A DNA stretch of 64,000 nucleotides from Phaeacidiphilus oryzae TH49 (GTDB lineage Bacteria; Actinomycetota; Actinomycetes; Streptomycetales; Streptomycetaceae): NCBI RefSeq assembly GCF_000744815.1, contig NZ_JQMQ01000005.1:876055-940054 (forward strand), in the 5' to 3' direction. How positions within the stretch are numbered: position 1 is the first letter of the stretch; the number at the start of each line of letters is the position of its first letter. Below, piece after piece: positions 1-64,000 of the stretch. The position numbers and the translations under genes are program-made. Under the pieces are notes generated by a model, which was not told where the DNA came from, made no database searches, and saw only the letters and a program-made list of their open reading frames with translations.

Positions 1-551
1 GGGCGCACCACCACGGCCTCGGAGACCAGGATCGGCTCGCCGAAGACCTCCATCCCGGCGTTCCGCAGGCTGGTGCCGGTCTCCACCACGTCCGCGATCA
101 CGTCGGCGACGCCGAGCTGCACGGCGGTCTCGACGGCCCCGTCCAGCTTGGTGATCTCGGCCTCCACGCCGTGCTCGGCGAGGTGCTTGCGGACCAGGCC
201 GGTGTACGAGGTGGCGATCCGGCGGCCGGAGAGGTCCTTCACCGTCTCGGCGACCGCGGGCGGGCCGGCGAACCGGAAGGTGGAGCGGGCGAAGCCGAGC
301 GAGAGGATCTCCTCGGCCTCCGCCCCGGAGTCCAGCAGCAGGTCGCGGCCGGTGATGCCGATGTCAAGGCGGCCGGAGCCGACGTAGATGGCGATGTCCC
401 GGGGCCGCAGGAAGAAGAACTCCACCTGGTTCTCCGGGTCGACCAGCACCAGCTCCTTGGAGTCCTTGCGCTGCCGGTAGCCGGCCTCATGGAGCATCTC
501 CGCCGCCGGTACCGAGAGCGAGCCCTTGTTCGGGACGGCGATGCGCAGCAT
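1..551 (-). CDS. hisG: ATP phosphoribosyltransferase (5' part only)
   Basis: Catalyses the first committed step of histidine synthesis, joining ATP and PRPP to give phosphoribosyl-ATP. The ATG is at 549-551 and about 183 residues are visible before the window edge cuts the gene; full-length HisG of the long, histidine-inhibited type is around 280 residues, so the C-terminal regulatory domain is outside. The N-terminus reads [13 protein letters not shown], followed by the conserved [17 protein letters not shown] stretch and the [10 protein letters not shown] segment that is the usual PRPP-binding region. It follows hisE by 62 nt on the same strand, so the two are probably co-transcribed. The identification is firm; only the 3' end is unknown. 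Confidence 0.95.
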
Positions 552-613
552 GAGAGGAAGTGCCTTTCGGGAAAGAGGAACTGAGGGACGGTCAGCGATC
601 GGTGGAGCAGGGG

Positions 614-883
614 TCACAGATGCTTGTAGACGTCCTCCAGGCGGAGACCGCGCGCGATCATCATCACCTGGAGGTGGTACAGCAACTGGGAGATCTCCTC
701 GGCGGTGCGGTCGTCCGACTCGTGCTCGGCGGCCATCCACACCTCGGCGGCCTCTTCGACCACCTTCTTGCCGATCGCGTGCACGCCCAGGCCGACCAGC
801 TCCGCGGTACGGGAGCCGGTCTCGCCGGCGGCGGCCTTCTGCTGGAGCTCGGCGAAGAGCTCCTCGAATGTCTTGAGCGCCAT
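614..883 (-). CDS. hisE: Phosphoribosyl-ATP pyrophosphatase
   Basis: Second step of histidine synthesis: hydrolyses phosphoribosyl-ATP to phosphoribosyl-AMP and pyrophosphate. The product is 89 residues, the normal length of stand-alone HisE. It shows the all-alpha MazG-like fold signature: [14 protein letters not shown] supplies the metal-binding glutamates and [14 protein letters not shown] the second helix pair. The start ATG is at 881-883. It lies directly upstream of hisG, and behind the end of the riboflavin operon with a hairpin in between, so it may have its own promoter in the 884-978 gap or receive read-through from ribH. Confidence 0.95.
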
Positions 884-904
884 GATGCCCCTACCCTACG
901 GCCT

Positions 905-939
905 CCGGGTGGCCGGCCGGTGAACCGCCCGCCACCCGG
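905..939 (-). terminator. Hairpin after ribH
   Basis: Perfect 9-bp inverted repeat (905-913 with 931-939) around a 17-nt loop, 40 nt past the ribH stop and just before hisE. There is no U-tract, as is common in high-GC actinobacteria, so its terminator role is inferred from position. Confidence 0.4.
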
Positions 940-978
940 GCCTCTCTCCCAGGCGCGGCGCGCGGGGCAGGATCGTGC

Positions 979-1461
979 TCACCGCTGCTCGGCCAGCCCG
1001 CGCAGCAGGACGGCGGTGGCCACGGCGGCCTCGACGGCCTCCTTGCCCTTGTCCTCGTGGGAGTCCGGGAGGCCCGCCCGGTCCAGCGCCTGCTTCTCGT
1101 CGTCGCAGGTGAGCAGGCCGAACCCGATTGGGACCCCGGAGTCGAGCGCGACCCGGCTCAGGCCGTCGGTGGCGGCCTGGCACACGTAGTCGAAGTGCGG
1201 GGTGCCGCCGCGGATGACGACGCCGAGGGCGATCACCGCGTCGTACCGGCGCGCGGCCAGCGCCTGCGCCGCGACCGGGAGTTCGAAGCTGCCCGGGACC
1301 CGGACCACGGTGGGGTCCTCGATGCCGAGGGCGGAGAGGGCGCGCCGGGCGCCGTCCAGCAGACCGTCCATCACCGGCCGATGCCACTGGGCGGCGACCA
1401 CCGCCACCCGCAGGTTCTGGCAGTTCTCCACGCTGAGCTCGGGGGCTCCCTGACCGGCCAC
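979..1461 (-). CDS. ribH: 6,7-dimethyl-8-ribityllumazine synthase
   Basis: Condenses 5-amino-6-ribitylaminouracil with 3,4-dihydroxy-2-butanone 4-phosphate to form lumazine, the penultimate step to riboflavin; the family assembles into pentamers or 60-mer capsids. The GTG at 1459-1461 gives 160 residues starting [14 protein letters not shown], which matches the normal family N-terminus and has GAGAGG-like Shine-Dalgarno sequence upstream; in-frame codons further up would add an unlikely extension. Family motifs visible are [25 protein letters not shown] (with the catalytic histidine in the GGTPHFDYV part) and GFGLLTCD. It is the last gene of the rib operon, 91 nt after ribBA. Confidence 0.95.
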
Positions 1462-1552
1462 GGAATTGGTCCTCTCGGTTCTGACTGGGTACCGCTCTGT
1501 ACAGTTTCCTGACGGTTCGGGGGGATTCTCCCGCGCCCGTCCCACGCGTCGG

Positions 1553-2863
1553 CTACGCCGCGCCGCCGGCCCCCAGCGCGTCCAGCCAGGGCAGGTCGTG
1601 GCCCATCCGGTCGCGCTTGGTCAGCAGGTAGCGGAGGTTGTGCTCGCCGGCCTGCACCGGCACCGGCTCGCGGCCGGCGACCGCCAGGCCGTACCGCTCC
1701 AGGGCGGAGACCTTGTCCGGGTTGTTGGTGAGCAGCCGGACCGAGTCGATCCCCAGGTCGGCCAGGACGGCCGCACCGGTGCCGTAGTCCCGGGCGTCGG
1801 CGGGCAGCCCCAGGTCGAGGTTGGCGTCGACGGTGTCCCGGCCCTCCTCCTGCAGCTGGTACGCCTGGAGCTTCTGCAGCAGCCCGATCCCGCGGCCCTC
1901 GTGGCCGCGGAGGTAGACCAGCACCCCGCCCTCCTCGGCGATCCGCTCCAGGGCGGCGTGCAGCTGCGGGCCGCAGTCGCAGCGCTGGGAGCCGAGGACG
2001 TCGCCGGTCAGGCACTCGGAGTGCAGCCGCACCAGCGGCGATTCCGCCGACTCCGCGCCGGACCGGCCGAGCAGCCGCCCCTCGGCGTCCAGCCCGCCGG
2101 CCACCAGCGCCAGGTGCTCCCCGCCGTCGGCGGTGTCCCGGTAGCCGATGGCGGTGAAGGTGCCGTACTCGGTGGGCAGATGGACGGTGGCGACCCGCTC
2201 CACGGTGTTCTCGGTGCGCCGGCGGTGGGCGATCAGGTCGGCGATGGAGACGATCGCCAGGTCCTGCTCGCGGGCGATCTCCAGCAGCCGGGGCAGCCGG
2301 GCCATGGTGCCGTCCGGGTTGGCGATCTCGCAGATCGCGGCGGCCGGGCTGAGCCCGGCCATCCGGGCCAGGTCGACCCCGGCCTCGGTGTGGCCGGGCC
2401 GGACCAGGACGCCGCCCTCGCGGGCGCGCAGCGGGAAGACGTGGCCGGGCCGGACGAGGTCGCGCGGCCGGGTGTCGCCGGAGGCCAGCAACCGGATGGT
2501 GTGCGCCCGGTCGGCGGCCGAGATCCCGGTGGTGACGCCCTCGGCGGCGTCCACCGAGACGGTGAAGGCGGTCCGCATCGACTCGGTGTTCTCCGCCACC
2601 ATCTGCGGCAGCTCCATCCGGTCGGCGTCCTCGCCGCGCACCGGTACGCAGATCAGCCCGCGGCACTCGGTCATCATCAGCGCGACCAGCTCCGGGGTGG
2701 CCAGCTCGGCGGCGAAGACCAGATCGCCCTCGTTCTCCCGGTCGGCGTCGTCGACCACGATCACCGGACGGCCGGCCGCGATCTCCTTGACCGCCCGCTC
2801 GATGGTGTCCAGACGGTAGGGCTCGTCCCCCTCGGCGGCTGCTGAGGCCTGGGTGTCGGTCAT
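1553..2863 (-). CDS. ribBA: Bifunctional DHBP synthase / GTP cyclohydrolase II
   Basis: Feeds both branches of riboflavin synthesis. The N-terminal half (about residues 1-205) is 3,4-dihydroxy-2-butanone-4-phosphate synthase, acting on ribulose 5-phosphate; it carries the [16 protein letters not shown] active-site loop and the [12 protein letters not shown] segment. The C-terminal half is GTP cyclohydrolase II, with the zinc-binding [17 protein letters not shown] cysteines and the [16 protein letters not shown] motif. Length is 436 residues, starting at the ATG at 2861-2863. That ATG overlaps the ribM stop (ATGA), which implies translational coupling. Both domains look intact, so it should be fully bifunctional. 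Confidence 0.95.
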
Positions 2864-3531
2864 GCCGGCGCTCCTTCCAGTGCGGGCTCCGCGGTCGGAG
2901 CGGGGATGCGGCTGCGCTTCCACCAGGCCCGCAGGCCGAGCAGCACCAGCGCGAAGTAGACGATGTAGACCAGCCCGGAGAACGGCAGCCCGCTGGTGAA
3001 GGCCAGCGGCACGCCGACCAGGTCCACGGCCAGCCAGGCGAACCAGAACTCCACCCAGCCGCGGGCCTGGGCGACCATCGCGGCCAGGGTTCCCACGAAG
3101 ATGTAGGCGTCCGGCCACGGGGCCCAGGAGAGCTTCGGGAAGGCCAGGAAGAGCCCGGCGACCGCACAGGTCCCGGCGGCCGTGCCGACGGCCAGCAGGA
3201 GCCGCTCCTTCCAGGTGGCGAAGCGGACCCGGATGTCGCCGCTGCCGCGCCGGCCGCGCTGCCACTGGAACCAGCCCCAGACCGAGACCACGATGACGAT
3301 CAGCTGCTTGCCGACCCCGCCGCTGAGCTGCGCCGAGGCGTACGCGGCGACCAGCACCACGCCGGAGAGCACCTGGACCGGCCAGGTCCACATCGAGCGC
3401 TTCCAGCCGAACGCCAGCGCGGCAAGACCGAGGAGGTTGCCCACCATGTCGGACCACTTGACCGGCTCGCCCCAGGCGGTGAAGGCCGGGGAGTTGAGGT
3501 CGGCGACGAACCCGCCGAGGCCGGCGCTCAC
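2860..3531 (-). CDS. ribM: PnuC-family riboflavin transporter RibM
   Basis: A 223-residue integral membrane protein of the PnuC (nicotinamide riboside transporter) family with several hydrophobic helices, for example [11 protein letters not shown] near the C-terminus and [13 protein letters not shown] near residue 60. PnuC-like proteins encoded inside FMN-riboswitch operons of Corynebacterium and Streptomyces are riboflavin/roseoflavin facilitators named RibM, and the position here (between ribE and ribBA, overlapping each by 4 nt) supports that reading over NAD-precursor transport. The start is the GTG at 3529-3531 overlapping the ribE stop. Family assignment is secure; substrate is inferred from context. 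Confidence 0.85.
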
Positions 3532-4154
3532 GACCGCACCGCCAGCAGCCGCTCGACGTGCTTGGCCAGCACGTCCACCTCCAGGTTGACGCTCTCGCCG
3601 GGCTGCCGGGCGCCGAGGGTGGTGGCCGCAAGCGTGGTCGGGATCAGGCTGACCGTGAAGGTGAAGCCGTCGTCCGCACGCGGTCCCGCCTCGACCACGG
3701 TGAGCGAGACCCCGTCCACCGCGATCGAGCCCTTCTCCACGACATAGCGGGCGATGCTCTCGGGCAGTGTGAAGCGCAGCACGTCCCACTGCTCGGCGTG
3801 CTCGCGGGAGAGCAGCGTGCCGGTGGCGTCGACGTGGCCCTGGACGATGTGCCCGCCGAGCCGCTCGCCCAGCGCCATCGCCCGCTCCAGGTTGACCCGG
3901 GACCCCGGGCCGAGCGCTCCCAGGCTGGACCGCTTCAGCGTCTCCGCCATCACGTCCGCGGTGAACTCCCCGGGCTGGGCCGCCAGTTGGGTCTCGTCCT
4001 CGATCACGGTGAGGCAGACGCCGTTCACCGCGACGGAGTCGCCGTGCCGCAGCCCCTCCGCGACCTTCGGTCCGCGCAGCCGCAGCCGTGCCGAGTCGCC
4101 CAACTCCTCGATCCGGACGACCTCGCCCAGTTCTTCGACGATTCCGGTGAACAC
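3528..4154 (-). CDS. ribE: Riboflavin synthase, alpha subunit
   Basis: Dismutates two molecules of 6,7-dimethyl-8-ribityllumazine to riboflavin and the pyrimidine precursor. The 208-residue product has the expected internal duplication of two lumazine-binding domains: the first begins [11 protein letters not shown] and contains [13 protein letters not shown], and the second contains [12 protein letters not shown] and [12 protein letters not shown]. The start is a GTG at 4152-4154, immediately after the ribD stop with no gap, so it is probably coupled to ribD translation. Some genera call this gene ribC. Confidence 0.95.
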
Positions 4155-5393
4155 TCAGCTCTCCTCAGGCAGGAAGACGGTGGAAACGGTGCTGCCGGTG
4201 CGAACGCCGGCGCCGGGCTCCGGCCTCCGTCTCGGCTTCGGCTTCGGCCGCGGCTTCGGTGGGTACGCGGTGATCCGCAGATCGGGCCCGAACCGCTCGA
4301 CGTCCCGGATGTCCAGCCGCAACGCGTCGGCGATCGTGCTGATTCCGGCGGTTCCCAGGGCGGCGGGCCCGGCGCCGAGGAGGACCGGGGCCAGATAGCC
4401 GACGATCTTGTCCACCAGGTGCCGCTCAAGGAACGCCCCGGCCAGGCCGGGCCCGCCCTCCAGCAGCACGGAGCGCACCCCGCGGCGGTAGAGCTCGTCG
4501 AGGACGGCGGTGAGTTCGAGCCCCGGCCGGCCCTCGGCGGAGCGCGGCACGGCGACGATCTCGGCCCGGCCGGCCTGGACCGCCGGGGCGAGGGCGGAGG
4601 CGTCGGCGTCCTCCGCGGTGAGGATCAGGGTGGTCGCGGCGCCGTCCAGCAGCCGGGCCGCGGGCGGGGTGACCGCGTGGGTGTCCACCGCCACCCGCAC
4701 CGGCTGGCGGTCCATCTCCCCCGCGCCACCGGGCACCTGACGGACGGTCAGCTGCGGGTCGTCGGCCAGGACGGTGCCGGAGCCGACCAGGACCGCGTCC
4801 ACCTGGTCGCGCAGCCGGTGGACGTCGGCGCGGGACTCCGGGGAGGTGATCCACCGGCTGGTGCCGTCCGCGGCGGCCGAGCGGCCGTCCAGGGTGGCGG
4901 CGTACTTCCAGATCACGAAGGGGCGCTCGGTGCGGACCGCGGTCAGCCAGGCCTCGTTGGCCTCGGCCGCCTCTGCGGCCAGCAGGCCGGCGTGCACCTC
5001 GACCCCGGCCGCGCGGAGGGTGGCGGCGCCGCCGGCGGCGGCCTGGTTCGGATCGCCGACCGCGTAGACCACGCGGGCCACTCCGGCCTCGATCAGGGCC
5101 TGCGCGCAGGGGCCCGTCCGCCCGGTGTGGTTGCAGGGTTCGAGGGTGACCACGGCGGTGCCGCCGCGGGCCTTCTCGCCGGCCTCGGCGAGGGCGTTGA
5201 TCTCGGCGTGCGGGCCGCCGGCCCGCTGGTGCCAGCCCTCACCGACGGGGTTGTCGTCCGCGTCCAGAATGACGCTGCCGACGATGGGATTGGGGCTGGT
5301 GCGGCCGAGTCCGCGCGCGGCGAGCTCGATGGCGCGGCGCATCGCCGGGGCGTACCGGCCGACCGGGGTGGGGTTCTGCTCCACCGTCTCCAC
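4155..5393 (-). CDS. ribD: Bifunctional riboflavin deaminase-reductase
   Basis: Carries out the deamination and side-chain reduction steps after GTP cyclohydrolase II. The N-terminal cytidine-deaminase-like domain shows the zinc site: GGPHAEINAL and EPCNHTGRTGPC. The C-terminal reductase domain runs from about residue 150 to 380 (WKYAATLDGRSAA, SVLLEGGPGLAGAFL). I chose the GTG at 5391-5393 because GAGGAGG sits about 5 nt upstream; an in-frame ATG at 5463-5465 would add 24 residues without a clear ribosome-binding site. The C-terminus has an odd Pro-Lys-Arg run (PPKPRPKPKPRRRPEP) followed by about 20 residues, an extension not needed for the fold. First gene after the FMN riboswitch. Confidence 0.93.
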   Translation of the reverse strand: METVEQNPTPVGRYAPAMRRAIELAARGLGRTSPNPIVGSVILDADDNPVGEGWHQRAGGPHAEINALAEAGEKARGGTAVVTLEPCNHTGRTGPCAQALIEAGVARVVYAVGDPNQAAAGGAATLRAAGVEVHAGLLAAEAAEANEAWLTAVRTERPFVIWKYAATLDGRSAAADGTSRWITSPESRADVHRLRDQVDAVLVGSGTVLADDPQLTVRQVPGGAGEMDRQPVRVAVDTHAVTPPAARLLDGAATTLILTAEDADASALAPAVQAGRAEIVAVPRSAEGRPGLELTAVLDELYRRGVRSVLLEGGPGLAGAFLERHLVDKIVGYLAPVLLGAGPAALGTAGISTIADALRLDIRDVERFGPDLRITAYPPKPRPKPKPRRRPEPGAGVRTGSTVSTVFLPEES

Positions 5394-5553
5394 CGAATCC
5401 TCCTCGCGCTCGATGCGCTGGATCCGGGGCTCACGGGAGCTGAGGCCGACGGCGACGGAATGCACGGGCCCGCACGAGACGACGATCCACCGCGTCCCGG
5501 GAAGACCGGGAAACAGCGCGCCGCGCGGAACCGCACGCCCGACGACGCCTGCC

Positions 5554-5685
5554 GCGCACTGCCTCCCATCCGGACTTTAACCGTCGGTCCAGGAATTCCA
5601 CCTGGTCAACCGGTCGCCTCCGAGAAGGCCACCGGGTCGCGGACTGTAACCGCCGGTTCGGACTTTCACCGACCCCGGAGTGCGC
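5554..5685 (-). promoter_or_regulatory. FMN riboswitch (RFN element)
   Basis: The minus strand carries the conserved RFN core. In order there is the P1 strand GCGCACT at 5685-5679, then GGGGTCGGTGAAAGTCCG, ACCGGCGGTTACAGTCCGCGA, GGTGGAATTCCTGGACCGACGG and TTAAAGTCCGGATGGGAG, closed by AGTGCGC at 5560-5554. P1 pairs perfectly. This element binds FMN and represses the downstream genes; here the next gene is ribD, 160 nt away. The intervening leader holds a small hairpin (TCCCGG at 5495-5500 with CCGGGA at 5506-5511) but no T-tract, so control by translation initiation or Rho-type termination is as likely as intrinsic attenuation. Confidence 0.97.
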
Positions 5686-5815
5686 AAACGTCGTTGTGCT
5701 GCTTCCAGTCTGCCATGATCCCCGCGCTCCTTGGGAGGGGGGTCCCTGTGGGCTGTCTCACGCATCGGCCCGGCGCGCCTGGGGAATACCAGGTCAGGCC
5801 CGGATCCGGCCGAGC

Positions 5816-6502
5816 TCAGGCCCCTCCGCCGGGGGTGACCAGACCGGTTTCGTAGGCCAGTACGACCAGTTGGGCCCGGTCGCGGGCGCCGAGCTTCAGC
5901 AGCGCCCGGCTGACGTGCGTCTTCACGGTGAGCGGGCTGACCTCCAGCTGCTCGGCGATCTCGTCGTTGCTGGCCCCGGTTGCCACCATGGAGACGATCT
6001 CCCGCTCCCGCTCGGTGAGGACGGAGAGCCGCTCGGGCGCGGGCACCGGCGCCCGGTCCGGCTGGGAGAGGAAGCGGGCGATCAGCCCCTTGGTGGCGGA
6101 CGGCGAGAGCAGCGCCTCGCCGCGGGCCACCACCCGGATCGCGTCCAGCAGTTCGCCCGGCTCCGCGCCCTTGCCGAGGAAGCCGCTGGCGCCGGCCCGC
6201 AGCGCCTCGAAGACGTACTCGTTGACCTCGAAGGTGGTCAGCACCAGGACGCGGACACCGGCCAGGTCGTCGTCGGCGGTGATCAGCCGGGTGGCCTCCA
6301 GGCCGTCCAGGTCGGGCATCCGGATGTCCATCAGGACCACGTCGGCCCGCTCGCTGCGGGCCAGCTCGACCGCCTCCCGGCCGGTCGCGGCCTCGCCGAC
6401 CACCTCCAGGTCGGGGGCGGAGTCGACCAGCACCCGCAGCCCCGCGCGGACCAGCACCTGGTCGTCGGCGAGCAGTACTCGCACCGTGTCCTCGCCCGCC
6501 AT
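5816..6502 (-). CDS. NarL/FixJ-family response regulator
   Basis: Cytoplasmic DNA-binding partner of the histidine kinase encoded just upstream. From the ATG at 6500-6502 the protein is 228 residues. The receiver domain spans about residues 7-125, with the acidic pair LADDQ and the phosphoacceptor aspartate at about residue 59 in VVLMDIRMPDLDG. A LuxR-type helix-turn-helix spans about 160-225 (LTEREREIVSMVATGASNDE, then VSPLTVKTHVSRALLKL). An upstream in-frame ATG at 6602-6604 would add 34 low-complexity residues translated from a 7-bp tandem repeat and is unlikely to be used. The target genes cannot be told from sequence. Confidence 0.92.
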   Translation of the reverse strand: MAGEDTVRVLLADDQVLVRAGLRVLVDSAPDLEVVGEAATGREAVELARSERADVVLMDIRMPDLDGLEATRLITADDDLAGVRVLVLTTFEVNEYVFEALRAGASGFLGKGAEPGELLDAIRVVARGEALLSPSATKGLIARFLSQPDRAPVPAPERLSVLTEREREIVSMVATGASNDEIAEQLEVSPLTVKTHVSRALLKLGARDRAQLVVLAYETGLVTPGGGA

Positions 6503-6549
6503 CAGTCCCGGCCCTCCCCGCTCCGCGCTCTCGCCCTGCCGCTCTCGCG

Positions 6550-6590
6550 CTGCCGCCTGCGCCTGCCGCCTGCCGCCTGCCGCCTGCCGC
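6550..6590. repeat. 7-bp tandem repeat (CTGCCGC)n
   Basis: Five exact copies of CTGCCGC plus one 6-bp variant (CTGCGC at 6557-6562) lie head to tail in the 186-nt gap between the kinase stop and its response-regulator start. In the reading frame of the regulator it encodes alternating Arg, Gln, Ala and Gly. The unit length is not a multiple of three, so copy-number change would shift any frame running through it. Confidence 0.85.
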
Positions 6591-6688
6591 TGTCGAGGCT
6601 CCATGATCGCAGCCTCGGCACCGCCCTCGGCCCCCGAACCCGGGGATCCGCCGAGCCGCGTCGGCTCCCGGGCCCGGCCGCAGCCGCG

Positions 6689-8179
6689 CTAACCGGGCCG
6701 CCCGCCCCCGGCACCGGGACCACCGGCGCCACCGGCACGGCCCGATCCGGCCTCCGCGGCCCCGGCCCGCTCCGGGAGCGGGAGGCCCGGAGACGGGATG
6801 CGGCCCTGGGCCGCGCTCACCGGGTCCGGCGCGCTCGCCGGGCCCGCCGCGCTCACCGCGTCGGCCGCGCTCGCCGGGTGCCTCGCCGTCCCGCCGCGCG
6901 GCGGCCACGGCCTGCGCCCGGCCGGACGGGCCATCGGCCGCTTGCACAGCGGCAGCTCGGCCTGGACCCGGAAGCCACCGGCGATCCGCGGCTCGGCCCG
7001 GAACTCGCCGCCCAGGGCGGTCGCCCGCTCGCGCATGCCGATGATCCCGTGACCGGTGCCGATGTACTCCTCCCGGTCACCGCGACCGCCCCGGCCCTGG
7101 CGGCCGGCCCCGCCCCCCGACTCCTCGTCCGGGTCGTTGTCCACCTCGACCCGGAGCACGTCGGGCAGGAAGTCCAGCCGCACGGTGGCCACCGCGGCGC
7201 CCGCGTGCTTGCGGACGTTGGTCAGCGACTCCTGGACGATCCGGTACGCCGCCAGGTCCACCGGCGCCGGCAGTTCCCGCAGCTCGCCGGTGACCTCCCG
7301 GCGGATGGTGAGGCCGAGCCGCTCGAAGGAGGCCAGCAGCTCGTCCAGCCGGGCCAGGCCCGGCGCCGGCTCGTCCGGCGAGCCGCCGAAGGGCGGGCCG
7401 ACCGGCTCCGGGTCGTCCGCCTGCCGCAGCACCGACACGGTCGCGCCCAGCTCGGCCAGCGCGCTGCGGCCGGCCTCCCGTACGTGCGCCAGCGCCTGCC
7501 GGGCGGCCTCCGGCTGGGTGGTCAGCACATGGGAGGCCACCCCGGCCTGGACGTTGATCAGCGCGATGTGGTGGCCGACGATGTCGTGCAGCTCGCGGGC
7601 GATCCGCAGCCGCTCCTCCACCACGCGGCGCCGGGCCTCCTCCTCGCGGGTGTACTCGGCCCGGCGGGCCCGCTCCTCTATGGCGGCGACGAAGGCCCGC
7701 CGGGTGCGCACCGCCTCGCCGACCGCCACCGCCAGCCCGACCCAGGCGAAGGCCACGCCGTTGACGTCGCTGTTCCACGGCTCCGGGGAGGTGGCCAGGC
7801 TGGCCGTGCCCACCGCCAGCACCGCGGGCAGCCCCCAGCCCAGCGAGACGCTGCGCTCGAAGCTCACCGAGAGGGTGTACGCGGCCAGCATCGGCGCGAA
7901 GAGCATCGGCCCGCGCGGATGCCCGTCCACGATGTACCCGACGGTGGCCAGCGAGCTGATCACCAGCACCGGGATCGGATAGCGCCGGCGCACCAGCAGC
8001 GGGACGAAGGCGACCAGGCCGTAGCCGATCACCGAGACCTCCGGCCAGGCGACCGGGTGGAGGTGGTAGCGGGTCACCGAGGAGGCGATCGGCGTGAGGA
8101 AGAAGCCGAAGGCGAGCACGACGTCCAGCACGAACGGGTGCTCCCGGCCGAACGCCCGGCACCGCGCTATCAGGTCCAT
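6689..8179 (-). CDS. NarL-type sensor histidine kinase with low-complexity tail
   Basis: Membrane sensor kinase, 496 residues, start ATG 8177-8179. The N-terminal 155 residues hold about five hydrophobic helices and little periplasmic sequence, typical of kinases sensing within the membrane. A coiled linker (EERARRAEYTREEEARRRVV) leads to the HisKA_3 dimerisation helix with the phosphoacceptor at about H198 in ARELHDIVGHHIALINV. The ATPase domain follows, with the QESLTNVRKHA and GHGIIGMRERA boxes. From about residue 410 to the end the protein is Ala/Gly/Pro-rich and has no recognisable domain. It precedes the response regulator on the same strand; the signal is unknown. Confidence 0.9.
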   Translation of the reverse strand: MDLIARCRAFGREHPFVLDVVLAFGFFLTPIASSVTRYHLHPVAWPEVSVIGYGLVAFVPLLVRRRYPIPVLVISSLATVGYIVDGHPRGPMLFAPMLAAYTLSVSFERSVSLGWGLPAVLAVGTASLATSPEPWNSDVNGVAFAWVGLAVAVGEAVRTRRAFVAAIEERARRAEYTREEEARRRVVEERLRIARELHDIVGHHIALINVQAGVASHVLTTQPEAARQALAHVREAGRSALAELGATVSVLRQADDPEPVGPPFGGSPDEPAPGLARLDELLASFERLGLTIRREVTGELRELPAPVDLAAYRIVQESLTNVRKHAGAAVATVRLDFLPDVLRVEVDNDPDEESGGGAGRQGRGGRGDREEYIGTGHGIIGMRERATALGGEFRAEPRIAGGFRVQAELPLCKRPMARPAGRRPWPPRGGTARHPASAADAVSAAGPASAPDPVSAAQGRIPSPGLPLPERAGAAEAGSGRAGGAGGPGAGGGRPG

Positions 8180-8382
8180 GGCCCAACGGTAAGCGGTGGG
8201 AGCCGCGATCGAGGTCCCGGTCGGCCCGGCGGCCGCCCCGCCGGGTACTCCGGGCGTAGGAGCGCACCGGGGAGCCGCCGGACCTGGCGGCGGCTGGTGC
8301 CGCGGGACGCCTTAACCTTCTCTGGACCCGCTGGCCTGTCGACACTCTCGGATCGGCGCTACCGCATAGGAGTACCAACACC

Positions 8383-9789
8383 ATGGGCCTTGGCCTGGGC
8401 TGGAAGCTGCACGGGGACGGCCGGGCCCCCGCACCGGGCGCGGTGGTGCGCCCGGACGAACGGCTGAGCTGGGGACGCACGGTCGGCCTCGGCGCCCAGC
8501 ACGTGGTCGCGATGTTCGGGGCCTCGTTCGTCGCACCGGTGCTGATGGGGCTCAACCCCAATCTGGCGATCTTCATGTCCGGGGTCGCCACCGCCCTCTT
8601 CCTGGTGGTCACCCGCGGGCGGGTGCCCAGCTATCTGGGCAGCAGCCTCTCCTTCGTGGGGGTGGCGGCGGCGATCCGCGCCTCGGGCGGCTCCACGGCG
8701 GACGTCACCGGGGCGCTGCTGGTCACGGCCGCCCTGCTGCTGGTGGTCGGGCTGGTGGTGAAGGCGCTGGGCGCGCGGGTCATCCACGCCGTGCTGCCGC
8801 CTGCGGTGACCGGGGCGGTGGTGATGCTGATCGGCTTCAACCTGGCGCCGGTCACGGCCGGGACGTACTGGCCGCAGGACCAGTGGACGGCGCTCGCGGT
8901 GATGCTCTTCACCGGCTTCGCGCTGGTGGTGCTGCGCGGCTTCTGGTCGCGGATCGCGATCTTCCTGGGCCTGGTCTTCGGCTACCTCCTCTCCTGGGTG
9001 CTGGACCGGGTCTTCGGGAAGATCCACTCGGTCAGCGCCTCCGGGCAGGTCACCGACCACTGGCGGCTCGACCTCTCGGCGGTCTCGCACGCCTCCTGGT
9101 TCGGCTTCCCGCACCTCCACGGCCCGGCGTTCTCCGGCTCCGCCGTGCTGGTCGCGCTGCCGGTGGTGATCGCGCTGATCGCGGAGAACACCGGGCACGT
9201 CAAGGCCGTCTCGCAGATGACCGACACCGACCTGGACGACTCGCTCGGCACGGTGATCGCCGCGGACGGCGCGGCGGCCATCATCTCCACCGCCGTCGGC
9301 GGCCCGGCGACCACCACGTACGCGGAGAACATCGGCGTGATGGCGGCGACCCGGGTCTACTCCACCGCCGCCTACTGGTGCGCGGCCGGTTTCGCCCTCC
9401 TCTTCGGGCTGTGCCCGAAGTTCGGCGCGGTCGTGGCAGCGGTGCCCGGCGGGGTGCTGGGCGGGATCACCGTGGTCCTCTACGGGATGATCGGCATGCT
9501 GGGCGCGCAGATCTGGGTGCGCGGCAAGGTCGACCTGTCCAACCCGATCCATCTGGCGCCGATCGCCGCCGGGATCATCATCGGCGTCGGCGGGGTCTCC
9601 TTGGACATCACCAAGAACTTCCAGCTGGGCGGGATCGCGCTGGGCACCCTGGTGGTCATCACCGGCTACCACTTCCTGCGCTGGCTGGCGCCGAGGCATC
9701 TGAAGGCGGAGACCCGCCCGCTGCTCGACGAGGGCACCAGCGGGTACGACGCGGACGCCCGGACGGCGGACCGGCCGGAGGCCTCCTGA
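8383..9789 (+). CDS. NCS2 family uracil/xanthine permease
   Basis: Proton-coupled nucleobase importer in the plasma membrane, 468 residues with about 12-14 hydrophobic segments. The NCS2 signature is clear: GLGAQHVVAMFGASFVAPVL at about residues 36-55, ALIAENTGHVKAVSQ (the conserved Glu in TM8) and GGPATTTYAENIGVMA (the TM10 motif). The start ATG 8383-8385 follows AGGAG at about 10 nt. It opens a plus-strand block and is followed 136 nt later by a molybdenum hydroxylase operon, so a purine or related heterocycle is a plausible substrate; uracil is equally common in the family. It is divergent from the kinase gene, with 203 nt between them. Confidence 0.9.
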   Translation: MGLGLGWKLHGDGRAPAPGAVVRPDERLSWGRTVGLGAQHVVAMFGASFVAPVLMGLNPNLAIFMSGVATALFLVVTRGRVPSYLGSSLSFVGVAAAIRASGGSTADVTGALLVTAALLLVVGLVVKALGARVIHAVLPPAVTGAVVMLIGFNLAPVTAGTYWPQDQWTALAVMLFTGFALVVLRGFWSRIAIFLGLVFGYLLSWVLDRVFGKIHSVSASGQVTDHWRLDLSAVSHASWFGFPHLHGPAFSGSAVLVALPVVIALIAENTGHVKAVSQMTDTDLDDSLGTVIAADGAAAIISTAVGGPATTTYAENIGVMAATRVYSTAAYWCAAGFALLFGLCPKFGAVVAAVPGGVLGGITVVLYGMIGMLGAQIWVRGKVDLSNPIHLAPIAAGIIIGVGGVSLDITKNFQLGGIALGTLVVITGYHFLRWLAPRHLKAETRPLLDEGTSGYDADARTADRPEAS

Positions 9790-9925
9790 CGGAGGGGACC
9801 GCTGACGGCGGGAACCCCGGGGGACCTCCCGGGAGTTGACGGTGTGTCAGGTGTGATGCCCAGCAGTCGGGCGGCTCCGCGCGCGCTCGCCGTGCCCGGC
9901 CCCCGGCCGAACGGAGGTCCCGCCC

Positions 9926-12313
9926 ATGAGCGCACCGCACGCGTCCGAGACCCCGCAGTCGCCCCGGCCGCCCGGGATCGGCGCCACCCGCTACGCCGGC
10001 AGCCGGGTCCCCCGGGTCGAGGACCCGCGGCTGCTGACCGGCCACGGCACCTATGTGGACGACGTGGTGCGGCCGGGGATGCTGCACGGCCACTTCGTCC
10101 GCAGCCCGCTGGCCCGCGCCCGGGTCCTCGGCGTCGACGTCTCCGAGGCGCTGGCGCTGCCCGGCGTGCGGGCCGTCTTCACCGCCGAGGACCTCAACCC
10201 CGGCGTCCATGAGCAGTGGTACACGATGCAGGGCCCGGACGCGCCGGACACCCCGCGGCCGCCGCTGGCCGAGGGCGAGGTCCGGTTCGTCGGCGATCCG
10301 GTCGCGCTGGTGGTCGCCGAGGACCGCTATCTCGCGGAGGACGCGGCCGAGTTGGTGGTCGTCGACTACGACCCGCTGACCCCGGTGGTGGACTACGCCA
10401 CCGCGCTGGACTCCGACCAGCTGGTGCACGAGGGCTACCCGCGCAACCTCGTCGGCGAGCGCGGCGGCCGCCCCGTCGAGGACCTCGCCGACGTCTTCGC
10501 CGGTGCCGCCCATGTGGTCCGGGAGACCATCCACCAGCAGGGCCACGCCTCGGTGCCGATGGAGACCCGCGGCCTGATCGCCGAATGGTCCGCCGCCGAC
10601 GGCGAGATGACGATGTGGGCGTCCAGCCAGTCCCCGCACGAGATGCGGATGTTCTGCGCCCGGGTGCTCGGCGTCCCCGAGCACCGGGTGCGGGCGGTGG
10701 TGCGGGACACCGGCGGCGGCTTCGGCCAGAAGATCGTGCCGATGCGCGAGGAGATGTGCGTGATGCTGGCCGCGCGCAGACTGCCGGCCGCGCTGAAGTG
10801 GATCGAGGACCGGCAGGAGAACCTGCTGGCCGCAGGGCAGGGCCGGCGGGAGCACGGCGAGGCCGCGATGGCCTTCGACGAGGAGGGCCGGATCCTCGCC
10901 GCCACCCTGGACCACGTCCAGGACGCCGGGGCGTATCCGGTGCCCAACCCGGTGAACACCGCAGGTCTGGTCGGGATGCTCTTCCCCGGCCCGTACCGGA
11001 TCCCCGAGGCCACCTTCACCCTCAGGTCGGTCTTCTCCAACACCTCGGGCCGGATCGCCTATCGCGGCCCCTGGGCCTTCGAGCCGCTCGTCCGCGAGGT
11101 GCTGCTGGACATCGCCGCCCGGCGGATCGGCATCGACCCGGTCGAGCTGCGCCGCCGCAACCTGCTGCGCCGGGACGAGCTGCCGTACACCAACGCCAAC
11201 GGCCTGCCGTACAGCGACATGACGCCGCTGGAGACCTTCGAGCACGCGATCGAGCTGCTGGACTACCCGGCGTTCCGGCGCGAGCAGCGGCAGGCCCGGG
11301 CCGAGGGGCGGTACATCGGCGTCGGCACCTCCAGCTACGTCGAACCGACCGCTGCGGCGATGGGGTCGATGGGCACCGAGGGCGCGACCATCAGGATCGA
11401 GCCCTCCGGCGCGGTCAACGTCTACGTGGCCGGCGGCTCCTGCGGCAACAGCCTGGAGACCACGGTCGTCCAGCTCACCGCGGACGCGCTGGGCGTCGAC
11501 ATCGAGGACGTCCACACCATCCAGGGCGACACGGCGGTGACGCCGTACGGGGCCGGCACCGGGGGCAGCCGCTCCGGTTCGATGCTCGCCGGAGCGATCC
11601 GGGAGACCGGGGGCGCCCTGCGCGAGCGGATCACCGCCATCGCCGCCCACAAGCTGGAGGCGGCGCCGGTGGACATCGAGCTGGCGGACAGCCGGGCCTT
11701 CGTCCGGGGCGACCCGTCCAGCGGGCTGACGATCGGTCAGATCGCCGCGCTGGCCTACTTCCAGAGCGAGCAGCTGCCTCCGGGTGTGCCGCCGGGGCTG
11801 GAGGCCGGCGGCCGGTACCGCGGTGCGGCCCCGATGGTCTGGGCGAACGCCACCCACGTCTGCACCTGCGAGGTGGACGTGGTCACCGGCGAGGTGCGGC
11901 TGCTGCGCTATATCGTCAGCGAGGACTGCGGTCCGATGATCAACCCCAACGTGGTGGAGGGCCAGATCGCGGGCGGCACCGTGCAGGGGATCGGCGGGGC
12001 GCTCTTCGAGGAGTTCGCCCACGACGCCGACGGCAACCCGCTGGCCACCACGTTCATGGACTACCTGCTGCCGACCAGCACCGAGGTCCCGGTCATCGAG
12101 CACGGCCACGTCGAGTCGCCGAGCCCGGGACCGGGCGGCTACAAGGGCGTCGGCGAGGGCGGGGCGCTGGGGGCGCCGCCCGCGGTGGTGAACGCGGTCG
12201 CCGACGCGCTGTCACCGTTCGGCGTCACCCTCAACCGGATGCCGCTGACCCCGGCCGCGCTCATCGAGCTGATCCAGGCCGCCGAGAGCTCCGGGAAGGG
12301 GGTGCCGGCATGA
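9926..12313 (+). CDS. Molybdenum hydroxylase, molybdopterin-binding large subunit
   Basis: Catalytic subunit of a xanthine dehydrogenase/CO dehydrogenase-family enzyme, 795 residues, ATG 9926 preceded by CGGAGG. Domain order is the small ferredoxin-like N-terminal alpha/beta-hammerhead (about 20-150) and then the cofactor domains. Visible motifs are DTGGGFGQKI (about 261-270), AYRGPW (about 378-383), GGSRSG and the C-terminal GVGEGGALGAP with the glutamate used as catalytic base. AYRGPW differs from the AYxCSFR loop of true form I CO dehydrogenase, so CO oxidation is not supported. The usual HGQGHETT-like molybdenum-pocket motif is CGNSLETT here (about 506-513). Substrate unknown. Overlaps the next gene by 4 nt (ATGA). 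Confidence 0.9.
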   Translation: MSAPHASETPQSPRPPGIGATRYAGSRVPRVEDPRLLTGHGTYVDDVVRPGMLHGHFVRSPLARARVLGVDVSEALALPGVRAVFTAEDLNPGVHEQWYTMQGPDAPDTPRPPLAEGEVRFVGDPVALVVAEDRYLAEDAAELVVVDYDPLTPVVDYATALDSDQLVHEGYPRNLVGERGGRPVEDLADVFAGAAHVVRETIHQQGHASVPMETRGLIAEWSAADGEMTMWASSQSPHEMRMFCARVLGVPEHRVRAVVRDTGGGFGQKIVPMREEMCVMLAARRLPAALKWIEDRQENLLAAGQGRREHGEAAMAFDEEGRILAATLDHVQDAGAYPVPNPVNTAGLVGMLFPGPYRIPEATFTLRSVFSNTSGRIAYRGPWAFEPLVREVLLDIAARRIGIDPVELRRRNLLRRDELPYTNANGLPYSDMTPLETFEHAIELLDYPAFRREQRQARAEGRYIGVGTSSYVEPTAAAMGSMGTEGATIRIEPSGAVNVYVAGGSCGNSLETTVVQLTADALGVDIEDVHTIQGDTAVTPYGAGTGGSRSGSMLAGAIRETGGALRERITAIAAHKLEAAPVDIELADSRAFVRGDPSSGLTIGQIAALAYFQSEQLPPGVPPGLEAGGRYRGAAPMVWANATHVCTCEVDVVTGEVRLLRYIVSEDCGPMINPNVVEGQIAGGTVQGIGGALFEEFAHDADGNPLATTFMDYLLPTSTEVPVIEHGHVESPSPGPGGYKGVGEGGALGAPPAVVNAVADALSPFGVTLNRMPLTPAALIELIQAAESSGKGVPA

Positions 12314-13197
12314 AGCCGTCGGCGTTCGACTACCACGCCCCGACCAGCGTCGAGGAGGCCGTCTCGCTCCTCGCCGAGCTCGGCGACGAGGCCAAGGCCA
12401 TCGCCGGCGGGCAGAGCCTGGTGCCGATGCTCGCCCTGCGGCTGACCGCCTTCCCCCACCTGGTCGACCTGCGAAAGGTGGCCGGGATCCGGGGGTTCGA
12501 GCAGCGGGAGGGCGGCATGTGGGTGGGCGCGGCCACCACCCAGTCCGCCGTCGAGCGGTCCGCCGAGATCGCCGAGCGGGTGCCGCTGCTGGCCCGGGCC
12601 ACCCCGCTGATCGGCCACTTCCAGATCCGCAACCGCGGCACCGTCGGCGGCTCGCTGGCGCACGCGGACGCGGCGGCCGAGTACCCGGCGGTCGCGCTGG
12701 CGCTGGACGCCGAGCTGGAGACGGCCTCACCGCGCGGGACGCGCACCCTCCCCGCGGCCGGCTTCTTCACCGGCATGTGGACCACCGGGCTCGCCGAGGA
12801 CGAGCTGCTCACCGGGGTCCGCTTCCCGGTGGCGGGCCCCCGCTGCGGCTACGCGGTCGAGGAGTTCGCCCGCCGCCGGGGGGACTTCGCCATCGCGGGC
12901 GCGGCCGTCGCGATCGAGCTGGACCCGCAGGGGCGGGTGGCGCGCTGCGGAATCGGCCTGTTCGGCCTCGGCCCGGCGGCCCAGCGGGCCACGGCGGCGG
13001 AGCGGGCGGTCGCGGGGACGGCGGTCGCGGGCGGCGGATCCGACGCGGCGGCGGCCGAGGTCGGCCGGATCGGGGTGGCGGAGCTCGACTCCGTCCCCTC
13101 CGACCTCCACGGAACGGCGGAGTACCGGAAGCGCGTGGGGGCGGCCATGGTGGCCCGCGCCTGGCAGAAGGCCGTACGGGAGGCGAGCGGTGACTGA
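12310..13197 (+). CDS. Molybdenum hydroxylase, FAD-binding medium subunit
   Basis: Electron-transfer subunit of the same enzyme, 295 residues. The N-terminal FAD-binding PCMH domain has AIAGGQSLVPMLALRL (about 33-48) and NRGTVGGSLAHADAAAEYP (about 105-125), the two pyrophosphate-binding loops of the CoxM/XdhB family; the C-terminal CO dehydrogenase flavoprotein domain follows. The ATG at 12310-12312 overlaps the large-subunit stop and the 3' end overlaps the small-subunit start by 8 nt, so the three genes should be translated as a coupled unit. The order large-medium-small differs from the medium-small-large order usual for cox clusters. Confidence 0.92.
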   Translation: MKPSAFDYHAPTSVEEAVSLLAELGDEAKAIAGGQSLVPMLALRLTAFPHLVDLRKVAGIRGFEQREGGMWVGAATTQSAVERSAEIAERVPLLARATPLIGHFQIRNRGTVGGSLAHADAAAEYPAVALALDAELETASPRGTRTLPAAGFFTGMWTTGLAEDELLTGVRFPVAGPRCGYAVEEFARRRGDFAIAGAAVAIELDPQGRVARCGIGLFGLGPAAQRATAAERAVAGTAVAGGGSDAAAAEVGRIGVAELDSVPSDLHGTAEYRKRVGAAMVARAWQKAVREASGD

Positions 13198-13681
13198 GGT
13201 CGAGATCGGGATCGAGCTGACGCTCAACGGAGTGAAGCGGCCGTCGCGGGTGCCGCCCCGGCGCACCCTCGCCGACCACCTGCGGACCGACCACCACCTG
13301 ACCGGCACCCACCTGGGCTGCGAGCACGGCGTCTGCGGCGCCTGCACGGTGCTGCTGGACGGCGAGGCCGTCCGGTCCTGCCTGGTCTTCGCGGTGCAGG
13401 CGGACGGCTCCGAGGTGACCACGGTGGAAGGGCTGACCGGCGAGGACGGCGCGCTCTCCCCCGTCCAGGCCGCCTTCCGCGACCACCACGGGCTGCAGTG
13501 CGGCTTCTGCACGCCGGGGTTCGTGGTCTCGGCCACCGCCCTGCTGGAGCGGAACCCCCACCCCACCGACGAGGAGATCCGGGAGGCGCTCTCCGGCAAC
13601 CTCTGCCGCTGCACCGGATACCAGGGGATCCTCAAGGCCGTCCGAGCCGCGGCGGACGGGGAGCGACCCGCCGTCGAGTGA
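13190..13681 (+). CDS. Molybdenum hydroxylase, 2Fe-2S small subunit
   Basis: Carries the two [2Fe-2S] clusters that pass electrons from the molybdenum centre to FAD; 163 residues from the GTG at 13190-13192. The N-terminal plant-ferredoxin-like cluster motif is GCEHGVCGACTVLLDG with a fourth cysteine in SCLVFA. The C-terminal all-alpha cluster motif is QCGFCTPG followed by CRCTGYQGI. All eight cysteines are present, so the subunit looks functional. It ends the three-gene operon. No maturation genes (XdhC/CoxDEFG type) are next to it in this window, so cofactor insertion must rely on genes elsewhere. Confidence 0.93.
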   Translation: MTEVEIGIELTLNGVKRPSRVPPRRTLADHLRTDHHLTGTHLGCEHGVCGACTVLLDGEAVRSCLVFAVQADGSEVTTVEGLTGEDGALSPVQAAFRDHHGLQCGFCTPGFVVSATALLERNPHPTDEEIREALSGNLCRCTGYQGILKAVRAAADGERPAVE

Positions 13682-13731
13682 CCACCGGCGAGTGATGGCA
13701 CGGTGGGTGACGACATGTCAGGATTCGTCCC

Positions 13732-14397
13732 ATGGCCACCGTGACCGCGCCCCTGGCGCCCGCCATCGGCGCACTGCGCACCCTCGCGGCCACCCCGCCG
13801 CCCGGCGACGGGGTGGCCGTCTTCGCGCGGATGTACCTGGTCGTCACCCAGGCCGTGGACCGGCATCTGCGGCTCACCCGGTACTTCCAGGACCCGGAGG
13901 CCACCGGAGTGCTGGCCGTGCTCTTCGCCGACCGCTTCCTCGACGCCCTGGACGCCCGCCCGGCGCCGGCCTGCTGGCGCCCGCTGCTGGCGCTGCGCCG
14001 GCACCCGGGGATCCGGCCGATCCAGTTCGCGCTGGCCGGGATGAACGCCCACATCGAGCACGACCTGCCGCTGGCGCTGCTGGACACCTGCGCGCGCACC
14101 GGGCGGGCGCTGCACGACATGTCGGCCGACTTCCACCGGGTCAACGACGTCCTCGCCGAGGTCGAGGAGAAGGCCCGCGAGGAGCTGGCGCCCGCCGGGC
14201 ACGGCGACGACCCGGACGAGCCGCTGCTACACCTGCTGGGCTGCTGGTCCATCGACCGCGCGCGGGACGCGGCGTGGGCGTCGGCGCACGCCCTGTGGGA
14301 GCTCCGCTCCCGCCCGGAGGCCTACGCCGCCACCGCGGACGCCCTCTCCGACTCCGTCGGCCTGATCAGCCGCTGCCTGCTGACGCCGCTGCGCTGA
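13732..14397 (+). CDS. DUF5995 family protein
   Basis: A 221-residue soluble protein resembling the DUF5995 family that is widespread in actinobacteria and has no assigned function. It is mostly helical and rich in His and Trp: FADRFLDAL, then GMNAHIEHDLPLAL (about 103-116), which contains the family's most conserved His-Glu-His-Asp cluster and could be a metal or cofactor site, and CWSIDRARDAAWASAHALWEL near the C-terminus. No signal peptide or membrane segment is visible. It starts 50 nt after the molybdenum hydroxylase operon on the same strand and could be read through from it; whether it is functionally linked is unknown. Confidence 0.75.
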   Translation: MATVTAPLAPAIGALRTLAATPPPGDGVAVFARMYLVVTQAVDRHLRLTRYFQDPEATGVLAVLFADRFLDALDARPAPACWRPLLALRRHPGIRPIQFALAGMNAHIEHDLPLALLDTCARTGRALHDMSADFHRVNDVLAEVEEKAREELAPAGHGDDPDEPLLHLLGCWSIDRARDAAWASAHALWELRSRPEAYAATADALSDSVGLISRCLLTPLR

Positions 14398-14404
14398 GGG
14401 GACG

Positions 14405-14441
14405 CCCTGATGTGCGGCCCGAAGGGCCGGGCACATCAGGG
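14405..14441. terminator. Two-tier hairpin between convergent genes
   Basis: Perfect 11-bp stem (14405-14415 with 14431-14441) enclosing a second stem GGCCC-GAA-GGGCC. It sits 8 nt past the DUF5995 stop and 108 nt past the guaB1 stop, so it can act as a bidirectional terminator. It runs straight into a variant of the 28-bp repeat (about 14439-14466, GGGGCGCGGGGAACCGCGCG form). Confidence 0.7.
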
Positions 14442-14549
14442 GCGCGGGGAACCGCGCGCCCGGCCGCCTACGGCGGGAGAGCCGCCGGCGGCGGGCCGGA
14501 CGGCGCCCCGTAGGCGGCTCGGTAGCGGCTCGGAGGCGGCTCGGCTCGG

Positions 14550-16925
<2,376 letters not shown>

Positions 16926-18434
16926 TCAGCGGGTGCGCAGCAGCAGCGCCAGGTACATCGCGTCGGTCCCGTGGAGGTGCGGCCAGAGCTGCACGTCGGG
17001 TCCGTCGCCCAGCCCCGGCATCCCCTCCGGCAGCAGCGGCCGGGCGTCCACCCACTCCACGGCCCGCTCCCCGCCGCCGTCCCGTTCCAGCTCCTTCAGC
17101 ACGTCCTGGACCACGGCCCTGGTCTCGGCCAGATGCGGCGAGCAGGTCGCGTACGCGACGAGGCCGCCCACCCGCACCGACCGCAGCGCACCGCGCAGCA
17201 GCCCGCGCTGCACCGGACCGAACCCCGGGAGGTCCTCGGCCCGCCGCCGCCACCGCGCCTCCGGCCGGCGCCGCAGCGCGCCGAGCCCTGTGCACGGCAC
17301 ATCGACCAGCACCCGGTCGAAGAAGTCCGGCTGCCAGGCCGGCCGCGTCCCGTCCGCCACGATCACCTGGTACGGCCCCGGGTTGCCGTCCAGCGCCCGC
17401 GCGACCAGCCGGGCCCGGTGCGGCTGCCGCTCCGAGGCGACCAGCGCCGCCCCCTGCCGCGCGGCCAGCGCCCCCAGCAGGGCGGCCTTGCCGCCCGGCC
17501 CCGCGCAGGCGTCCAGCCAGCGCTCGGTCCCGGCCGGCACGCCCTCCAGCGGCGGTTCGAGCGGCAGCCCCAGCGGGGCCGCCGCCAGCGCGGCCGCCAC
17601 CAGCTGGCTGCCCTCGTCCTGCACCCCGGCCCGGTTCTCCCGGACCGCCTCAAGCTCGCCCGGGTCGCCGCCCTCCGCCAGCCGCAGCGCGTACGGCGAC
17701 CAGCGGCCGTCCGCCGTGGCGTCCTCCGGCAGCGCCTCCCGCAGCTCCTCGGTGGTGGACCGCCCCGGCCTCGCCACCAGCGTCACCTCAGGACGGGCGT
17801 TGTCCGCGGCCAGCAGCGCCTCGATGCCCCGCCGGCCGGACTCCTCCGGCTGCCAGACCCCCAGCGAGTCCCAGAGCGCGCCCACGACCCAGCGCGGATG
17901 CGAGTACCGGACGGCCAGATGGTCTTCCGCGTCCTCCTCGTACGGCGGCGCGACCCGCTCCAGCCACTCGTCCAGGTCGTGCGCGGTGACCTTGCGCAGC
18001 ACGGCGTTGACGAACTTGGCCCGGCCGTCCCCGAGCACCACCCGGGCCAGCTCCACGGTCGCCGAGACCGCCGCGTGCGGGGGGATCCGGGTCGCCAGGA
18101 TCTGGTGGGCGCCCAGCGTCAGCACGTCGAGCACCGGCGGGTCGACCTCGCGCAGCGGCCGGTCGACGCAGGCCGCGAGCACCGCGTCGTAGCTGCCCTG
18201 CATCCGCAGCGAGCCGTAGACCAGCTCGGTGGCGAAGGCCGCGTCCCGTCGGTCGAAGTCCGGATGGTCCCGCTCGGCGTCGCGCAGCAGCGCGGGCAGC
18301 ACCAGGTTGGCGTACGCGTCCCGCTCGTCGACGGCGCGCAGCGCCTCGAAGGCGACCATCCGCGCCGGATCCTTCTTCGGCCGCCGGTACGGCCGCGCCG
18401 GACGCTTCCTCACCGGCCTTGCGGGGCTGCTCAC
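16926..18434 (-). CDS. rsmB: RsmB-family 16S rRNA (cytosine-C5) methyltransferase
   Basis: SAM-dependent rRNA methyltransferase of the RsmB/Sun/NOL1 family, 502 residues. The N-terminal NusB-like RNA-binding domain (about 25-165) includes [19 protein letters not shown] and [10 protein letters not shown]. The catalytic domain has [18 protein letters not shown] (SAM binding, about 308-325), [20 protein letters not shown] and [11 protein letters not shown]; the two cysteines of PCTG and ATCSP are the release and nucleophile residues. The start is a GTG at 18432-18434 that overlaps the fmt stop (GTGA). The N-terminus is very basic ([13 protein letters not shown]). Confidence 0.93.
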
Positions 18435-19405
18435 TTGACACCCTCACCGCTCGCCGGGAGGGCCGCCGGGTCCGCCGGCTCGAAGCGCTCCCCGGCCTCG
18501 ATCCGGTGCCCGCGCGCCCAGTCTCCGGCGGACATCCGCTTCTTGCCCTGCGCCTGCACCTCGCCGAGCACCACCTCGTGGCTGCCGGTGCCGACCCGCA
18601 CGGTGTTCTTCTGCACCGCGATCTCGCCGGGCGCCAGCTCCGCGCGCTCCGGCGTGGGCCGGACCGGGCCCAGCTTGACCCGCTCGCCGCGCAGCACCGT
18701 CCAGGCACCGGGCGCCGGGGTGCAGCCGCGCACCACGCGGTCCACCCGCAGCGCCGGAGCCGTCCAGTCCACCCGGGCGTCCTCGACGTTGATCTTCGGG
18801 GCCAGCGAGACGCCCTCCGCGGGCTGCGCGACCGGCACCAGCGAGCCGTCCTCGATCCCGTCCATCGTCGCCGCCAGCAGCCCCGCCCCCGACTGCGCGA
18901 GCCGGCCCAGCAGGTCCCCGCTGGTGTCCGTCGCCCGGATCTCCTCGGTCACCACCCCGTACACCGGGCCGGAGTCGAGGCCCTCCTCGATCTGGAAGGT
19001 GGAGGCGCCGGTGACCGCGTCCCCGGCCATCAGCGAGTGCTGCACCGGCGCCGCCCCGCGCCAGGCCGGCAGCAGCGAGAAGTGGAGGTTCACCCAGCCG
19101 TGCCGGGGGACGTCCAGCGCGACCCGCGGCAGCAGCGCGCCGTAGGCCACCACCGGGCAGCAGTCGGGGGCGATCCGCGCCAGCCGCTCCAGGAACTCCG
19201 GGTCGCGCGGGCGCCTGGGCTTGAGCACCTCGATGCCGGCCTCCTCGGCCCGCTGCGCGACCGGGCTCGCGACCAGCCGCCGGCCGCGCCCGGCGGGGGC
19301 GTCGGGCCTGGTGACGACGGCCGCCACCTCGTGCCGGTCGGAGGCGATCAGCGCCTCCAGGGCGGGGACGGCCACCTCGGGGGTGCCGGCGAAAACGAGC
19401 CTCAT
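18431..19405 (-). CDS. fmt: Methionyl-tRNA formyltransferase
   Basis: Formylates initiator Met-tRNA using 10-formyl-tetrahydrofolate. The product is 324 residues, slightly longer than the E. coli enzyme. It begins [19 protein letters not shown], has the SLLP hallmark in [17 protein letters not shown] (about 107-123) and the DSGPVY segment, then the C-terminal beta-barrel tRNA-binding domain ([24 protein letters not shown]). Start ATG 19403-19405. It sits between def (54 nt upstream) and rsmB (4-nt overlap), the usual def-fmt-rsmB order that pairs formylation with deformylation. Confidence 0.96.
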
Positions 19406-19459
19406 AACGAGTGCGGCTGCCTCTCGGTTCTCTCTGCTGGGTCTCGGTACCGGCGCCGG

Positions 19460-20005
19460 TCAGAGCGCGCGGCCGAAGGTGCTGTGCGGCGACACCTTCA
19501 CCGTCGGCGCCTGCTCCCCGGCCCACTCCGCCTCGCGGATCGCGCGCAGCGCGGCCTTGCGCTGCTCGCGGTCGAGCCGGTCGATGAAGATGATGCCGTC
19601 CAGATGGTCGGTCTCGTGCTGGATGCAGCGCGCGAGCCGCTGGGTTCCCTCGATCGTGACCGGGTCGCCGTACTGGTTGAACCCCTTGGCGACCACGCCG
19701 TAGGCGCGCTTGCAGTCGTACTGCAGCCCGGGGAGGGAGAGGCAGCCCTCGGGGCCGTCCTGCTCCTCCTCGGTGAGGTCGAGCACCGGGTTGATCAGAT
19801 GACCGGTCTCGCCCTCCACGTGGTAGGTGAACACCCGCAGCGACACCCCGAGTTGGGGGGCCGCCAGGCCCGCGCCCGGGGCGTCCACCATGGTCTCGGT
19901 CAGGTCCTTGACCAGGGTGCGCAGCTCCTTGTCGAAGGTGACCACCGGCTGGGCCGTCATCCGCAGCACCGGATCGCCGAAGAGCCGAATCGGCTTGACC
20001 GCCAC
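19460..20005 (-). CDS. def: Peptide deformylase
   Basis: Fe/Zn metalloprotease that removes the N-formyl group from nascent proteins. All three family motifs are present: GAGLAAPQLG (about 45-54), EGCLSLPG (about 86-93) and the metal-binding QHETDHLDG (about 129-137). I chose the GTG at 20003-20005 because AGGAGG lies 6 nt before it and the resulting N-terminus VAVKPIRLFGDPVLR fits the family. In-frame starts at 20021-20023 and 20069-20071 would add 6 or 22 residues without such a site. The length is then 181 residues. First gene of def-fmt-rsmB-rpe. Confidence 0.92.
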   Translation of the reverse strand: MAVKPIRLFGDPVLRMTAQPVVTFDKELRTLVKDLTETMVDAPGAGLAAPQLGVSLRVFTYHVEGETGHLINPVLDLTEEEQDGPEGCLSLPGLQYDCKRAYGVVAKGFNQYGDPVTIEGTQRLARCIQHETDHLDGIIFIDRLDREQRKAALRAIREAEWAGEQAPTVKVSPHSTFGRAL

Positions 20006-20169
20006 CGGGGGCCTCCTGAACATCACGCGGGTAGGGGAACGACCCAAGTCTAGAGGTCGGCGCGCAACCACCGACCCCCGCGCCGTACGCGCCCGCTCGC
20101 ACGCCCCCGGCGTTACCCCCGGGCAGTGTCACCCGTTGGTCACAGAGAATTGACGGACGAGCGGGTTGA

Positions 20170-20793
<624 letters not shown>

Positions 20794-20866
20794 AGTCGCT
20801 GCGCGACTTCGCGGGGCCGCTCAGCGGAGTCCGGGGCGGCAGCCCCGGGGGCAGAAGAGAGCGAGG

Positions 20867-22987
20867 TCAGCCGATGTCCGGCGGATCGACCCGGATCCGC
20901 ACCGCGCCCCGCTTCTCGCCCGCCCCGCGGGCCAGCACCCCCGCCCGCGCGGCCTTCAACGCCGCGGCCAGCGCAGCCCCCCGCCCCGGCGAGACCCGGA
21001 TCAGCACCCGCTCCTCGGCCTCCCCGGCGCCGTCGGCCCCCTCCCGCGCCTCCTCCACCGGCACCGGGCCCAGCACGTCCGCCCCCTCCGGCAGCCGCAC
21101 CAGCCCCAGCAGCTCCGCCACCGCCTCCCGCCGGCCCGTCAGCGAGGCCATCCGGGAGACCGGCGGGAAGCCCAGCTCCCGCCGCTCGGCCAGCTCCATC
21201 CCGGCGAACCCCGCCGGATCCCACCGCACCAGCGCCTGCACAGGACGCAGCCCCGGCTCCGCGACGACCAGCACGGACCCGTCCCCCCGCACCAGCGCCG
21301 CCGCCCCCAGCCACCGCCGCAGCGCCTCCTCCCCGGCCCGCAGATCGGGCCGGTTGAGCAGCGCCCACCCGTCGAGCAGCAGCGCCGCCGCGTAACCCCC
21401 CGCGGGCGCGCCGTCCGCCCCGACCACCGCCGGCTCCGCCCCCGGCGTGGAGACCACAAGCGCCGGCCGGTCCGGCACACTGGCCAGCACCCCTTCCCGC
21501 CCCGACCCGTCCCCGGCCCGCCCGGAGGTCCGCACCGGCACCCGCGGGAACGCCCGCCCGAGCTCGTCCGCCGTCCGCTTGGCGCCGATGACCTGCGCCC
21601 GCAGCCGGAAGGAGCCGCACTCCGGGCAGTGCCAGTCCGCCTCGGGCCGCCCGCACCAGGCGCAGTGGAGCAGCCCCCCGGCGTCCTCGGCCCGCAGCGG
21701 CCCCGCGCACTGCCGGCAGCGCGCCGCCTCCCGGCACCGCGCGCAGACCAGCCGCGGTACATACCCCCGCCGCGGCACCTGCACCAGCACCGGTCCTCGC
21801 TCCAGCGCGTCCCGGGCGATCCGCCACGCCAAGGTCGGCAGCCGTGCGGACCGGGCCGCCGGGTCCGCGGCCTGGTCGTGCTCGCCGACCGTGCGCACCA
21901 CCGGCGCGACCGCCCGCAGCGCCGCCCGGTCGGCGGCCAGCGGCCGCGCCCACCCGGTGTGCAGCAGCTGCGCCGCCTCGACCGTCACCGCGTGGCCGCC
22001 GACCAGCACCCCGGCACCGCGCTCGCTGGCGCGCAGCAGCAGCACGTCCCGGGCGTGCGGCTGCGGCGCGCGCTGCTCGGAGTGGCTGCCGTCCCCGTCG
22101 TCCCAGATGGCGACCAGCCCCAGGTCGCGCACCGGCGCGAAGGCCGCGGCCCGCGTCCCCACCACGGCCCGCACCGAGCCGCGGTTGACGGCCAGCCACC
22201 GCCGGTAGCGCTCCTCGGGCCCCAGCTCCGCGGTCAGCGCCACATGGTGGCCCTCCCCCAGCAGCCGGTCCAGCGCCTCGGAGGCGCGCGCCGTGGAGCG
22301 CCCGTCCGGCAGCACCACCAGCGCGCCCCGGCCGGAGGCCAGCGTCGCGGCGACGGCCCGGGCCAGCTCGTCCGGCCAGCCCGGGCCGGGCAGCGCGGTC
22401 CACACCGCCCGCGGCGATCCGCCGGAGGCCAGTGCCTCCAGATACCCGGCCCCCGCCTCGTACCGCGCCCACCCGCCGGGCGCCGGGCGCTCCGGCGGGG
22501 GCAGCGGCTCGGGCGAGGGCTCTGCCTCGGCCCGGCCGTGCCGCGGCGGTACGGCCAGCGCCAGTACGTCCGCCAGCGTCCCGGCGTACCGGTCCGCCAC
22601 CGCCCGGCTGAGCTCCAGCAGCTCCGGGCCCAACACCGGCTCCGGGGAGAGGACTTGGCGCAGGGGGGCGAGCGGCCCGGGGTAGTCGCTGCTCTCCCGC
22701 CGCTCGACGATGAAGCCGTCGATCAGCCGCCCGCCGGTCCGCCGCCCCTGCTCGACGCGGCCCCCGAACCGCACCCGGACCCGGGCCCCGGGGACGGCCT
22801 CCTCGTCCAGCCGGGCCGGCACCGAGTAGTCGAAGTACTGGTCGAGATGGGACAGCGCCTTGTCCACCGCCACCCGGGCGACCGGCAGCCGCCCCGCGCT
22901 CGGCGCGGCCCGCCGCCGGGCCGAGCGCCTGCTCTCCCGAATCAGCGCAAGCTGCTCACCAGGGGCTTCCCCGTCGTCCGTGCTCAT
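20867..22987 (-). CDS. priA: Primosomal protein N' (PriA), ATPase motifs degenerate
   Basis: Replication-restart protein that recognises stalled forks and loads the primosome; 706 residues, ATG 22985-22987. The N-terminal 3'-DNA-binding domain is recognisable (VDKALSHLDQYFDYSVPARL, VRVRFGGR). The eight zinc-binding cysteines are complete at about 415-457 (CARC, CRQC, CAWC, CPEC). The helicase core is not: the Walker A position (about 188-203) reads ASGGSPRAVWTALPGPGW instead of GVTGSGKTE, and the motif II position reads IWDDGDGSHSEQ instead of DEEHE. Actinobacterial PriA proteins are known to lose helicase motifs, so this is probably a structural, non-unwinding form and not a broken gene. Confidence 0.88.
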   Translation of the reverse strand: MSTDDGEAPGEQLALIRESRRSARRRAAPSAGRLPVARVAVDKALSHLDQYFDYSVPARLDEEAVPGARVRVRFGGRVEQGRRTGGRLIDGFIVERRESSDYPGPLAPLRQVLSPEPVLGPELLELSRAVADRYAGTLADVLALAVPPRHGRAEAEPSPEPLPPPERPAPGGWARYEAGAGYLEALASGGSPRAVWTALPGPGWPDELARAVAATLASGRGALVVLPDGRSTARASEALDRLLGEGHHVALTAELGPEERYRRWLAVNRGSVRAVVGTRAAAFAPVRDLGLVAIWDDGDGSHSEQRAPQPHARDVLLLRASERGAGVLVGGHAVTVEAAQLLHTGWARPLAADRAALRAVAPVVRTVGEHDQAADPAARSARLPTLAWRIARDALERGPVLVQVPRRGYVPRLVCARCREAARCRQCAGPLRAEDAGGLLHCAWCGRPEADWHCPECGSFRLRAQVIGAKRTADELGRAFPRVPVRTSGRAGDGSGREGVLASVPDRPALVVSTPGAEPAVVGADGAPAGGYAAALLLDGWALLNRPDLRAGEEALRRWLGAAALVRGDGSVLVVAEPGLRPVQALVRWDPAGFAGMELAERRELGFPPVSRMASLTGRREAVAELLGLVRLPEGADVLGPVPVEEAREGADGAGEAEERVLIRVSPGRGAALAAALKAARAGVLARGAGEKRGAVRIRVDPPDIG

Positions 22988-23093
22988 CACTCCTAGTCTT
23001 AGCAGACCCCGCCGACAACCCCCCCCGGCGGCGAGTCCGCCGAGGTGGGCACGGAGGACGTCGGGGCAGGCGGCGGGCTGGCAGGATGGCGGC

Positions 23094-23750
23094 ATGCTGC
23101 TGGCTCGGGAACGTGAGGAACTGGCCGCCGCCGGGCGGCGGATCGCCGCCGGCGGGCTGGTGGTGAACGCCGCCGGCAATCTCTCCGCGAGAGCGGGCGG
23201 ACTGGTGGCCGTCACCCCCACCGGGGCCGCCTTGGGCGAGCTGCGTCCGGAGGACTGCCCGGTGCTCGACCTCGGCACCGGCGAGCCGCGCGAGGGCGGC
23301 TACGCCCCGACTTCGGAGACCCCGCTCCACCTCGCGGTCTACCGCGCCTACCCGGACATCCGGGCGGTCGCCCACGCCCACAGCCTGGCCGCCACCGCCC
23401 TCGGCTGCGTGCGGGACGACGTCCCGATGCTCCACTACGCGATGCTGACGCTCGGCGGCGGACTCCGGGTGGCCCCCTATGCCACCTACGGCACCGAGGA
23501 GTTGGCCAAGGCCGCGGTCGCCGCACTGGACGGCAGGACGGCCGCCCTCCTCCGCAACCACGGCTCGATCGCCCTCGGCGACGACCTGGAGCAGGCCGTG
23601 CAGCGGCTCGAACTCACCGAGTGGCTGTGCGAGTTGTACGCCAGGGCGCGGGCGCTGGGCGAGCCGCGCGAGATCCCGCCCGAGCGCCGCGCCGAGGCGG
23701 CCGGAAAGCTCTCCGGCTACGGCCGCCGGAAAGCCACCGAGGACCGCTGA
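23094..23750 (+). CDS. Class II aldolase/adducin family protein
   Basis: A 218-residue member of the zinc-dependent class II aldolase family (fuculose-1-phosphate aldolase, ribulose-phosphate epimerase AraD and relatives). Recognisable parts are GGLVVNAAGNLSARAGGLVAV (about 20-40, the phosphate-binding loop), the zinc ligands in VAHAHSLAATALG (about 97-109) and LLRNHGSIALG (about 156-166), plus a conserved glutamate near YAPTSETPLHLAVY. Start ATG 23094-23096; another ATG at 23086 is out of frame. It is divergent from priA (106-nt gap) and convergent with metK. Substrate cannot be told; a methylthioribulose-phosphate dehydratase role next to metK is possible but not shown. Confidence 0.85.
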   Translation: MLLAREREELAAAGRRIAAGGLVVNAAGNLSARAGGLVAVTPTGAALGELRPEDCPVLDLGTGEPREGGYAPTSETPLHLAVYRAYPDIRAVAHAHSLAATALGCVRDDVPMLHYAMLTLGGGLRVAPYATYGTEELAKAAVAALDGRTAALLRNHGSIALGDDLEQAVQRLELTEWLCELYARARALGEPREIPPERRAEAAGKLSGYGRRKATEDR

Positions 23751-23780
23751 GGGCCGCCGAGGGCCGCCGAGGCCCGATGA

Positions 23781-23827
23781 GACGGCGGCGGGCCCGGGAG
23801 CACCACGCTCCCGGGCCCGCCGCCGTC
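23781..23827. terminator. Bidirectional terminator, aldolase/metK
   Basis: Perfect 21-bp stem (23781-23801 with 23807-23827) with a 5-nt loop (ACCAC) placed between convergent genes, 30 nt after the aldolase stop and 50 nt after the metK stop. The bases just before it repeat GAGGGCCGCC in tandem. Confidence 0.85.
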
Positions 23828-23876
23828 GATCCGATGCACCGCCGAGAAGGCGGACGCGGGTCGGCCGCTCAGCCGT

Positions 23877-25088
23877 TCAGCCGCGTGCCACGGCCTTCTT
23901 CAGCTCCTCCACCCGGTCGGTGCGCTCCCAGGTGAAGTCCGGCAGCTCACGGCCGAAGTGGCCGTACGCGGCGGTCTGCGAGTAGATCGGCCGCAGCAGG
24001 TCCAGGTCGCGGATGATGGCGGCCGGCCGGAGGTCGAAGACGTCGGTGACCGCCTTCTGGATGTCGGCGATCGGGGCGGTCTCGGTGCCGAAGCACTCCA
24101 CGAACAGACCCACCGGCTCGGCCTTGCCGATCGCGTACGCGACCTGCACCTCGGCCCGCCGGGCCAGGCCCGCCGCCACGATGTTCTTGGCCACCCAGCG
24201 CATCGCGTACGCGGCCGAACGGTCCACCTTGGACGGGTCCTTGCCGGAGAAGGCGCCGCCGCCGTGCCGGGCCATGCCGCCGTAGGTGTCGATGATGATC
24301 TTCCGGCCGGTGAGGCCGGCGTCGCCCATCGGGCCACCGATCTCGAACCGCCCGGTCGGGTTGACCAGCAGCCGGTAGTCGTCGGTGCTGAGCGTGATGC
24401 CGTCCTCGGCCAGCGACTTCAGCTCCGGCTCCACGACGAACTCGCGGATGTCCGGGGCGAGGAGCGAGTCCAGGTCGATGTCGCTGGCGTGCTGCGAGGA
24501 GACCACGACGGTGTCCAGGCGGACCGCGTCGTCACCGTCGTACTCGATGGTGACCTGGGTCTTGCCGTCCGGGCGGAGGTACGGGATGGTCCCGTTCTTG
24601 CGCACCTCGGAGAGCCGCTTGGAGAGCCGGTGCGCCAGGTAGATCGGCAGCGGCATCAGCTCGCGGGTGTCGTCGCAGGCGTAGCCGAACATCAGGCCCT
24701 GGTCGCCCGCGCCCTGCTTGTCGAGCTCGTCCTCGTCACCCTCGACGCGGTTCTCGTAGGCCGCGTCCACACCCTGCGCGATGTCCGGCGACTGCGCGCC
24801 GATGGAGACCGAGACCCCGCAGGACGCGCCGTCGAAGCCCTTCTTCGACGAGTCGTAGCCGATCTCCAGGATCTTCTCCCGGACCAGCTGGGCGATCGGC
24901 GCGTAGGCCTTGGTGGTGACCTCACCGGCGACGTGCACCAGGCCGGTGGTGATCAGCGTCTCCACGGCCACCCGCGAGGTGGGGTCGTCCTTGAGGAGAG
25001 CGTCGAGAATGGTGTCGCTGATCTGGTCAGCGATCTTGTCGGGGTGGCCCTCGGTCACGGACTCCGAGGTGAACAGGCGGCGAGACAC
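23877..25088 (-). CDS. metK: S-adenosylmethionine synthetase
   Basis: Makes SAM from methionine and ATP; the active enzyme is a tetramer. The GTG at 25086-25088 gives 403 residues beginning [18 protein letters not shown], the standard N-terminus, with GGGAG 5 nt upstream. Visible signatures are [12 protein letters not shown] (about 14-25), [14 protein letters not shown] (about 121-134) and the phosphate-binding loop [16 protein letters not shown] (about 276-291). I looked for a SAM riboswitch in the 216-nt upstream gap and did not recognise one. It follows coaBC on the same strand. Confidence 0.97.
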
Positions 25089-25304
25089 AGCGCTCCCATG
25101 GGTTGCAGCGGCTGCTGACTGAGCGCACCGACGGGGTTGCCGGCGCGCCCGGGTGATCATTCGATCGTCCGCGGCGAGCGGGCCCACCGGCCTGTGACCG
25201 GCTGCCCCCACCGCGCACTGCACGATATACCCACCGGAGTCTAGCCCCCTGACCAGCCCCGGGGACATCGCGTCTCAGGAATCGGGCGGCGCCCTCCGGT
25301 CGGC

Positions 25305-26498
25305 TCAGAACCGGGCCGCGACCAGGTCCCAGACGGTCTCGGCCAGCGCCGTCTTGGGACCGCGCGGGATCGGCGTCTCGCTGCCGTCGGCGCCGAGCAC
25401 CACGGCCTCGTTCTCTTCACTGCCGAAGGTGAGGTCCACCCCCACCTGGTTGACGACAAGCAGGTCGCATCCCTTGCGGGCGAGCTTGGCCCGGCCGTTG
25501 GCCAGCACGTCGTCGGTCTCCGCGGCGAAGCCGACCACCAGCTGCCCGGGCCGCGGCCGGTCGGCGCTCAACTCGGCCAGGATGTCCGGGTTGCGGACCA
25601 GCGCCACCGGCGCCGGCTCCTCCCCCTCGACCTTCTTGATCTTCCCCTCGGCGTAGGCGGCGGGACGGAAGTCGGCCACCGCCGCGGCCATCACCACCGC
25701 GTCCGCGTCCGCCGCGCGGCCCCGCACCGCCTCCCGCAGTTCGAGGGCGGTGCCGACCCGGGCCAGGTCCACCCCGGCCGGGTCGGGCAGCGAGGTGTTG
25801 GCGGCCAGCAGCGTCACCTCGGCCCCGCGGGCGGCCGCCACCGAGGCGAGGGCGTAGCCCTGCCGGCCGGAGGAGCGGTTGCCGAGGAAGCGCACCGGGT
25901 CCAGCGGCTCCCGGGTGCCGCCGGCGGTGACCACCACATGACGACCGGTCAGGTCGGCCGAGGCGGCGGGGCCGCGGTCCAGCACCCGGCGGCAGTAGGC
26001 GAAGACCGCCTCGGGGTCGGGGAACCGGCCCTTGCCGGTGTCCTTGCCGGTGAGCCGGCCGACCGCGGGCTCGATGACCAGCGAGCCGCGCCGGCGGAGG
26101 GTGGCGACGTTCTCCCGGGTGGCCGGGTGCTCCCACATCTCGGTGTGCATGGCCGGGGCGAAGACCACCGGGCAGCGGGCGGTCAGCAGGGTGTTGGTGA
26201 GGAGGTCGTCGGCGAGCCCGTGGGCGGCCTTGGCGAGGATGTCGGCGGTCGCCGGGGCGACCACGACGAGGTCCGCGCCCTGCCCGATCCGGACGTGCGG
26301 CACCTCGTGGACGGACTCCCAGACCTCGGTGCTCACCGGGTTCCCGGAGAGGGCCGACCAGGTCGCCGCCCCGACGAAGTTCAGCGCGGAGGCGGTCGGC
26401 ACGACCCGCACGCGATGCCCGGACTCGGTGAACCGGCGCAGCAGCTCGGCCGCCTTGTAGGCGGCGATCCCGCCGGACACCCCCAGGACGACGTCCAT
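25305..26498 (-). CDS. coaBC: Phosphopantothenoylcysteine synthetase/decarboxylase
   Basis: Bifunctional coenzyme A synthesis enzyme (Dfp): the CoaC half decarboxylates and the CoaB half ligates cysteine to phosphopantothenate with CTP. From the ATG at 26496-26498 it is 397 residues; a TTG three codons upstream is possible. The CoaC flavoprotein domain (about 1-180) shows LGVSGGIAAYKAAELLR, PATADILAKAAHGLADDLL and CPVVFAPAMHTEMW. The CoaB domain has VTAGGTREPLDPVRFLGNRS (about 190-209), AAVADFRP and a lysine-rich KIKKVEG near the CTP site. It lies between rpoZ and metK, the conserved gmk-rpoZ-coaBC-metK-priA order. Confidence 0.96.
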   Translation of the reverse strand: MDVVLGVSGGIAAYKAAELLRRFTESGHRVRVVPTASALNFVGAATWSALSGNPVSTEVWESVHEVPHVRIGQGADLVVVAPATADILAKAAHGLADDLLTNTLLTARCPVVFAPAMHTEMWEHPATRENVATLRRRGSLVIEPAVGRLTGKDTGKGRFPDPEAVFAYCRRVLDRGPAASADLTGRHVVVTAGGTREPLDPVRFLGNRSSGRQGYALASVAAARGAEVTLLAANTSLPDPAGVDLARVGTALELREAVRGRAADADAVVMAAAVADFRPAAYAEGKIKKVEGEEPAPVALVRNPDILAELSADRPRPGQLVVGFAAETDDVLANGRAKLARKGCDLLVVNQVGVDLTFGSEENEAVVLGADGSETPIPRGPKTALAETVWDLVAARF

Positions 26499-26653
26499 GT
26501 CACCCAACCTTCCACGCCAAGATCACGACTGCCCGCAGCCTACCGCCGGCCCGGCACAAGCGAGCGCGCCCCTCGGACGGCACCGCAGGTGGGCGCGAGG
26601 GGCGCGGGATCCGACGTCTGCAGCTCCGCCGGGTGGCCGGGCCCGGCCGTCAA

Positions 26654-26716
26654 CGAAGCCGCACCCGGCAGCGGCGACCGGGTTGCCCCCGATCGCCGCT
26701 GCCGGGTGCGGCTTCG
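26654..26716 (-). terminator. 24-bp perfect inverted repeat after rpoZ
   Basis: Arms 26654-26677 and 26693-26716 are exact complements around a 15-nt loop. The structure starts 12 nt past the rpoZ stop, so it probably terminates the gmk-rpoZ transcript, with coaBC then using its own promoter in the remaining 150 nt. The arm sequence (CCGCACCCGGCAGCGG) recurs in part as CGGGTGCGGC near 54741. Confidence 0.75.
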
Positions 26717-26728
26717 CCCCGGAAGGGC

Positions 26729-27004
26729 TCACTGCCCGGCGGGGCCCTCGATCGCCTCGGCGGTCAGCATCCCCGCGTTGATCTCACGAAGCGCGATCGA
26801 CAGCGGCTTCTCGTGGACGTGGGTGTCCACGAGCGGGCCGACGTACTCCAGCAGGCCCTCGCCCAGCTGCGAGTAGTAGGCGTTGATCTGACGCGCGCGC
26901 TTGGCCGCGTAGATGACCAGGCTGTACTTCGAGTCGGTGGCCTCGAGCAGCTCGTCGATCGGCGGGTTGATGATGCCCTCGGGCGCGGTCATGGAAGAGG
27001 ACAC
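26729..27004 (-). CDS. rpoZ: DNA-directed RNA polymerase omega subunit
   Basis: Small RNA polymerase subunit that helps fold and latch the beta-prime subunit. The 91-residue product from the GTG at 27002-27004 (GGAAGG 7 nt upstream) contains the family core [20 protein letters not shown] and [16 protein letters not shown], close to other actinobacterial RpoZ proteins. The ATG at 26990-26992 would shorten it by 4 residues. It is 29 nt downstream of gmk and probably co-transcribed with it. Confidence 0.95.
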
Positions 27005-27033
27005 GCTAAAACCTTCCGAAAGGTGAAGAAAAG

Positions 27034-27591
27034 TCAGGCTACGTTCAGCAAGGCTAGCAGTTCGGCGGAGACGTCCTCGACAGAGGTGTTCACCAGCGTC
27101 GTGTCGAACTCCGGCTCGGCGGCCAGTTCGACCCTGGCCTGGCGCAGCCGGGCGTCGATGACGTCCTCCGGCTCGGTGCCGCGCCCGGTCAGCCGGCGGA
27201 CCAGCTCCTCCCAGGAGGGCGGGGCGAGGAAGACCAGCTGGGCGTCCGGCATCGACTCGCGGACCTGCCGCGCGCCCTGGAGCTCGATCTCCAGCAGCAC
27301 CGGCTGCCCCTGCTCCAGCCGCTCGACGACCGGCCGGCGGGGCGTCCCGTAGCGGTTGCCGGCGAACCGGGCCCACTCCAGGAAGTCGCCGTTCGCGACC
27401 ATCTTGTCGAAGGTCTCGTCGTCGACGAAGAAGTACTGCACACCGTCCCGCTCCCCCGGCCGCGGCTTGCGGGTGGTCGCGGAGACCGAGTACCAGACCT
27501 CGGGGTGTGCCTTGCGCATATGGGCGAGAACCGTGCTCTTGCCGACCCCGGAGGGGCCGGAGAGCACGGTGAGCCGCGGACGTTCAGTCAT
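27034..27591 (-). CDS. gmk: Guanylate kinase
   Basis: Phosphorylates GMP and dGMP to the diphosphates; 185 residues, normal length. The Walker A loop is [13 protein letters not shown] (about 9-21). The GMP-binding segment is [20 protein letters not shown], with [17 protein letters not shown] following, and the lid region includes [20 protein letters not shown]. Start ATG 27589-27591. It sits between the sIHF gene (61-nt gap) and rpoZ, the standard actinobacterial order. Confidence 0.96.
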
Positions 27592-27652
27592 GGACCGATT
27601 ATCCCGAATCGGGAGGGGCGGTCGGACCGCCCCTCCCCTCGAGACGCACGGA

Positions 27653-27976
27653 TCACTTGGCCGCGGTGCCGAACTCCCGCTCCAGCGAAGCGATCTGGTT
27701 GGTTCCCAGACCGCGGACGCGACGGGACTCGCTGATGCCGAGGCGCTCCATGATCTGCTTGGCGCGGACCTTGCCCACGCCCGGCAGGCTCTCCAGGAGA
27801 GCGCTGACCTTCATCTTGCCGATCACCTCGTTCTCCTGACCGGCCTTGATGACCTCGTGCAGTGACGCACCGCTGTGCTTAAGGCGGTTCTTCACCTCGG
27901 CGCGCTCCCGGCGAGCCTCAGCGGCCTTGGCGAGCGCAGCAGCGCGCTGTTCAGGGGTAAGGGGCGGAAGTGCCAC
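27653..27976 (-). CDS. ihf: Actinobacterial integration host factor (sIHF/mIHF)
   Basis: Nucleoid-associated protein that binds DNA non-specifically and affects supercoiling, development and antibiotic production in Streptomyces; unrelated in sequence to E. coli IhfAB. From the GTG at 27974-27976 (GAGGTGA 6 nt upstream) the product is 107 residues beginning [15 protein letters not shown], the expected N-terminus. The conserved helix-two-turn-helix part is [20 protein letters not shown] then [20 protein letters not shown]. An in-frame ATG at 28028-28030 would add 18 residues that family members lack. Confidence 0.95.
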
Positions 27977-28145
27977 GCCGTTCACCTCAGTGTTCGAACG
28001 AATGGAAACAAGCTTGTACGGATCTTTCATGGACCGACGAGGAACCTAGCCGCTCTGACCTGCAGGAGCAACGAGAAACGCGCCCCTCGTCCGACCTACC
28101 GCCGGAGACTACCCCCCTGAAAGCCCCGCGTCAGGGAAAGAGGCC

Positions 28146-28183
28146 GAAAAGTCCTGGTCAGACTTGGCCGACCGGGACTTTTC
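28146..28183 (-). terminator. Intrinsic terminator after pyrF
   Basis: A 14-bp stem with one G-T pair (28146-28159 with 28170-28183) and a 10-nt loop, about 50 nt past the pyrF stop. Read on the minus strand the descending arm ends in TTTTC, unusual for this GC content and consistent with a true intrinsic terminator at the end of the pyr operon. The rest of the 27977-28232 gap holds the sIHF promoter region, where I see no clear boxes. Confidence 0.8.
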
Positions 28184-28232
28184 CGGACAAAGAACCGTCG
28201 GTCCCCACGCTCTGTGACCGCGCGACTCCCCT

Positions 28233-29078
28233 TCAGGCGCCCGCGAGGGCCGCCCGGACCTCCGCGGCCTGCTGCTCCGCGGCCTCCCGCAGCGCCGCCA
28301 CGGCAGGCCCGCGGCTGAGCACCCCGCGGCTGACGCTCGGCACCACGAGCCGGGCCGCGGAACCGAACACCTTGGGGATGTCCCGCGCCGTCGCGCCCTG
28401 GGCGCCGATGCCGGGGGCGAGGAGCGGCCCGTTGATCGCGAGGTCGACCCCCGCGTCGCCGAGCGTCGCCCCGACCACCGCGCCGAACGAGCCCATCGGC
28501 TCGGCCCCGGCGTTCTCCGCGGCCAGCTCCCGGAGGATCTGCCCGGCCACCGTGGTCCGCCCGTCGGCGCCCACCGCCCGCTGCACCGAGGCGCCCTCCG
28601 GGTTGGAGGTGAGGGCCAGCACGAAGAGCCCCGAGCCGGCCGCCCGGGCCGCGTCCACGGCCGGCCTCAGCGAGCCGAAGCCGAGGTACGGGCTGACCGT
28701 GAGGGCGTCCGAGAAGAGCGGGGACGCCGGGTCCAGGAAGGCCTCGGCGTAGGCGGCCATGGTGGAGCCGATGTCGCCGCGCTTGGCGTCGGTGACCACC
28801 AGCGCCCCCGCCTCCCGGGCGGCCGCGATGGTCCGCTCCAGGACGGCCACCCCGCGGCTGCCGAACCGCTCGAAGAAGGCCGCCTGCGGCTTCAGCACCG
28901 CCACCCGGTCGGCCAGCGCCTCGACGCAGGTACGGGCGAAGGACTCCAGTCCGGAGACGTCGTCCGGCAGGCCCCAGGCGTCCAGCAGCGAGGCGTGCGG
29001 GTCGATCCCCACGCACAGCGGTCCGCGCTCCGCCATGGCCCGGCTGAGCCGCGCCCCGAACGGGTCCCGAGCGGTCAT
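28233..29078 (-). CDS. pyrF: Orotidine-5'-phosphate decarboxylase (type 2)
   Basis: Last step of UMP synthesis, decarboxylating OMP. At 281 residues it is the longer type 2 form typical of actinobacteria. Visible features are [20 protein letters not shown] at the N-terminus, the catalytic cluster [18 protein letters not shown] (about 93-110, with the Lys-Asp pair), [14 protein letters not shown] and the phosphate-binding [12 protein letters not shown] (about 220-231). The ATG at 29076-29078 overlaps the pyrD stop (ATGA). It is the final gene of the pyr operon, followed by a terminator. Confidence 0.96.
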
Positions 29079-30199
29079 GCGGTCTTCTCCTTGTCAGCGG
29101 CGGCGCCCACCGCTTCGGCGAGGTTGCGGTACCCGGAGGCGCGCAGCAGGGCGAGCAGCTCGCGGTGGACCCGGCGGGCCCAGAACGGCCCCTCGTAGAT
29201 GAACCCGGTGTAGCCCTGGACCAGGGTGGCCCCGGCCAGGATCCGCTGCCAGGCGTCCGCACCGGTCTCGATGCCGCCGACCGCGACCAGCACCAGGCGG
29301 TCCCCGGTCCGGGCCCGCAGCCGGCGCAGGACCTCCAGCGAGCGCTCCTTGACCGGCGCGCCGGAGAGGCCCCCGGCGCCGGCCGCCTCGACCGTCCGCC
29401 GCGGGGTGCGCAGCCCCTCGCGGCCGATGGTGGTGTTGGTCGCGATGATGCCGTCCAGGCCCAGTTCCAGGGCCAGGTCGGCGACCGCGTCCACGTCCTC
29501 GTCGGCCAGGTCGGGGGCGATCTTGACCAGCAGCGGGACGTGCTCGGCCGCGACCCTGTCGAGGGTCCCCCGGACCGCGCTGAGCAGCGGCCGCAGCTGG
29601 TCCACCGCCTGCAGGTCGCGGAGGCCCGGGGTGTTCGGCGAGGAGACGTTGACCACGAAGTAGTCGGCCTGCCGGGCCAGCCGCTCGGTCGAGGCGACGT
29701 AGTCGGCGACCGCCTCGGCCTCCGGGACCACCTTGGTCTTGCCGATGTTGACGCCGACCACGGTGTCGTCGTGCCGGCCGCGCTTGACGGCCAGCCGGCG
29801 GGCCAGCCGGTCCGCGACGGCGGCCGAGCCCTGGTTGTTGAAGCCCATCCGGTTGACCAGCGCGCGGTCCTCGACCAGCCGGAACATCCGCGGGGCCGGG
29901 TTGCCGGGCTGCGGTTCGGCGGTGACGGTGCCGATCTCGACGTAGTCGAAGCCCAGCATGGCCAGGCCGTCGATGCCGAAGGCGTTCTTGTCGAAGCCGG
30001 CGGCGAGGCCGAACGGGCCCGGCAGGTCCAGCCCCAGCGCGGTCATCCGCAGCTCGGGGAACTGCGGGGCGAGCACCCGGCGGATCGCGCCGCGCAGCCC
30101 GGGGATCCGGGCCGCGACCCGGATCCAGGTGAACGCCAGCTCATGCGCCCGCTCGGGGTCCATCCGACGGAAGAAGAGCCTGAAGAAGAGGTGGTACAA
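29075..30199 (-). CDS. pyrD: Dihydroorotate dehydrogenase (quinone), class 2
   Basis: Oxidises dihydroorotate to orotate and passes electrons to quinone; class 2 enzymes sit on the inner face of the cytoplasmic membrane through an amphipathic N-terminus, here [20 protein letters not shown]. The 374-residue product has the FMN-binding [20 protein letters not shown] segment (about 62-81), [28 protein letters not shown] (with the catalytic serine) and [11 protein letters not shown]. The start is a TTG at 30197-30199 with GAAGGG 9 nt upstream. It is separated from carB by 154 nt containing a repeat hairpin, so it may have its own promoter. Confidence 0.95.
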
Positions 30200-30240
30200 G
30201 GGAGTTGCCCTTCAGAGGGAAGCGATCAACGAGGGGCCGG

Positions 30241-30352
30241 ACGGCCCCCTGGCGGCCCGCAGGGCCGTTCGGGGGCGCGGGGAACTGCGCGCCCAGCCGA
30301 CCACGGACCCGCAACGTCCGCACGCACAGTTCCCCCCGCCTACCCGAACGGC
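30241..30352. repeat. Intergenic repeat copy and nested hairpin after carB
   Basis: Bases 30272-30299 are an exact copy of the 28-bp repeat core. It lies inside a composite inverted repeat: outer arms GCCGTTCGGG (30264-30273) and CCCGAACGGC (30343-30352), inner arms GGGGAACTG and CAGTTCCCC. A further 7-bp hairpin (30241-30247 with 30262-30268) flanks it. The structure begins right after the carB stop and is well placed to end or attenuate the carB transcript before pyrD. Confidence 0.75.
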
Positions 30353-30353
30353 G

Positions 30354-33666
<3,313 letters not shown>

Positions 33667-33674
<8 letters not shown>

Positions 33675-34815
33675 GCGGGGCCTCCACGTTGTTGTGCATG
33701 AGCTGGGTGAAGCGGTCGAACAGGTACGCGGCGTCGTGCGGTCCGGCCGCCGCCTCCGGGTGGTACTGGACGCTGAACGCCGGGGTGTCCAGCGCCTGCA
33801 GGCCCTCCACCACGTCGTCGTTCAGGCAGACGTGGGAGACCTCGACGCGGCCGAACTCGGTCTCGGAGACCTCGTCCAGCGGGGCGTCCACGGCGAAGCC
33901 GTGGTTGTGCGCGGTGACCTCCACCTTGCCGGTGGTGCGGTCCTGCACCGGCTGGTTGATCCCGCGGTGGCCGTACTTGAGCTTGAAGGTGCCGAAGCCG
34001 AGGGCCCGGCCGAACAGCTGGTTGCCGAAGCAGATGCCGAAGAACGGGGTCTTCCGGCGCAGCACCTCGCGCAGCACCTCGACCTGGGCGTCGGCGGTGG
34101 CCGGGTCGCCGGGGCCGTTGGAGAAGAAGACGCCGTCCGGTTCGACCGCGTAGATGTCCTCGGCGGTCGCGGTCGCCGGCAGCACGTGCACCTCGATGCC
34201 GCGCTCGGCCATCCGGTGCGGGGTCATCCCCTTGATGCCGAGGTCGACGGCGGCGACGGTGAACTTCTTCTCGCCGATCGCCGGGACCGTGTAGGCCTCG
34301 CCGGTGGCCACCTCTCCGGCCAGGTCCGCGCCGGCCATCTCCGGCGAGTTGCGGACCAGCTCGACCATGTCGCCCTCGAAGGGCAGCGCGTCGCCGGAGA
34401 AGATCCCGGCGCGCATCGCGCCGCTCTCCCGCAGGTGCCTGGTCAGCGCGCGGGTGTCGATCCCGCTGATGCCGACGATGCCCTGGCGCGCCAGCTCCTC
34501 GTCCAGCGAGCGCCGGGAGCGCCAGTTGGAGGGCACCCGGGCGGGGTCGCGGACCACGTACCCGGCCACCCAGATCTGCTTCGACCGGGACTCGCTGTCT
34601 TCGTCGTTCCAGCCGGTGTTGCCGATCTGCGGGGCGGTCATCACCACGATCTGGCGGCGGTACGACGGGTCGGTCAGCGTCTCCTGGTAGCCGGTCATGC
34701 CGGTGTTGAAGACGGCCTCGCCGAAGGTCTCGCCCACGGCGCCGTACGCCTGGCCCCGGAAGACGCGGCCGTCCTCCAGGACCAGGACAGCGGGGATCTT
34801 CGTTCGGGGGGTCAT
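33667..34815 (-). CDS. carA: Carbamoyl-phosphate synthase, small subunit
   Basis: Glutaminase subunit that delivers ammonia to CarB; 382 residues, ATG 34813-34815. The N-terminal small domain has [17 protein letters not shown] and [17 protein letters not shown]. The class I glutamine amidotransferase domain carries the nucleophile in [16 protein letters not shown] and the catalytic His-Glu in [13 protein letters not shown]. The start overlaps the stop of the membrane-protein gene (ATGA), and its 3' end overlaps carB. Within the operon it is downstream of pyrC, so a single carAB pair may serve both pyrimidine and arginine pathways. Confidence 0.97.
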
Positions 34816-35390
34816 TCTGCGCCTTCCTTCTCCACTGCGTGCGGTTCTTCCTTCTCGACCAGCCGGTTGATCGCCTCGACCCAGGCCGGGTGGACCGCCG
34901 ACTCGCGCGACCGGAAGCCCGAGTCGATCAGCTTCCCGCCGTGCTCCCAGGTGACCACCAGGAGGCCGCCCTCGGGCAGCACCTTCCCGGCGATCCCCTG
35001 GTCGGTACGGGCCCCGCGGAGGGCCGCCCGGGGGATGAAGAAGCCGGTCGCGGACGGGCGGACGACCCGCAGCCCGTCCTCGGTCAGGGTGAGCTCCGCG
35101 AGGGAGCGGGTGCCGAGGTCGCGGGCGACGATCCGGTCCAGCCACTCCCCCGCGCTGGTCGAGCCGTGGTAGCGGCCGAGCAGCTCCTCCAGGATGGGCT
35201 GCCCCTCCTCCTTCGGCAGCTCGACCAGCGGCGGCAGACCGGACTGCATGGTGGCCCGCCACTTCCAGCCCTGCCGCATCAGCCAGTACAGGAGCGCGAT
35301 GAAGAGCACCAGGCCGACCACCCAGCCGGTGAGGTCGCCCTTGTTCTCCATCGGCGCCGATCCGGCCAGCAGCACCAGCGGCCCGGTCAC
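34812..35390 (-). CDS. Uncharacterised PH-like membrane protein in the pyr operon
   Basis: A 192-residue protein with one transmembrane helix near the N-terminus (about 22-39, [17 protein letters not shown]), followed by RQGWKWR and a cytoplasmic domain of about 140 residues ending in a charged tail ([16 protein letters not shown]). Proteins of this type are annotated in actinobacteria as PH-like domain or export/transcriptional regulator family without a proven role. Its GTG (35388-35390) overlaps the pyrC stop and its TGA overlaps the carA start, so it is translationally coupled on both sides and should be made in step with the pathway enzymes. An alternative ATG at 35349-35351 would remove 13 residues. 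Function unknown. Confidence 0.75.
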
Positions 35391-36679
35391 CTCTCCACCA
35401 GCTCTCCGTCGAGGACGGTCGGCTCGCCGCGCAGGAAGGTGGCGACCACCCGCCCGGGCAGCTCCCGTCCGCGGTACGGGGTGTTGCGGCTGCGGGTGGC
35501 GAACCGCTCCGGCGCCACCTCGGCGTTCCACGCCGGGTCCAGCAGCACCAGGTGGGCCGGCTCGCCGACCTCGATCGGGCGCCCCTGGTCGGTCACCCGG
35601 CCGATCCGGGCCGGCCGGGCCGACATCCGGTCCGCGACCTGGGTCCAGTCCATCAGGCCGGTGTCCACCATGGCGTGCTGGACGACGGAGAGCGCGGTCT
35701 CCAGGCCGACCATCCCCATGGCGGCGGCGGCCCACTCGCAGTCCTTGTCCTCCGCCGGGTGCGGGGCGTGGTCGGTGGCGACGGCGTCGATGGTGCCGTC
35801 GGCCAGCGCCTCGCGCAGCGCGGTGACGTCGGCCGCGGTCCGCAGCGGCGGGTTGACCTTGTAGACCGGGTCGTAGGAGCGGACGAGCTCGTCGGTGAGC
35901 AGCAGGTGGTGCGGGGTGACCTCGGCGGTGACGTCCCAGCCCTTGGCCTTGGCCCAGCGGATGATCTCCACCGAGCCGGCCGTCGAGACGTGGCAGACGT
36001 GCAGCCGGGAGCCGACGTGGGCGGCCAGCAGCACGTCCCGGGCGATGATCGCCTCCTCGGCGACGGCCGGCCAGCCGCGCAGCCCGAGCTCCCCGGAGAC
36101 CTGGCCCTCGTTCATCTGGGCGCCCTCGGTCAGCCGCGGCTCCTGGGCGTGCTGGGCGACGACCCCGTCGAAGGCCTTCACGTACTCCAGCGCCCGGCGC
36201 ATGATCACCGCGTCGTCGACGCACTTGCCGTCGTCCGAGAAGACCCGGACCCCGGCCGCCGAGTCGGCCATCGCGCCCAGCTCGGCGAGCTGCTTGCCCT
36301 CCAGGCCGACGGTGACCGCGCCCACCGGGTGGACGTCGCAGTAGCCGGACTCCCGGCCCAGCCGCCAGACCTGCTCGACCACGCCGGCGGTGTCGGCCAC
36401 CGGGAAGGTGTTGGCCATCGCGTGGACGGCGGTGAAGCCGCCCTTGGCGGCGGCCCGGGTGCCGGTGAGGACGGTCTCGGCGTCCTCCCGGCCGGGCTCC
36501 CGCAGATGGGTGTGGAGGTCGACCAGGCCGGGGAGGGCGATCAGGCCGGCGGCGTCGATCTCCCGCTCGCCGTTCGCGGTCAGCCCGGCGCCGATCTCGG
36601 TGATCACGCCCTCGGCGATCCGCAGGTCGGCGGCCTCCCCGCCGAGGACCTTCGCGTTCTTGATCAGGTAGCCGCTCAC
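35387..36679 (-). CDS. pyrC: Dihydroorotase
   Basis: Zinc amidohydrolase that cyclises carbamoyl aspartate to dihydroorotate; 430 residues, class I type. Metal-binding HTHLREPG (about 58-65) lies in [14 protein letters not shown]. Further ligands are in [22 protein letters not shown] and the [11 protein letters not shown] loop (about 300-310). The [16 protein letters not shown] segment is typical of the PyrC/allantoinase group. The GTG start at 36677-36679 overlaps the pyrB stop (GTGA), continuing the chain of coupled genes. Confidence 0.96.
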
Positions 36680-37656
36680 TGGGCGTTCTCCTTGGTGGTG
36701 CTGGTGGCGGGGCTGGTGGCGGGTTCCGCTCCGCCGAGCAAGAGGTAGAGGACCGCCATCCGGACGCTGACCCCGTTGGCGACCTGCTCGACCGCGGTGC
36801 ACCGGGGGGAGTCGGCCACCTCGGCGGTGATCTCCATCCCGCGGACCATCGGGCCCGGGTGGAGGACCACGGCGTGCTCGGGCAGCGCCGCCATCCGCAG
36901 GCCGTCCAGGCCGTAGCGGCGGGAGTACTCGCGCTCGGTCGGGAAGAAGGCCGCGTTCATCCGCTCCCGCTGGACCCGGAGCATCATCACCGCGTCGGAC
37001 TTGGGCAGCACCGCGTCCAGGTCGTAGGAGACCGAGCAGGGCCAGTTCTCCACGCCGATCGGCAGCAGGGTCGGCGGGGAGACCAGGGTGACCTCGGCGC
37101 CGAGGGTGTGCAGCAGGTGGACGTTGGAGCGGGCCACCCGGCTGTGGAGGATGTCGCCGACCACGGCCACCCGGCGACCTGCCAGGTCGTTCCCGGCCCC
37201 GGCGTTGAGGTGGCGGCGCAGGGTGAAGGCGTCCAGCAGGGCCTGGGTGGGGTGCTCGTGGGTGCCGTCGCCGGCGTTGATCACGCTGCCGTGCAGCCAG
37301 TCGGACTCGGCCAGCCGCTGCGGGGCGCCGGAGGCGCTGTGCCGGATGACCACCGCGTCCGCGCCCATCGCCTGCAGGGTCAGCGCGGTGTCCTTGAGCG
37401 ACTCGCCCTTGGAGACCGAGGAGCCCTTGGCGGAGAAGTTGATCACGTCCGCGGAGAGCCGCTTCTCGGCGACCTCGAAGGAGGTCCTGGTGCGGGTGGA
37501 GTCCTCGAAGAAGAGGTTGACCACGGTGCGGCCGCGCAGCGTCGGCAGCTTCTTGATCGGCCGGTCCGAGAGCGCCGCCATCTCCTCGGCGGTGTCCAGG
37601 ATCAGCAGGGCGTCGTCGCGGCTGAGCTCCGCGGCCGAGACGAGGTTGCGGTTCAC
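36676..37656 (-). CDS. pyrB: Aspartate carbamoyltransferase, catalytic subunit
   Basis: Transfers the carbamoyl group from carbamoyl phosphate to aspartate. The 326-residue product has the carbamoyl-phosphate site [13 protein letters not shown] (about 49-61), [15 protein letters not shown] with the conserved lysine, [17 protein letters not shown] (about 126-142) and the aspartate-binding [13 protein letters not shown] (about 265-277). No pyrI regulatory-subunit gene is nearby; actinobacterial enzymes usually lack it and rely on operon control. GTG start 37654-37656 overlaps the pyrR stop. The last 15 residues are a low-complexity Thr/Ala/Pro tail. Confidence 0.97.
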
Positions 37657-38204
37657 TGCGGGCCTCCCAGGATGACGGCGTCCCGGCCGTCGGTCTCGGC
37701 CAGCTGCACCCGGACGGTCTCGCGCAGCGAGGTGGGCAGGTTCTTGCCCACGTAGTCGGCGCGGATGGGGAGTTCGCGGTGGCCGCGGTCGACGAGGACG
37801 GCGAGCTGCACCGCGCGCGGGCGGCCGATGTCGTTCAGGGCGTCCAGGGCGGCGCGGACGGTGCGCCCGGAGAAGAGGACGTCGTCGACGAGGACGACGA
37901 GCCTCCCGTCGATGCCGCCGGGCGGCATCTCGGTGTGCTCCAGGGCGCGGGCGGGCTTCATCCGCAGGTCGTCCCGGTACATGGTGATGTCGAGGGTGCC
38001 GAGCGGGATCTCGCGTCCGGTGATCTCGACGAGCTTGGCCCGCAGCCGGCGGGCGAGGTGCACCCCGCGGGTGTGGATGCCGAGCAGCACGACGTCCTCC
38101 GCGCCCTTGGCGCGCTCGACGATCTCGTGCGCGATACGGGTGAGGACCCGGGCGATGTCGCCCTCGTCCAGTACCCGCGTCTTCTCTGATGGTGAAGAAG
38201 TCAT
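37653..38204 (-). CDS. pyrR: PyrR bifunctional regulator / uracil phosphoribosyltransferase
   Basis: RNA-binding regulator of pyrimidine genes that senses UMP/UTP and has weak uracil phosphoribosyltransferase activity; 183 residues, first gene of the operon. The PRPP-binding motif is [20 protein letters not shown] (about 104-123), and [17 protein letters not shown] with the basic stretch [20 protein letters not shown] matches the RNA-binding face of the family. Start ATG 38202-38204 with a very strong AAGGAGGT. The hairpin just upstream matches the PyrR recognition loop, so it probably represses its own translation and that of the coupled downstream genes. Confidence 0.95.
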
Positions 38205-38544
38205 GCCGAAGCGGACCTCCTTCCCCGCCTCACGGGACGGGCCTTAAAGGATGTCTGGGACAGCGCCCGATCGGTCCGTCCGGCGATATCCGGACCGGCG
38301 GCCAGGCACTTTCGGCCAGCCTACCAGGGCGTTCCGCGGCCTTCCGAGCGCACCCCCGGGGCCTGGATCAGGGCTGCTCGCACGGCTGACCCATTCGGCT
38401 TGACGGAAGCTTATTACGCTGCGTAACCTCACAGTCAGTTACGGCCGGGTTCTGCCAAGCGGCCGTTCGGTAGCGGTGGGTCGGCCGCGGTCAACAGCCC
38501 GGCGCGCAGCGCCTGTTGAGAAGACATCTCGTCCGGGGAGACAA
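38205..38544. promoter_or_regulatory. Divergent regulatory region pyrR/bldD
   Basis: This 340-nt gap must hold both promoters. The pyrR side has the PyrR hairpin. The bldD side has a perfect 13-bp palindrome TTACGC-T-GCGTAA at 38414-38426, overlapping an imperfect dyad GTAAC-N10-GTTAC at 38422-38441. These are candidates for autoregulation, since Streptomyces bldD is known to repress itself. The region is visibly more AT-rich around 38400-38440 than its surroundings. GGGGAG lies 5 nt before the bldD ATG. Confidence 0.55.
38223..38242 (-). promoter_or_regulatory. Probable PyrR-binding hairpin at the pyrR ribosome-binding site
   Basis: On the minus strand CCCG-TCCCGTGAGG-CGGG (38241-38224) forms a small hairpin whose loop fits the PyrR recognition sequence UCCNGNGAGG at every position. 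It ends 3 nt before AAGGAGGT, the pyrR ribosome-binding site. This resembles the mycobacterial arrangement, where PyrR blocks translation initiation instead of driving transcription attenuation; no terminator/antiterminator pair is evident in the leader. Confidence 0.7.
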
Positions 38545-39054
38545 ATGTCCAGCGACTACGCGAAACAGCTCGGAGCCAAGCTGCGTGCCATCCGCACCCA
38601 GCAGGGGCTCTCCCTGCACGGCGTGGAGGAGAAGTCCCAAGGCCGCTGGAAGGCCGTGGTGGTCGGCTCTTACGAGCGCGGCGACCGTGCGGTGACCGTC
38701 CAGCGCCTCGCCGAGCTGGCGGAGTTCTACGGAGTGCCGGTGCAGGAGCTGCTTCCGGGCAGCACCCCCGGCGGCGCCGCGGAGCCCCCGCCCCGCCTGG
38801 TGCTGGACCTGGAGCGGCTCTCCCAGGTGCCGTCCGAGAAGGCGGGGCCGCTGCAGCGCTACGCGGCCACCATCCAGAGCCAGCGCGGCGACTACAACGG
38901 CAAGGTGCTCTCCATCCGCCAGGATGATCTGCGCACCCTGGCGGTCATCTACGACCAGTCGCCCTCCATCCTCACCGAGCAGCTGATCAGCTGGGGTGTC
39001 CTCAACCCGGACGCGCGGCGCGCGGTCCGCGAGGACGAGGCCGGCGGCGTCTGA
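38545..39054 (+). CDS. bldD: Developmental repressor BldD
   Basis: Master transcriptional regulator that holds sporulation genes off during vegetative growth and dimerises on binding tetrameric cyclic-di-GMP. The product is 169 residues from ATG 38545-38547. The XRE-type helix-turn-helix domain spans about 5-65 (YAKQLGAKLRAIRTQQGLSL, then VVGSYERGDRAVTVQRLAEL). The C-terminal domain (about 80-165) carries the RGD-x-D c-di-GMP signature as QSQRGDYNGKVLSIRQDDLR, where RGD and RQDD supply the ligand contacts. Its presence is strong evidence for a sporulating, Streptomyces-like organism. It is divergent from the pyr operon and transcribed alone. Confidence 0.97.
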   Translation: MSSDYAKQLGAKLRAIRTQQGLSLHGVEEKSQGRWKAVVVGSYERGDRAVTVQRLAELAEFYGVPVQELLPGSTPGGAAEPPPRLVLDLERLSQVPSEKAGPLQRYAATIQSQRGDYNGKVLSIRQDDLRTLAVIYDQSPSILTEQLISWGVLNPDARRAVREDEAGGV

Positions 39055-39076
39055 CCGCGCCCCTGGAGAAACGTCA

Positions 39077-39107
39077 CGGCCGGACGCCCCGCGGGGGTGT
39101 CCGGCCG
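39077..39107. terminator. Bidirectional terminator after bldD
   Basis: A 14-bp stem with one G-T pair (39077-39090 with 39094-39107) and a 3-nt loop, 22 nt after the bldD stop and 23 nt after the stop of the convergent SRPBCC gene. Confidence 0.8.
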
Positions 39108-39130
39108 ACGCGCATCCGGCGCCCGCCGCG

Positions 39131-39559
39131 CTACTCCACCAGCTTGGCGAGCTTTCCCAGGGACTCCTCCAGCGCCTTGCCGGTGGCCTCCTTGATCCTG
39201 GCGGCCATCATGTTCACCGCGGCGCCCTTGAACTCGCTGTCCACCGTCACCCTGGTGCCGCCGTCCTCGGCGGCGAAGCGGTAGTGCTGGGTGAGCGAGA
39301 CCCCCATCGGGCCCTTGCCGGCCAGCAGCAGGGAGCTGCCCGGCTGGTTCTCCTTGACGGTCCAGCTCACGTCGGCGGGCATGCCCATCATCGTCAGCTT
39401 CTCCGCGAAGCCGGAGCCGACGTCGAGCGAGGCCGGGGCGCCCTGCGGGAAGGCGGTGTGGATGGTGTTCCACTCCTCGTACCGGCCGAAGTCGGTGACG
39501 GTGGACCAGACCTTGTCCACCGGAGCGGGTATCAGGGCGTTGACGGATACCTCAGGCAT
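39131..39559 (-). CDS. SRPBCC family protein
   Basis: A 142-residue START/Bet v1-like (SRPBCC) protein with a hydrophobic ligand cavity; such proteins are annotated as polyketide cyclase/dehydrase or lipid-transport-like and usually have unknown ligands. Signs are the N-terminal VSVNALIPAPVDKVWSTVTD (about 4-23), the central beta-strands ending YRFAAEDGGTRVTVDSEFKG and the long C-terminal helix MMAARIKEATGKALEESLGK. The ATG at 39557-39559 has GAGAGGAG 8 nt upstream. It is monocistronic or co-transcribed with the unknown gene 50 nt upstream. No polyketide genes are near, so it is unlikely to be a true cyclase. Confidence 0.8.
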   Translation of the reverse strand: MPEVSVNALIPAPVDKVWSTVTDFGRYEEWNTIHTAFPQGAPASLDVGSGFAEKLTMMGMPADVSWTVKENQPGSSLLLAGKGPMGVSLTQHYRFAAEDGGTRVTVDSEFKGAAVNMMAARIKEATGKALEESLGKLAKLVE

Positions 39560-39609
39560 GTCGGCTGCTCCTCTCGGAATCTGACCAACCATCAATAACT
39601 GACGCGGCG

Positions 39610-40509
39610 TCAGATTTCCAGGGGTGCGGCGAGCTCTCCCAGCAGCCGGCCGGAGAGGCCGTAGAGGAGATCGGGCGCCGAACGCCGGTGGAGCTCGCTG
39701 CCGTCGAAGAACCAGCCGCGGACCGCGGCGAGGCCGTCCCCCGCCAGCAGCAGCCGCGCGCTGAGGCGAAGGGCGTGCGCGGTGCACATGGCCGCGGTCA
39801 GCGCGTCCAGATCCGCGTCGTCCATCCGCGGCCGCCCGCCCGGCCCGGTCTCCAGCTCCACGCAGAGCTCCACCGGCTCCGAGCCGTCGTCCGGGTGGAG
39901 CGCGCAGGCCAGCCGGTGCGGCCCGGGCGAGGCGCTGAGCAGCACCGTGTGCACGGCCCGGGAGGCCGCCCCGTACGCGGGGCGCAGCAGCTCGGCCGGG
40001 AAGGCGCCGGTGGGCGCGGCCTCGGCGGTCTCGACGAGCATCCGGTCCAGCCGCGCGTGCACCATGGCCCGGCGGCCGGCCCGCAGATGGGCGCGGTCCA
40101 GGGCGGCCAGGAAGACCGGCAGCGGCTGCCCGGTCCAGCGCACCCAGGCGGGCTCCCCCTCCGGGCTCTCCGTATACGCACCGTGACTGCCGGGGGCGTC
40201 CCGGTCGAGACCGTGCTGGGCGCAGAAGCGGTCCAGGTCCGCGAGATGGAAGCGGCGCCCGTAGACCGCCGGGTGGATCCGGCGGAGCCGGTCCAGCGCC
40301 TGGCCGAGTTCGGCCAGGTAGCTGCGGTAGTCCGGGTGCCGGACGGGGATCCGGCGGGCCAGGGCGGCGAAGTCGGCCGCAGTGGTCAGCACACCGAGGA
40401 GGACCGGGTCGCAACGGCGAGGCGCGGTCTCGCGCGGCGGCGTGTGCGCGGGGGCGTGGGCCGGGCCGTGCGAGCCGGCGGCGGAGCAGGTGCGGGCGTG
40501 ACGGGCCAT
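39610..40509 (-). CDS. Protein of unknown function
   Basis: I do not recognise this 299-residue protein. Residues 1-35 are a low-complexity His/Pro/Arg-rich segment. The rest looks globular and helical with many conserved-looking aromatics (YRSYLAELGQALDRLRRIHP at about 61-80; YGRRFHLADLDRFCAQHGLD; GWFFDGSELHRR near residue 265). There is no signal peptide, membrane helix or catalytic signature I can name. GGGAGG lies 5 nt before the ATG at 40507-40509. A near-perfect 20-bp palindrome at 40611-40630 lies about 100 nt upstream and could be its operator. It is followed by the SRPBCC gene on the same strand. Confidence 0.6.
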   Translation of the reverse strand: MARHARTCSAAGSHGPAHAPAHTPPRETAPRRCDPVLLGVLTTAADFAALARRIPVRHPDYRSYLAELGQALDRLRRIHPAVYGRRFHLADLDRFCAQHGLDRDAPGSHGAYTESPEGEPAWVRWTGQPLPVFLAALDRAHLRAGRRAMVHARLDRMLVETAEAAPTGAFPAELLRPAYGAASRAVHTVLLSASPGPHRLACALHPDDGSEPVELCVELETGPGGRPRMDDADLDALTAAMCTAHALRLSARLLLAGDGLAAVRGWFFDGSELHRRSAPDLLYGLSGRLLGELAAPLEI

Positions 40510-40610
40510 CGGGGCCTCCCGGTGATCAGGCGGTCTGCGGTGCGTTCGCTGATCAGGTCATCCCCGGCCCCGGTCGCCCCATGCGCACCTTCTGTCACAG
40601 AACGGCAACT

Positions 40611-40630
40611 AAGAGTGACCGGTCTCTCTT
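40611..40630. promoter_or_regulatory. 20-bp near-perfect palindrome (possible operator)
   Basis: AAGAGTGACC followed directly by GGTCTCTCTT: 9 of 10 base pairs match. It lies between the nusB terminator and the start of the unknown gene at 40509, about 100 nt upstream of that gene, in a locally AT-richer stretch. Shape and position suit a repressor dimer site; the regulator is unknown. Confidence 0.45.
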
Positions 40631-40652
40631 GCGCCGACCCCGGACATGCGAA

Positions 40653-40677
40653 GGCCCCGGCGGTGAGGGCCGGGGCC
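40653..40677 (-). terminator. Terminator after nusB
   Basis: Perfect 9-bp stem GGCCCCGGC (40653-40661) with its complement at 40669-40677 and a 7-nt loop, 50 nt past the nusB stop. Confidence 0.65.
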
Positions 40678-40726
40678 GTTCGCACGGGTTCGCCGCACTG
40701 CCGCGCTGCCGCGCCGCCGCGGGCGG

Positions 40727-41173
40727 TCAGTCGCGGGAGGCGCGCAGGGAGGGCTTGAGCTCCTGAAGGCGGGCGAGAAGGCCGTTGACGAAGCCGGGGG
40801 CCTCGTCCCCGGAGAACTCCTTGGCCAGCTGCACGACCTCGTCCAGCACCACGGCGTCCGGGACGGCGTCCTCCCAGATCAGCTCGAAGGCGCCGAGCCG
40901 GAGGAGGGTGCGGTCCACCATCGGCATCCGGTCCAGCGTCCAGCCGACCGCGTAGCTGGCGATCAGCTCGTCGATCCGGGCGGCGTGCTGCACGTAGCCC
41001 TCGACCAGCTCCATGGTGTACTCGCCGACCTGCGGCGTGCCCTCGTCCCGGGGCACCTGCTGGGCGCGGCGCACCCAGTTGGCGAGGACCTCCTGCGGGG
41101 AGACCCCGCGGTGGTCCGCCTCGAAGAGGATCTGGAAGGCGCGCGTGCGGGCCTTGTTGCGAGCTCCGGCCAC
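40727..41173 (-). CDS. nusB: Transcription antitermination factor NusB
   Basis: Small all-helical RNA-binding protein that, with NusE/S10, binds boxA of rRNA transcripts and prevents early termination. The 148-residue length is normal. It starts VAGARNKARTRAFQILFEADHRG (arginine-rich RNA-binding N-terminus) and contains DRMPMVDRTLLRLGAFEL and VVLDEVVQLAKEFSGDEAPG, the best-conserved family segments. The GTG start at 41171-41173 is one base after the efp stop, so efp and nusB are coupled. Confidence 0.96.
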   Translation of the reverse strand: MAGARNKARTRAFQILFEADHRGVSPQEVLANWVRRAQQVPRDEGTPQVGEYTMELVEGYVQHAARIDELIASYAVGWTLDRMPMVDRTLLRLGAFELIWEDAVPDAVVLDEVVQLAKEFSGDEAPGFVNGLLARLQELKPSLRASRD

Positions 41174-41174
41174 G

Positions 41175-41738
41175 TTACGAGTTCACCCGGCCGAGGTAGT
41201 TGCCGTCGCGGGTGTCGACCTTGATCTTCTCGCCGGTGGTGATGAAGAGCGGGACGCCGATCTCGGCGCCGGTCTCCAGGGTCGCCGGCTTGGTGCCACC
41301 GGTGGAGCGGTCGCCCTGGACGCCCGGCTCGGTGTACTGGACGACCAGCTCGACCGAGGTCGGCAGCTCGACGTAGAGCGGGTCGCCGTCGTGGGTGGCG
41401 ACGGTGGCGTTGTTGCCCTCAAGGAGGTAGTTGGCCGCGTCGCCGACGGTCTTCGCGTCGATGTACAGCTGCTCGAAGGTGTCGTTGTCCATGAAGACGA
41501 ACGACTCGCCGTCCTTGTAGGAGTACTGCATCTCGCGCCGGTCGACGTTCGCGGTCTCCACCTTCACGCCGGCGTTGAAGGTCTTGTCGACGACCTTGCC
41601 GGAGAGCACATGCTTCAGCTTGGTGCGCACGAAGGCCGGGCCCTTGCCGGGCTTGACGTGCTGGAACTCGACGACGGACCACAGGCCGTTGTCGAGGTTG
41701 AGCACCATGCCGTTCTTCAGGTCGTTGGTGGATGCCAC
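41175..41738 (-). CDS. efp: Translation elongation factor P
   Basis: Rescues ribosomes stalled at polyproline by binding beside the peptidyl-tRNA. The 187-residue protein has the three beta-barrel domains: the KOW-like N-terminal domain with [20 protein letters not shown] (about 25-44), where the loop lysine in PGKG is the tip residue, and the OB domains with [15 protein letters not shown] and the C-terminal [19 protein letters not shown]. Start GTG 41736-41738. I see none of the EpmA/EpmB modification genes nearby; actinobacterial EF-P is thought to work unmodified. Nearby genes encode proline-rich proteins such as MltG, which are plausible clients. Confidence 0.97.
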
Positions 41739-41810
41739 GGTCTCGGAATCTCCTGCGTGTGCTTGGCTTGGGGACCAGGGGCGTGCGCCCGCCGGCTGCA
41801 TGGCATGCAG

Positions 41811-42959
41811 CTACAGGGCGAGCAGCTCCTTGGTCGTGATGGTGAGCAGCTCGGGCCCGCCCTCCTCGTCGGGGCGCACCACGAGTGTGTCCTCGATCCG
41901 GACGCCGCCCCGGCCCGGGAGATGGACCCCCTGACCGACGGTGACCGGCACACAGGCGACCAGTCTACTCATGTCGCCGGGACCCAGACGCGGGTCCTCC
42001 GCGATCTCCAGCCCGACCCCGTACCCGGCGGGCCGCAGCACGCCCCCGTCCCGGCCGGCGTCCCGCAGCACCTGACGGCCCGCCAGGTCGACGTCCTGGC
42101 ACGGACGGCCCGGGACCAGGCTCTCCCTGGCCGCCCGCTGGGCCGAGAAGACCAGGGCGTGCAGCTCCTTCTGCCAGTCCTCGGGCGGGCCGCCGATGAC
42201 GAAGGTGCGGGTGGCGGCGGTGCGGTAGCCCCGGTAGCAGGCGCCCAGCGAGACGGTGAGGAAGTCGCCCTCCTCCACCCGGCGGTCCCCCGGCAGGTGG
42301 CCGGCCACACCCGAGTGGTCGCCGGTGCCGACCCGGACCGGGAAGGCCGGGGTGTCCGCCCCGTGGTCGACCATCCGGCGCTCCAGCTCCATCGCCAGAT
42401 GCCGCTCGGTGCGGCCGACCAGGATGGATTCCAGCAGCTCGCCGAGCGCCTGGTCGGCGATCTCGGCGGCGATCCGCTGGCAGGCCAGCTCCTCGTCGTC
42501 CTTCACCACCCGCAGCCGCTCCACCGCCCGGTCCAGGTCCGCGAGCCGGCCCGGGGAGAGGAAGCGGCCGGCCTCCCGGTGGCGGCTGACGGTGAGGGCG
42601 TGCTCCTCCACGCCCAGCACGCCGACCCCGGACGCGGCCGCCCGCTCGGCGGCCACCACCGCCGGGTCCGCGCCGAGCGGGACCTCGACCTCGCGCAGCC
42701 CGTCCGGATCGGCCGGGGCCTCGGCGGAGCCCTGAGCCCCGCCGCTGCCCGGCCAGTTCGGGGCCTCCCGCGCGGTCGGGGTGGCGGCCAGCAGCGCGAG
42801 CTCCCTGGTGAGCAGCAGGGCCGCTCCCTCCGCGGTGTCCGGAGAGCGTCCGGTCAGCCAGCGGATGTTGGCCGGCCGGGTGACCACGGCCGCGTCCAGG
42901 CCCGCGGCGCTGCAGCGCTCACGCAGGCGTTCACGGCGGGCCGCATGCAGTTCGGACAT
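41811..42959 (-). CDS. M24-family (aminopeptidase P-like) protein, metal site lost
   Basis: A 382-residue protein with the pita-bread fold of Xaa-Pro aminopeptidases: a creatinase-like N-terminal domain (about 1-145) and an M24 C-terminal domain ending ELLTITTKELLAL. Four of five dinuclear-metal ligands are replaced: the first Asp by Ser237 (TVSLGA), the second by Ala248 (GYRTAATRT), the His by Tyr313 (AGYGVGLE) and the first Glu by Gly342 (VTVGQG). Only the last Glu (Glu356 in GGVRIEDT) remains, and the usual His of the E-x-H-E motif is Ala320. It is therefore unlikely to be a peptidase and may be a binding or regulatory pseudoenzyme. It precedes efp on the same strand (72-nt gap). Confidence 0.8.
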   Translation of the reverse strand: MSELHAARRERLRERCSAAGLDAAVVTRPANIRWLTGRSPDTAEGAALLLTRELALLAATPTAREAPNWPGSGGAQGSAEAPADPDGLREVEVPLGADPAVVAAERAAASGVGVLGVEEHALTVSRHREAGRFLSPGRLADLDRAVERLRVVKDDEELACQRIAAEIADQALGELLESILVGRTERHLAMELERRMVDHGADTPAFPVRVGTGDHSGVAGHLPGDRRVEEGDFLTVSLGACYRGYRTAATRTFVIGGPPEDWQKELHALVFSAQRAARESLVPGRPCQDVDLAGRQVLRDAGRDGGVLRPAGYGVGLEIAEDPRLGPGDMSRLVACVPVTVGQGVHLPGRGGVRIEDTLVVRPDEEGGPELLTITTKELLAL

Positions 42960-43002
42960 GCCGCGAGCCTAAGTCGGGGTGGGAGCTGACGGCCCGTCGG
43001 AT

Positions 43003-43665
43003 TCACCAGCCCGGGGGACTCGCCACCACCTGGGCGATCGCCCGGTCGAGTGCCTGGGCGGTGCCGGGCACGTCCAGCTGGGAGTTGTCGATGATCGGCA
43101 GCCCGGAGCCGAACCAGCCGGCCATCCGGCCGTGGATGGCCGCGACCTGCTCGTCCGGCAGCCTGCGGTGGCCGTTGCGGACGGCGTTCCGCTGGAGCAC
43201 CGTCTGCAGGCCGGGCAGCAGCACGACCGGCAGCAGGGCGGGGCCGACGTGCCGCTTCCAGCCGCCGAGGCCGACCGCGGGCCAGTCCGGGAAGACGGCG
43301 TCGTCGATGATGCAGGAGATGCCGTTGGCCAGGAAGTTGCGGGCGGCGAAGCCGCAGGTGCGGCGGGCCAGCCGGTACTGGCCCTCGGCCTGCTCGGTCC
43401 AGCCGGCCTGCGGGCTGGAGAAGCCGGAGCGCACCCATTCGCGCACATCGTCCAGGGAGATGTGGGCGGTGGGGGTCGCGCGGTTCTCCGCCCAGTGCCG
43501 GGCGACGGTGGTCTTGCCGGCCCCGGCCGGGCCGATCAGCAGCACCGCCACCGGGCCGGTGGCGGGCCCGGAGGCTCCGGCGGGCGCCTCGGGGAGCTGC
43601 CGGAGCTGCGCGGGGGGCGTGGCCATGGGGAAGTGACCGGTCGTCACCACTTGCTCCTCGCTCAC
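43003..43665 (-). CDS. P-loop ATPase/kinase-like protein
   Basis: A 220-residue nucleoside-triphosphate-binding protein. After about 35 Pro/Ala-rich residues comes the Walker A loop VLLIGPAGAGKTTVARHWA (about 42-60), then HISLDDVREWVRSGF, a probable Walker B-type CIIDDAVFPDW (about 118-128) and an arginine-rich lid (LQRNAVRNGHRRLPDEQV). This arrangement resembles small-molecule kinases of the AAA_33/chloramphenicol-phosphotransferase-like group; the substrate is unknown. Start GTG 43663-43665. It lies 43 nt upstream of the M24-like gene and 49 nt after aroB on the same strand, so it may be transcribed with either. Confidence 0.75.
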   Translation of the reverse strand: MSEEQVVTTGHFPMATPPAQLRQLPEAPAGASGPATGPVAVLLIGPAGAGKTTVARHWAENRATPTAHISLDDVREWVRSGFSSPQAGWTEQAEGQYRLARRTCGFAARNFLANGISCIIDDAVFPDWPAVGLGGWKRHVGPALLPVVLLPGLQTVLQRNAVRNGHRRLPDEQVAAIHGRMAGWFGSGLPIIDNSQLDVPGTAQALDRAIAQVVASPPGW

Positions 43666-43714
43666 GCCCTGAATACTGCCCCAGCCCGGCCCCTTCCCGA
43701 AACCGGCGCCCCGG

Positions 43715-46516
<2,802 letters not shown>

Positions 46517-46689
46517 CGGACTTACCTCCCATTAGCTGTGCGTCGGGCTCGATCCTCCCACGAGGGCGGGCCGCGCCCCGCACAAGGTCCACGGTTCGGG
46601 ACGCGTCGCACCCTCTCGCCCCGGCACCGCGGAGGCGCGCGTCGAAACCGGGGGCGCGCGGCTTCGTCGCCGCGCTGGGGGCAGCCGAA

Positions 46690-47535
46690 CTAGGAGGCCA
46701 GCTCGCGTTCGCCCGCCGCGCGCATCGCGGCGAGAGGCGCCGGCGTGACCCCGGTGAACTGTTCGACCTGCAGGACGGCCTGGTGGACCAGGAGGTCGAG
46801 GCCGTTGACGACCGCGCCGCCGCGCGCGGACCACGCCGCGGCGAGCCGCGTGGGCCACGGGTCGTAGAGGACGTCGAAGAGGACGCCCGGCGAGGCGGGG
46901 ACGGAGTCCGCGAGGTCGTCCGTCGACCCCGCCGGCGTCGTCGCGATCGTCAGCTCCGCGTCGAAGGCGCGCGCCCGCTCCCGCCACGGCGCGGCGGTCA
47001 CCGCCACCCCCAGCGAAGCCCCCAGCTCCCGCACCTCGCGGGCCCGCTGCTCGCCGCGGACGTACGCGACGACCTCGCCGCCAGGACACACCTCGGCCAG
47101 CGCCGCCAGCGCGGAGGAGGCCGTCGCCCCCGCGCCCAGCACGGACGCCCGGGAGACCTTCTCCACCCCGCGCTCCCGGAGCGCCGCGACCAGCCCCGGG
47201 ATGTCGGTGTTGTCCCCGTACCTCGCGCCGTCCGCCTGGAACACCAGCGTGTTGACCGCCTCCACCGAGCGCGCGGTCGGGCTGATCTCGTCCAGCAGCG
47301 GAATCACCGCGCGCTTCAGCGGCATCGTCAGCGAGAGTCCGGCCCAGCCGTCGCCGGCCACGTCCAGCCCCTCGATGAAGCCCCGCAGCCCCGCCTCGTC
47401 CACCTGGTGGCGCTCGTACCGCCAGCCGCTCAGCCCCAGTTCACGGTAGGCCGCGAGGTGGAGCGCCGGCGAGAGGGAGTGGGCGATGGGCGAGCCGAGT
47501 ACGGCCGCCCGGCGCGGGCCGCTGGTCGGGGTCAT
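46690..47535 (-). CDS. aroE: Shikimate dehydrogenase
   Basis: NADPH-dependent reduction of 3-dehydroshikimate to shikimate. The 281-residue protein has the substrate-binding VLGSPIAHSLSPALHLAAYR (about 12-31), the catalytic lysine in LSLTMPLKRAVIPLLDE (about 70-86), NTDIPGL with the catalytic aspartate, the nucleotide-binding VLGAGATASSALAALAE (about 131-147) and the C-terminal NGLDLLVHQAVLQVEQFTG. The ATG at 47533-47535 shares one base with the mltG stop (TGATG). A 173-nt gap with no recognisable feature separates it from aroC. Confidence 0.94.
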   Translation of the reverse strand: MTPTSGPRRAAVLGSPIAHSLSPALHLAAYRELGLSGWRYERHQVDEAGLRGFIEGLDVAGDGWAGLSLTMPLKRAVIPLLDEISPTARSVEAVNTLVFQADGARYGDNTDIPGLVAALRERGVEKVSRASVLGAGATASSALAALAEVCPGGEVVAYVRGEQRAREVRELGASLGVAVTAAPWRERARAFDAELTIATTPAGSTDDLADSVPASPGVLFDVLYDPWPTRLAAAWSARGGAVVNGLDLLVHQAVLQVEQFTGVTPAPLAAMRAAGERELAS

Positions 47536-49328
47536 CAGTTGCCGTGCTCCTTCTGGTACGCGTTGAACGCCGCCACGTTCTGGAGGTGCTGGGCGTAGCT
47601 CGCGGTGAAGCGGGTGTCGCCGGGCTTCACGGTGACAAAGTACAGCCAGTCCCCCGTCGCCGGATGGAGCACCGCCTGGATGGCGTCCGCCCCCGGGTTG
47701 CCGATCGGCCCGGGCGGGAGCCCCTGGTGGAGGTAGGTGTTGTAGGGCGAGGGGGTCCGCTGGTCGGTCGAGGTGGTGGTCAGCGTGGAGCGGTTGAGCG
47801 CGTAGTTGATGGTGGAGTCCATCTCCAGCTTGCCGTTGGTGGCGGTGCTGTGGAGGCGGTTGTAGAGGACCCGGGAGATCTTGGCGAAGTCCGCCGAGTC
47901 CTGGCCCTCCGCCTGCACGATGCTGGCCTCGACGATCACGTCGTAGGCGTTGTGGAGCCCGGAGGCGGGCGCGCCGTTCTCGATGCCGAGGGCGCTGTAC
48001 TGCTGCTCGGCCTCGGAGACCATCTGCTTGAGGAGGTCCAGCGGCTTGGTGCCGGCGCCGACGTTGTAGCGGGAGGGGAAGAGGAAGCCCTCGGGGTTGT
48101 CGTGGGCGTAGGCGGGGAGCCCGAGCCGGCCCGCGTCCTGCTTGGCGACCTTCGCCGTGGTGCCCTTGGCCAGGTGCAGCTTGTCGTCGATGCGGGTGTA
48201 GACCTGGGTGGCGCGCATCCCCTCGGAGACGATCACCGCCGGGCTGTTGGCGATGTTGGCCAGCAGGGCCACGGCGGAGTCGGCCGACATGTGGTGCTTG
48301 AGGGTGTAGAAGCCCGGTTGTATGTTCGCGCCCTTGGCGGTGGCGGACTTGACGAAGGCCCGCTCGCTCTTCACCACGTCGTCGGTGACCAGGGTGTCGC
48401 CCATCTGGGAGAGGCTGTCGCCCTGCTTGATCTCCACCTGGACGGAGCCGGTGCCGACGCTGTTCCAGTCCGGCGGCGGGCCGAACCGGGACTCCCAGTA
48501 CTTGTAGCCGTACCAGCCGGCCCCGCCGACGCCGCCGAGCAGCACCGCCGCGACCACCAGGCAGGCGCAGCCGTTCCGCTTGCGTGACTTCTTGCCCTGC
48601 TTGTCGCGGCGGCGCTCGGCCTCCTCGCCGGTGTCCGCGTCGCCGAGGAAGCCGAGGCCGGTGTCCTCGCCCGCGTCCGGGTCGGCGACGGCCTCGGAGT
48701 CGCCCTGGCCGCGGCGGCCGCCGGGGCGGCGGGGCTCGGGGGCGGGCTCCTGTGGCCAGTCCTGCTCCGGCTCCTGCTCGTACGGCGCCGGCTCGGCCGG
48801 CGGGGCGGCCGGGGCCGGGGCCGGCTGGGCGAACTGCTGCGGATACGGGCCGGGGGCCTGCTGCTGCCAGCCGGACTGCTGAGGCGGGGTCTGCTGCGCG
48901 GGCCGGCCGTACGGGGGCTGTTCCTCCTGGTAGCCGGAGTAGCCGCCGGGCGCGGCCGGGTAGCCGGCGGCGTAACCCGCGGGGCCGGCGGGAGCGGCCT
49001 GGCCGGCGTACTCGTTGTACTCCGCGTACTGGCCCGCGTACTGGCCGTATCCCGAGGGGTCCGGATAGGCGGCCGGATCCTGGTAGCCGGAACCGCCGCC
49101 GTATCCGGCCGCGTCCGCATAACCGTCGGGGTCGGCGTAACCGCCGTAGCCGGGGGCGGGCTGCTGCTGCGGGTAGTGCCCCTGCGGGGCGGTCTGCTGC
49201 TGGGGGTAGGGCTGCTGGTAGCCCTGCCCGGGGTGCTGCGGCTGCTGCGCGGGGTCCCCGTACGGGTCCCCGTACAGCGGATCCGCACCCCATGGCTGCG
49301 ATCCGTACTCACGGCCGTGGTCGGTCAT
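47535..49328 (-). CDS. mltG: Endolytic murein transglycosylase MltG, with long disordered N-terminus
   Basis: Membrane-anchored lytic transglycosylase thought to cut nascent peptidoglycan glycan strands and release them from the synthase. The product is 597 residues. The first 250 or so are cytoplasmic and disordered, rich in Tyr, Gln, Pro, Gly and Ala with repeated GYxxPxxY-like units, ending in a basic cluster (RRRDKQGKKSRKRNG). One transmembrane helix follows (CACLVVAAVLLGGVGGAGWY, about 266-285), then the LysM-like and YceG catalytic domains. The catalytic glutamate lies in EASIVQAEGQDSADFAK, with VLYNRL and GLPPGPIGNPG further on. It is coupled to aroE. Confidence 0.93.
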   Translation of the reverse strand: MTDHGREYGSQPWGADPLYGDPYGDPAQQPQHPGQGYQQPYPQQQTAPQGHYPQQQPAPGYGGYADPDGYADAAGYGGGSGYQDPAAYPDPSGYGQYAGQYAEYNEYAGQAAPAGPAGYAAGYPAAPGGYSGYQEEQPPYGRPAQQTPPQQSGWQQQAPGPYPQQFAQPAPAPAAPPAEPAPYEQEPEQDWPQEPAPEPRRPGGRRGQGDSEAVADPDAGEDTGLGFLGDADTGEEAERRRDKQGKKSRKRNGCACLVVAAVLLGGVGGAGWYGYKYWESRFGPPPDWNSVGTGSVQVEIKQGDSLSQMGDTLVTDDVVKSERAFVKSATAKGANIQPGFYTLKHHMSADSAVALLANIANSPAVIVSEGMRATQVYTRIDDKLHLAKGTTAKVAKQDAGRLGLPAYAHDNPEGFLFPSRYNVGAGTKPLDLLKQMVSEAEQQYSALGIENGAPASGLHNAYDVIVEASIVQAEGQDSADFAKISRVLYNRLHSTATNGKLEMDSTINYALNRSTLTTTSTDQRTPSPYNTYLHQGLPPGPIGNPGADAIQAVLHPATGDWLYFVTVKPGDTRFTASYAQHLQNVAAFNAYQKEHGN

Positions 49329-49522
49329 GCATCCCCAGACGTCATACGGAGCCGGTGCGGACGCCCACACGGCCGCCCGCCCGGGCCGGGGTTCGATCCC
49401 GGCGATTCGGCGCGTCGCCACGCTGAGTGGCGGTCACGCCGTGCGCCGGAACATTACCGCAACCTCTGTGTGACCCGATGGTTAGCGCTGTCCCGAACGG
49501 GCCTTCGGCGACGAGAGACTTG

Positions 49523-50020
49523 TCACTCAGCGGGCGCGGCGAGCTCCCCAGGCGGCCGGCCGGTGGTCTTCTCGGTCTCCAGGGCGTTCTGCAGGAAGAC
49601 CACGGCGGCCGCCTGGTCGACCACCTTCCGCCCCTTCCTCGACCGTACCCCGGAGGCCCGCAGGCCCTGGGTCGCGGTCACCGTGGACATCCGCTCGTCC
49701 ACCAGACGGACCGTCACCGGCCTTACCAGGACGGCGAGTTGGGCCGCGAAGGCGCGGCACTTGGCGGCCGCGGGGCCCTCCCTGCCGTTGAGCGAGCGGG
49801 GCAGGCCGACGACGACCTCCAACGCCTCGTACTCGGCGGCCAGTTCGGCGATCCGGGCCTGCGCCGCCGGCCCGGCCGGGACGGTCTCCACCGGGGTGGC
49901 GAGCAGCCCGTCCGGGTCGCTGGAGGCGACGCCGATCCGGGCGTCGCCGACGTCCACCGCGAGGCGGCGGCCCCGGCGGAAGCCGGAACCGCCACCCTGC
50001 GTAACGAGTTGATCGTTCAT
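49523..50020 (-). CDS. ruvX: Holliday junction resolvase-like protein RuvX (YqgF)
   Basis: Putative RNase H-fold nuclease; in E. coli linked to 16S rRNA 5' end maturation and in mycobacteria shown to resolve Holliday junctions. The 165-residue product has RRLAVDVGDARIGVASSDPD (about 19-38, first catalytic aspartate), VVVGLPRSLNGREG (about 69-82, the glutamate-containing loop) and RLVDERMSTVTA (about 105-116), the three family blocks. Start ATG 50018-50020. It is 13 nt after alaS and 194 nt before mltG in the conserved alaS-ruvX-mltG-aroE order. Confidence 0.94.
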   Translation of the reverse strand: MNDQLVTQGGGSGFRRGRRLAVDVGDARIGVASSDPDGLLATPVETVPAGPAAQARIAELAAEYEALEVVVGLPRSLNGREGPAAAKCRAFAAQLAVLVRPVTVRLVDERMSTVTATQGLRASGVRSRKGRKVVDQAAAVVFLQNALETEKTTGRPPGELAAPAE

Positions 50021-50033
50021 CGACTCGGGCCGG

Positions 50034-52703
50034 TCAGACCGCGCGCTCGGCGACCAGCCGGCGGACGGCCCCGATCGCCTCGTCCACCGCGGCCGGGTTC
50101 TGCCCGCCGCCCTGGGCCACGTCGTCCTTGCCGCCGCCACCGCCGCCGAGGGTCTTGGCGGCGGTGCGCACCAGCTCACCGGCCTTGATCCCGCGCTCGC
50201 GGGCCGCCTCGCTGGTCGCGATGACGGTCAGCGGACGGCCGTTCGCCACCGAGAAGGCGGCGACCACGGAGGCCCGGGAGCCGAGCCGGCCGCGGACGTC
50301 CAGCACCAGCCGCCGCAGGTCGTCGGCCGCGGTGCCGTCCGGCACCCGGGCGGCGACCAGCGCCACGCCGTTGACCTCCTCCGGCGACCTGGCCAGCTCG
50401 CCCGCGGCGGCCAGCACCTTCTCGGCGCGGAACCGCTCGATCTCCTTCTCCGCGTCCTTGAGCTTGCCGAGCAGCCCGGAGATCCGCTCCGGCAGCTCCT
50501 CCGGGCGGCCCTTGACCAGCTCGGTGAGCTGGCTGACCACCACGTGCTCGCGGGCCAGGAAGCGGTAGGCGTCCGTGCCGACCAGCGCCTCGACCCGGCG
50601 GACGCCGGAGCCGATGGAGGACTCGCCGAGCAGCTTCACCAGGCCCAGCTGGGCGGTGTTGTGGACGTGGGTGCCGCCGCAGAGCTCCTTGGAGAAGTCG
50701 CCGATGGTCACCACCCGGACCTGGTCGCCGTACTTCTCGCCGAACTCGGCGATCGCGCCCTGCCGCTTGGCCTCGTCGATCGGCAGCACCTCGGCGGTGA
50801 CGTCCAGGTCGCGGGCCAGCACCTCGTTGATCTTCTGCTCGACGTCGCCCAGGACCGCGGTCGGGACCGCGGTCGGCGAGCCGAAGTCGAAGCGGAAGCG
50901 GCCGGGCTGGTTCTCCGAGCCGGCCTGGGCGGCCGTCGGGCCCAGCGCGTCACGCAGCGCCTGGTGGGTGAGGTGGGTCGCGGAGTGGGCGCGCGCGATG
51001 GACTGACGGCGCGACACGTCGATCTGCGCGTGGCCGCGCGACCCCAGGGTGACCTCGCCGACCTGCACCGCGCCCTTGTGGACGAAGACACCGGGCACCG
51101 GCTTCTGCACGTCGCGGACCTCGACGACGGCGCCGTTGTCGAACCGGATCCGGCCGGTGTCGCCGATCTGGCCGCCGCCCTCGGCGTAGAACGGGGTGCG
51201 GTCGAGGACCACCTCGACCTCGTCGCCCTCCTGCGCGGCCGGCACGGAGACGCCCTCCACCAGCAGGCCGACGATCTCCGCCTCGGCGCTGTTGTCGGTG
51301 TAGCCGATGAAGTCGGTGGCGCCGGCCCGGTCCGCCACCTCGCGGTAGACCGAGAGGTCGGCGTGGCCGGTCTTCTTGGCCAGCGCGTCCGCCTTGGCGC
51401 GGTCCCGCTGCTCCTTCATGAGGCGGCGGAAGCCGTCCTCGTCCACGCTGAGGCCCTGCTCGGCCGCCATCTCCAGGGTGAGATCGAGCGGGAAGCCGTA
51501 GGTGTCGTGGAGCTGGAAGGCCTTGTCCCCGGACAGCACCCTCCCGCCCGCGGCCTTGGTCTCGGTGACCGCGGTGTCCAGGATGTTGGTGCCGGACCGG
51601 AGAGTCTTCAGGAAGGCGGCCTCCTCCGCGAGCGCGACGGTCTCGATGCGCCTGCGGTCGGTCTCCAGCTCCGGGTACTGCTGCGCCATGATCTTGATGA
51701 CGGTGTCGACCAGGGCGGCGACGACCGGCTCGGTGGCGCCCAGCAGCCGCATGTTGCGGATCGCGCGGCGCAGGATGCGGCGCAGCACATAGCCGCGGCC
51801 CTCGTTGCCGGGGACCACGCCGTCGCCGATCAGCATCACGCTGGTGCGCATGTGGTCGGCGACCACCCGCAGCGAGACGTCCGACTCGTGCTTGGCGCCG
51901 TACCGCACCCCGGTCAGCTCGGTGGCCTTGTCGATGACCACCCGCAGGGTGTCCGTCTCGTACATGTTCTGGACGCCCTGGAGGATCATCGCCAGGCGCT
52001 CCAGGCCGAGCCCGGTGTCGATGTTCTTGGCGGGGAGCTCGCCGAGGATCTCGAAGTCCTCCTTGGAGGTCCCCGCGCCCCGCTCGTACTGCATGAAGAC
52101 CAGGTTCCAGATCTCCACGTAGCGCTCGTCGTTGACGGCCGGGCCGCCCTCGACGCCGAACTCCGGACCCCGGTCGTAGTTGATCTCCGAGCAGGGGCCG
52201 CAGGGGCCCGGGACGCCCATCGACCAGTAGTTGTCCTTCTTGCCCAGACGCTGGATGCGCTCGGCCGGGACGCCGATCTTGTCCCGCCAGATCTGCTCGG
52301 CCTCGTCGTCGTCCTGGTAGACGGTGACCCACAGCCGCTCGGGGTCGAGGCCGAAGCCGCCCTCCTCCACCGAGCTGGTCAGCAGCTCCCAGGCGTAGGC
52401 GATCGCGCCTTCCTTGAAGTAGTCGCCGAAGGAGAAGTTGCCGCACATCTGGAAGAAGGTGCCGTGCCGGGTGGTCTTGCCGACCTCCTCGATGTCCGGC
52501 GTGCGCACGCACTTCTGCACGCTGGTGGCCCGCGACCACTTGGGCTTCACCTCGCCCAGGAAGTACGGCTTGAACGGCACCATGCCGGCCGGCACCAGGA
52601 GCAGCGTCGGGTCGTCGGCGATGAGCGACGCCGAGGGGACCACGGCGTGCCCGCGCTCCTCGAAGAAGCGCAGCCAGCGGCGGCGGATCTCTGCCGACTC
52701 CAT
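50034..52703 (-). CDS. alaS: Alanyl-tRNA synthetase
   Basis: Class II synthetase charging tRNA-Ala; 889 residues, ATG 52701-52703. The catalytic domain (about 1-260) begins [20 protein letters not shown], with [20 protein letters not shown] and [20 protein letters not shown]. The editing domain contains the zinc-binding [16 protein letters not shown] and [13 protein letters not shown]. The C-terminal oligomerisation domain (about 740-889) has the glycine-rich linker [20 protein letters not shown]. It directly follows the DUF6167 gene with no gap. I see no T-box leader. Confidence 0.97.
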
Positions 52704-53075
52704 CTAGTGACCCTCTTTCTGCTCGTACCGGGTCGACCGGTCCAGTTCATCGTGGTGGGTAAGGGGCGGGGGCTGCGGCGTCTCCAGCGCGAGCCGGGTG
52801 GCGCTGCCGCGCAGCACCGGCCGCTCCGGATCGCCGGGGGCGGCCAGGACGCTGCCGTCCAGCCCCAGTTGACGGTTCAGCTCGAGTTCGCGGCGGACCA
52901 TTCCCTCGCGCACGTCGCCGGCGAAGGCGCGGACCGCGTCGCCCAGGCCGACCGCCCCGCGGGCCGCGTTGTCCGCGAGACCGCCCGGGGTGAGGTTGCG
53001 GGCCAGCTCGCTCGCCTTGTTCATCCCCCACACGGCGGCGCCTGCGCCCACGGCCATCCAGAACATCCTGCGCAT
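52704..53075 (-). CDS. DUF6167-like small protein
   Basis: A 123-residue protein with a hydrophobic N-terminus (MFWMAVGAGAAVWGMNKASE, about 4-23) that could be a membrane anchor, followed by an amphipathic helical segment (GLADNAARGAVGLGDAVRAF) and a polar tail. It resembles the DUF6167 family known only from actinobacteria. Its stop is directly followed by the alaS start, and its ATG (53073-53075) is 4 nt after the DUF948 stop, so all three are probably one transcript with rpsD. Function unknown; the gene neighbourhood next to alaS is conserved in the group. Confidence 0.75.
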   Translation of the reverse strand: MRRMFWMAVGAGAAVWGMNKASELARNLTPGGLADNAARGAVGLGDAVRAFAGDVREGMVRRELELNRQLGLDGSVLAAPGDPERPVLRGSATRLALETPQPPPLTHHDELDRSTRYEQKEGH

Positions 53076-53079
53076 CGGC

Positions 53080-53565
53080 TCAACCCCGCTTCTGCAGAAG
53101 GAGCTTGCGCAGCAGGCCCTTCCGCGGCCGGGTCTGCGCCTTGACCTCGGCCCGGACCAGGGCGGCCAGCGCGTCCCGCTCGGCCTGGTCCGGCACCAGG
53201 CGCTCCGGGCGGCCGGCGGCGCGCTGCTTGGCGACGGCCGTGCGCACCCCGTAGCTGAACGCGGAGAGCTTGACCAGGGGGCCGCCCAGGGTGGCCGCCA
53301 TGGTCGAGGAGAGCGCGTGGGCGTCGGAGGCCGCGTCGGCCACGTCCGCGGTGATCTGGTCCACCCGGGCCAGCTGCTGGTTGGCGCCGCGCAGCGTCTC
53401 CGCCGCGTCGTCCAGCAGCGGTACCGCTCGCTCGGACACGTCGGCCACCAGGCGGCCGGCCTGCCGCAGGGCCTGCGACAGCCGTACCAGCACGATGGCC
53501 AGCAGAGCGACCAGGACCGCCCAGAACACGGCGACGATGAGGCCCGCGACCTCTCCACCGGACAC
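53080..53565 (-). CDS. DUF948-containing membrane protein
   Basis: A 161-residue protein with a single N-terminal transmembrane helix (VAGLIVAVFWAVLVALLAIV, about 6-25) and then a long amphipathic, coiled-coil-prone region (SQALRQAGRLVADVSERAVP and further heptads to about residue 95), the pattern of the DUF948 family (related to Bacillus YtxG). The tail is basic (TRPRKGLLRKLLLQKRG). The GTG at 53563-53565 is the likely start, with GGGAG 10 nt upstream. It lies between rpsD and the DUF6167 gene. The topology suggests a membrane scaffold facing the cytoplasm; the role is not known. Confidence 0.8.
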   Translation of the reverse strand: MSGGEVAGLIVAVFWAVLVALLAIVLVRLSQALRQAGRLVADVSERAVPLLDDAAETLRGANQQLARVDQITADVADAASDAHALSSTMAATLGGPLVKLSAFSYGVRTAVAKQRAAGRPERLVPDQAERDALAALVRAEVKAQTRPRKGLLRKLLLQKRG

Positions 53566-53740
53566 GATGTCTGCGCTCCCTCGAAGACTTGCACGAACTC
53601 CCGGCGCGCGGCGGCACAGCGCGAAGACGCGGAACGCGGGGCACAAACCGGGTGGCAGCACCCTATCGCGCCCGGCGCCCGCTCCCCGACCGCATTACCG
53701 CCGTGGCCCCCGCGGCCGCGGGAACCCGCGGGAACGACCG

Positions 53741-53770
53741 GGCCCCGGCCGTCCGAGGACGGCCGGGGCC
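53741..53770 (-). terminator. Strong hairpin after rpsD
   Basis: Perfect 14-bp self-complementary arms (53741-53754 with 53757-53770) closing on the CCGAGG apex, 38 nt past the rpsD stop. It lies before the DUF948 start, so rpsD is probably its own unit and DUF948-DUF6167-alaS starts afresh in 53566-53740, where I see no clear promoter. Confidence 0.75.
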
Positions 53771-53807
53771 GGTTGTGCCGCGGTGGCCGGAAGCCACCAC
53801 CCGCGCG

Positions 53808-54422
53808 TCAGCGCGAGTAGTACTCGACGACCAGCTGCTCGTCGCAGACGACCGGGACCTCGCGCCGCTGGGGCATCCGGTCCAGGCGGAAGGCCAGGGC
53901 TTTCAGGTTGACCTCGAGGTACTTCGCGGTCTGACCCTCGCCGGCGTTGCCGCCCTCACGGGCGACGGTGAACAGGTCCTTCTCCTTGGACCGCTCACGG
54001 ACCAGCACCACGTAACCCGGCTTCACCTGGAACGACGGGCGGTTGACCTTCTCGCCGTTCACCTCGATGTGGCCGTGGACGACCATCTGGCGAGCCTGGT
54101 AGATGGTGCGGGCGATGCCGGAGCGCAGGACCAGCGAGTCCAGACGGGTCTCCAGCAGGTTGATCAGGGCCTCACCGGTCTTGCCCTCGACCTTGCGAGC
54201 ACGGTCGAACGCGCGGGAGAGCTGCTTCTCGCTCAGGTCGTACTGGGCGCGAAGACGCTGCTTCTCCGTCAGACGGACCTTGTAGTCGCTGTTCTGCTTG
54301 CGACCACGGCCGTGCTGGCCGGGCGGGTACGGGCGGGCCTCGAAGTACTTGACGGACTTCGGGGTCAGCGGCACGCCAAGCGCGCGAGCGAGCTTGACCT
54401 TGGGGCGCTTCTGGTTCGCCAC
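53808..54422 (-). CDS. rpsD: 30S ribosomal protein S4
   Basis: Primary 16S rRNA-binding protein and 30S assembly initiator, 204 residues. It begins VANQKRPKVKLARALGVPL, with the PGQHGRGRKQNSDYKVRLTE segment (about 33-52) and the S4 RNA-binding domain at about 92-155 (LDSLVLRSGIARTIYQARQM, then VVHGHIEVNGEKVNRPSF). It ends QLVVEYYSR, as normal. It lacks the zinc-cysteine N-terminus found in some S4 paralogues, so it is the zinc-independent (C-minus) form. The GTG at 54420-54422 has AAAGGA about 9 nt upstream. This is a stand-alone rpsD outside the alpha operon, as is normal in Streptomyces. Confidence 0.97.
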   Translation of the reverse strand: MANQKRPKVKLARALGVPLTPKSVKYFEARPYPPGQHGRGRKQNSDYKVRLTEKQRLRAQYDLSEKQLSRAFDRARKVEGKTGEALINLLETRLDSLVLRSGIARTIYQARQMVVHGHIEVNGEKVNRPSFQVKPGYVVLVRERSKEKDLFTVAREGGNAGEGQTAKYLEVNLKALAFRLDRMPQRREVPVVCDEQLVVEYYSR

Positions 54423-54844
54423 GAGGCAAATCCTTTTCTGTTTGTTGCTGGCTCACCACGGTTGAAGGAGGTCGCATCTCGCGGTCCGGGAAACCGGGCG
54501 GTGAAACCGCTCGGTCAGCCGCTCCCGATGGCCGGGCACAAAGTGCTTGTACGCTGCGCTTGCGCGCTAGTGGCACCCGAGGGTGCACGACGCTCCCGGA
54601 GACTCCTCCCCCTGGGGGAGGGGCTCCCTGAATGACGCCCCGGTGGTGATCCCGCGCGAGGCGGGCCGAGGTGTCTCGCTCGGGCGAGTTTACATGCTCG
54701 CGGCGCGAGGCTGCGCCGGGCGGCAACGTGATCACCATTGCCGGGTGCGGCGCCGGGGTGGGCTGGGCGCGCAGTTCCCCGCGCCCCTGATGTGCAGGCC
54801 CTTCGGGCCGCGAATCCGGGGCGCGCCCAGCCCGCAACGGCGCG
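54423..54844. other. Intergenic region rpsD/rarA
   Basis: A 422-nt stretch with no convincing gene. It must hold the rpsD promoter and leader. An 8-bp hairpin CCTCCCCC-T-GGGGGAGG sits at 54605-54621. The far end (54760-54833) is the repeat hairpin behind rarA. The base composition is AT-richer at 54423-54470 and 54530-54560. I did not recognise an S4-binding leader structure. Confidence 0.5.
54760..54833. repeat. Intergenic repeat copy and hairpin after rarA
   Basis: Bases 54761-54787 match the complement of the 28-bp repeat over 27 positions. The larger structure has 13-bp perfect arms (54760-54772 with 54821-54833) enclosing GGCCC-TTC-GGGCC (54797-54809). It lies 12 nt past the rarA stop and is a probable rarA terminator. 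The run GCGCCCCTGATGTGC is shared with the 14.4-kb copy. Confidence 0.75.
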
Positions 54845-56197
54845 CTACTTCTCGCCCCCCGTGAGTCGCTCCCGCGCCCACGCGACGATGTCCGCGTAGC
54901 GGGCCTCCGCGCCGCGCCGGGTAGGCGCGTAGTACTCCCGCCCGTGCACCGCGTCCGGCGCGTACTGCTGGGCCGCGATCCCCTCGGGGAGATCATGCGG
55001 GTAGACGTAGCCCTTGCCGTGCCCGAGCCGCTTCGCGCCCGAGTAGTGCGAGTCGCGCAGATGCGGCGGCACCGGCCCGGCCAGCCCCTTCCGCACGTCG
55101 CCAAGCGCGGCGTCGATCGCCGTCACCGCCGCGTTCGACTTCGGCGCCAGCGCCAGCGCGATCACCGCCTGGGAGAGGGTGATCCGGGCCTCGGGGAAGC
55201 CGATCATCGCCACCGCCTGCGCCGCCGCCACCGCGGTCTGCAGCGCGGTCGGATCGGCCATCCCGATGTCCTCACTGGCCGAGATCATCAGCCGGCGGGC
55301 GATGAACCGCGGGTCCTCACCCGCCTCGACCATCCGCGCCAGATAGTGCAGCGCCGCGTCCACGTCGCTGCCGCGGATGGACTTGATCAGCGCCGAGGCG
55401 ACGTCGTAGTGCTGGTCGCCGTCCCGGTCATAGCGGACCGCCGCCTTGTCCACGGCCTGCTCGACGGTCTCCACGGTGATCTCGTCCGCGCTCTGCGCGA
55501 TCGCCGAACCGGCCGCCGCCTCCAGCGAGGTCAGCGCGCGCCGGGCGTCCCCGCCGGCGATCCGTACCAGATGGTCCTCGGCGTCCTGGCGGAGCGCCAG
55601 CGAGCCGTTGAGGCCGCGCTCGTCGGCCACCGCCCGGCGGAGGAGCTCCCGAACGTCCTTGTCGTCCAGCGACTCCAGGGTCAGCAGCAGCGAGCGGGAG
55701 AGCAGCGGCGAGATCACCGAGAAGTGCGGGTTCTCGGTGGTCGCCGCGATCAGCGTGACCCAGCGGTTCTCCACCGCGGGCAGCAGCGAGTCCTGCTGGG
55801 CCTTGGAGAAGCGGTGGATCTCGTCCAGGAAGAGCACGGTCTCCCGGCCGCTGCCGCCCACCTCCCGGCGGGCGCCGTCGATGACCGCCCGCACCTCCTT
55901 CACCCCCGCGGTGATCGCGGACAGCTCGACGAACCGCCGGTCCGTGGCCTGGCTGATGACGTAGGCGAGGGTGGTCTTGCCGGTGCCGGGAGGGCCCCAG
56001 AGGATCACCGAGGAGGTCGCCGCCGGGCCGTCCTGCGCGGCGACCAGCCTGCGCAGCGGTGAGCCGGGGACCAGCAGCCGCCGCTGCCCCGCCACCTCGT
56101 CCAGCGTCCGCGGGCGCATCCGGACCGCGAGCGGCGCCCGCCCCGGCTCCCTGCTCTGCCGCTCCTCCGCCGCCGCCAAGAACAGATCCGCTTCCAC
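54845..56197 (-). CDS. rarA: Replication-associated recombination protein RarA (MgsA)
   Basis: AAA+ ATPase related to clamp-loader subunits and eukaryotic WRNIP1 that acts at stalled forks. The 450-residue product has the N-terminal [15 protein letters not shown], Walker [16 protein letters not shown] (about 66-80), Walker [17 protein letters not shown] (about 120-135), sensor 1 [12 protein letters not shown] and the arginine-finger region SRSLLLTLE. The C-terminal tetramerisation domain includes [18 protein letters not shown] and [19 protein letters not shown]. Start GTG 56195-56197. It is a single gene on the minus strand, 45 nt after the response regulator stop. Confidence 0.96.
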
Positions 56198-56242
56198 CCT
56201 CCCGACCCTACGCCACGGGTACGACAGACCCGTCCGGCCCGC

Positions 56243-56959
56243 TCAGGAGGGGGACGGGCGGTAGCAGAGCTCCGGGCGGCCGACCGTGCCGTACTGCGGG
56301 GTGCGGACCGCCTGGCCGGTGCTGACCAGGTGTTCGAGGTAGCGCCGGGCGGTGATCCGGGAGACCCCGGTGGTCTCGGCGGCGGCGGCCGCGGTGAGTC
56401 CGCCGGCGGAGCCGCGCAGCGCCCGGGCCACCGCGCTGAGGGTGGCCTCGCTCAGCCCCTTGGGCAGGGCGGCCCGCTCGGGGGCCGGCCGGAGGGCGGC
56501 GAAGACCTGGTCCACCTCGTGCTGCCCGGCGGCCTCCCGGTCGCCGGCGAGCGACTCGCGGTAGCGGGCGTACCGGGCCAGCCTGTCGTGCAGCGCGGCG
56601 GCGCCGAAGGGCTTGAGGAGGTACTGCACCACGCCGAGCGCGGCGGCCTGGCGGACCGTGGCCAGATCGCGCGCGGAGGTGACCGCGAAGATGTCCGCCG
56701 CCGCGTCCGGCCGGGCGGCCCGCAGCGCCCGGCAGAGCTGCAGGCCGTGGCCGTCCGGCAGGTAGAGGTCGAGGAGGATCAGCGCGACCGGGCCGCGGTC
56801 CAGGAAGCGCCGGGCCTCGGCGAGCGAGTGGGCGATCCCGGCGGTGCGGAAGCCGGGGGCCCGGTCCACGTACTGGGCGTGCGCCTCGGCGGCCAGCGGG
56901 TCGTCCTCGACGACGAGCACCGGAAGCTCAAGGGACCCCGGGGGCCGGCCGCCGGTCAT
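56243..56959 (-). CDS. CitB/DcuR-family response regulator
   Basis: Response regulator paired with the upstream sensor kinase. Of its 238 residues, about 12-130 form the receiver domain: VEDD acidic pair (about 17-20), phosphoacceptor aspartate at about residue 64 in ALILLDLYLPDGHG, and the lysine in YLLKPFGAAAL. The C-terminal part has the winged-helix-type TAAAAAETTGVSRITARRYL (about 193-212) of the CitB/DcuR/DpiA group, which controls uptake of C4-dicarboxylates or citrate. The ATG at 56957-56959 overlaps the kinase stop (ATGA). The dicarboxylate carrier gene beyond the kinase is its obvious target. Confidence 0.92.
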   Translation of the reverse strand: MTGGRPPGSLELPVLVVEDDPLAAEAHAQYVDRAPGFRTAGIAHSLAEARRFLDRGPVALILLDLYLPDGHGLQLCRALRAARPDAAADIFAVTSARDLATVRQAAALGVVQYLLKPFGAAALHDRLARYARYRESLAGDREAAGQHEVDQVFAALRPAPERAALPKGLSEATLSAVARALRGSAGGLTAAAAAETTGVSRITARRYLEHLVSTGQAVRTPQYGTVGRPELCYRPSPS

Positions 56960-58680
56960 CCGCGCACCACCGCCTCGTACCCGGGCAGCGGCAGCGGCTC
57001 CGCCGACGTCTGCGTCTGCGTCTGTGGCCGCGACTGCGGCAGCGGCAGCGGCAGCCGGACGGTGACCACCGCGCCGGGAGTCGCCGGGGTCTCCCCCGTG
57101 CCGACCTCGACGCGGCCGCCGCCGCGCCGTACCGCCTGGGCGACCAGGGCCAGACCGAGGCCGTGCGCCCCGCCCTCCCCCGGGTCCTTGGTGGTCCAGC
57201 CGCGCCGGAAGACCTCCTCGGCGAGGTCGCCGGGGATGCCGGGGCCGCTGTCGGCGACCCGGACCAGCAGCTCGGCGCCGTCCACGCGCAGGGTGACCGT
57301 CACGGTGGGGATGCCGGGGTGCCGGCCGGCGCCGAGGATCGCCGCGTCGATGGCGTTGTCGACCAGGTTTCCGAGGATGGTGACCAGATCGCGCGGGTGG
57401 GAGTCGGCCGGCAGGCCGTCGTCGACCCGGCTGTCCGCGCTGAGCACCAGGTCCACCCCGCGCTCGGCGGCCTGCGCGGTCTTGCCGAGCAGCAGCGCGG
57501 CGAGCACCGGCTCGCGCACCGCGTCGACGACCCGGTCGGCCAGCAGCTGGGTGGCCTCCAGCTCGGCGGTGGCGAAGTCCACCGCCTCGGCGGGACGGCC
57601 GAGCTCGATCAGCGAGACGACGGCGTGCAGCCGGTTGGCGGCCTCGTGGGTCTGCGCGGCCAGCGCCTCGGCGAAGCCGCGCGCGGAGTCCAGCTCGCCG
57701 GTGAGCGCCTGCAGCTCGGTGTGGTCGCGCAGGGTCACCGCGGTGCCGAAGCCGCCCTCGATCGCCGAGGTGTTGACCAGCAGGACGCGGTCCTCGGTGA
57801 GATGCACCTCGTCCCGGACCTGGCGGCCCTCGGCGAGGGCGCGCAGGAGCTCGGGTGGCAGCCGCAGCCCGGCGAGCGGGCGGCCGGTCGGCTCCTCCTC
57901 CCGGCCGAGCTCCAGCAGTCCGCGCGCCGCGTCGTTGCAGAGCACCACCCGCTGCTCCCGGTCGAGGAGCAGCAGTCCCTCGCGTACCGAGTGGAGGGTC
58001 GCCCGGTGGTAGTCGTACAGATGGCTCAGCTGCCGGGAGTCCATCCCGTGGGTCTGCCGGCGCAGGCGGGCGGTGACCAGGTAGGTGGCCAGTCCGCCCA
58101 GCGCGAGGACGGTCAGCGCGGCCAGCACCAGCAGGGCCAGTGGGCTGCGCAGCTGCCGGCTGATCGAGTCCACCGCGATGCCCGCGCCGACCAGCGCGAC
58201 CACCTGGCCGTGCGCCCCGCGCACCGGGACGACCACCCGGACCGAGGGGCCGAGGGTGCCGGTGTAGGTCTCCCGTACCACGCCGCCGGCCAGCGCGGCG
58301 GCCGTGTGGCCGCGGAAGTGCCGGCCGATCTGCGCGGGGTCGGGATGGGTCCAGCGGATGCCCTGCGGGCTCATCACCGTGATCCACTCGACCCGGGCGT
58401 CCCCGCGCAGCCGTTCCGTGTACGGCTGGAGCCGGGCGGACGGGTGGGCGGCGGCGGCCGCGGAGAGGACGTCGGGCGAGTCCGCGACCGACTCGGCGAC
58501 CGACTGGGCGCGGTCCAGGGCGGAGTCCTCGGCCCGGTGCTCGGTGAAGGCGTACGCGAGCCCGGCGCCGAGCGCGACCAGGAGGGTCACGATCAGCACC
58601 TGGAGGACGAAGAGCCGGCCGGCGAGGCTGCGGGGGCGCCGGAGGACGGGCCGCCGGCCGGTGAGAGGGGGCACGCGCAT
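56956..58680 (-). CDS. CitA/DcuS-family sensor histidine kinase
   Basis: Membrane sensor of the CitA/DcuS type, 574 residues, ATG 58678-58680. The first transmembrane helix is at about 22-45, followed by an extracytoplasmic single-Cache (PAS-like) ligand domain to about residue 177, a second helix at about 180-203, and a cytoplasmic PAS domain at about 220-325 (EGLLLLDREQRVVLCNDAA). The phosphoacceptor is His345 in QTHEAANRLHAVVSLIELG, the SpoOB-like arrangement typical of this family. The ATPase domain has VDNAIDAA, VADSGPGIP and GLGLALV. The last 30 residues are a Gln/Thr/Pro tail. Divergent from the symporter gene (166-nt gap); it probably senses C4-dicarboxylates. Confidence 0.93.
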   Translation of the reverse strand: MRVPPLTGRRPVLRRPRSLAGRLFVLQVLIVTLLVALGAGLAYAFTEHRAEDSALDRAQSVAESVADSPDVLSAAAAAHPSARLQPYTERLRGDARVEWITVMSPQGIRWTHPDPAQIGRHFRGHTAAALAGGVVRETYTGTLGPSVRVVVPVRGAHGQVVALVGAGIAVDSISRQLRSPLALLVLAALTVLALGGLATYLVTARLRRQTHGMDSRQLSHLYDYHRATLHSVREGLLLLDREQRVVLCNDAARGLLELGREEEPTGRPLAGLRLPPELLRALAEGRQVRDEVHLTEDRVLLVNTSAIEGGFGTAVTLRDHTELQALTGELDSARGFAEALAAQTHEAANRLHAVVSLIELGRPAEAVDFATAELEATQLLADRVVDAVREPVLAALLLGKTAQAAERGVDLVLSADSRVDDGLPADSHPRDLVTILGNLVDNAIDAAILGAGRHPGIPTVTVTLRVDGAELLVRVADSGPGIPGDLAEEVFRRGWTTKDPGEGGAHGLGLALVAQAVRRGGGRVEVGTGETPATPGAVVTVRLPLPLPQSRPQTQTQTSAEPLPLPGYEAVVRG

Positions 58681-58846
58681 GCGAGCCAGTGTGCCCGCCG
58701 GCGGGCCGAGAGCCGAAGCGGGCGGCCCGTGAACTCTATGAACAGAACGGTGACGGGCTCGGTCGCCGCCCGGATAGTGCTGTGCGGCCCGCCTCGGGCC
58801 TCCCACCCAGGCAGTACCCCGCAGTACCAGGCAAAGGAGCCGCCCG

Positions 58847-60214
58847 ATGACGTCCGCGACGTCCGTTCCGCCGACCGCAGCGCCGAGACGCTCCGGTGGC
58901 CGCACCCACTACCTGTACCTGGCCGTCATCGTGGCCGTGGTGGCCGGCATCGTGGTCGGTCTGGCCGCGCCCGGGTTCGCGGTCGCTCTGAAGCCGTTGG
59001 GCACCGGGTTCGTCAATCTGATCAAGATGATGATCAGCCCGGTCATCTTCACCACCATCGTCCTCGGCGTGGGCTCGGTGACCAAGGCCGCGAAGGTCGG
59101 CAGGGTCGGCGGGCTGGCGCTGGTCTACTTCCTGGTGATGTCGACGGTGGCGCTGGCGATCGGCCTGGTGGTCGGCAATCTGATCGACCCGGGGCACGGA
59201 CTCCACGTCACCGCCGAGGTCGCCAGGACCGGGCAGTCGCAGGTCGGCACGGAGGGTTCGGGAGCCTCGGACTTCCTCCTCGGGATCATCCCGACCAGCC
59301 TCTTCTCCGCGCTGACCGAGGGCCAGGTGCTGCAGACCCTGCTGGTGGCGCTGCTCACCGGGTTCGCGCTGCAGGCCATGGGCAAGACCGGGGAGCCGGT
59401 CCTGCGCGGCATCGGGCATCTGCAGAAGCTGGTCTTCCGGATCATGTCGATGATCATGTGGGTGGCTCCGATCGGCGCCTTCGGCGCGATGGCGGGGGTG
59501 GTCGGCGCGACCGGCGTCTCCGCCCTCAAGGGGCTCGCGATGGTGCTGGTCGGCTTCTACGTCACCTGCGCGATCTTCGTATTCGTGGTGCTGGGCGCGG
59601 TGCTGCGGCTGGTGGCGGGGGTCAACGTCTTCTCGCTGCTGCGGTACCTGGGACGGGAGTTCCTGCTGATCCTGTCGACCTCGTCCTCGGAGAGCGCGCT
59701 GCCGCGGCTGATCGCCAAGATGGAGCACCTGGGGGTGAGCCGCCCCGTCGTCGGCATCACGGTCCCGACCGGCTACTCCTTCAACCTGGACGGGACGGCG
59801 ATCTATCTGACCATGGCCTCGCTCTTCATCGCCGAGGCGATGGGGCGGCCGATGTCGATCGGGCAGCAGATCTCGCTGCTGGTCTTCATGGTGATCGCCA
59901 GCAAGGGCGCGGCAGGGGTGACGGGCGCGGGGCTCGCGACGCTGGCGGGCGGCCTGCAGTCGCACCAGCCCGCGCTGGTGGACGGCGTCGGCCTGGTCGT
60001 CGGCATCGACCGGTTCATGTCGGAGGCGCGCGCCCTCACCAACTTCGCCGGCAACGCGATCGCGACGGTCGTCGTCGGCCACTGGACCGGCGAGTTCGAC
60101 CGGTCGCGCGCCCGCGAGGTCCTCTCCGGCGGCCTCCCGTTCGACGAGACGGCGCTCTCCGCCGACGAGGCGACCCCGGAGCCCGAACGCACGCCGGTGC
60201 CGGCGCAGGCCTGA
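58847..60214 (+). CDS. dctA: Cation:dicarboxylate symporter (DctA type)
   Basis: Na+- or H+-coupled importer of C4-dicarboxylates (or glutamate) of the DAACS family, 455 residues. Hallmarks are GFVNLIKMMISPVIFTTIVL (about 53-72), the serine-rich re-entrant loop LILSTSSSESALPRL (about 276-290) and TVPTGYSFNLDGTAIYLTMA (about 306-325), followed by SKGAAGVTGAGLATLA (about 350-365). The start ATG 58847-58849 follows AAGGAG. Divergence from a CitA/CitB-type two-component system makes dicarboxylate transport more likely than glutamate. The C-terminal 25 residues are acidic and low-complexity. Confidence 0.92.
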   Translation: MTSATSVPPTAAPRRSGGRTHYLYLAVIVAVVAGIVVGLAAPGFAVALKPLGTGFVNLIKMMISPVIFTTIVLGVGSVTKAAKVGRVGGLALVYFLVMSTVALAIGLVVGNLIDPGHGLHVTAEVARTGQSQVGTEGSGASDFLLGIIPTSLFSALTEGQVLQTLLVALLTGFALQAMGKTGEPVLRGIGHLQKLVFRIMSMIMWVAPIGAFGAMAGVVGATGVSALKGLAMVLVGFYVTCAIFVFVVLGAVLRLVAGVNVFSLLRYLGREFLLILSTSSSESALPRLIAKMEHLGVSRPVVGITVPTGYSFNLDGTAIYLTMASLFIAEAMGRPMSIGQQISLLVFMVIASKGAAGVTGAGLATLAGGLQSHQPALVDGVGLVVGIDRFMSEARALTNFAGNAIATVVVGHWTGEFDRSRAREVLSGGLPFDETALSADEATPEPERTPVPAQA

Positions 60215-60230
60215 GCCCGAAGAACGAACA

Positions 60231-60292
60231 AGGGGCGCGGGGAACCGCGCGGCCCGCGCGAAACAGCGGGCCGCGCGGTTCCCCGCGCCCCT
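60231..60292. terminator. 27-bp perfect hairpin made of the intergenic repeat
   Basis: Arms 60231-60257 and 60266-60292 are exact complements around an 8-nt loop (GCGAAACA). The outer half of each arm (AGGGGCGCGGGGAAC) is the same sequence that starts the 28-bp repeat elsewhere. It lies between convergent dctA (16 nt after its stop) and aspS (14 nt after its stop) and should terminate both. Confidence 0.9.
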
Positions 60293-60306
60293 GAAGGGCC
60301 CTGCCG

Positions 60307-62070
60307 CTACGCCTCCGGCGTCTTCGGCTTGGCGTCGACGCCGGCCTCCTTGCGCTGCGCGGCGGTGATCGGCGTCGGCGCGCCGGTCAGCGGGTCGCCG
60401 CCGTTGGAGGTCTTGGGAAAGGCGATGACGTCCCTGATCGTTTCGAATCCGCCGATCGAGGTGACCAGGCGGTCGAGGCCCAGGGCGATGCCGCCGTGCG
60501 GCGGCGGGCCGAAGTCGAAGGCGTTGAGGAGGAAGCCGAACTGGTCCTGCGCCTGCTCCTCGCTCAGCCCGATCGCGTCGAAGGCCCGCTTCTGGACGTC
60601 CCGCTGGTGGATACGGATCGAGCCGCCGCCGATCTCCGAACCGTTGATGACCAGGTCGTAGGCGTTGGAGAGGGCCGAGCCCGGGTCGGTGTCGAAGGTG
60701 TCGAGGGACTCCGCCTTCGGAGCGGTGAACGGGTGGTGCATCGCGTGCCACCCGTTGAAGTTCCCCTTGTCGTCCTCCAGCGGCTCGAACATCGGGAAGT
60801 CGACGACCCAGAGGATGCCCCACTGGGACTCGTCGATCAGCCCGCAACGGGCGGCGATCTCCAGCCGGGCCGCGCCCAGCAGCTCCTGGGACGGGGTCTT
60901 CTTGCCGGCCGCGAAGAAGATCGCGTCGCCCGGCTCTGCGCCGGTCGCCTGGGCGAGGCCCTTGAGGTGCTCCTCGGAGAGGTTCTTGGCCACCGGGCCG
61001 CGCAGCTCCCCGCTCTCCGCGTCGATCAGCACGTAGGCGAGCCCGCGCGCGCCGCGCGCCTTCGCCCAGTCCTGCCAGGCGTCCAGCTGCTTGCGCGGCT
61101 GGGAGGCTCCGCCCGGCATCACCACGGCGCCCACGTACGGCGCCTGGAAGACCCGGAACTCGGTGCCGGAGAAGTACTCGGTGAGCTCGGTCAGCTCGTT
61201 GCCGAAGCGGATGTCCGGCTTGTCGGAGCCGTAGCGGTCCATCGCCTCGGCGTAGGTCAGGCGCGGCAGCGGCAGCTGGACCTGGTGGTCGAGGAGCTCG
61301 CCCCAGAGCCGGGCGACCAACTTCTCGCCCAGCGCCAGGATGTCCTCCTGGTCCACGAACGAGGCCTCGACGTCGAGCTGGGTGAACTCCGGCTGCCGGT
61401 CGGCGCGGAAGTCCTCGTCCCGGAAGCAGCGGGCGATCTGGTAGTACTTCTCCATCCCGGCCACCATCAGCAGCTGCTTGAAGAGCTGCGGCGACTGCGG
61501 AAGGGCGTACCAGGTGCCGGGCTGCAGACGGACCGGGACCAGGAAGTCGCGGGCGCCCTCGGGGGTGGAGCGGGTCAGGTAGGGGGTCTCGATGTCGAGG
61601 TAGCCCTCCTCCTCCATGACCGTGCGGATCACGTGCGAGACGCGGGAGCGCAGCCGCAGCGCCTTGGCCGGGCCCTCCCGGCGCAGGTCCAGGTACCGGT
61701 ACTTGAGCCGGACCTCCTCGTTGACCGTGCCCGGCTCGTACTCCGCGACCTGGAACGGCAGCGGGGCGGCCTCGGAGAGGACGGTCAGCTCGTCGACCAC
61801 GACCTCGACGGCGCCGGTCGGGATCTCCGGGTTCTCGTTGCCCTCGGGGCGGACCCGCACGTCGCCGGTGACCTTGACGCAGTACTCGGCGCGCAGGCCG
61901 TGCACGGAGTCGAGGTCGCGGACGACGATCTGCACGGTGCCGGAGGCGTCCCGCAGATCGATGAACGCCACACCGCCGTGGTCGCGGCGGCGGGCGACCC
62001 AGCCGGCCAGGGTGACGGTGCTGCCGGCGTGCTGCTCGCGCAGCGTGCCCGCGTCGTGCGTGCGGATCAC
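60307..62070 (-). CDS. aspS: Aspartyl-tRNA synthetase
   Basis: Class II synthetase of the bacterial type, 587 residues. The N-terminal OB anticodon-binding domain (about 1-105) starts [20 protein letters not shown]. The catalytic core has motif 2 as [20 protein letters not shown] (about 212-231) and motif 3 as [11 protein letters not shown] (about 525-535), with the GAD insertion domain between. The C-terminus ends in a Lys/Pro/Glu tail. The GTG at 62068-62070 overlaps the hisS stop (GTGA). Whether it also charges tRNA-Asn depends on a gatCAB amidotransferase, which is not in the window. Confidence 0.97.
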
Positions 62071-63335
62071 TTGAGCTTCTCCTTCAGGGTGGTGACGAGA
62101 GCGTCCAGGGCGACCGGGGTCTGGTCACCGGATTGGAGGTCCTTCAACTGTGCGACGCCGTCGACGAGATCGCGGTCGCCGACGACCACCGCGTACCGGG
62201 CCCCCGAGCGGTCGGCCGCCTTCATGGCGCCCTTCACCCCGCGCCCGCCGAACGACAGGTCGGCGCTCAGCCCCTCCCGCCGCAGTGCGGTGACGGCCTC
62301 GAAGAGGACGCCTCGGGCCTGCTCGCCCATCGGCACGGCGTAGACGTCGACCCGGGCCGGGGCGGAGAGTTCCACGCCCTCGGCCTTGAGCGCGAGCACC
62401 GTGCGGTCCACGCCGAGCGCCCAGCCGACGGACGGCAGGGCCGGTCCGCCGATCATCTCGGAGAGGCCGTCGTACCGGCCGCCGCCGCCGACCGCGGACT
62501 GGGCGCCCAGGCCGTCGTAGACGAACTCGAAGGTGGTGCGGGTGTAGTAGTCCAGGCCGCGGACCAGCTTGGGGTCGTCGGTGAACTCCACGCCGGCCGC
62601 CGTGAGGAGGGTGCGCACCTGCTCGTGGTAGGCCTTGCAGTCCTCGCAGAGGTAGTCGGCCAGCATCGGCGCGCCGGTCAGCTGGGCCTGCACGGCCTCG
62701 CGCTTGTCGTCGAGCACCCGCAGCGGGTTGATGTCGATCCGGCGCCGGGTGTCCTCGTCCAGGTCCAGGCCGCGCAGGAACTCCTGGAGTGCGGTCCGGT
62801 AGACCGGGCGGCAGGTGCGGTCGCCGAGGGAGTTGAGCAGCACCCGGAAGTCGTTCAGGCCGAGCGAGCGGTAGGCGTCCGCGGCCAGGGTGATCAGCTC
62901 GGCGTCGAGCGCCGGGTCCTCGGCGCCGACCGCCTCCGCGCCGACCTGCCAGAACTGGCGGTAGCGGCCGGCCTGGGGGCGTTCGTAGCGGTACTGGGAG
63001 CCGCTGTACCAGACCTTGACCGGCAGGCTGCCCTGGCGGTGGAGGTTGGACTGGAGCACGGCCCGCAGCACCGAGGCGGTGGACTCGGGGCGGAGCGCCA
63101 GCTCGTCGCCGCCCTTGGTGGTGAGGGTGTACATCTCCTTGGAGACGATGTCGGTGGACTCGCCGACGCCCCGGGCGAAGAGCCGGACGTCCTCGAAGAC
63201 CGGCGGCTCGATGTAGCCGTACCCGGCCCGGCGCAGCGGCGCGGCCAGCGCCTCGCGCACCGCGAGCACCGTCTCGGACTCCGGCGGGATCAGGTCGTAG
63301 GTGCCCTTCGGGGCGGTGAAGCTGTTGCTGCTCAC
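62067..63335 (-). CDS. hisS: Histidyl-tRNA synthetase
   Basis: Class II synthetase, 422 residues from the GTG at 63333-63335. It starts [20 protein letters not shown], with motif 1 around [20 protein letters not shown], motif 2 in [20 protein letters not shown] (about 112-131), the histidine-binding [15 protein letters not shown] (about 255-269) and GGGGRYDGL, and the C-terminal anticodon-binding domain (about 325-420). In-frame codons further upstream would only add sequence with no family match. It precedes aspS with a 4-nt overlap, the usual actinobacterial hisS-aspS pair. Confidence 0.97.
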
Positions 63336-63384
63336 GGGAGTTGGTCGCCTTCTGCTGCTGTGCTGGGCGTGCTGCTGGGGTACC

Positions 63385-64000
63385 TCACAGGCCGCGGCGC
63401 CGCCCACCGGCGGTGTCCGCGCCGGTGGTATCCGCGCCGGCGCCCGCGACCTGGAGGAGGTACGGGTTGCTGGCGCGCTCGCGGCCGATGGTGGTCTGCG
63501 GTCCGTGCCCGGAGAGGACCACGGTCTCGTCCTGGAGGGGCAGGCACACGCGGGCCAGCGAGTCCAGGAGGGCGCTGTGGTCGCCACCGGGCAGGTCGGT
63601 GCGTCCGACGGAGCCGGCGAAGAGGAGGTCGCCCGAGAAGAACACCGGGGGCACGTCCCCCGCGGCGGGCGTCCGGAACGTCACCGACCCCTTGGTATGG
63701 CCGGGCGCGTGGTCCACGGTCATCCGCAGTCCGGCCAGGGCCAGCTCGGCGCCGTCCTCCAGCAGCCGCAGGTCGTCCGGCTCCCCCACGGTGATCTCGC
63801 CCATCAGCTGCTGCCCGATGGCGCGGCCGAGGCCCTTTCCGGGATCGCTCAGCATGTACCGGTCGTCCGGGTGGATCCACGCCGGGACGCCGTGCGCTCC
63901 GGCGACCGGGACCACCGAGGCGGTGTGATCGATGTGGCCGTGGGTCAGGACGACCGCCACCGGCTTGAGGCGGTGCTCCCGCAGGGCCTCCTCGACTCCG
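63385..64000 (-). CDS. Metallo-beta-lactamase-fold hydrolase (5' end outside window)
   Basis: C-terminal 204 or so residues of a glyoxalase II-like metallo-hydrolase; the reading frame is open to the window edge, so the start lies beyond 64000. The zinc motif is [10 protein letters not shown], with a further ligand in [13 protein letters not shown] and the bridging aspartate in [14 protein letters not shown]; a C-terminal histidine is in [13 protein letters not shown]. These match the YcbL/GloB-like group. It is 49 nt upstream of hisS on the same strand; in related genomes this gene sits between a peptidyl-prolyl isomerase gene and hisS. The specific substrate is not predictable. Confidence 0.88.

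Follow-up and report, generated by a model that had tools for sequence, protein, structure and literature searches.

The pyrR leader of Phaeacidiphilus oryzae TH49 very probably carries a translational repression switch, in which a PyrR-recognition hairpin encloses the ribosome-binding site of pyrR and its effect would be coupled down the pyrimidine operon. The leader lies on the minus strand of the window, by which we mean the whole 64,000-nt stretch of DNA analysed here, and the coordinates of the hairpin and of the operon genes below refer to that strand. Judged from its sequence, the element at 38214-38255, predicted as a whole from the RF00515 alignment, model R2, folding and covariation, is a genuine PyrR-type hairpin, with a hexaloop and closing pairs that match the PyrR site. 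The minus strand from 38257 to 38214 reads CAGACATCCTTTAAGGCCCGTCCCGTGAGGCGGGGAAGGAGGTC, and the pyrR ATG follows at 38204 after a gap of 9 nt from the last base of the hairpin. The hexaloop CCGUGA (CNGNGA; 38230-38235), placed by the RF00515 and R2 alignments and by the row alignment, is closed by a C-G and a U.G pair and sits on an upper stem of 6 bp in total, formed by the arms CCCGUC (38236-38241) and GGCGGG (38224-38229), which are defined by the row alignment, covariation and R2. On the 5' side follows the purine bulge AAGG (38242-38245; RF00515 and row alignments), the AA of which does not change among 131 distinct leaders. Beyond this bulge, RF00515, the aligned rows, the fold and R2 all pair UCCUUU (38246-38251), which is complementary to the ribosome-binding site, with GAAGGA (38218-38223), and the stem continues as GAC/GUC across a mismatch. 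The Shine-Dalgarno sequence of pyrR, AAGGAGGT (38215-38222), recognized from the sequence and from a survey of start positions, lies within this lower stem; the ribosome-binding site AAGGAGG is its 3' arm and UCCUU the partner.

The original prediction had noticed a PyrR loop motif in this leader, and the sequence was as it stated, with GCCCGTCCCGTGAGGCGGGG at 38242-38223 and TCCCGTGAGG within it at 38237-38228, both on the minus strand. Two details had to be revised: the gap between the motif and AAGGAGGT is 5 nt (CGGGG) rather than 3 nt, and the supposed 10-nt loop is really the hexaloop with its two closing pairs on the 6-bp stem. The claim that the recognition loop is fused to the pyrR ribosome-binding site stands, but the ribosome-binding site, which had been placed next to the upper hairpin, is in fact included in the lower stem. 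Taken alone, the loop motif TCCNGNGAGG proves nothing because its count is at chance level (7 matches in the window against 8.12 expected, with at least 7 in 66 of 100 shuffles), and we rejected it as stand-alone evidence. A second match, TCCTGGGAGG at 37663-37672 just ahead of the pyrB start, was likewise taken as chance; it is kept in 0 of 80 loci, of which 5 are in a different register, so that 75 are informative. The full element behaves differently. In a 461-bp stretch searched on both strands with all families, RF00515 aligned to it end to end at 34.3 bits (E 0.0046), pairing UCCUU with AAGGA. Model R2, trained on 94 leaders from families other than the Streptomycetaceae, gave the site 68.8 bits and an E value of 2.8e-20, the runner-up having 0.065, and over the 7.8-Mb genome it returned one good site (E 3.4e-18, next 0.2), in agreement with model R1; no further PyrR site exceeded background in the R1 and R2 scans of the genome. 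The idea that the loop is a chance match, which the count of the motif by itself would permit, is refuted for the full element by this score under a model devoid of Streptomycetaceae and by its conservation, and can be dismissed.

We then considered the leaders of the class Actinomycetes, in which PyrR was found in 192 of 197 genomes. The 210 class loci consist of leaders from 130 class genomes, taken in descending order of score from the 192 that had a PyrR match, and of 80 named contigs. The pattern CTTTAA-N-T[TC]CNGNGAG[AG]-N-AAGG fits 209 of these 210 leaders; the lone misfit (L124) carries an additional T and was left out of alignments A1 and A2, while a leader with a one-base deletion (L176) is kept in A1 and omitted from A2. 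The original prediction had staked itself in advance on the loop being conserved among related leaders and had proposed a search for compensatory changes there, and it came through both: of 100 leaders belonging to the other families within the class (L112-L211), 98 match TCCNGNGAG[A/G] and two carry TTC instead, and compensatory changes are present in the stem pairs of the hairpin. The 131 distinct rows could be aligned with small length differences only, almost all within the bulge. Across them, two-sided changes occur at 8 of 15 pairs, compared with 1-3 in slid registers, and none of 500 shuffles reached the real alignment on four of five measures, with 3 of 500 doing so on the fifth. The result is retained in the 94 rows without Streptomycetaceae (8 of 15 pairs; the real value reached by none of 500 shuffles on four measures and by 21 on the fifth). 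Two observations count against the lower stem. The four pairs that bury the core of the ribosome-binding site (CCUU/AAGG) show zero variation in the 94 rows and therefore provide no covariation evidence, and at the three outermost positions of the stem, pairing is lost in 20-35 of those rows. The case for the predicted lower stem is made by the invariance of its 5' arm, by the Rfam alignment and by two-sided changes at pairs 7-41, 5-43, 4-44 and 3-45.

The hairpin stands at the head of the operon, of which pyrR (37653-38204) is the first gene. This gene is intact and encodes a 183-residue bifunctional regulator and uracil phosphoribosyltransferase, which scores 292.5 bits against NCBIfam NF003547 (cut-off 230) and matches solved PyrR chains including 1w30, 5iao and the reconstructed ancestral 4p81. 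The segment LTRIAHEI is common to the window PyrR and 4p81, a 19-residue stretch is common to all three chains, and we take these two segments to include RNA-binding residues. Behind pyrR, family matches and gene coordinates place pyrB (aspartate carbamoyltransferase, 36676-37656) and pyrC (dihydroorotase, 35387-36679), each overlapping the preceding gene by 4 nt. Next comes an ORF that was assigned a bPH_11 domain and gave no NCBIfam match (34812-35390), with 4-nt overlaps on both sides, to pyrC and to carA (33667-34815); carB (30354-33674) overlaps carA by 8 nt and ends the overlapped chain. The start/stop overlaps that had been predicted through carB are thus confirmed from the gene coordinates. 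The chain runs from pyrR to carB, and pyrD (29075-30199), which begins 154 nt past carB without overlap, and pyrF (28233-29078), which overlaps pyrD by 4 nt, are outside it; both were likewise placed by family match and coordinates. Overall, the earlier reading of a putative PyrR switch at the ribosome-binding site of pyrR, in an operon overlapped as far as carB, is supported.

From these features we infer the following mechanism. The pyrR leader would fold into the PyrR-recognition hairpin with the Shine-Dalgarno sequence of pyrR as the 3' arm of the lower stem. When uridine nucleotides (UMP/UTP) are plentiful, PyrR would bind the hairpin with its hexaloop and bulge and keep the lower stem closed, and ribosomes would be unable to start pyrR. 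Translation of pyrB, pyrC, the bPH_11 ORF, carA and carB would fall too, because pyrB through carB follow by start/stop overlaps, and polarity would also reduce the mRNA to some extent. When the nucleotides are scarce, PyrR would depart and the marginal lower stem would open. Excess pyrimidine, then, probably shuts the operon off at translation. Predicted folding of 209 leaders, cut in a fixed frame, had the lower stem closed in a median of 78% of the ensemble, with a median predicted cost of 4.9 kcal/mol for opening the ribosome-binding site. Several results count against this picture. The window's own leader is weaker, with predicted energies implying that the lower stem is closed in approximately 31% of the ensemble; in a longer version of this leader, the ribosome-binding site is joined in the minimum-energy fold to the opening codons of pyrR (within 38195-38222) and not to UCCUU; the energy z-scores of 0.02 and -0.14 are unremarkable; and the RF00515 score of 34.3 bits falls short of the curated cut-off of 54. 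Thermodynamic z-scores were set aside as uninformative.

A leader hairpin of this kind could instead act as the anti-antiterminator ahead of an intrinsic terminator, as in Bacillus-type transcription attenuation. The element is the same as RF00515, and elsewhere in the phylum, outside the class, terminators do come after it. In comparison with the Bacillus pyr attenuators and RF00515, the window shares the hexaloop, the 5' purine bulge, the UCCUU/AAGGA lower stem and the end-to-end alignment, but it differs in having no terminator and in using the AAGGA arm as a working ribosome-binding site. No terminator-like site was detected in 38100-38560, behind the PyrR hairpin or elsewhere in that interval, which agrees with the absence of an attenuator noted in the original prediction, and merely 9 nt separate the last base of the hairpin from the start codon. 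The same geometry holds throughout the class: a start codon in the PyrR frame lies 5-17 nt past AAGG, right past the hairpin, in 201 of 201 class leaders with a settable frame (8 others, with PyrR homology too short to set one, were left out of this survey), so that a terminator would not fit in the gap between the two. Attenuation is, on these grounds, highly improbable in the window. The difference is also visible in the family scores, as the window lies below the RF00515 gathering score of 54 and the curated Rfam family reported none of the 20 class leaders tested (from L112-L211). Among 20 further loci, 19 of them from other classes, 3 reach the cut-off (L256, L263 and L266), and a terminator was detected in L256 and L263.

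Transcriptional control was considered next. The interval upstream of pyrR is shared with a divergent bldD gene (38545-39054), whose product has a BldD-like C-terminal domain, and contains the palindrome TTACGCTGCGTAA at 38414-38426. This palindrome fits a BldD consensus, and it is conceivable that WhiA or BldD, acting at the shared pyrR/bldD intergenic region, exerts the dominant control and leaves the PyrR site with little effect. In Streptomyces venezuelae, WhiA binds between pyrR and bldD in ChIP-seq and, as expression profiling suggests, seems to repress pyrR (PMC3781837). Against such dominance, a PyrR hairpin that covers the ribosome-binding site and hardly varies across the class would not persist without function, and the two layers are compatible with each other. 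Dominant transcriptional control is accordingly improbable for this operon, and by analogy with S. venezuelae, WhiA at the pyrR/bldD region is a possible second layer of control.

The same interval offers candidate promoter features. A -10-like T[A/G]NNNT hexamer that begins 25 nt ahead of UCCUUUAA, immediately upstream of the PyrR hairpin, is present in 63 of the 80 named relatives. The comparable hexamer of the window lies further upstream, at 38323-38318, leaving room for an extra hairpin at 38310-38262. The presumed pyrR leader thus probably includes, according to the predicted fold, a GC-rich extra hairpin (38262-38310) between the -10-like hexamer and the PyrR hairpin.

Among the alternatives to a block of initiation, the one that fares best accepts that PyrR binds the leader and holds that it works mainly through mRNA decay or Rho-dependent polarity. 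A pyrR message without translation would indeed be exposed to decay and to Rho, but the ribosome-binding site buried in the leaders of the class points to initiation as the primary step, and we regard this alternative as unlikely. The translational switch at the pyrR ribosome-binding site is the reading that we prefer.

Such a switch has a precedent in the phylum. PyrR-dependent translational repression of the pyr operon of Mycobacterium smegmatis was reported in 2007, as cited in PMC10672894. The predicted switch of the window is an instance of an ancient and largely known actinobacterial mechanism, to which this operon of the Streptomyces family adds a case. In the work attributed to Fields & Switzer (2007, J Bacteriol 189:6236), M. 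smegmatis PyrR reportedly represses translation of the pyr operon, and that system resembles the window in having a PyrR hairpin over the first ribosome-binding site, no attenuator and pyrR as the first gene. The sequence features expected of a Mycobacterium-type system were found here, namely a leader hairpin, a first ribosome-binding site included in that hairpin, the lack of a terminator or antiterminator, and a PyrR gene in the genome. The two cases differ in that the window is known from sequence alone, that its leader probably has the extra upstream hairpin, and that its ribosome-binding site has an alternative pairing partner in the first codons of pyrR. A limited literature search found no paper on PyrR control in Streptomyces or Streptomycetaceae. 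The present analysis would place the pyrimidine operon of the Streptomycetaceae under one translational switch that is shared across the class and built on a defined RNA element.

Given that terminators follow the hairpin outside the class, we compared the leaders of other classes. With R1, the hairpin was detected in 244 of the 396 genomes that represent the phylum. We took 80 regions, which were chosen among the better-scoring listed places to spread over families and are not a random sample, and analysed 78 of them from 27 families; one failed the pattern (L292) and another belongs to the class of the window (L269). The next gene can start directly from the hairpin in 27 of the 78 (24 pyrR and 3 carA) and cannot in 51. 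The three leaders with a carA-frame ORF, not pyrR, behind the hairpin (L264, L313 and L315) all belong to family f72. In 45 of the 51 non-direct leaders, a start codon is nevertheless present 3-17 nt past AAGG, and in 32 of these 45 the short ORF that it opens runs up to a possible pyrR start and overlaps it by 4 nt or 1 nt. When the same leaders were read in the two other frames, such an overlap occurred in 1 and 4 of 45. Any in-frame start was allowed as the pyrR start, in the true and the control frames alike, and therefore the comparison between frames is fair and 32 of 45 is an upper estimate. These 32 leader ORFs, of 13-34 codons, come from 12 families (for example L262, L266, L288 and L303 among L250-L329).

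Terminators follow the same division. An intrinsic terminator within 140 nt was found in 17 of the 51 non-direct leaders, compared with a mean of 1.1 and a maximum of 4 in shuffles, and in 0 of 28 direct-start leaders, one of which (L269) is from the class of the window. Of the 17 terminators, 16 lie inside an ORF begun after the hairpin. An antiterminator pairing between the 3' arm of the hairpin and the terminator surpassed shuffles (p<0.05) in 2 of 17 leaders only, and is not generally supported.

It is an even proposition, in our estimate, that one PyrR hairpin, with its AAGGAG 3' arm serving as a ribosome-binding site, came to be connected in two ways in this phylum: directly to pyrR in Actinomycetes, and to a leader ORF of 13-34 codons in many other classes, where translational repression would drive attenuation. 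In those classes, PyrR would stop translation of the leader ORF, with the result that pyrR would be uncoupled and the terminator released. Under this scheme, the leader ORF and terminator would either have disappeared in the Actinomycetes or have been acquired by the other classes. For the pyr leader of Thermus, Van de Casteele et al. are said to have proposed in 1997 that a translating ribosome prevents termination, and the arrangement with a leader ORF in the other classes may be seen as resembling that proposal. The window shares with Thermus a PyrR hairpin ahead of pyrR, but it has neither a leader ORF spanning a terminator nor the terminator itself, its pyrR starting 14 nt past AAGG, whereas many other-class leaders of its phylum have both. 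No account of a PyrR leader ORF in this phylum was found in the limited literature search. The comparison between classes offers a testable path along which a single RNA-protein switch could move between attenuation and translational control. Elsewhere in the window, the minus strand also carries an FMN riboswitch at 5552-5687, with a score of 95.2 bits.
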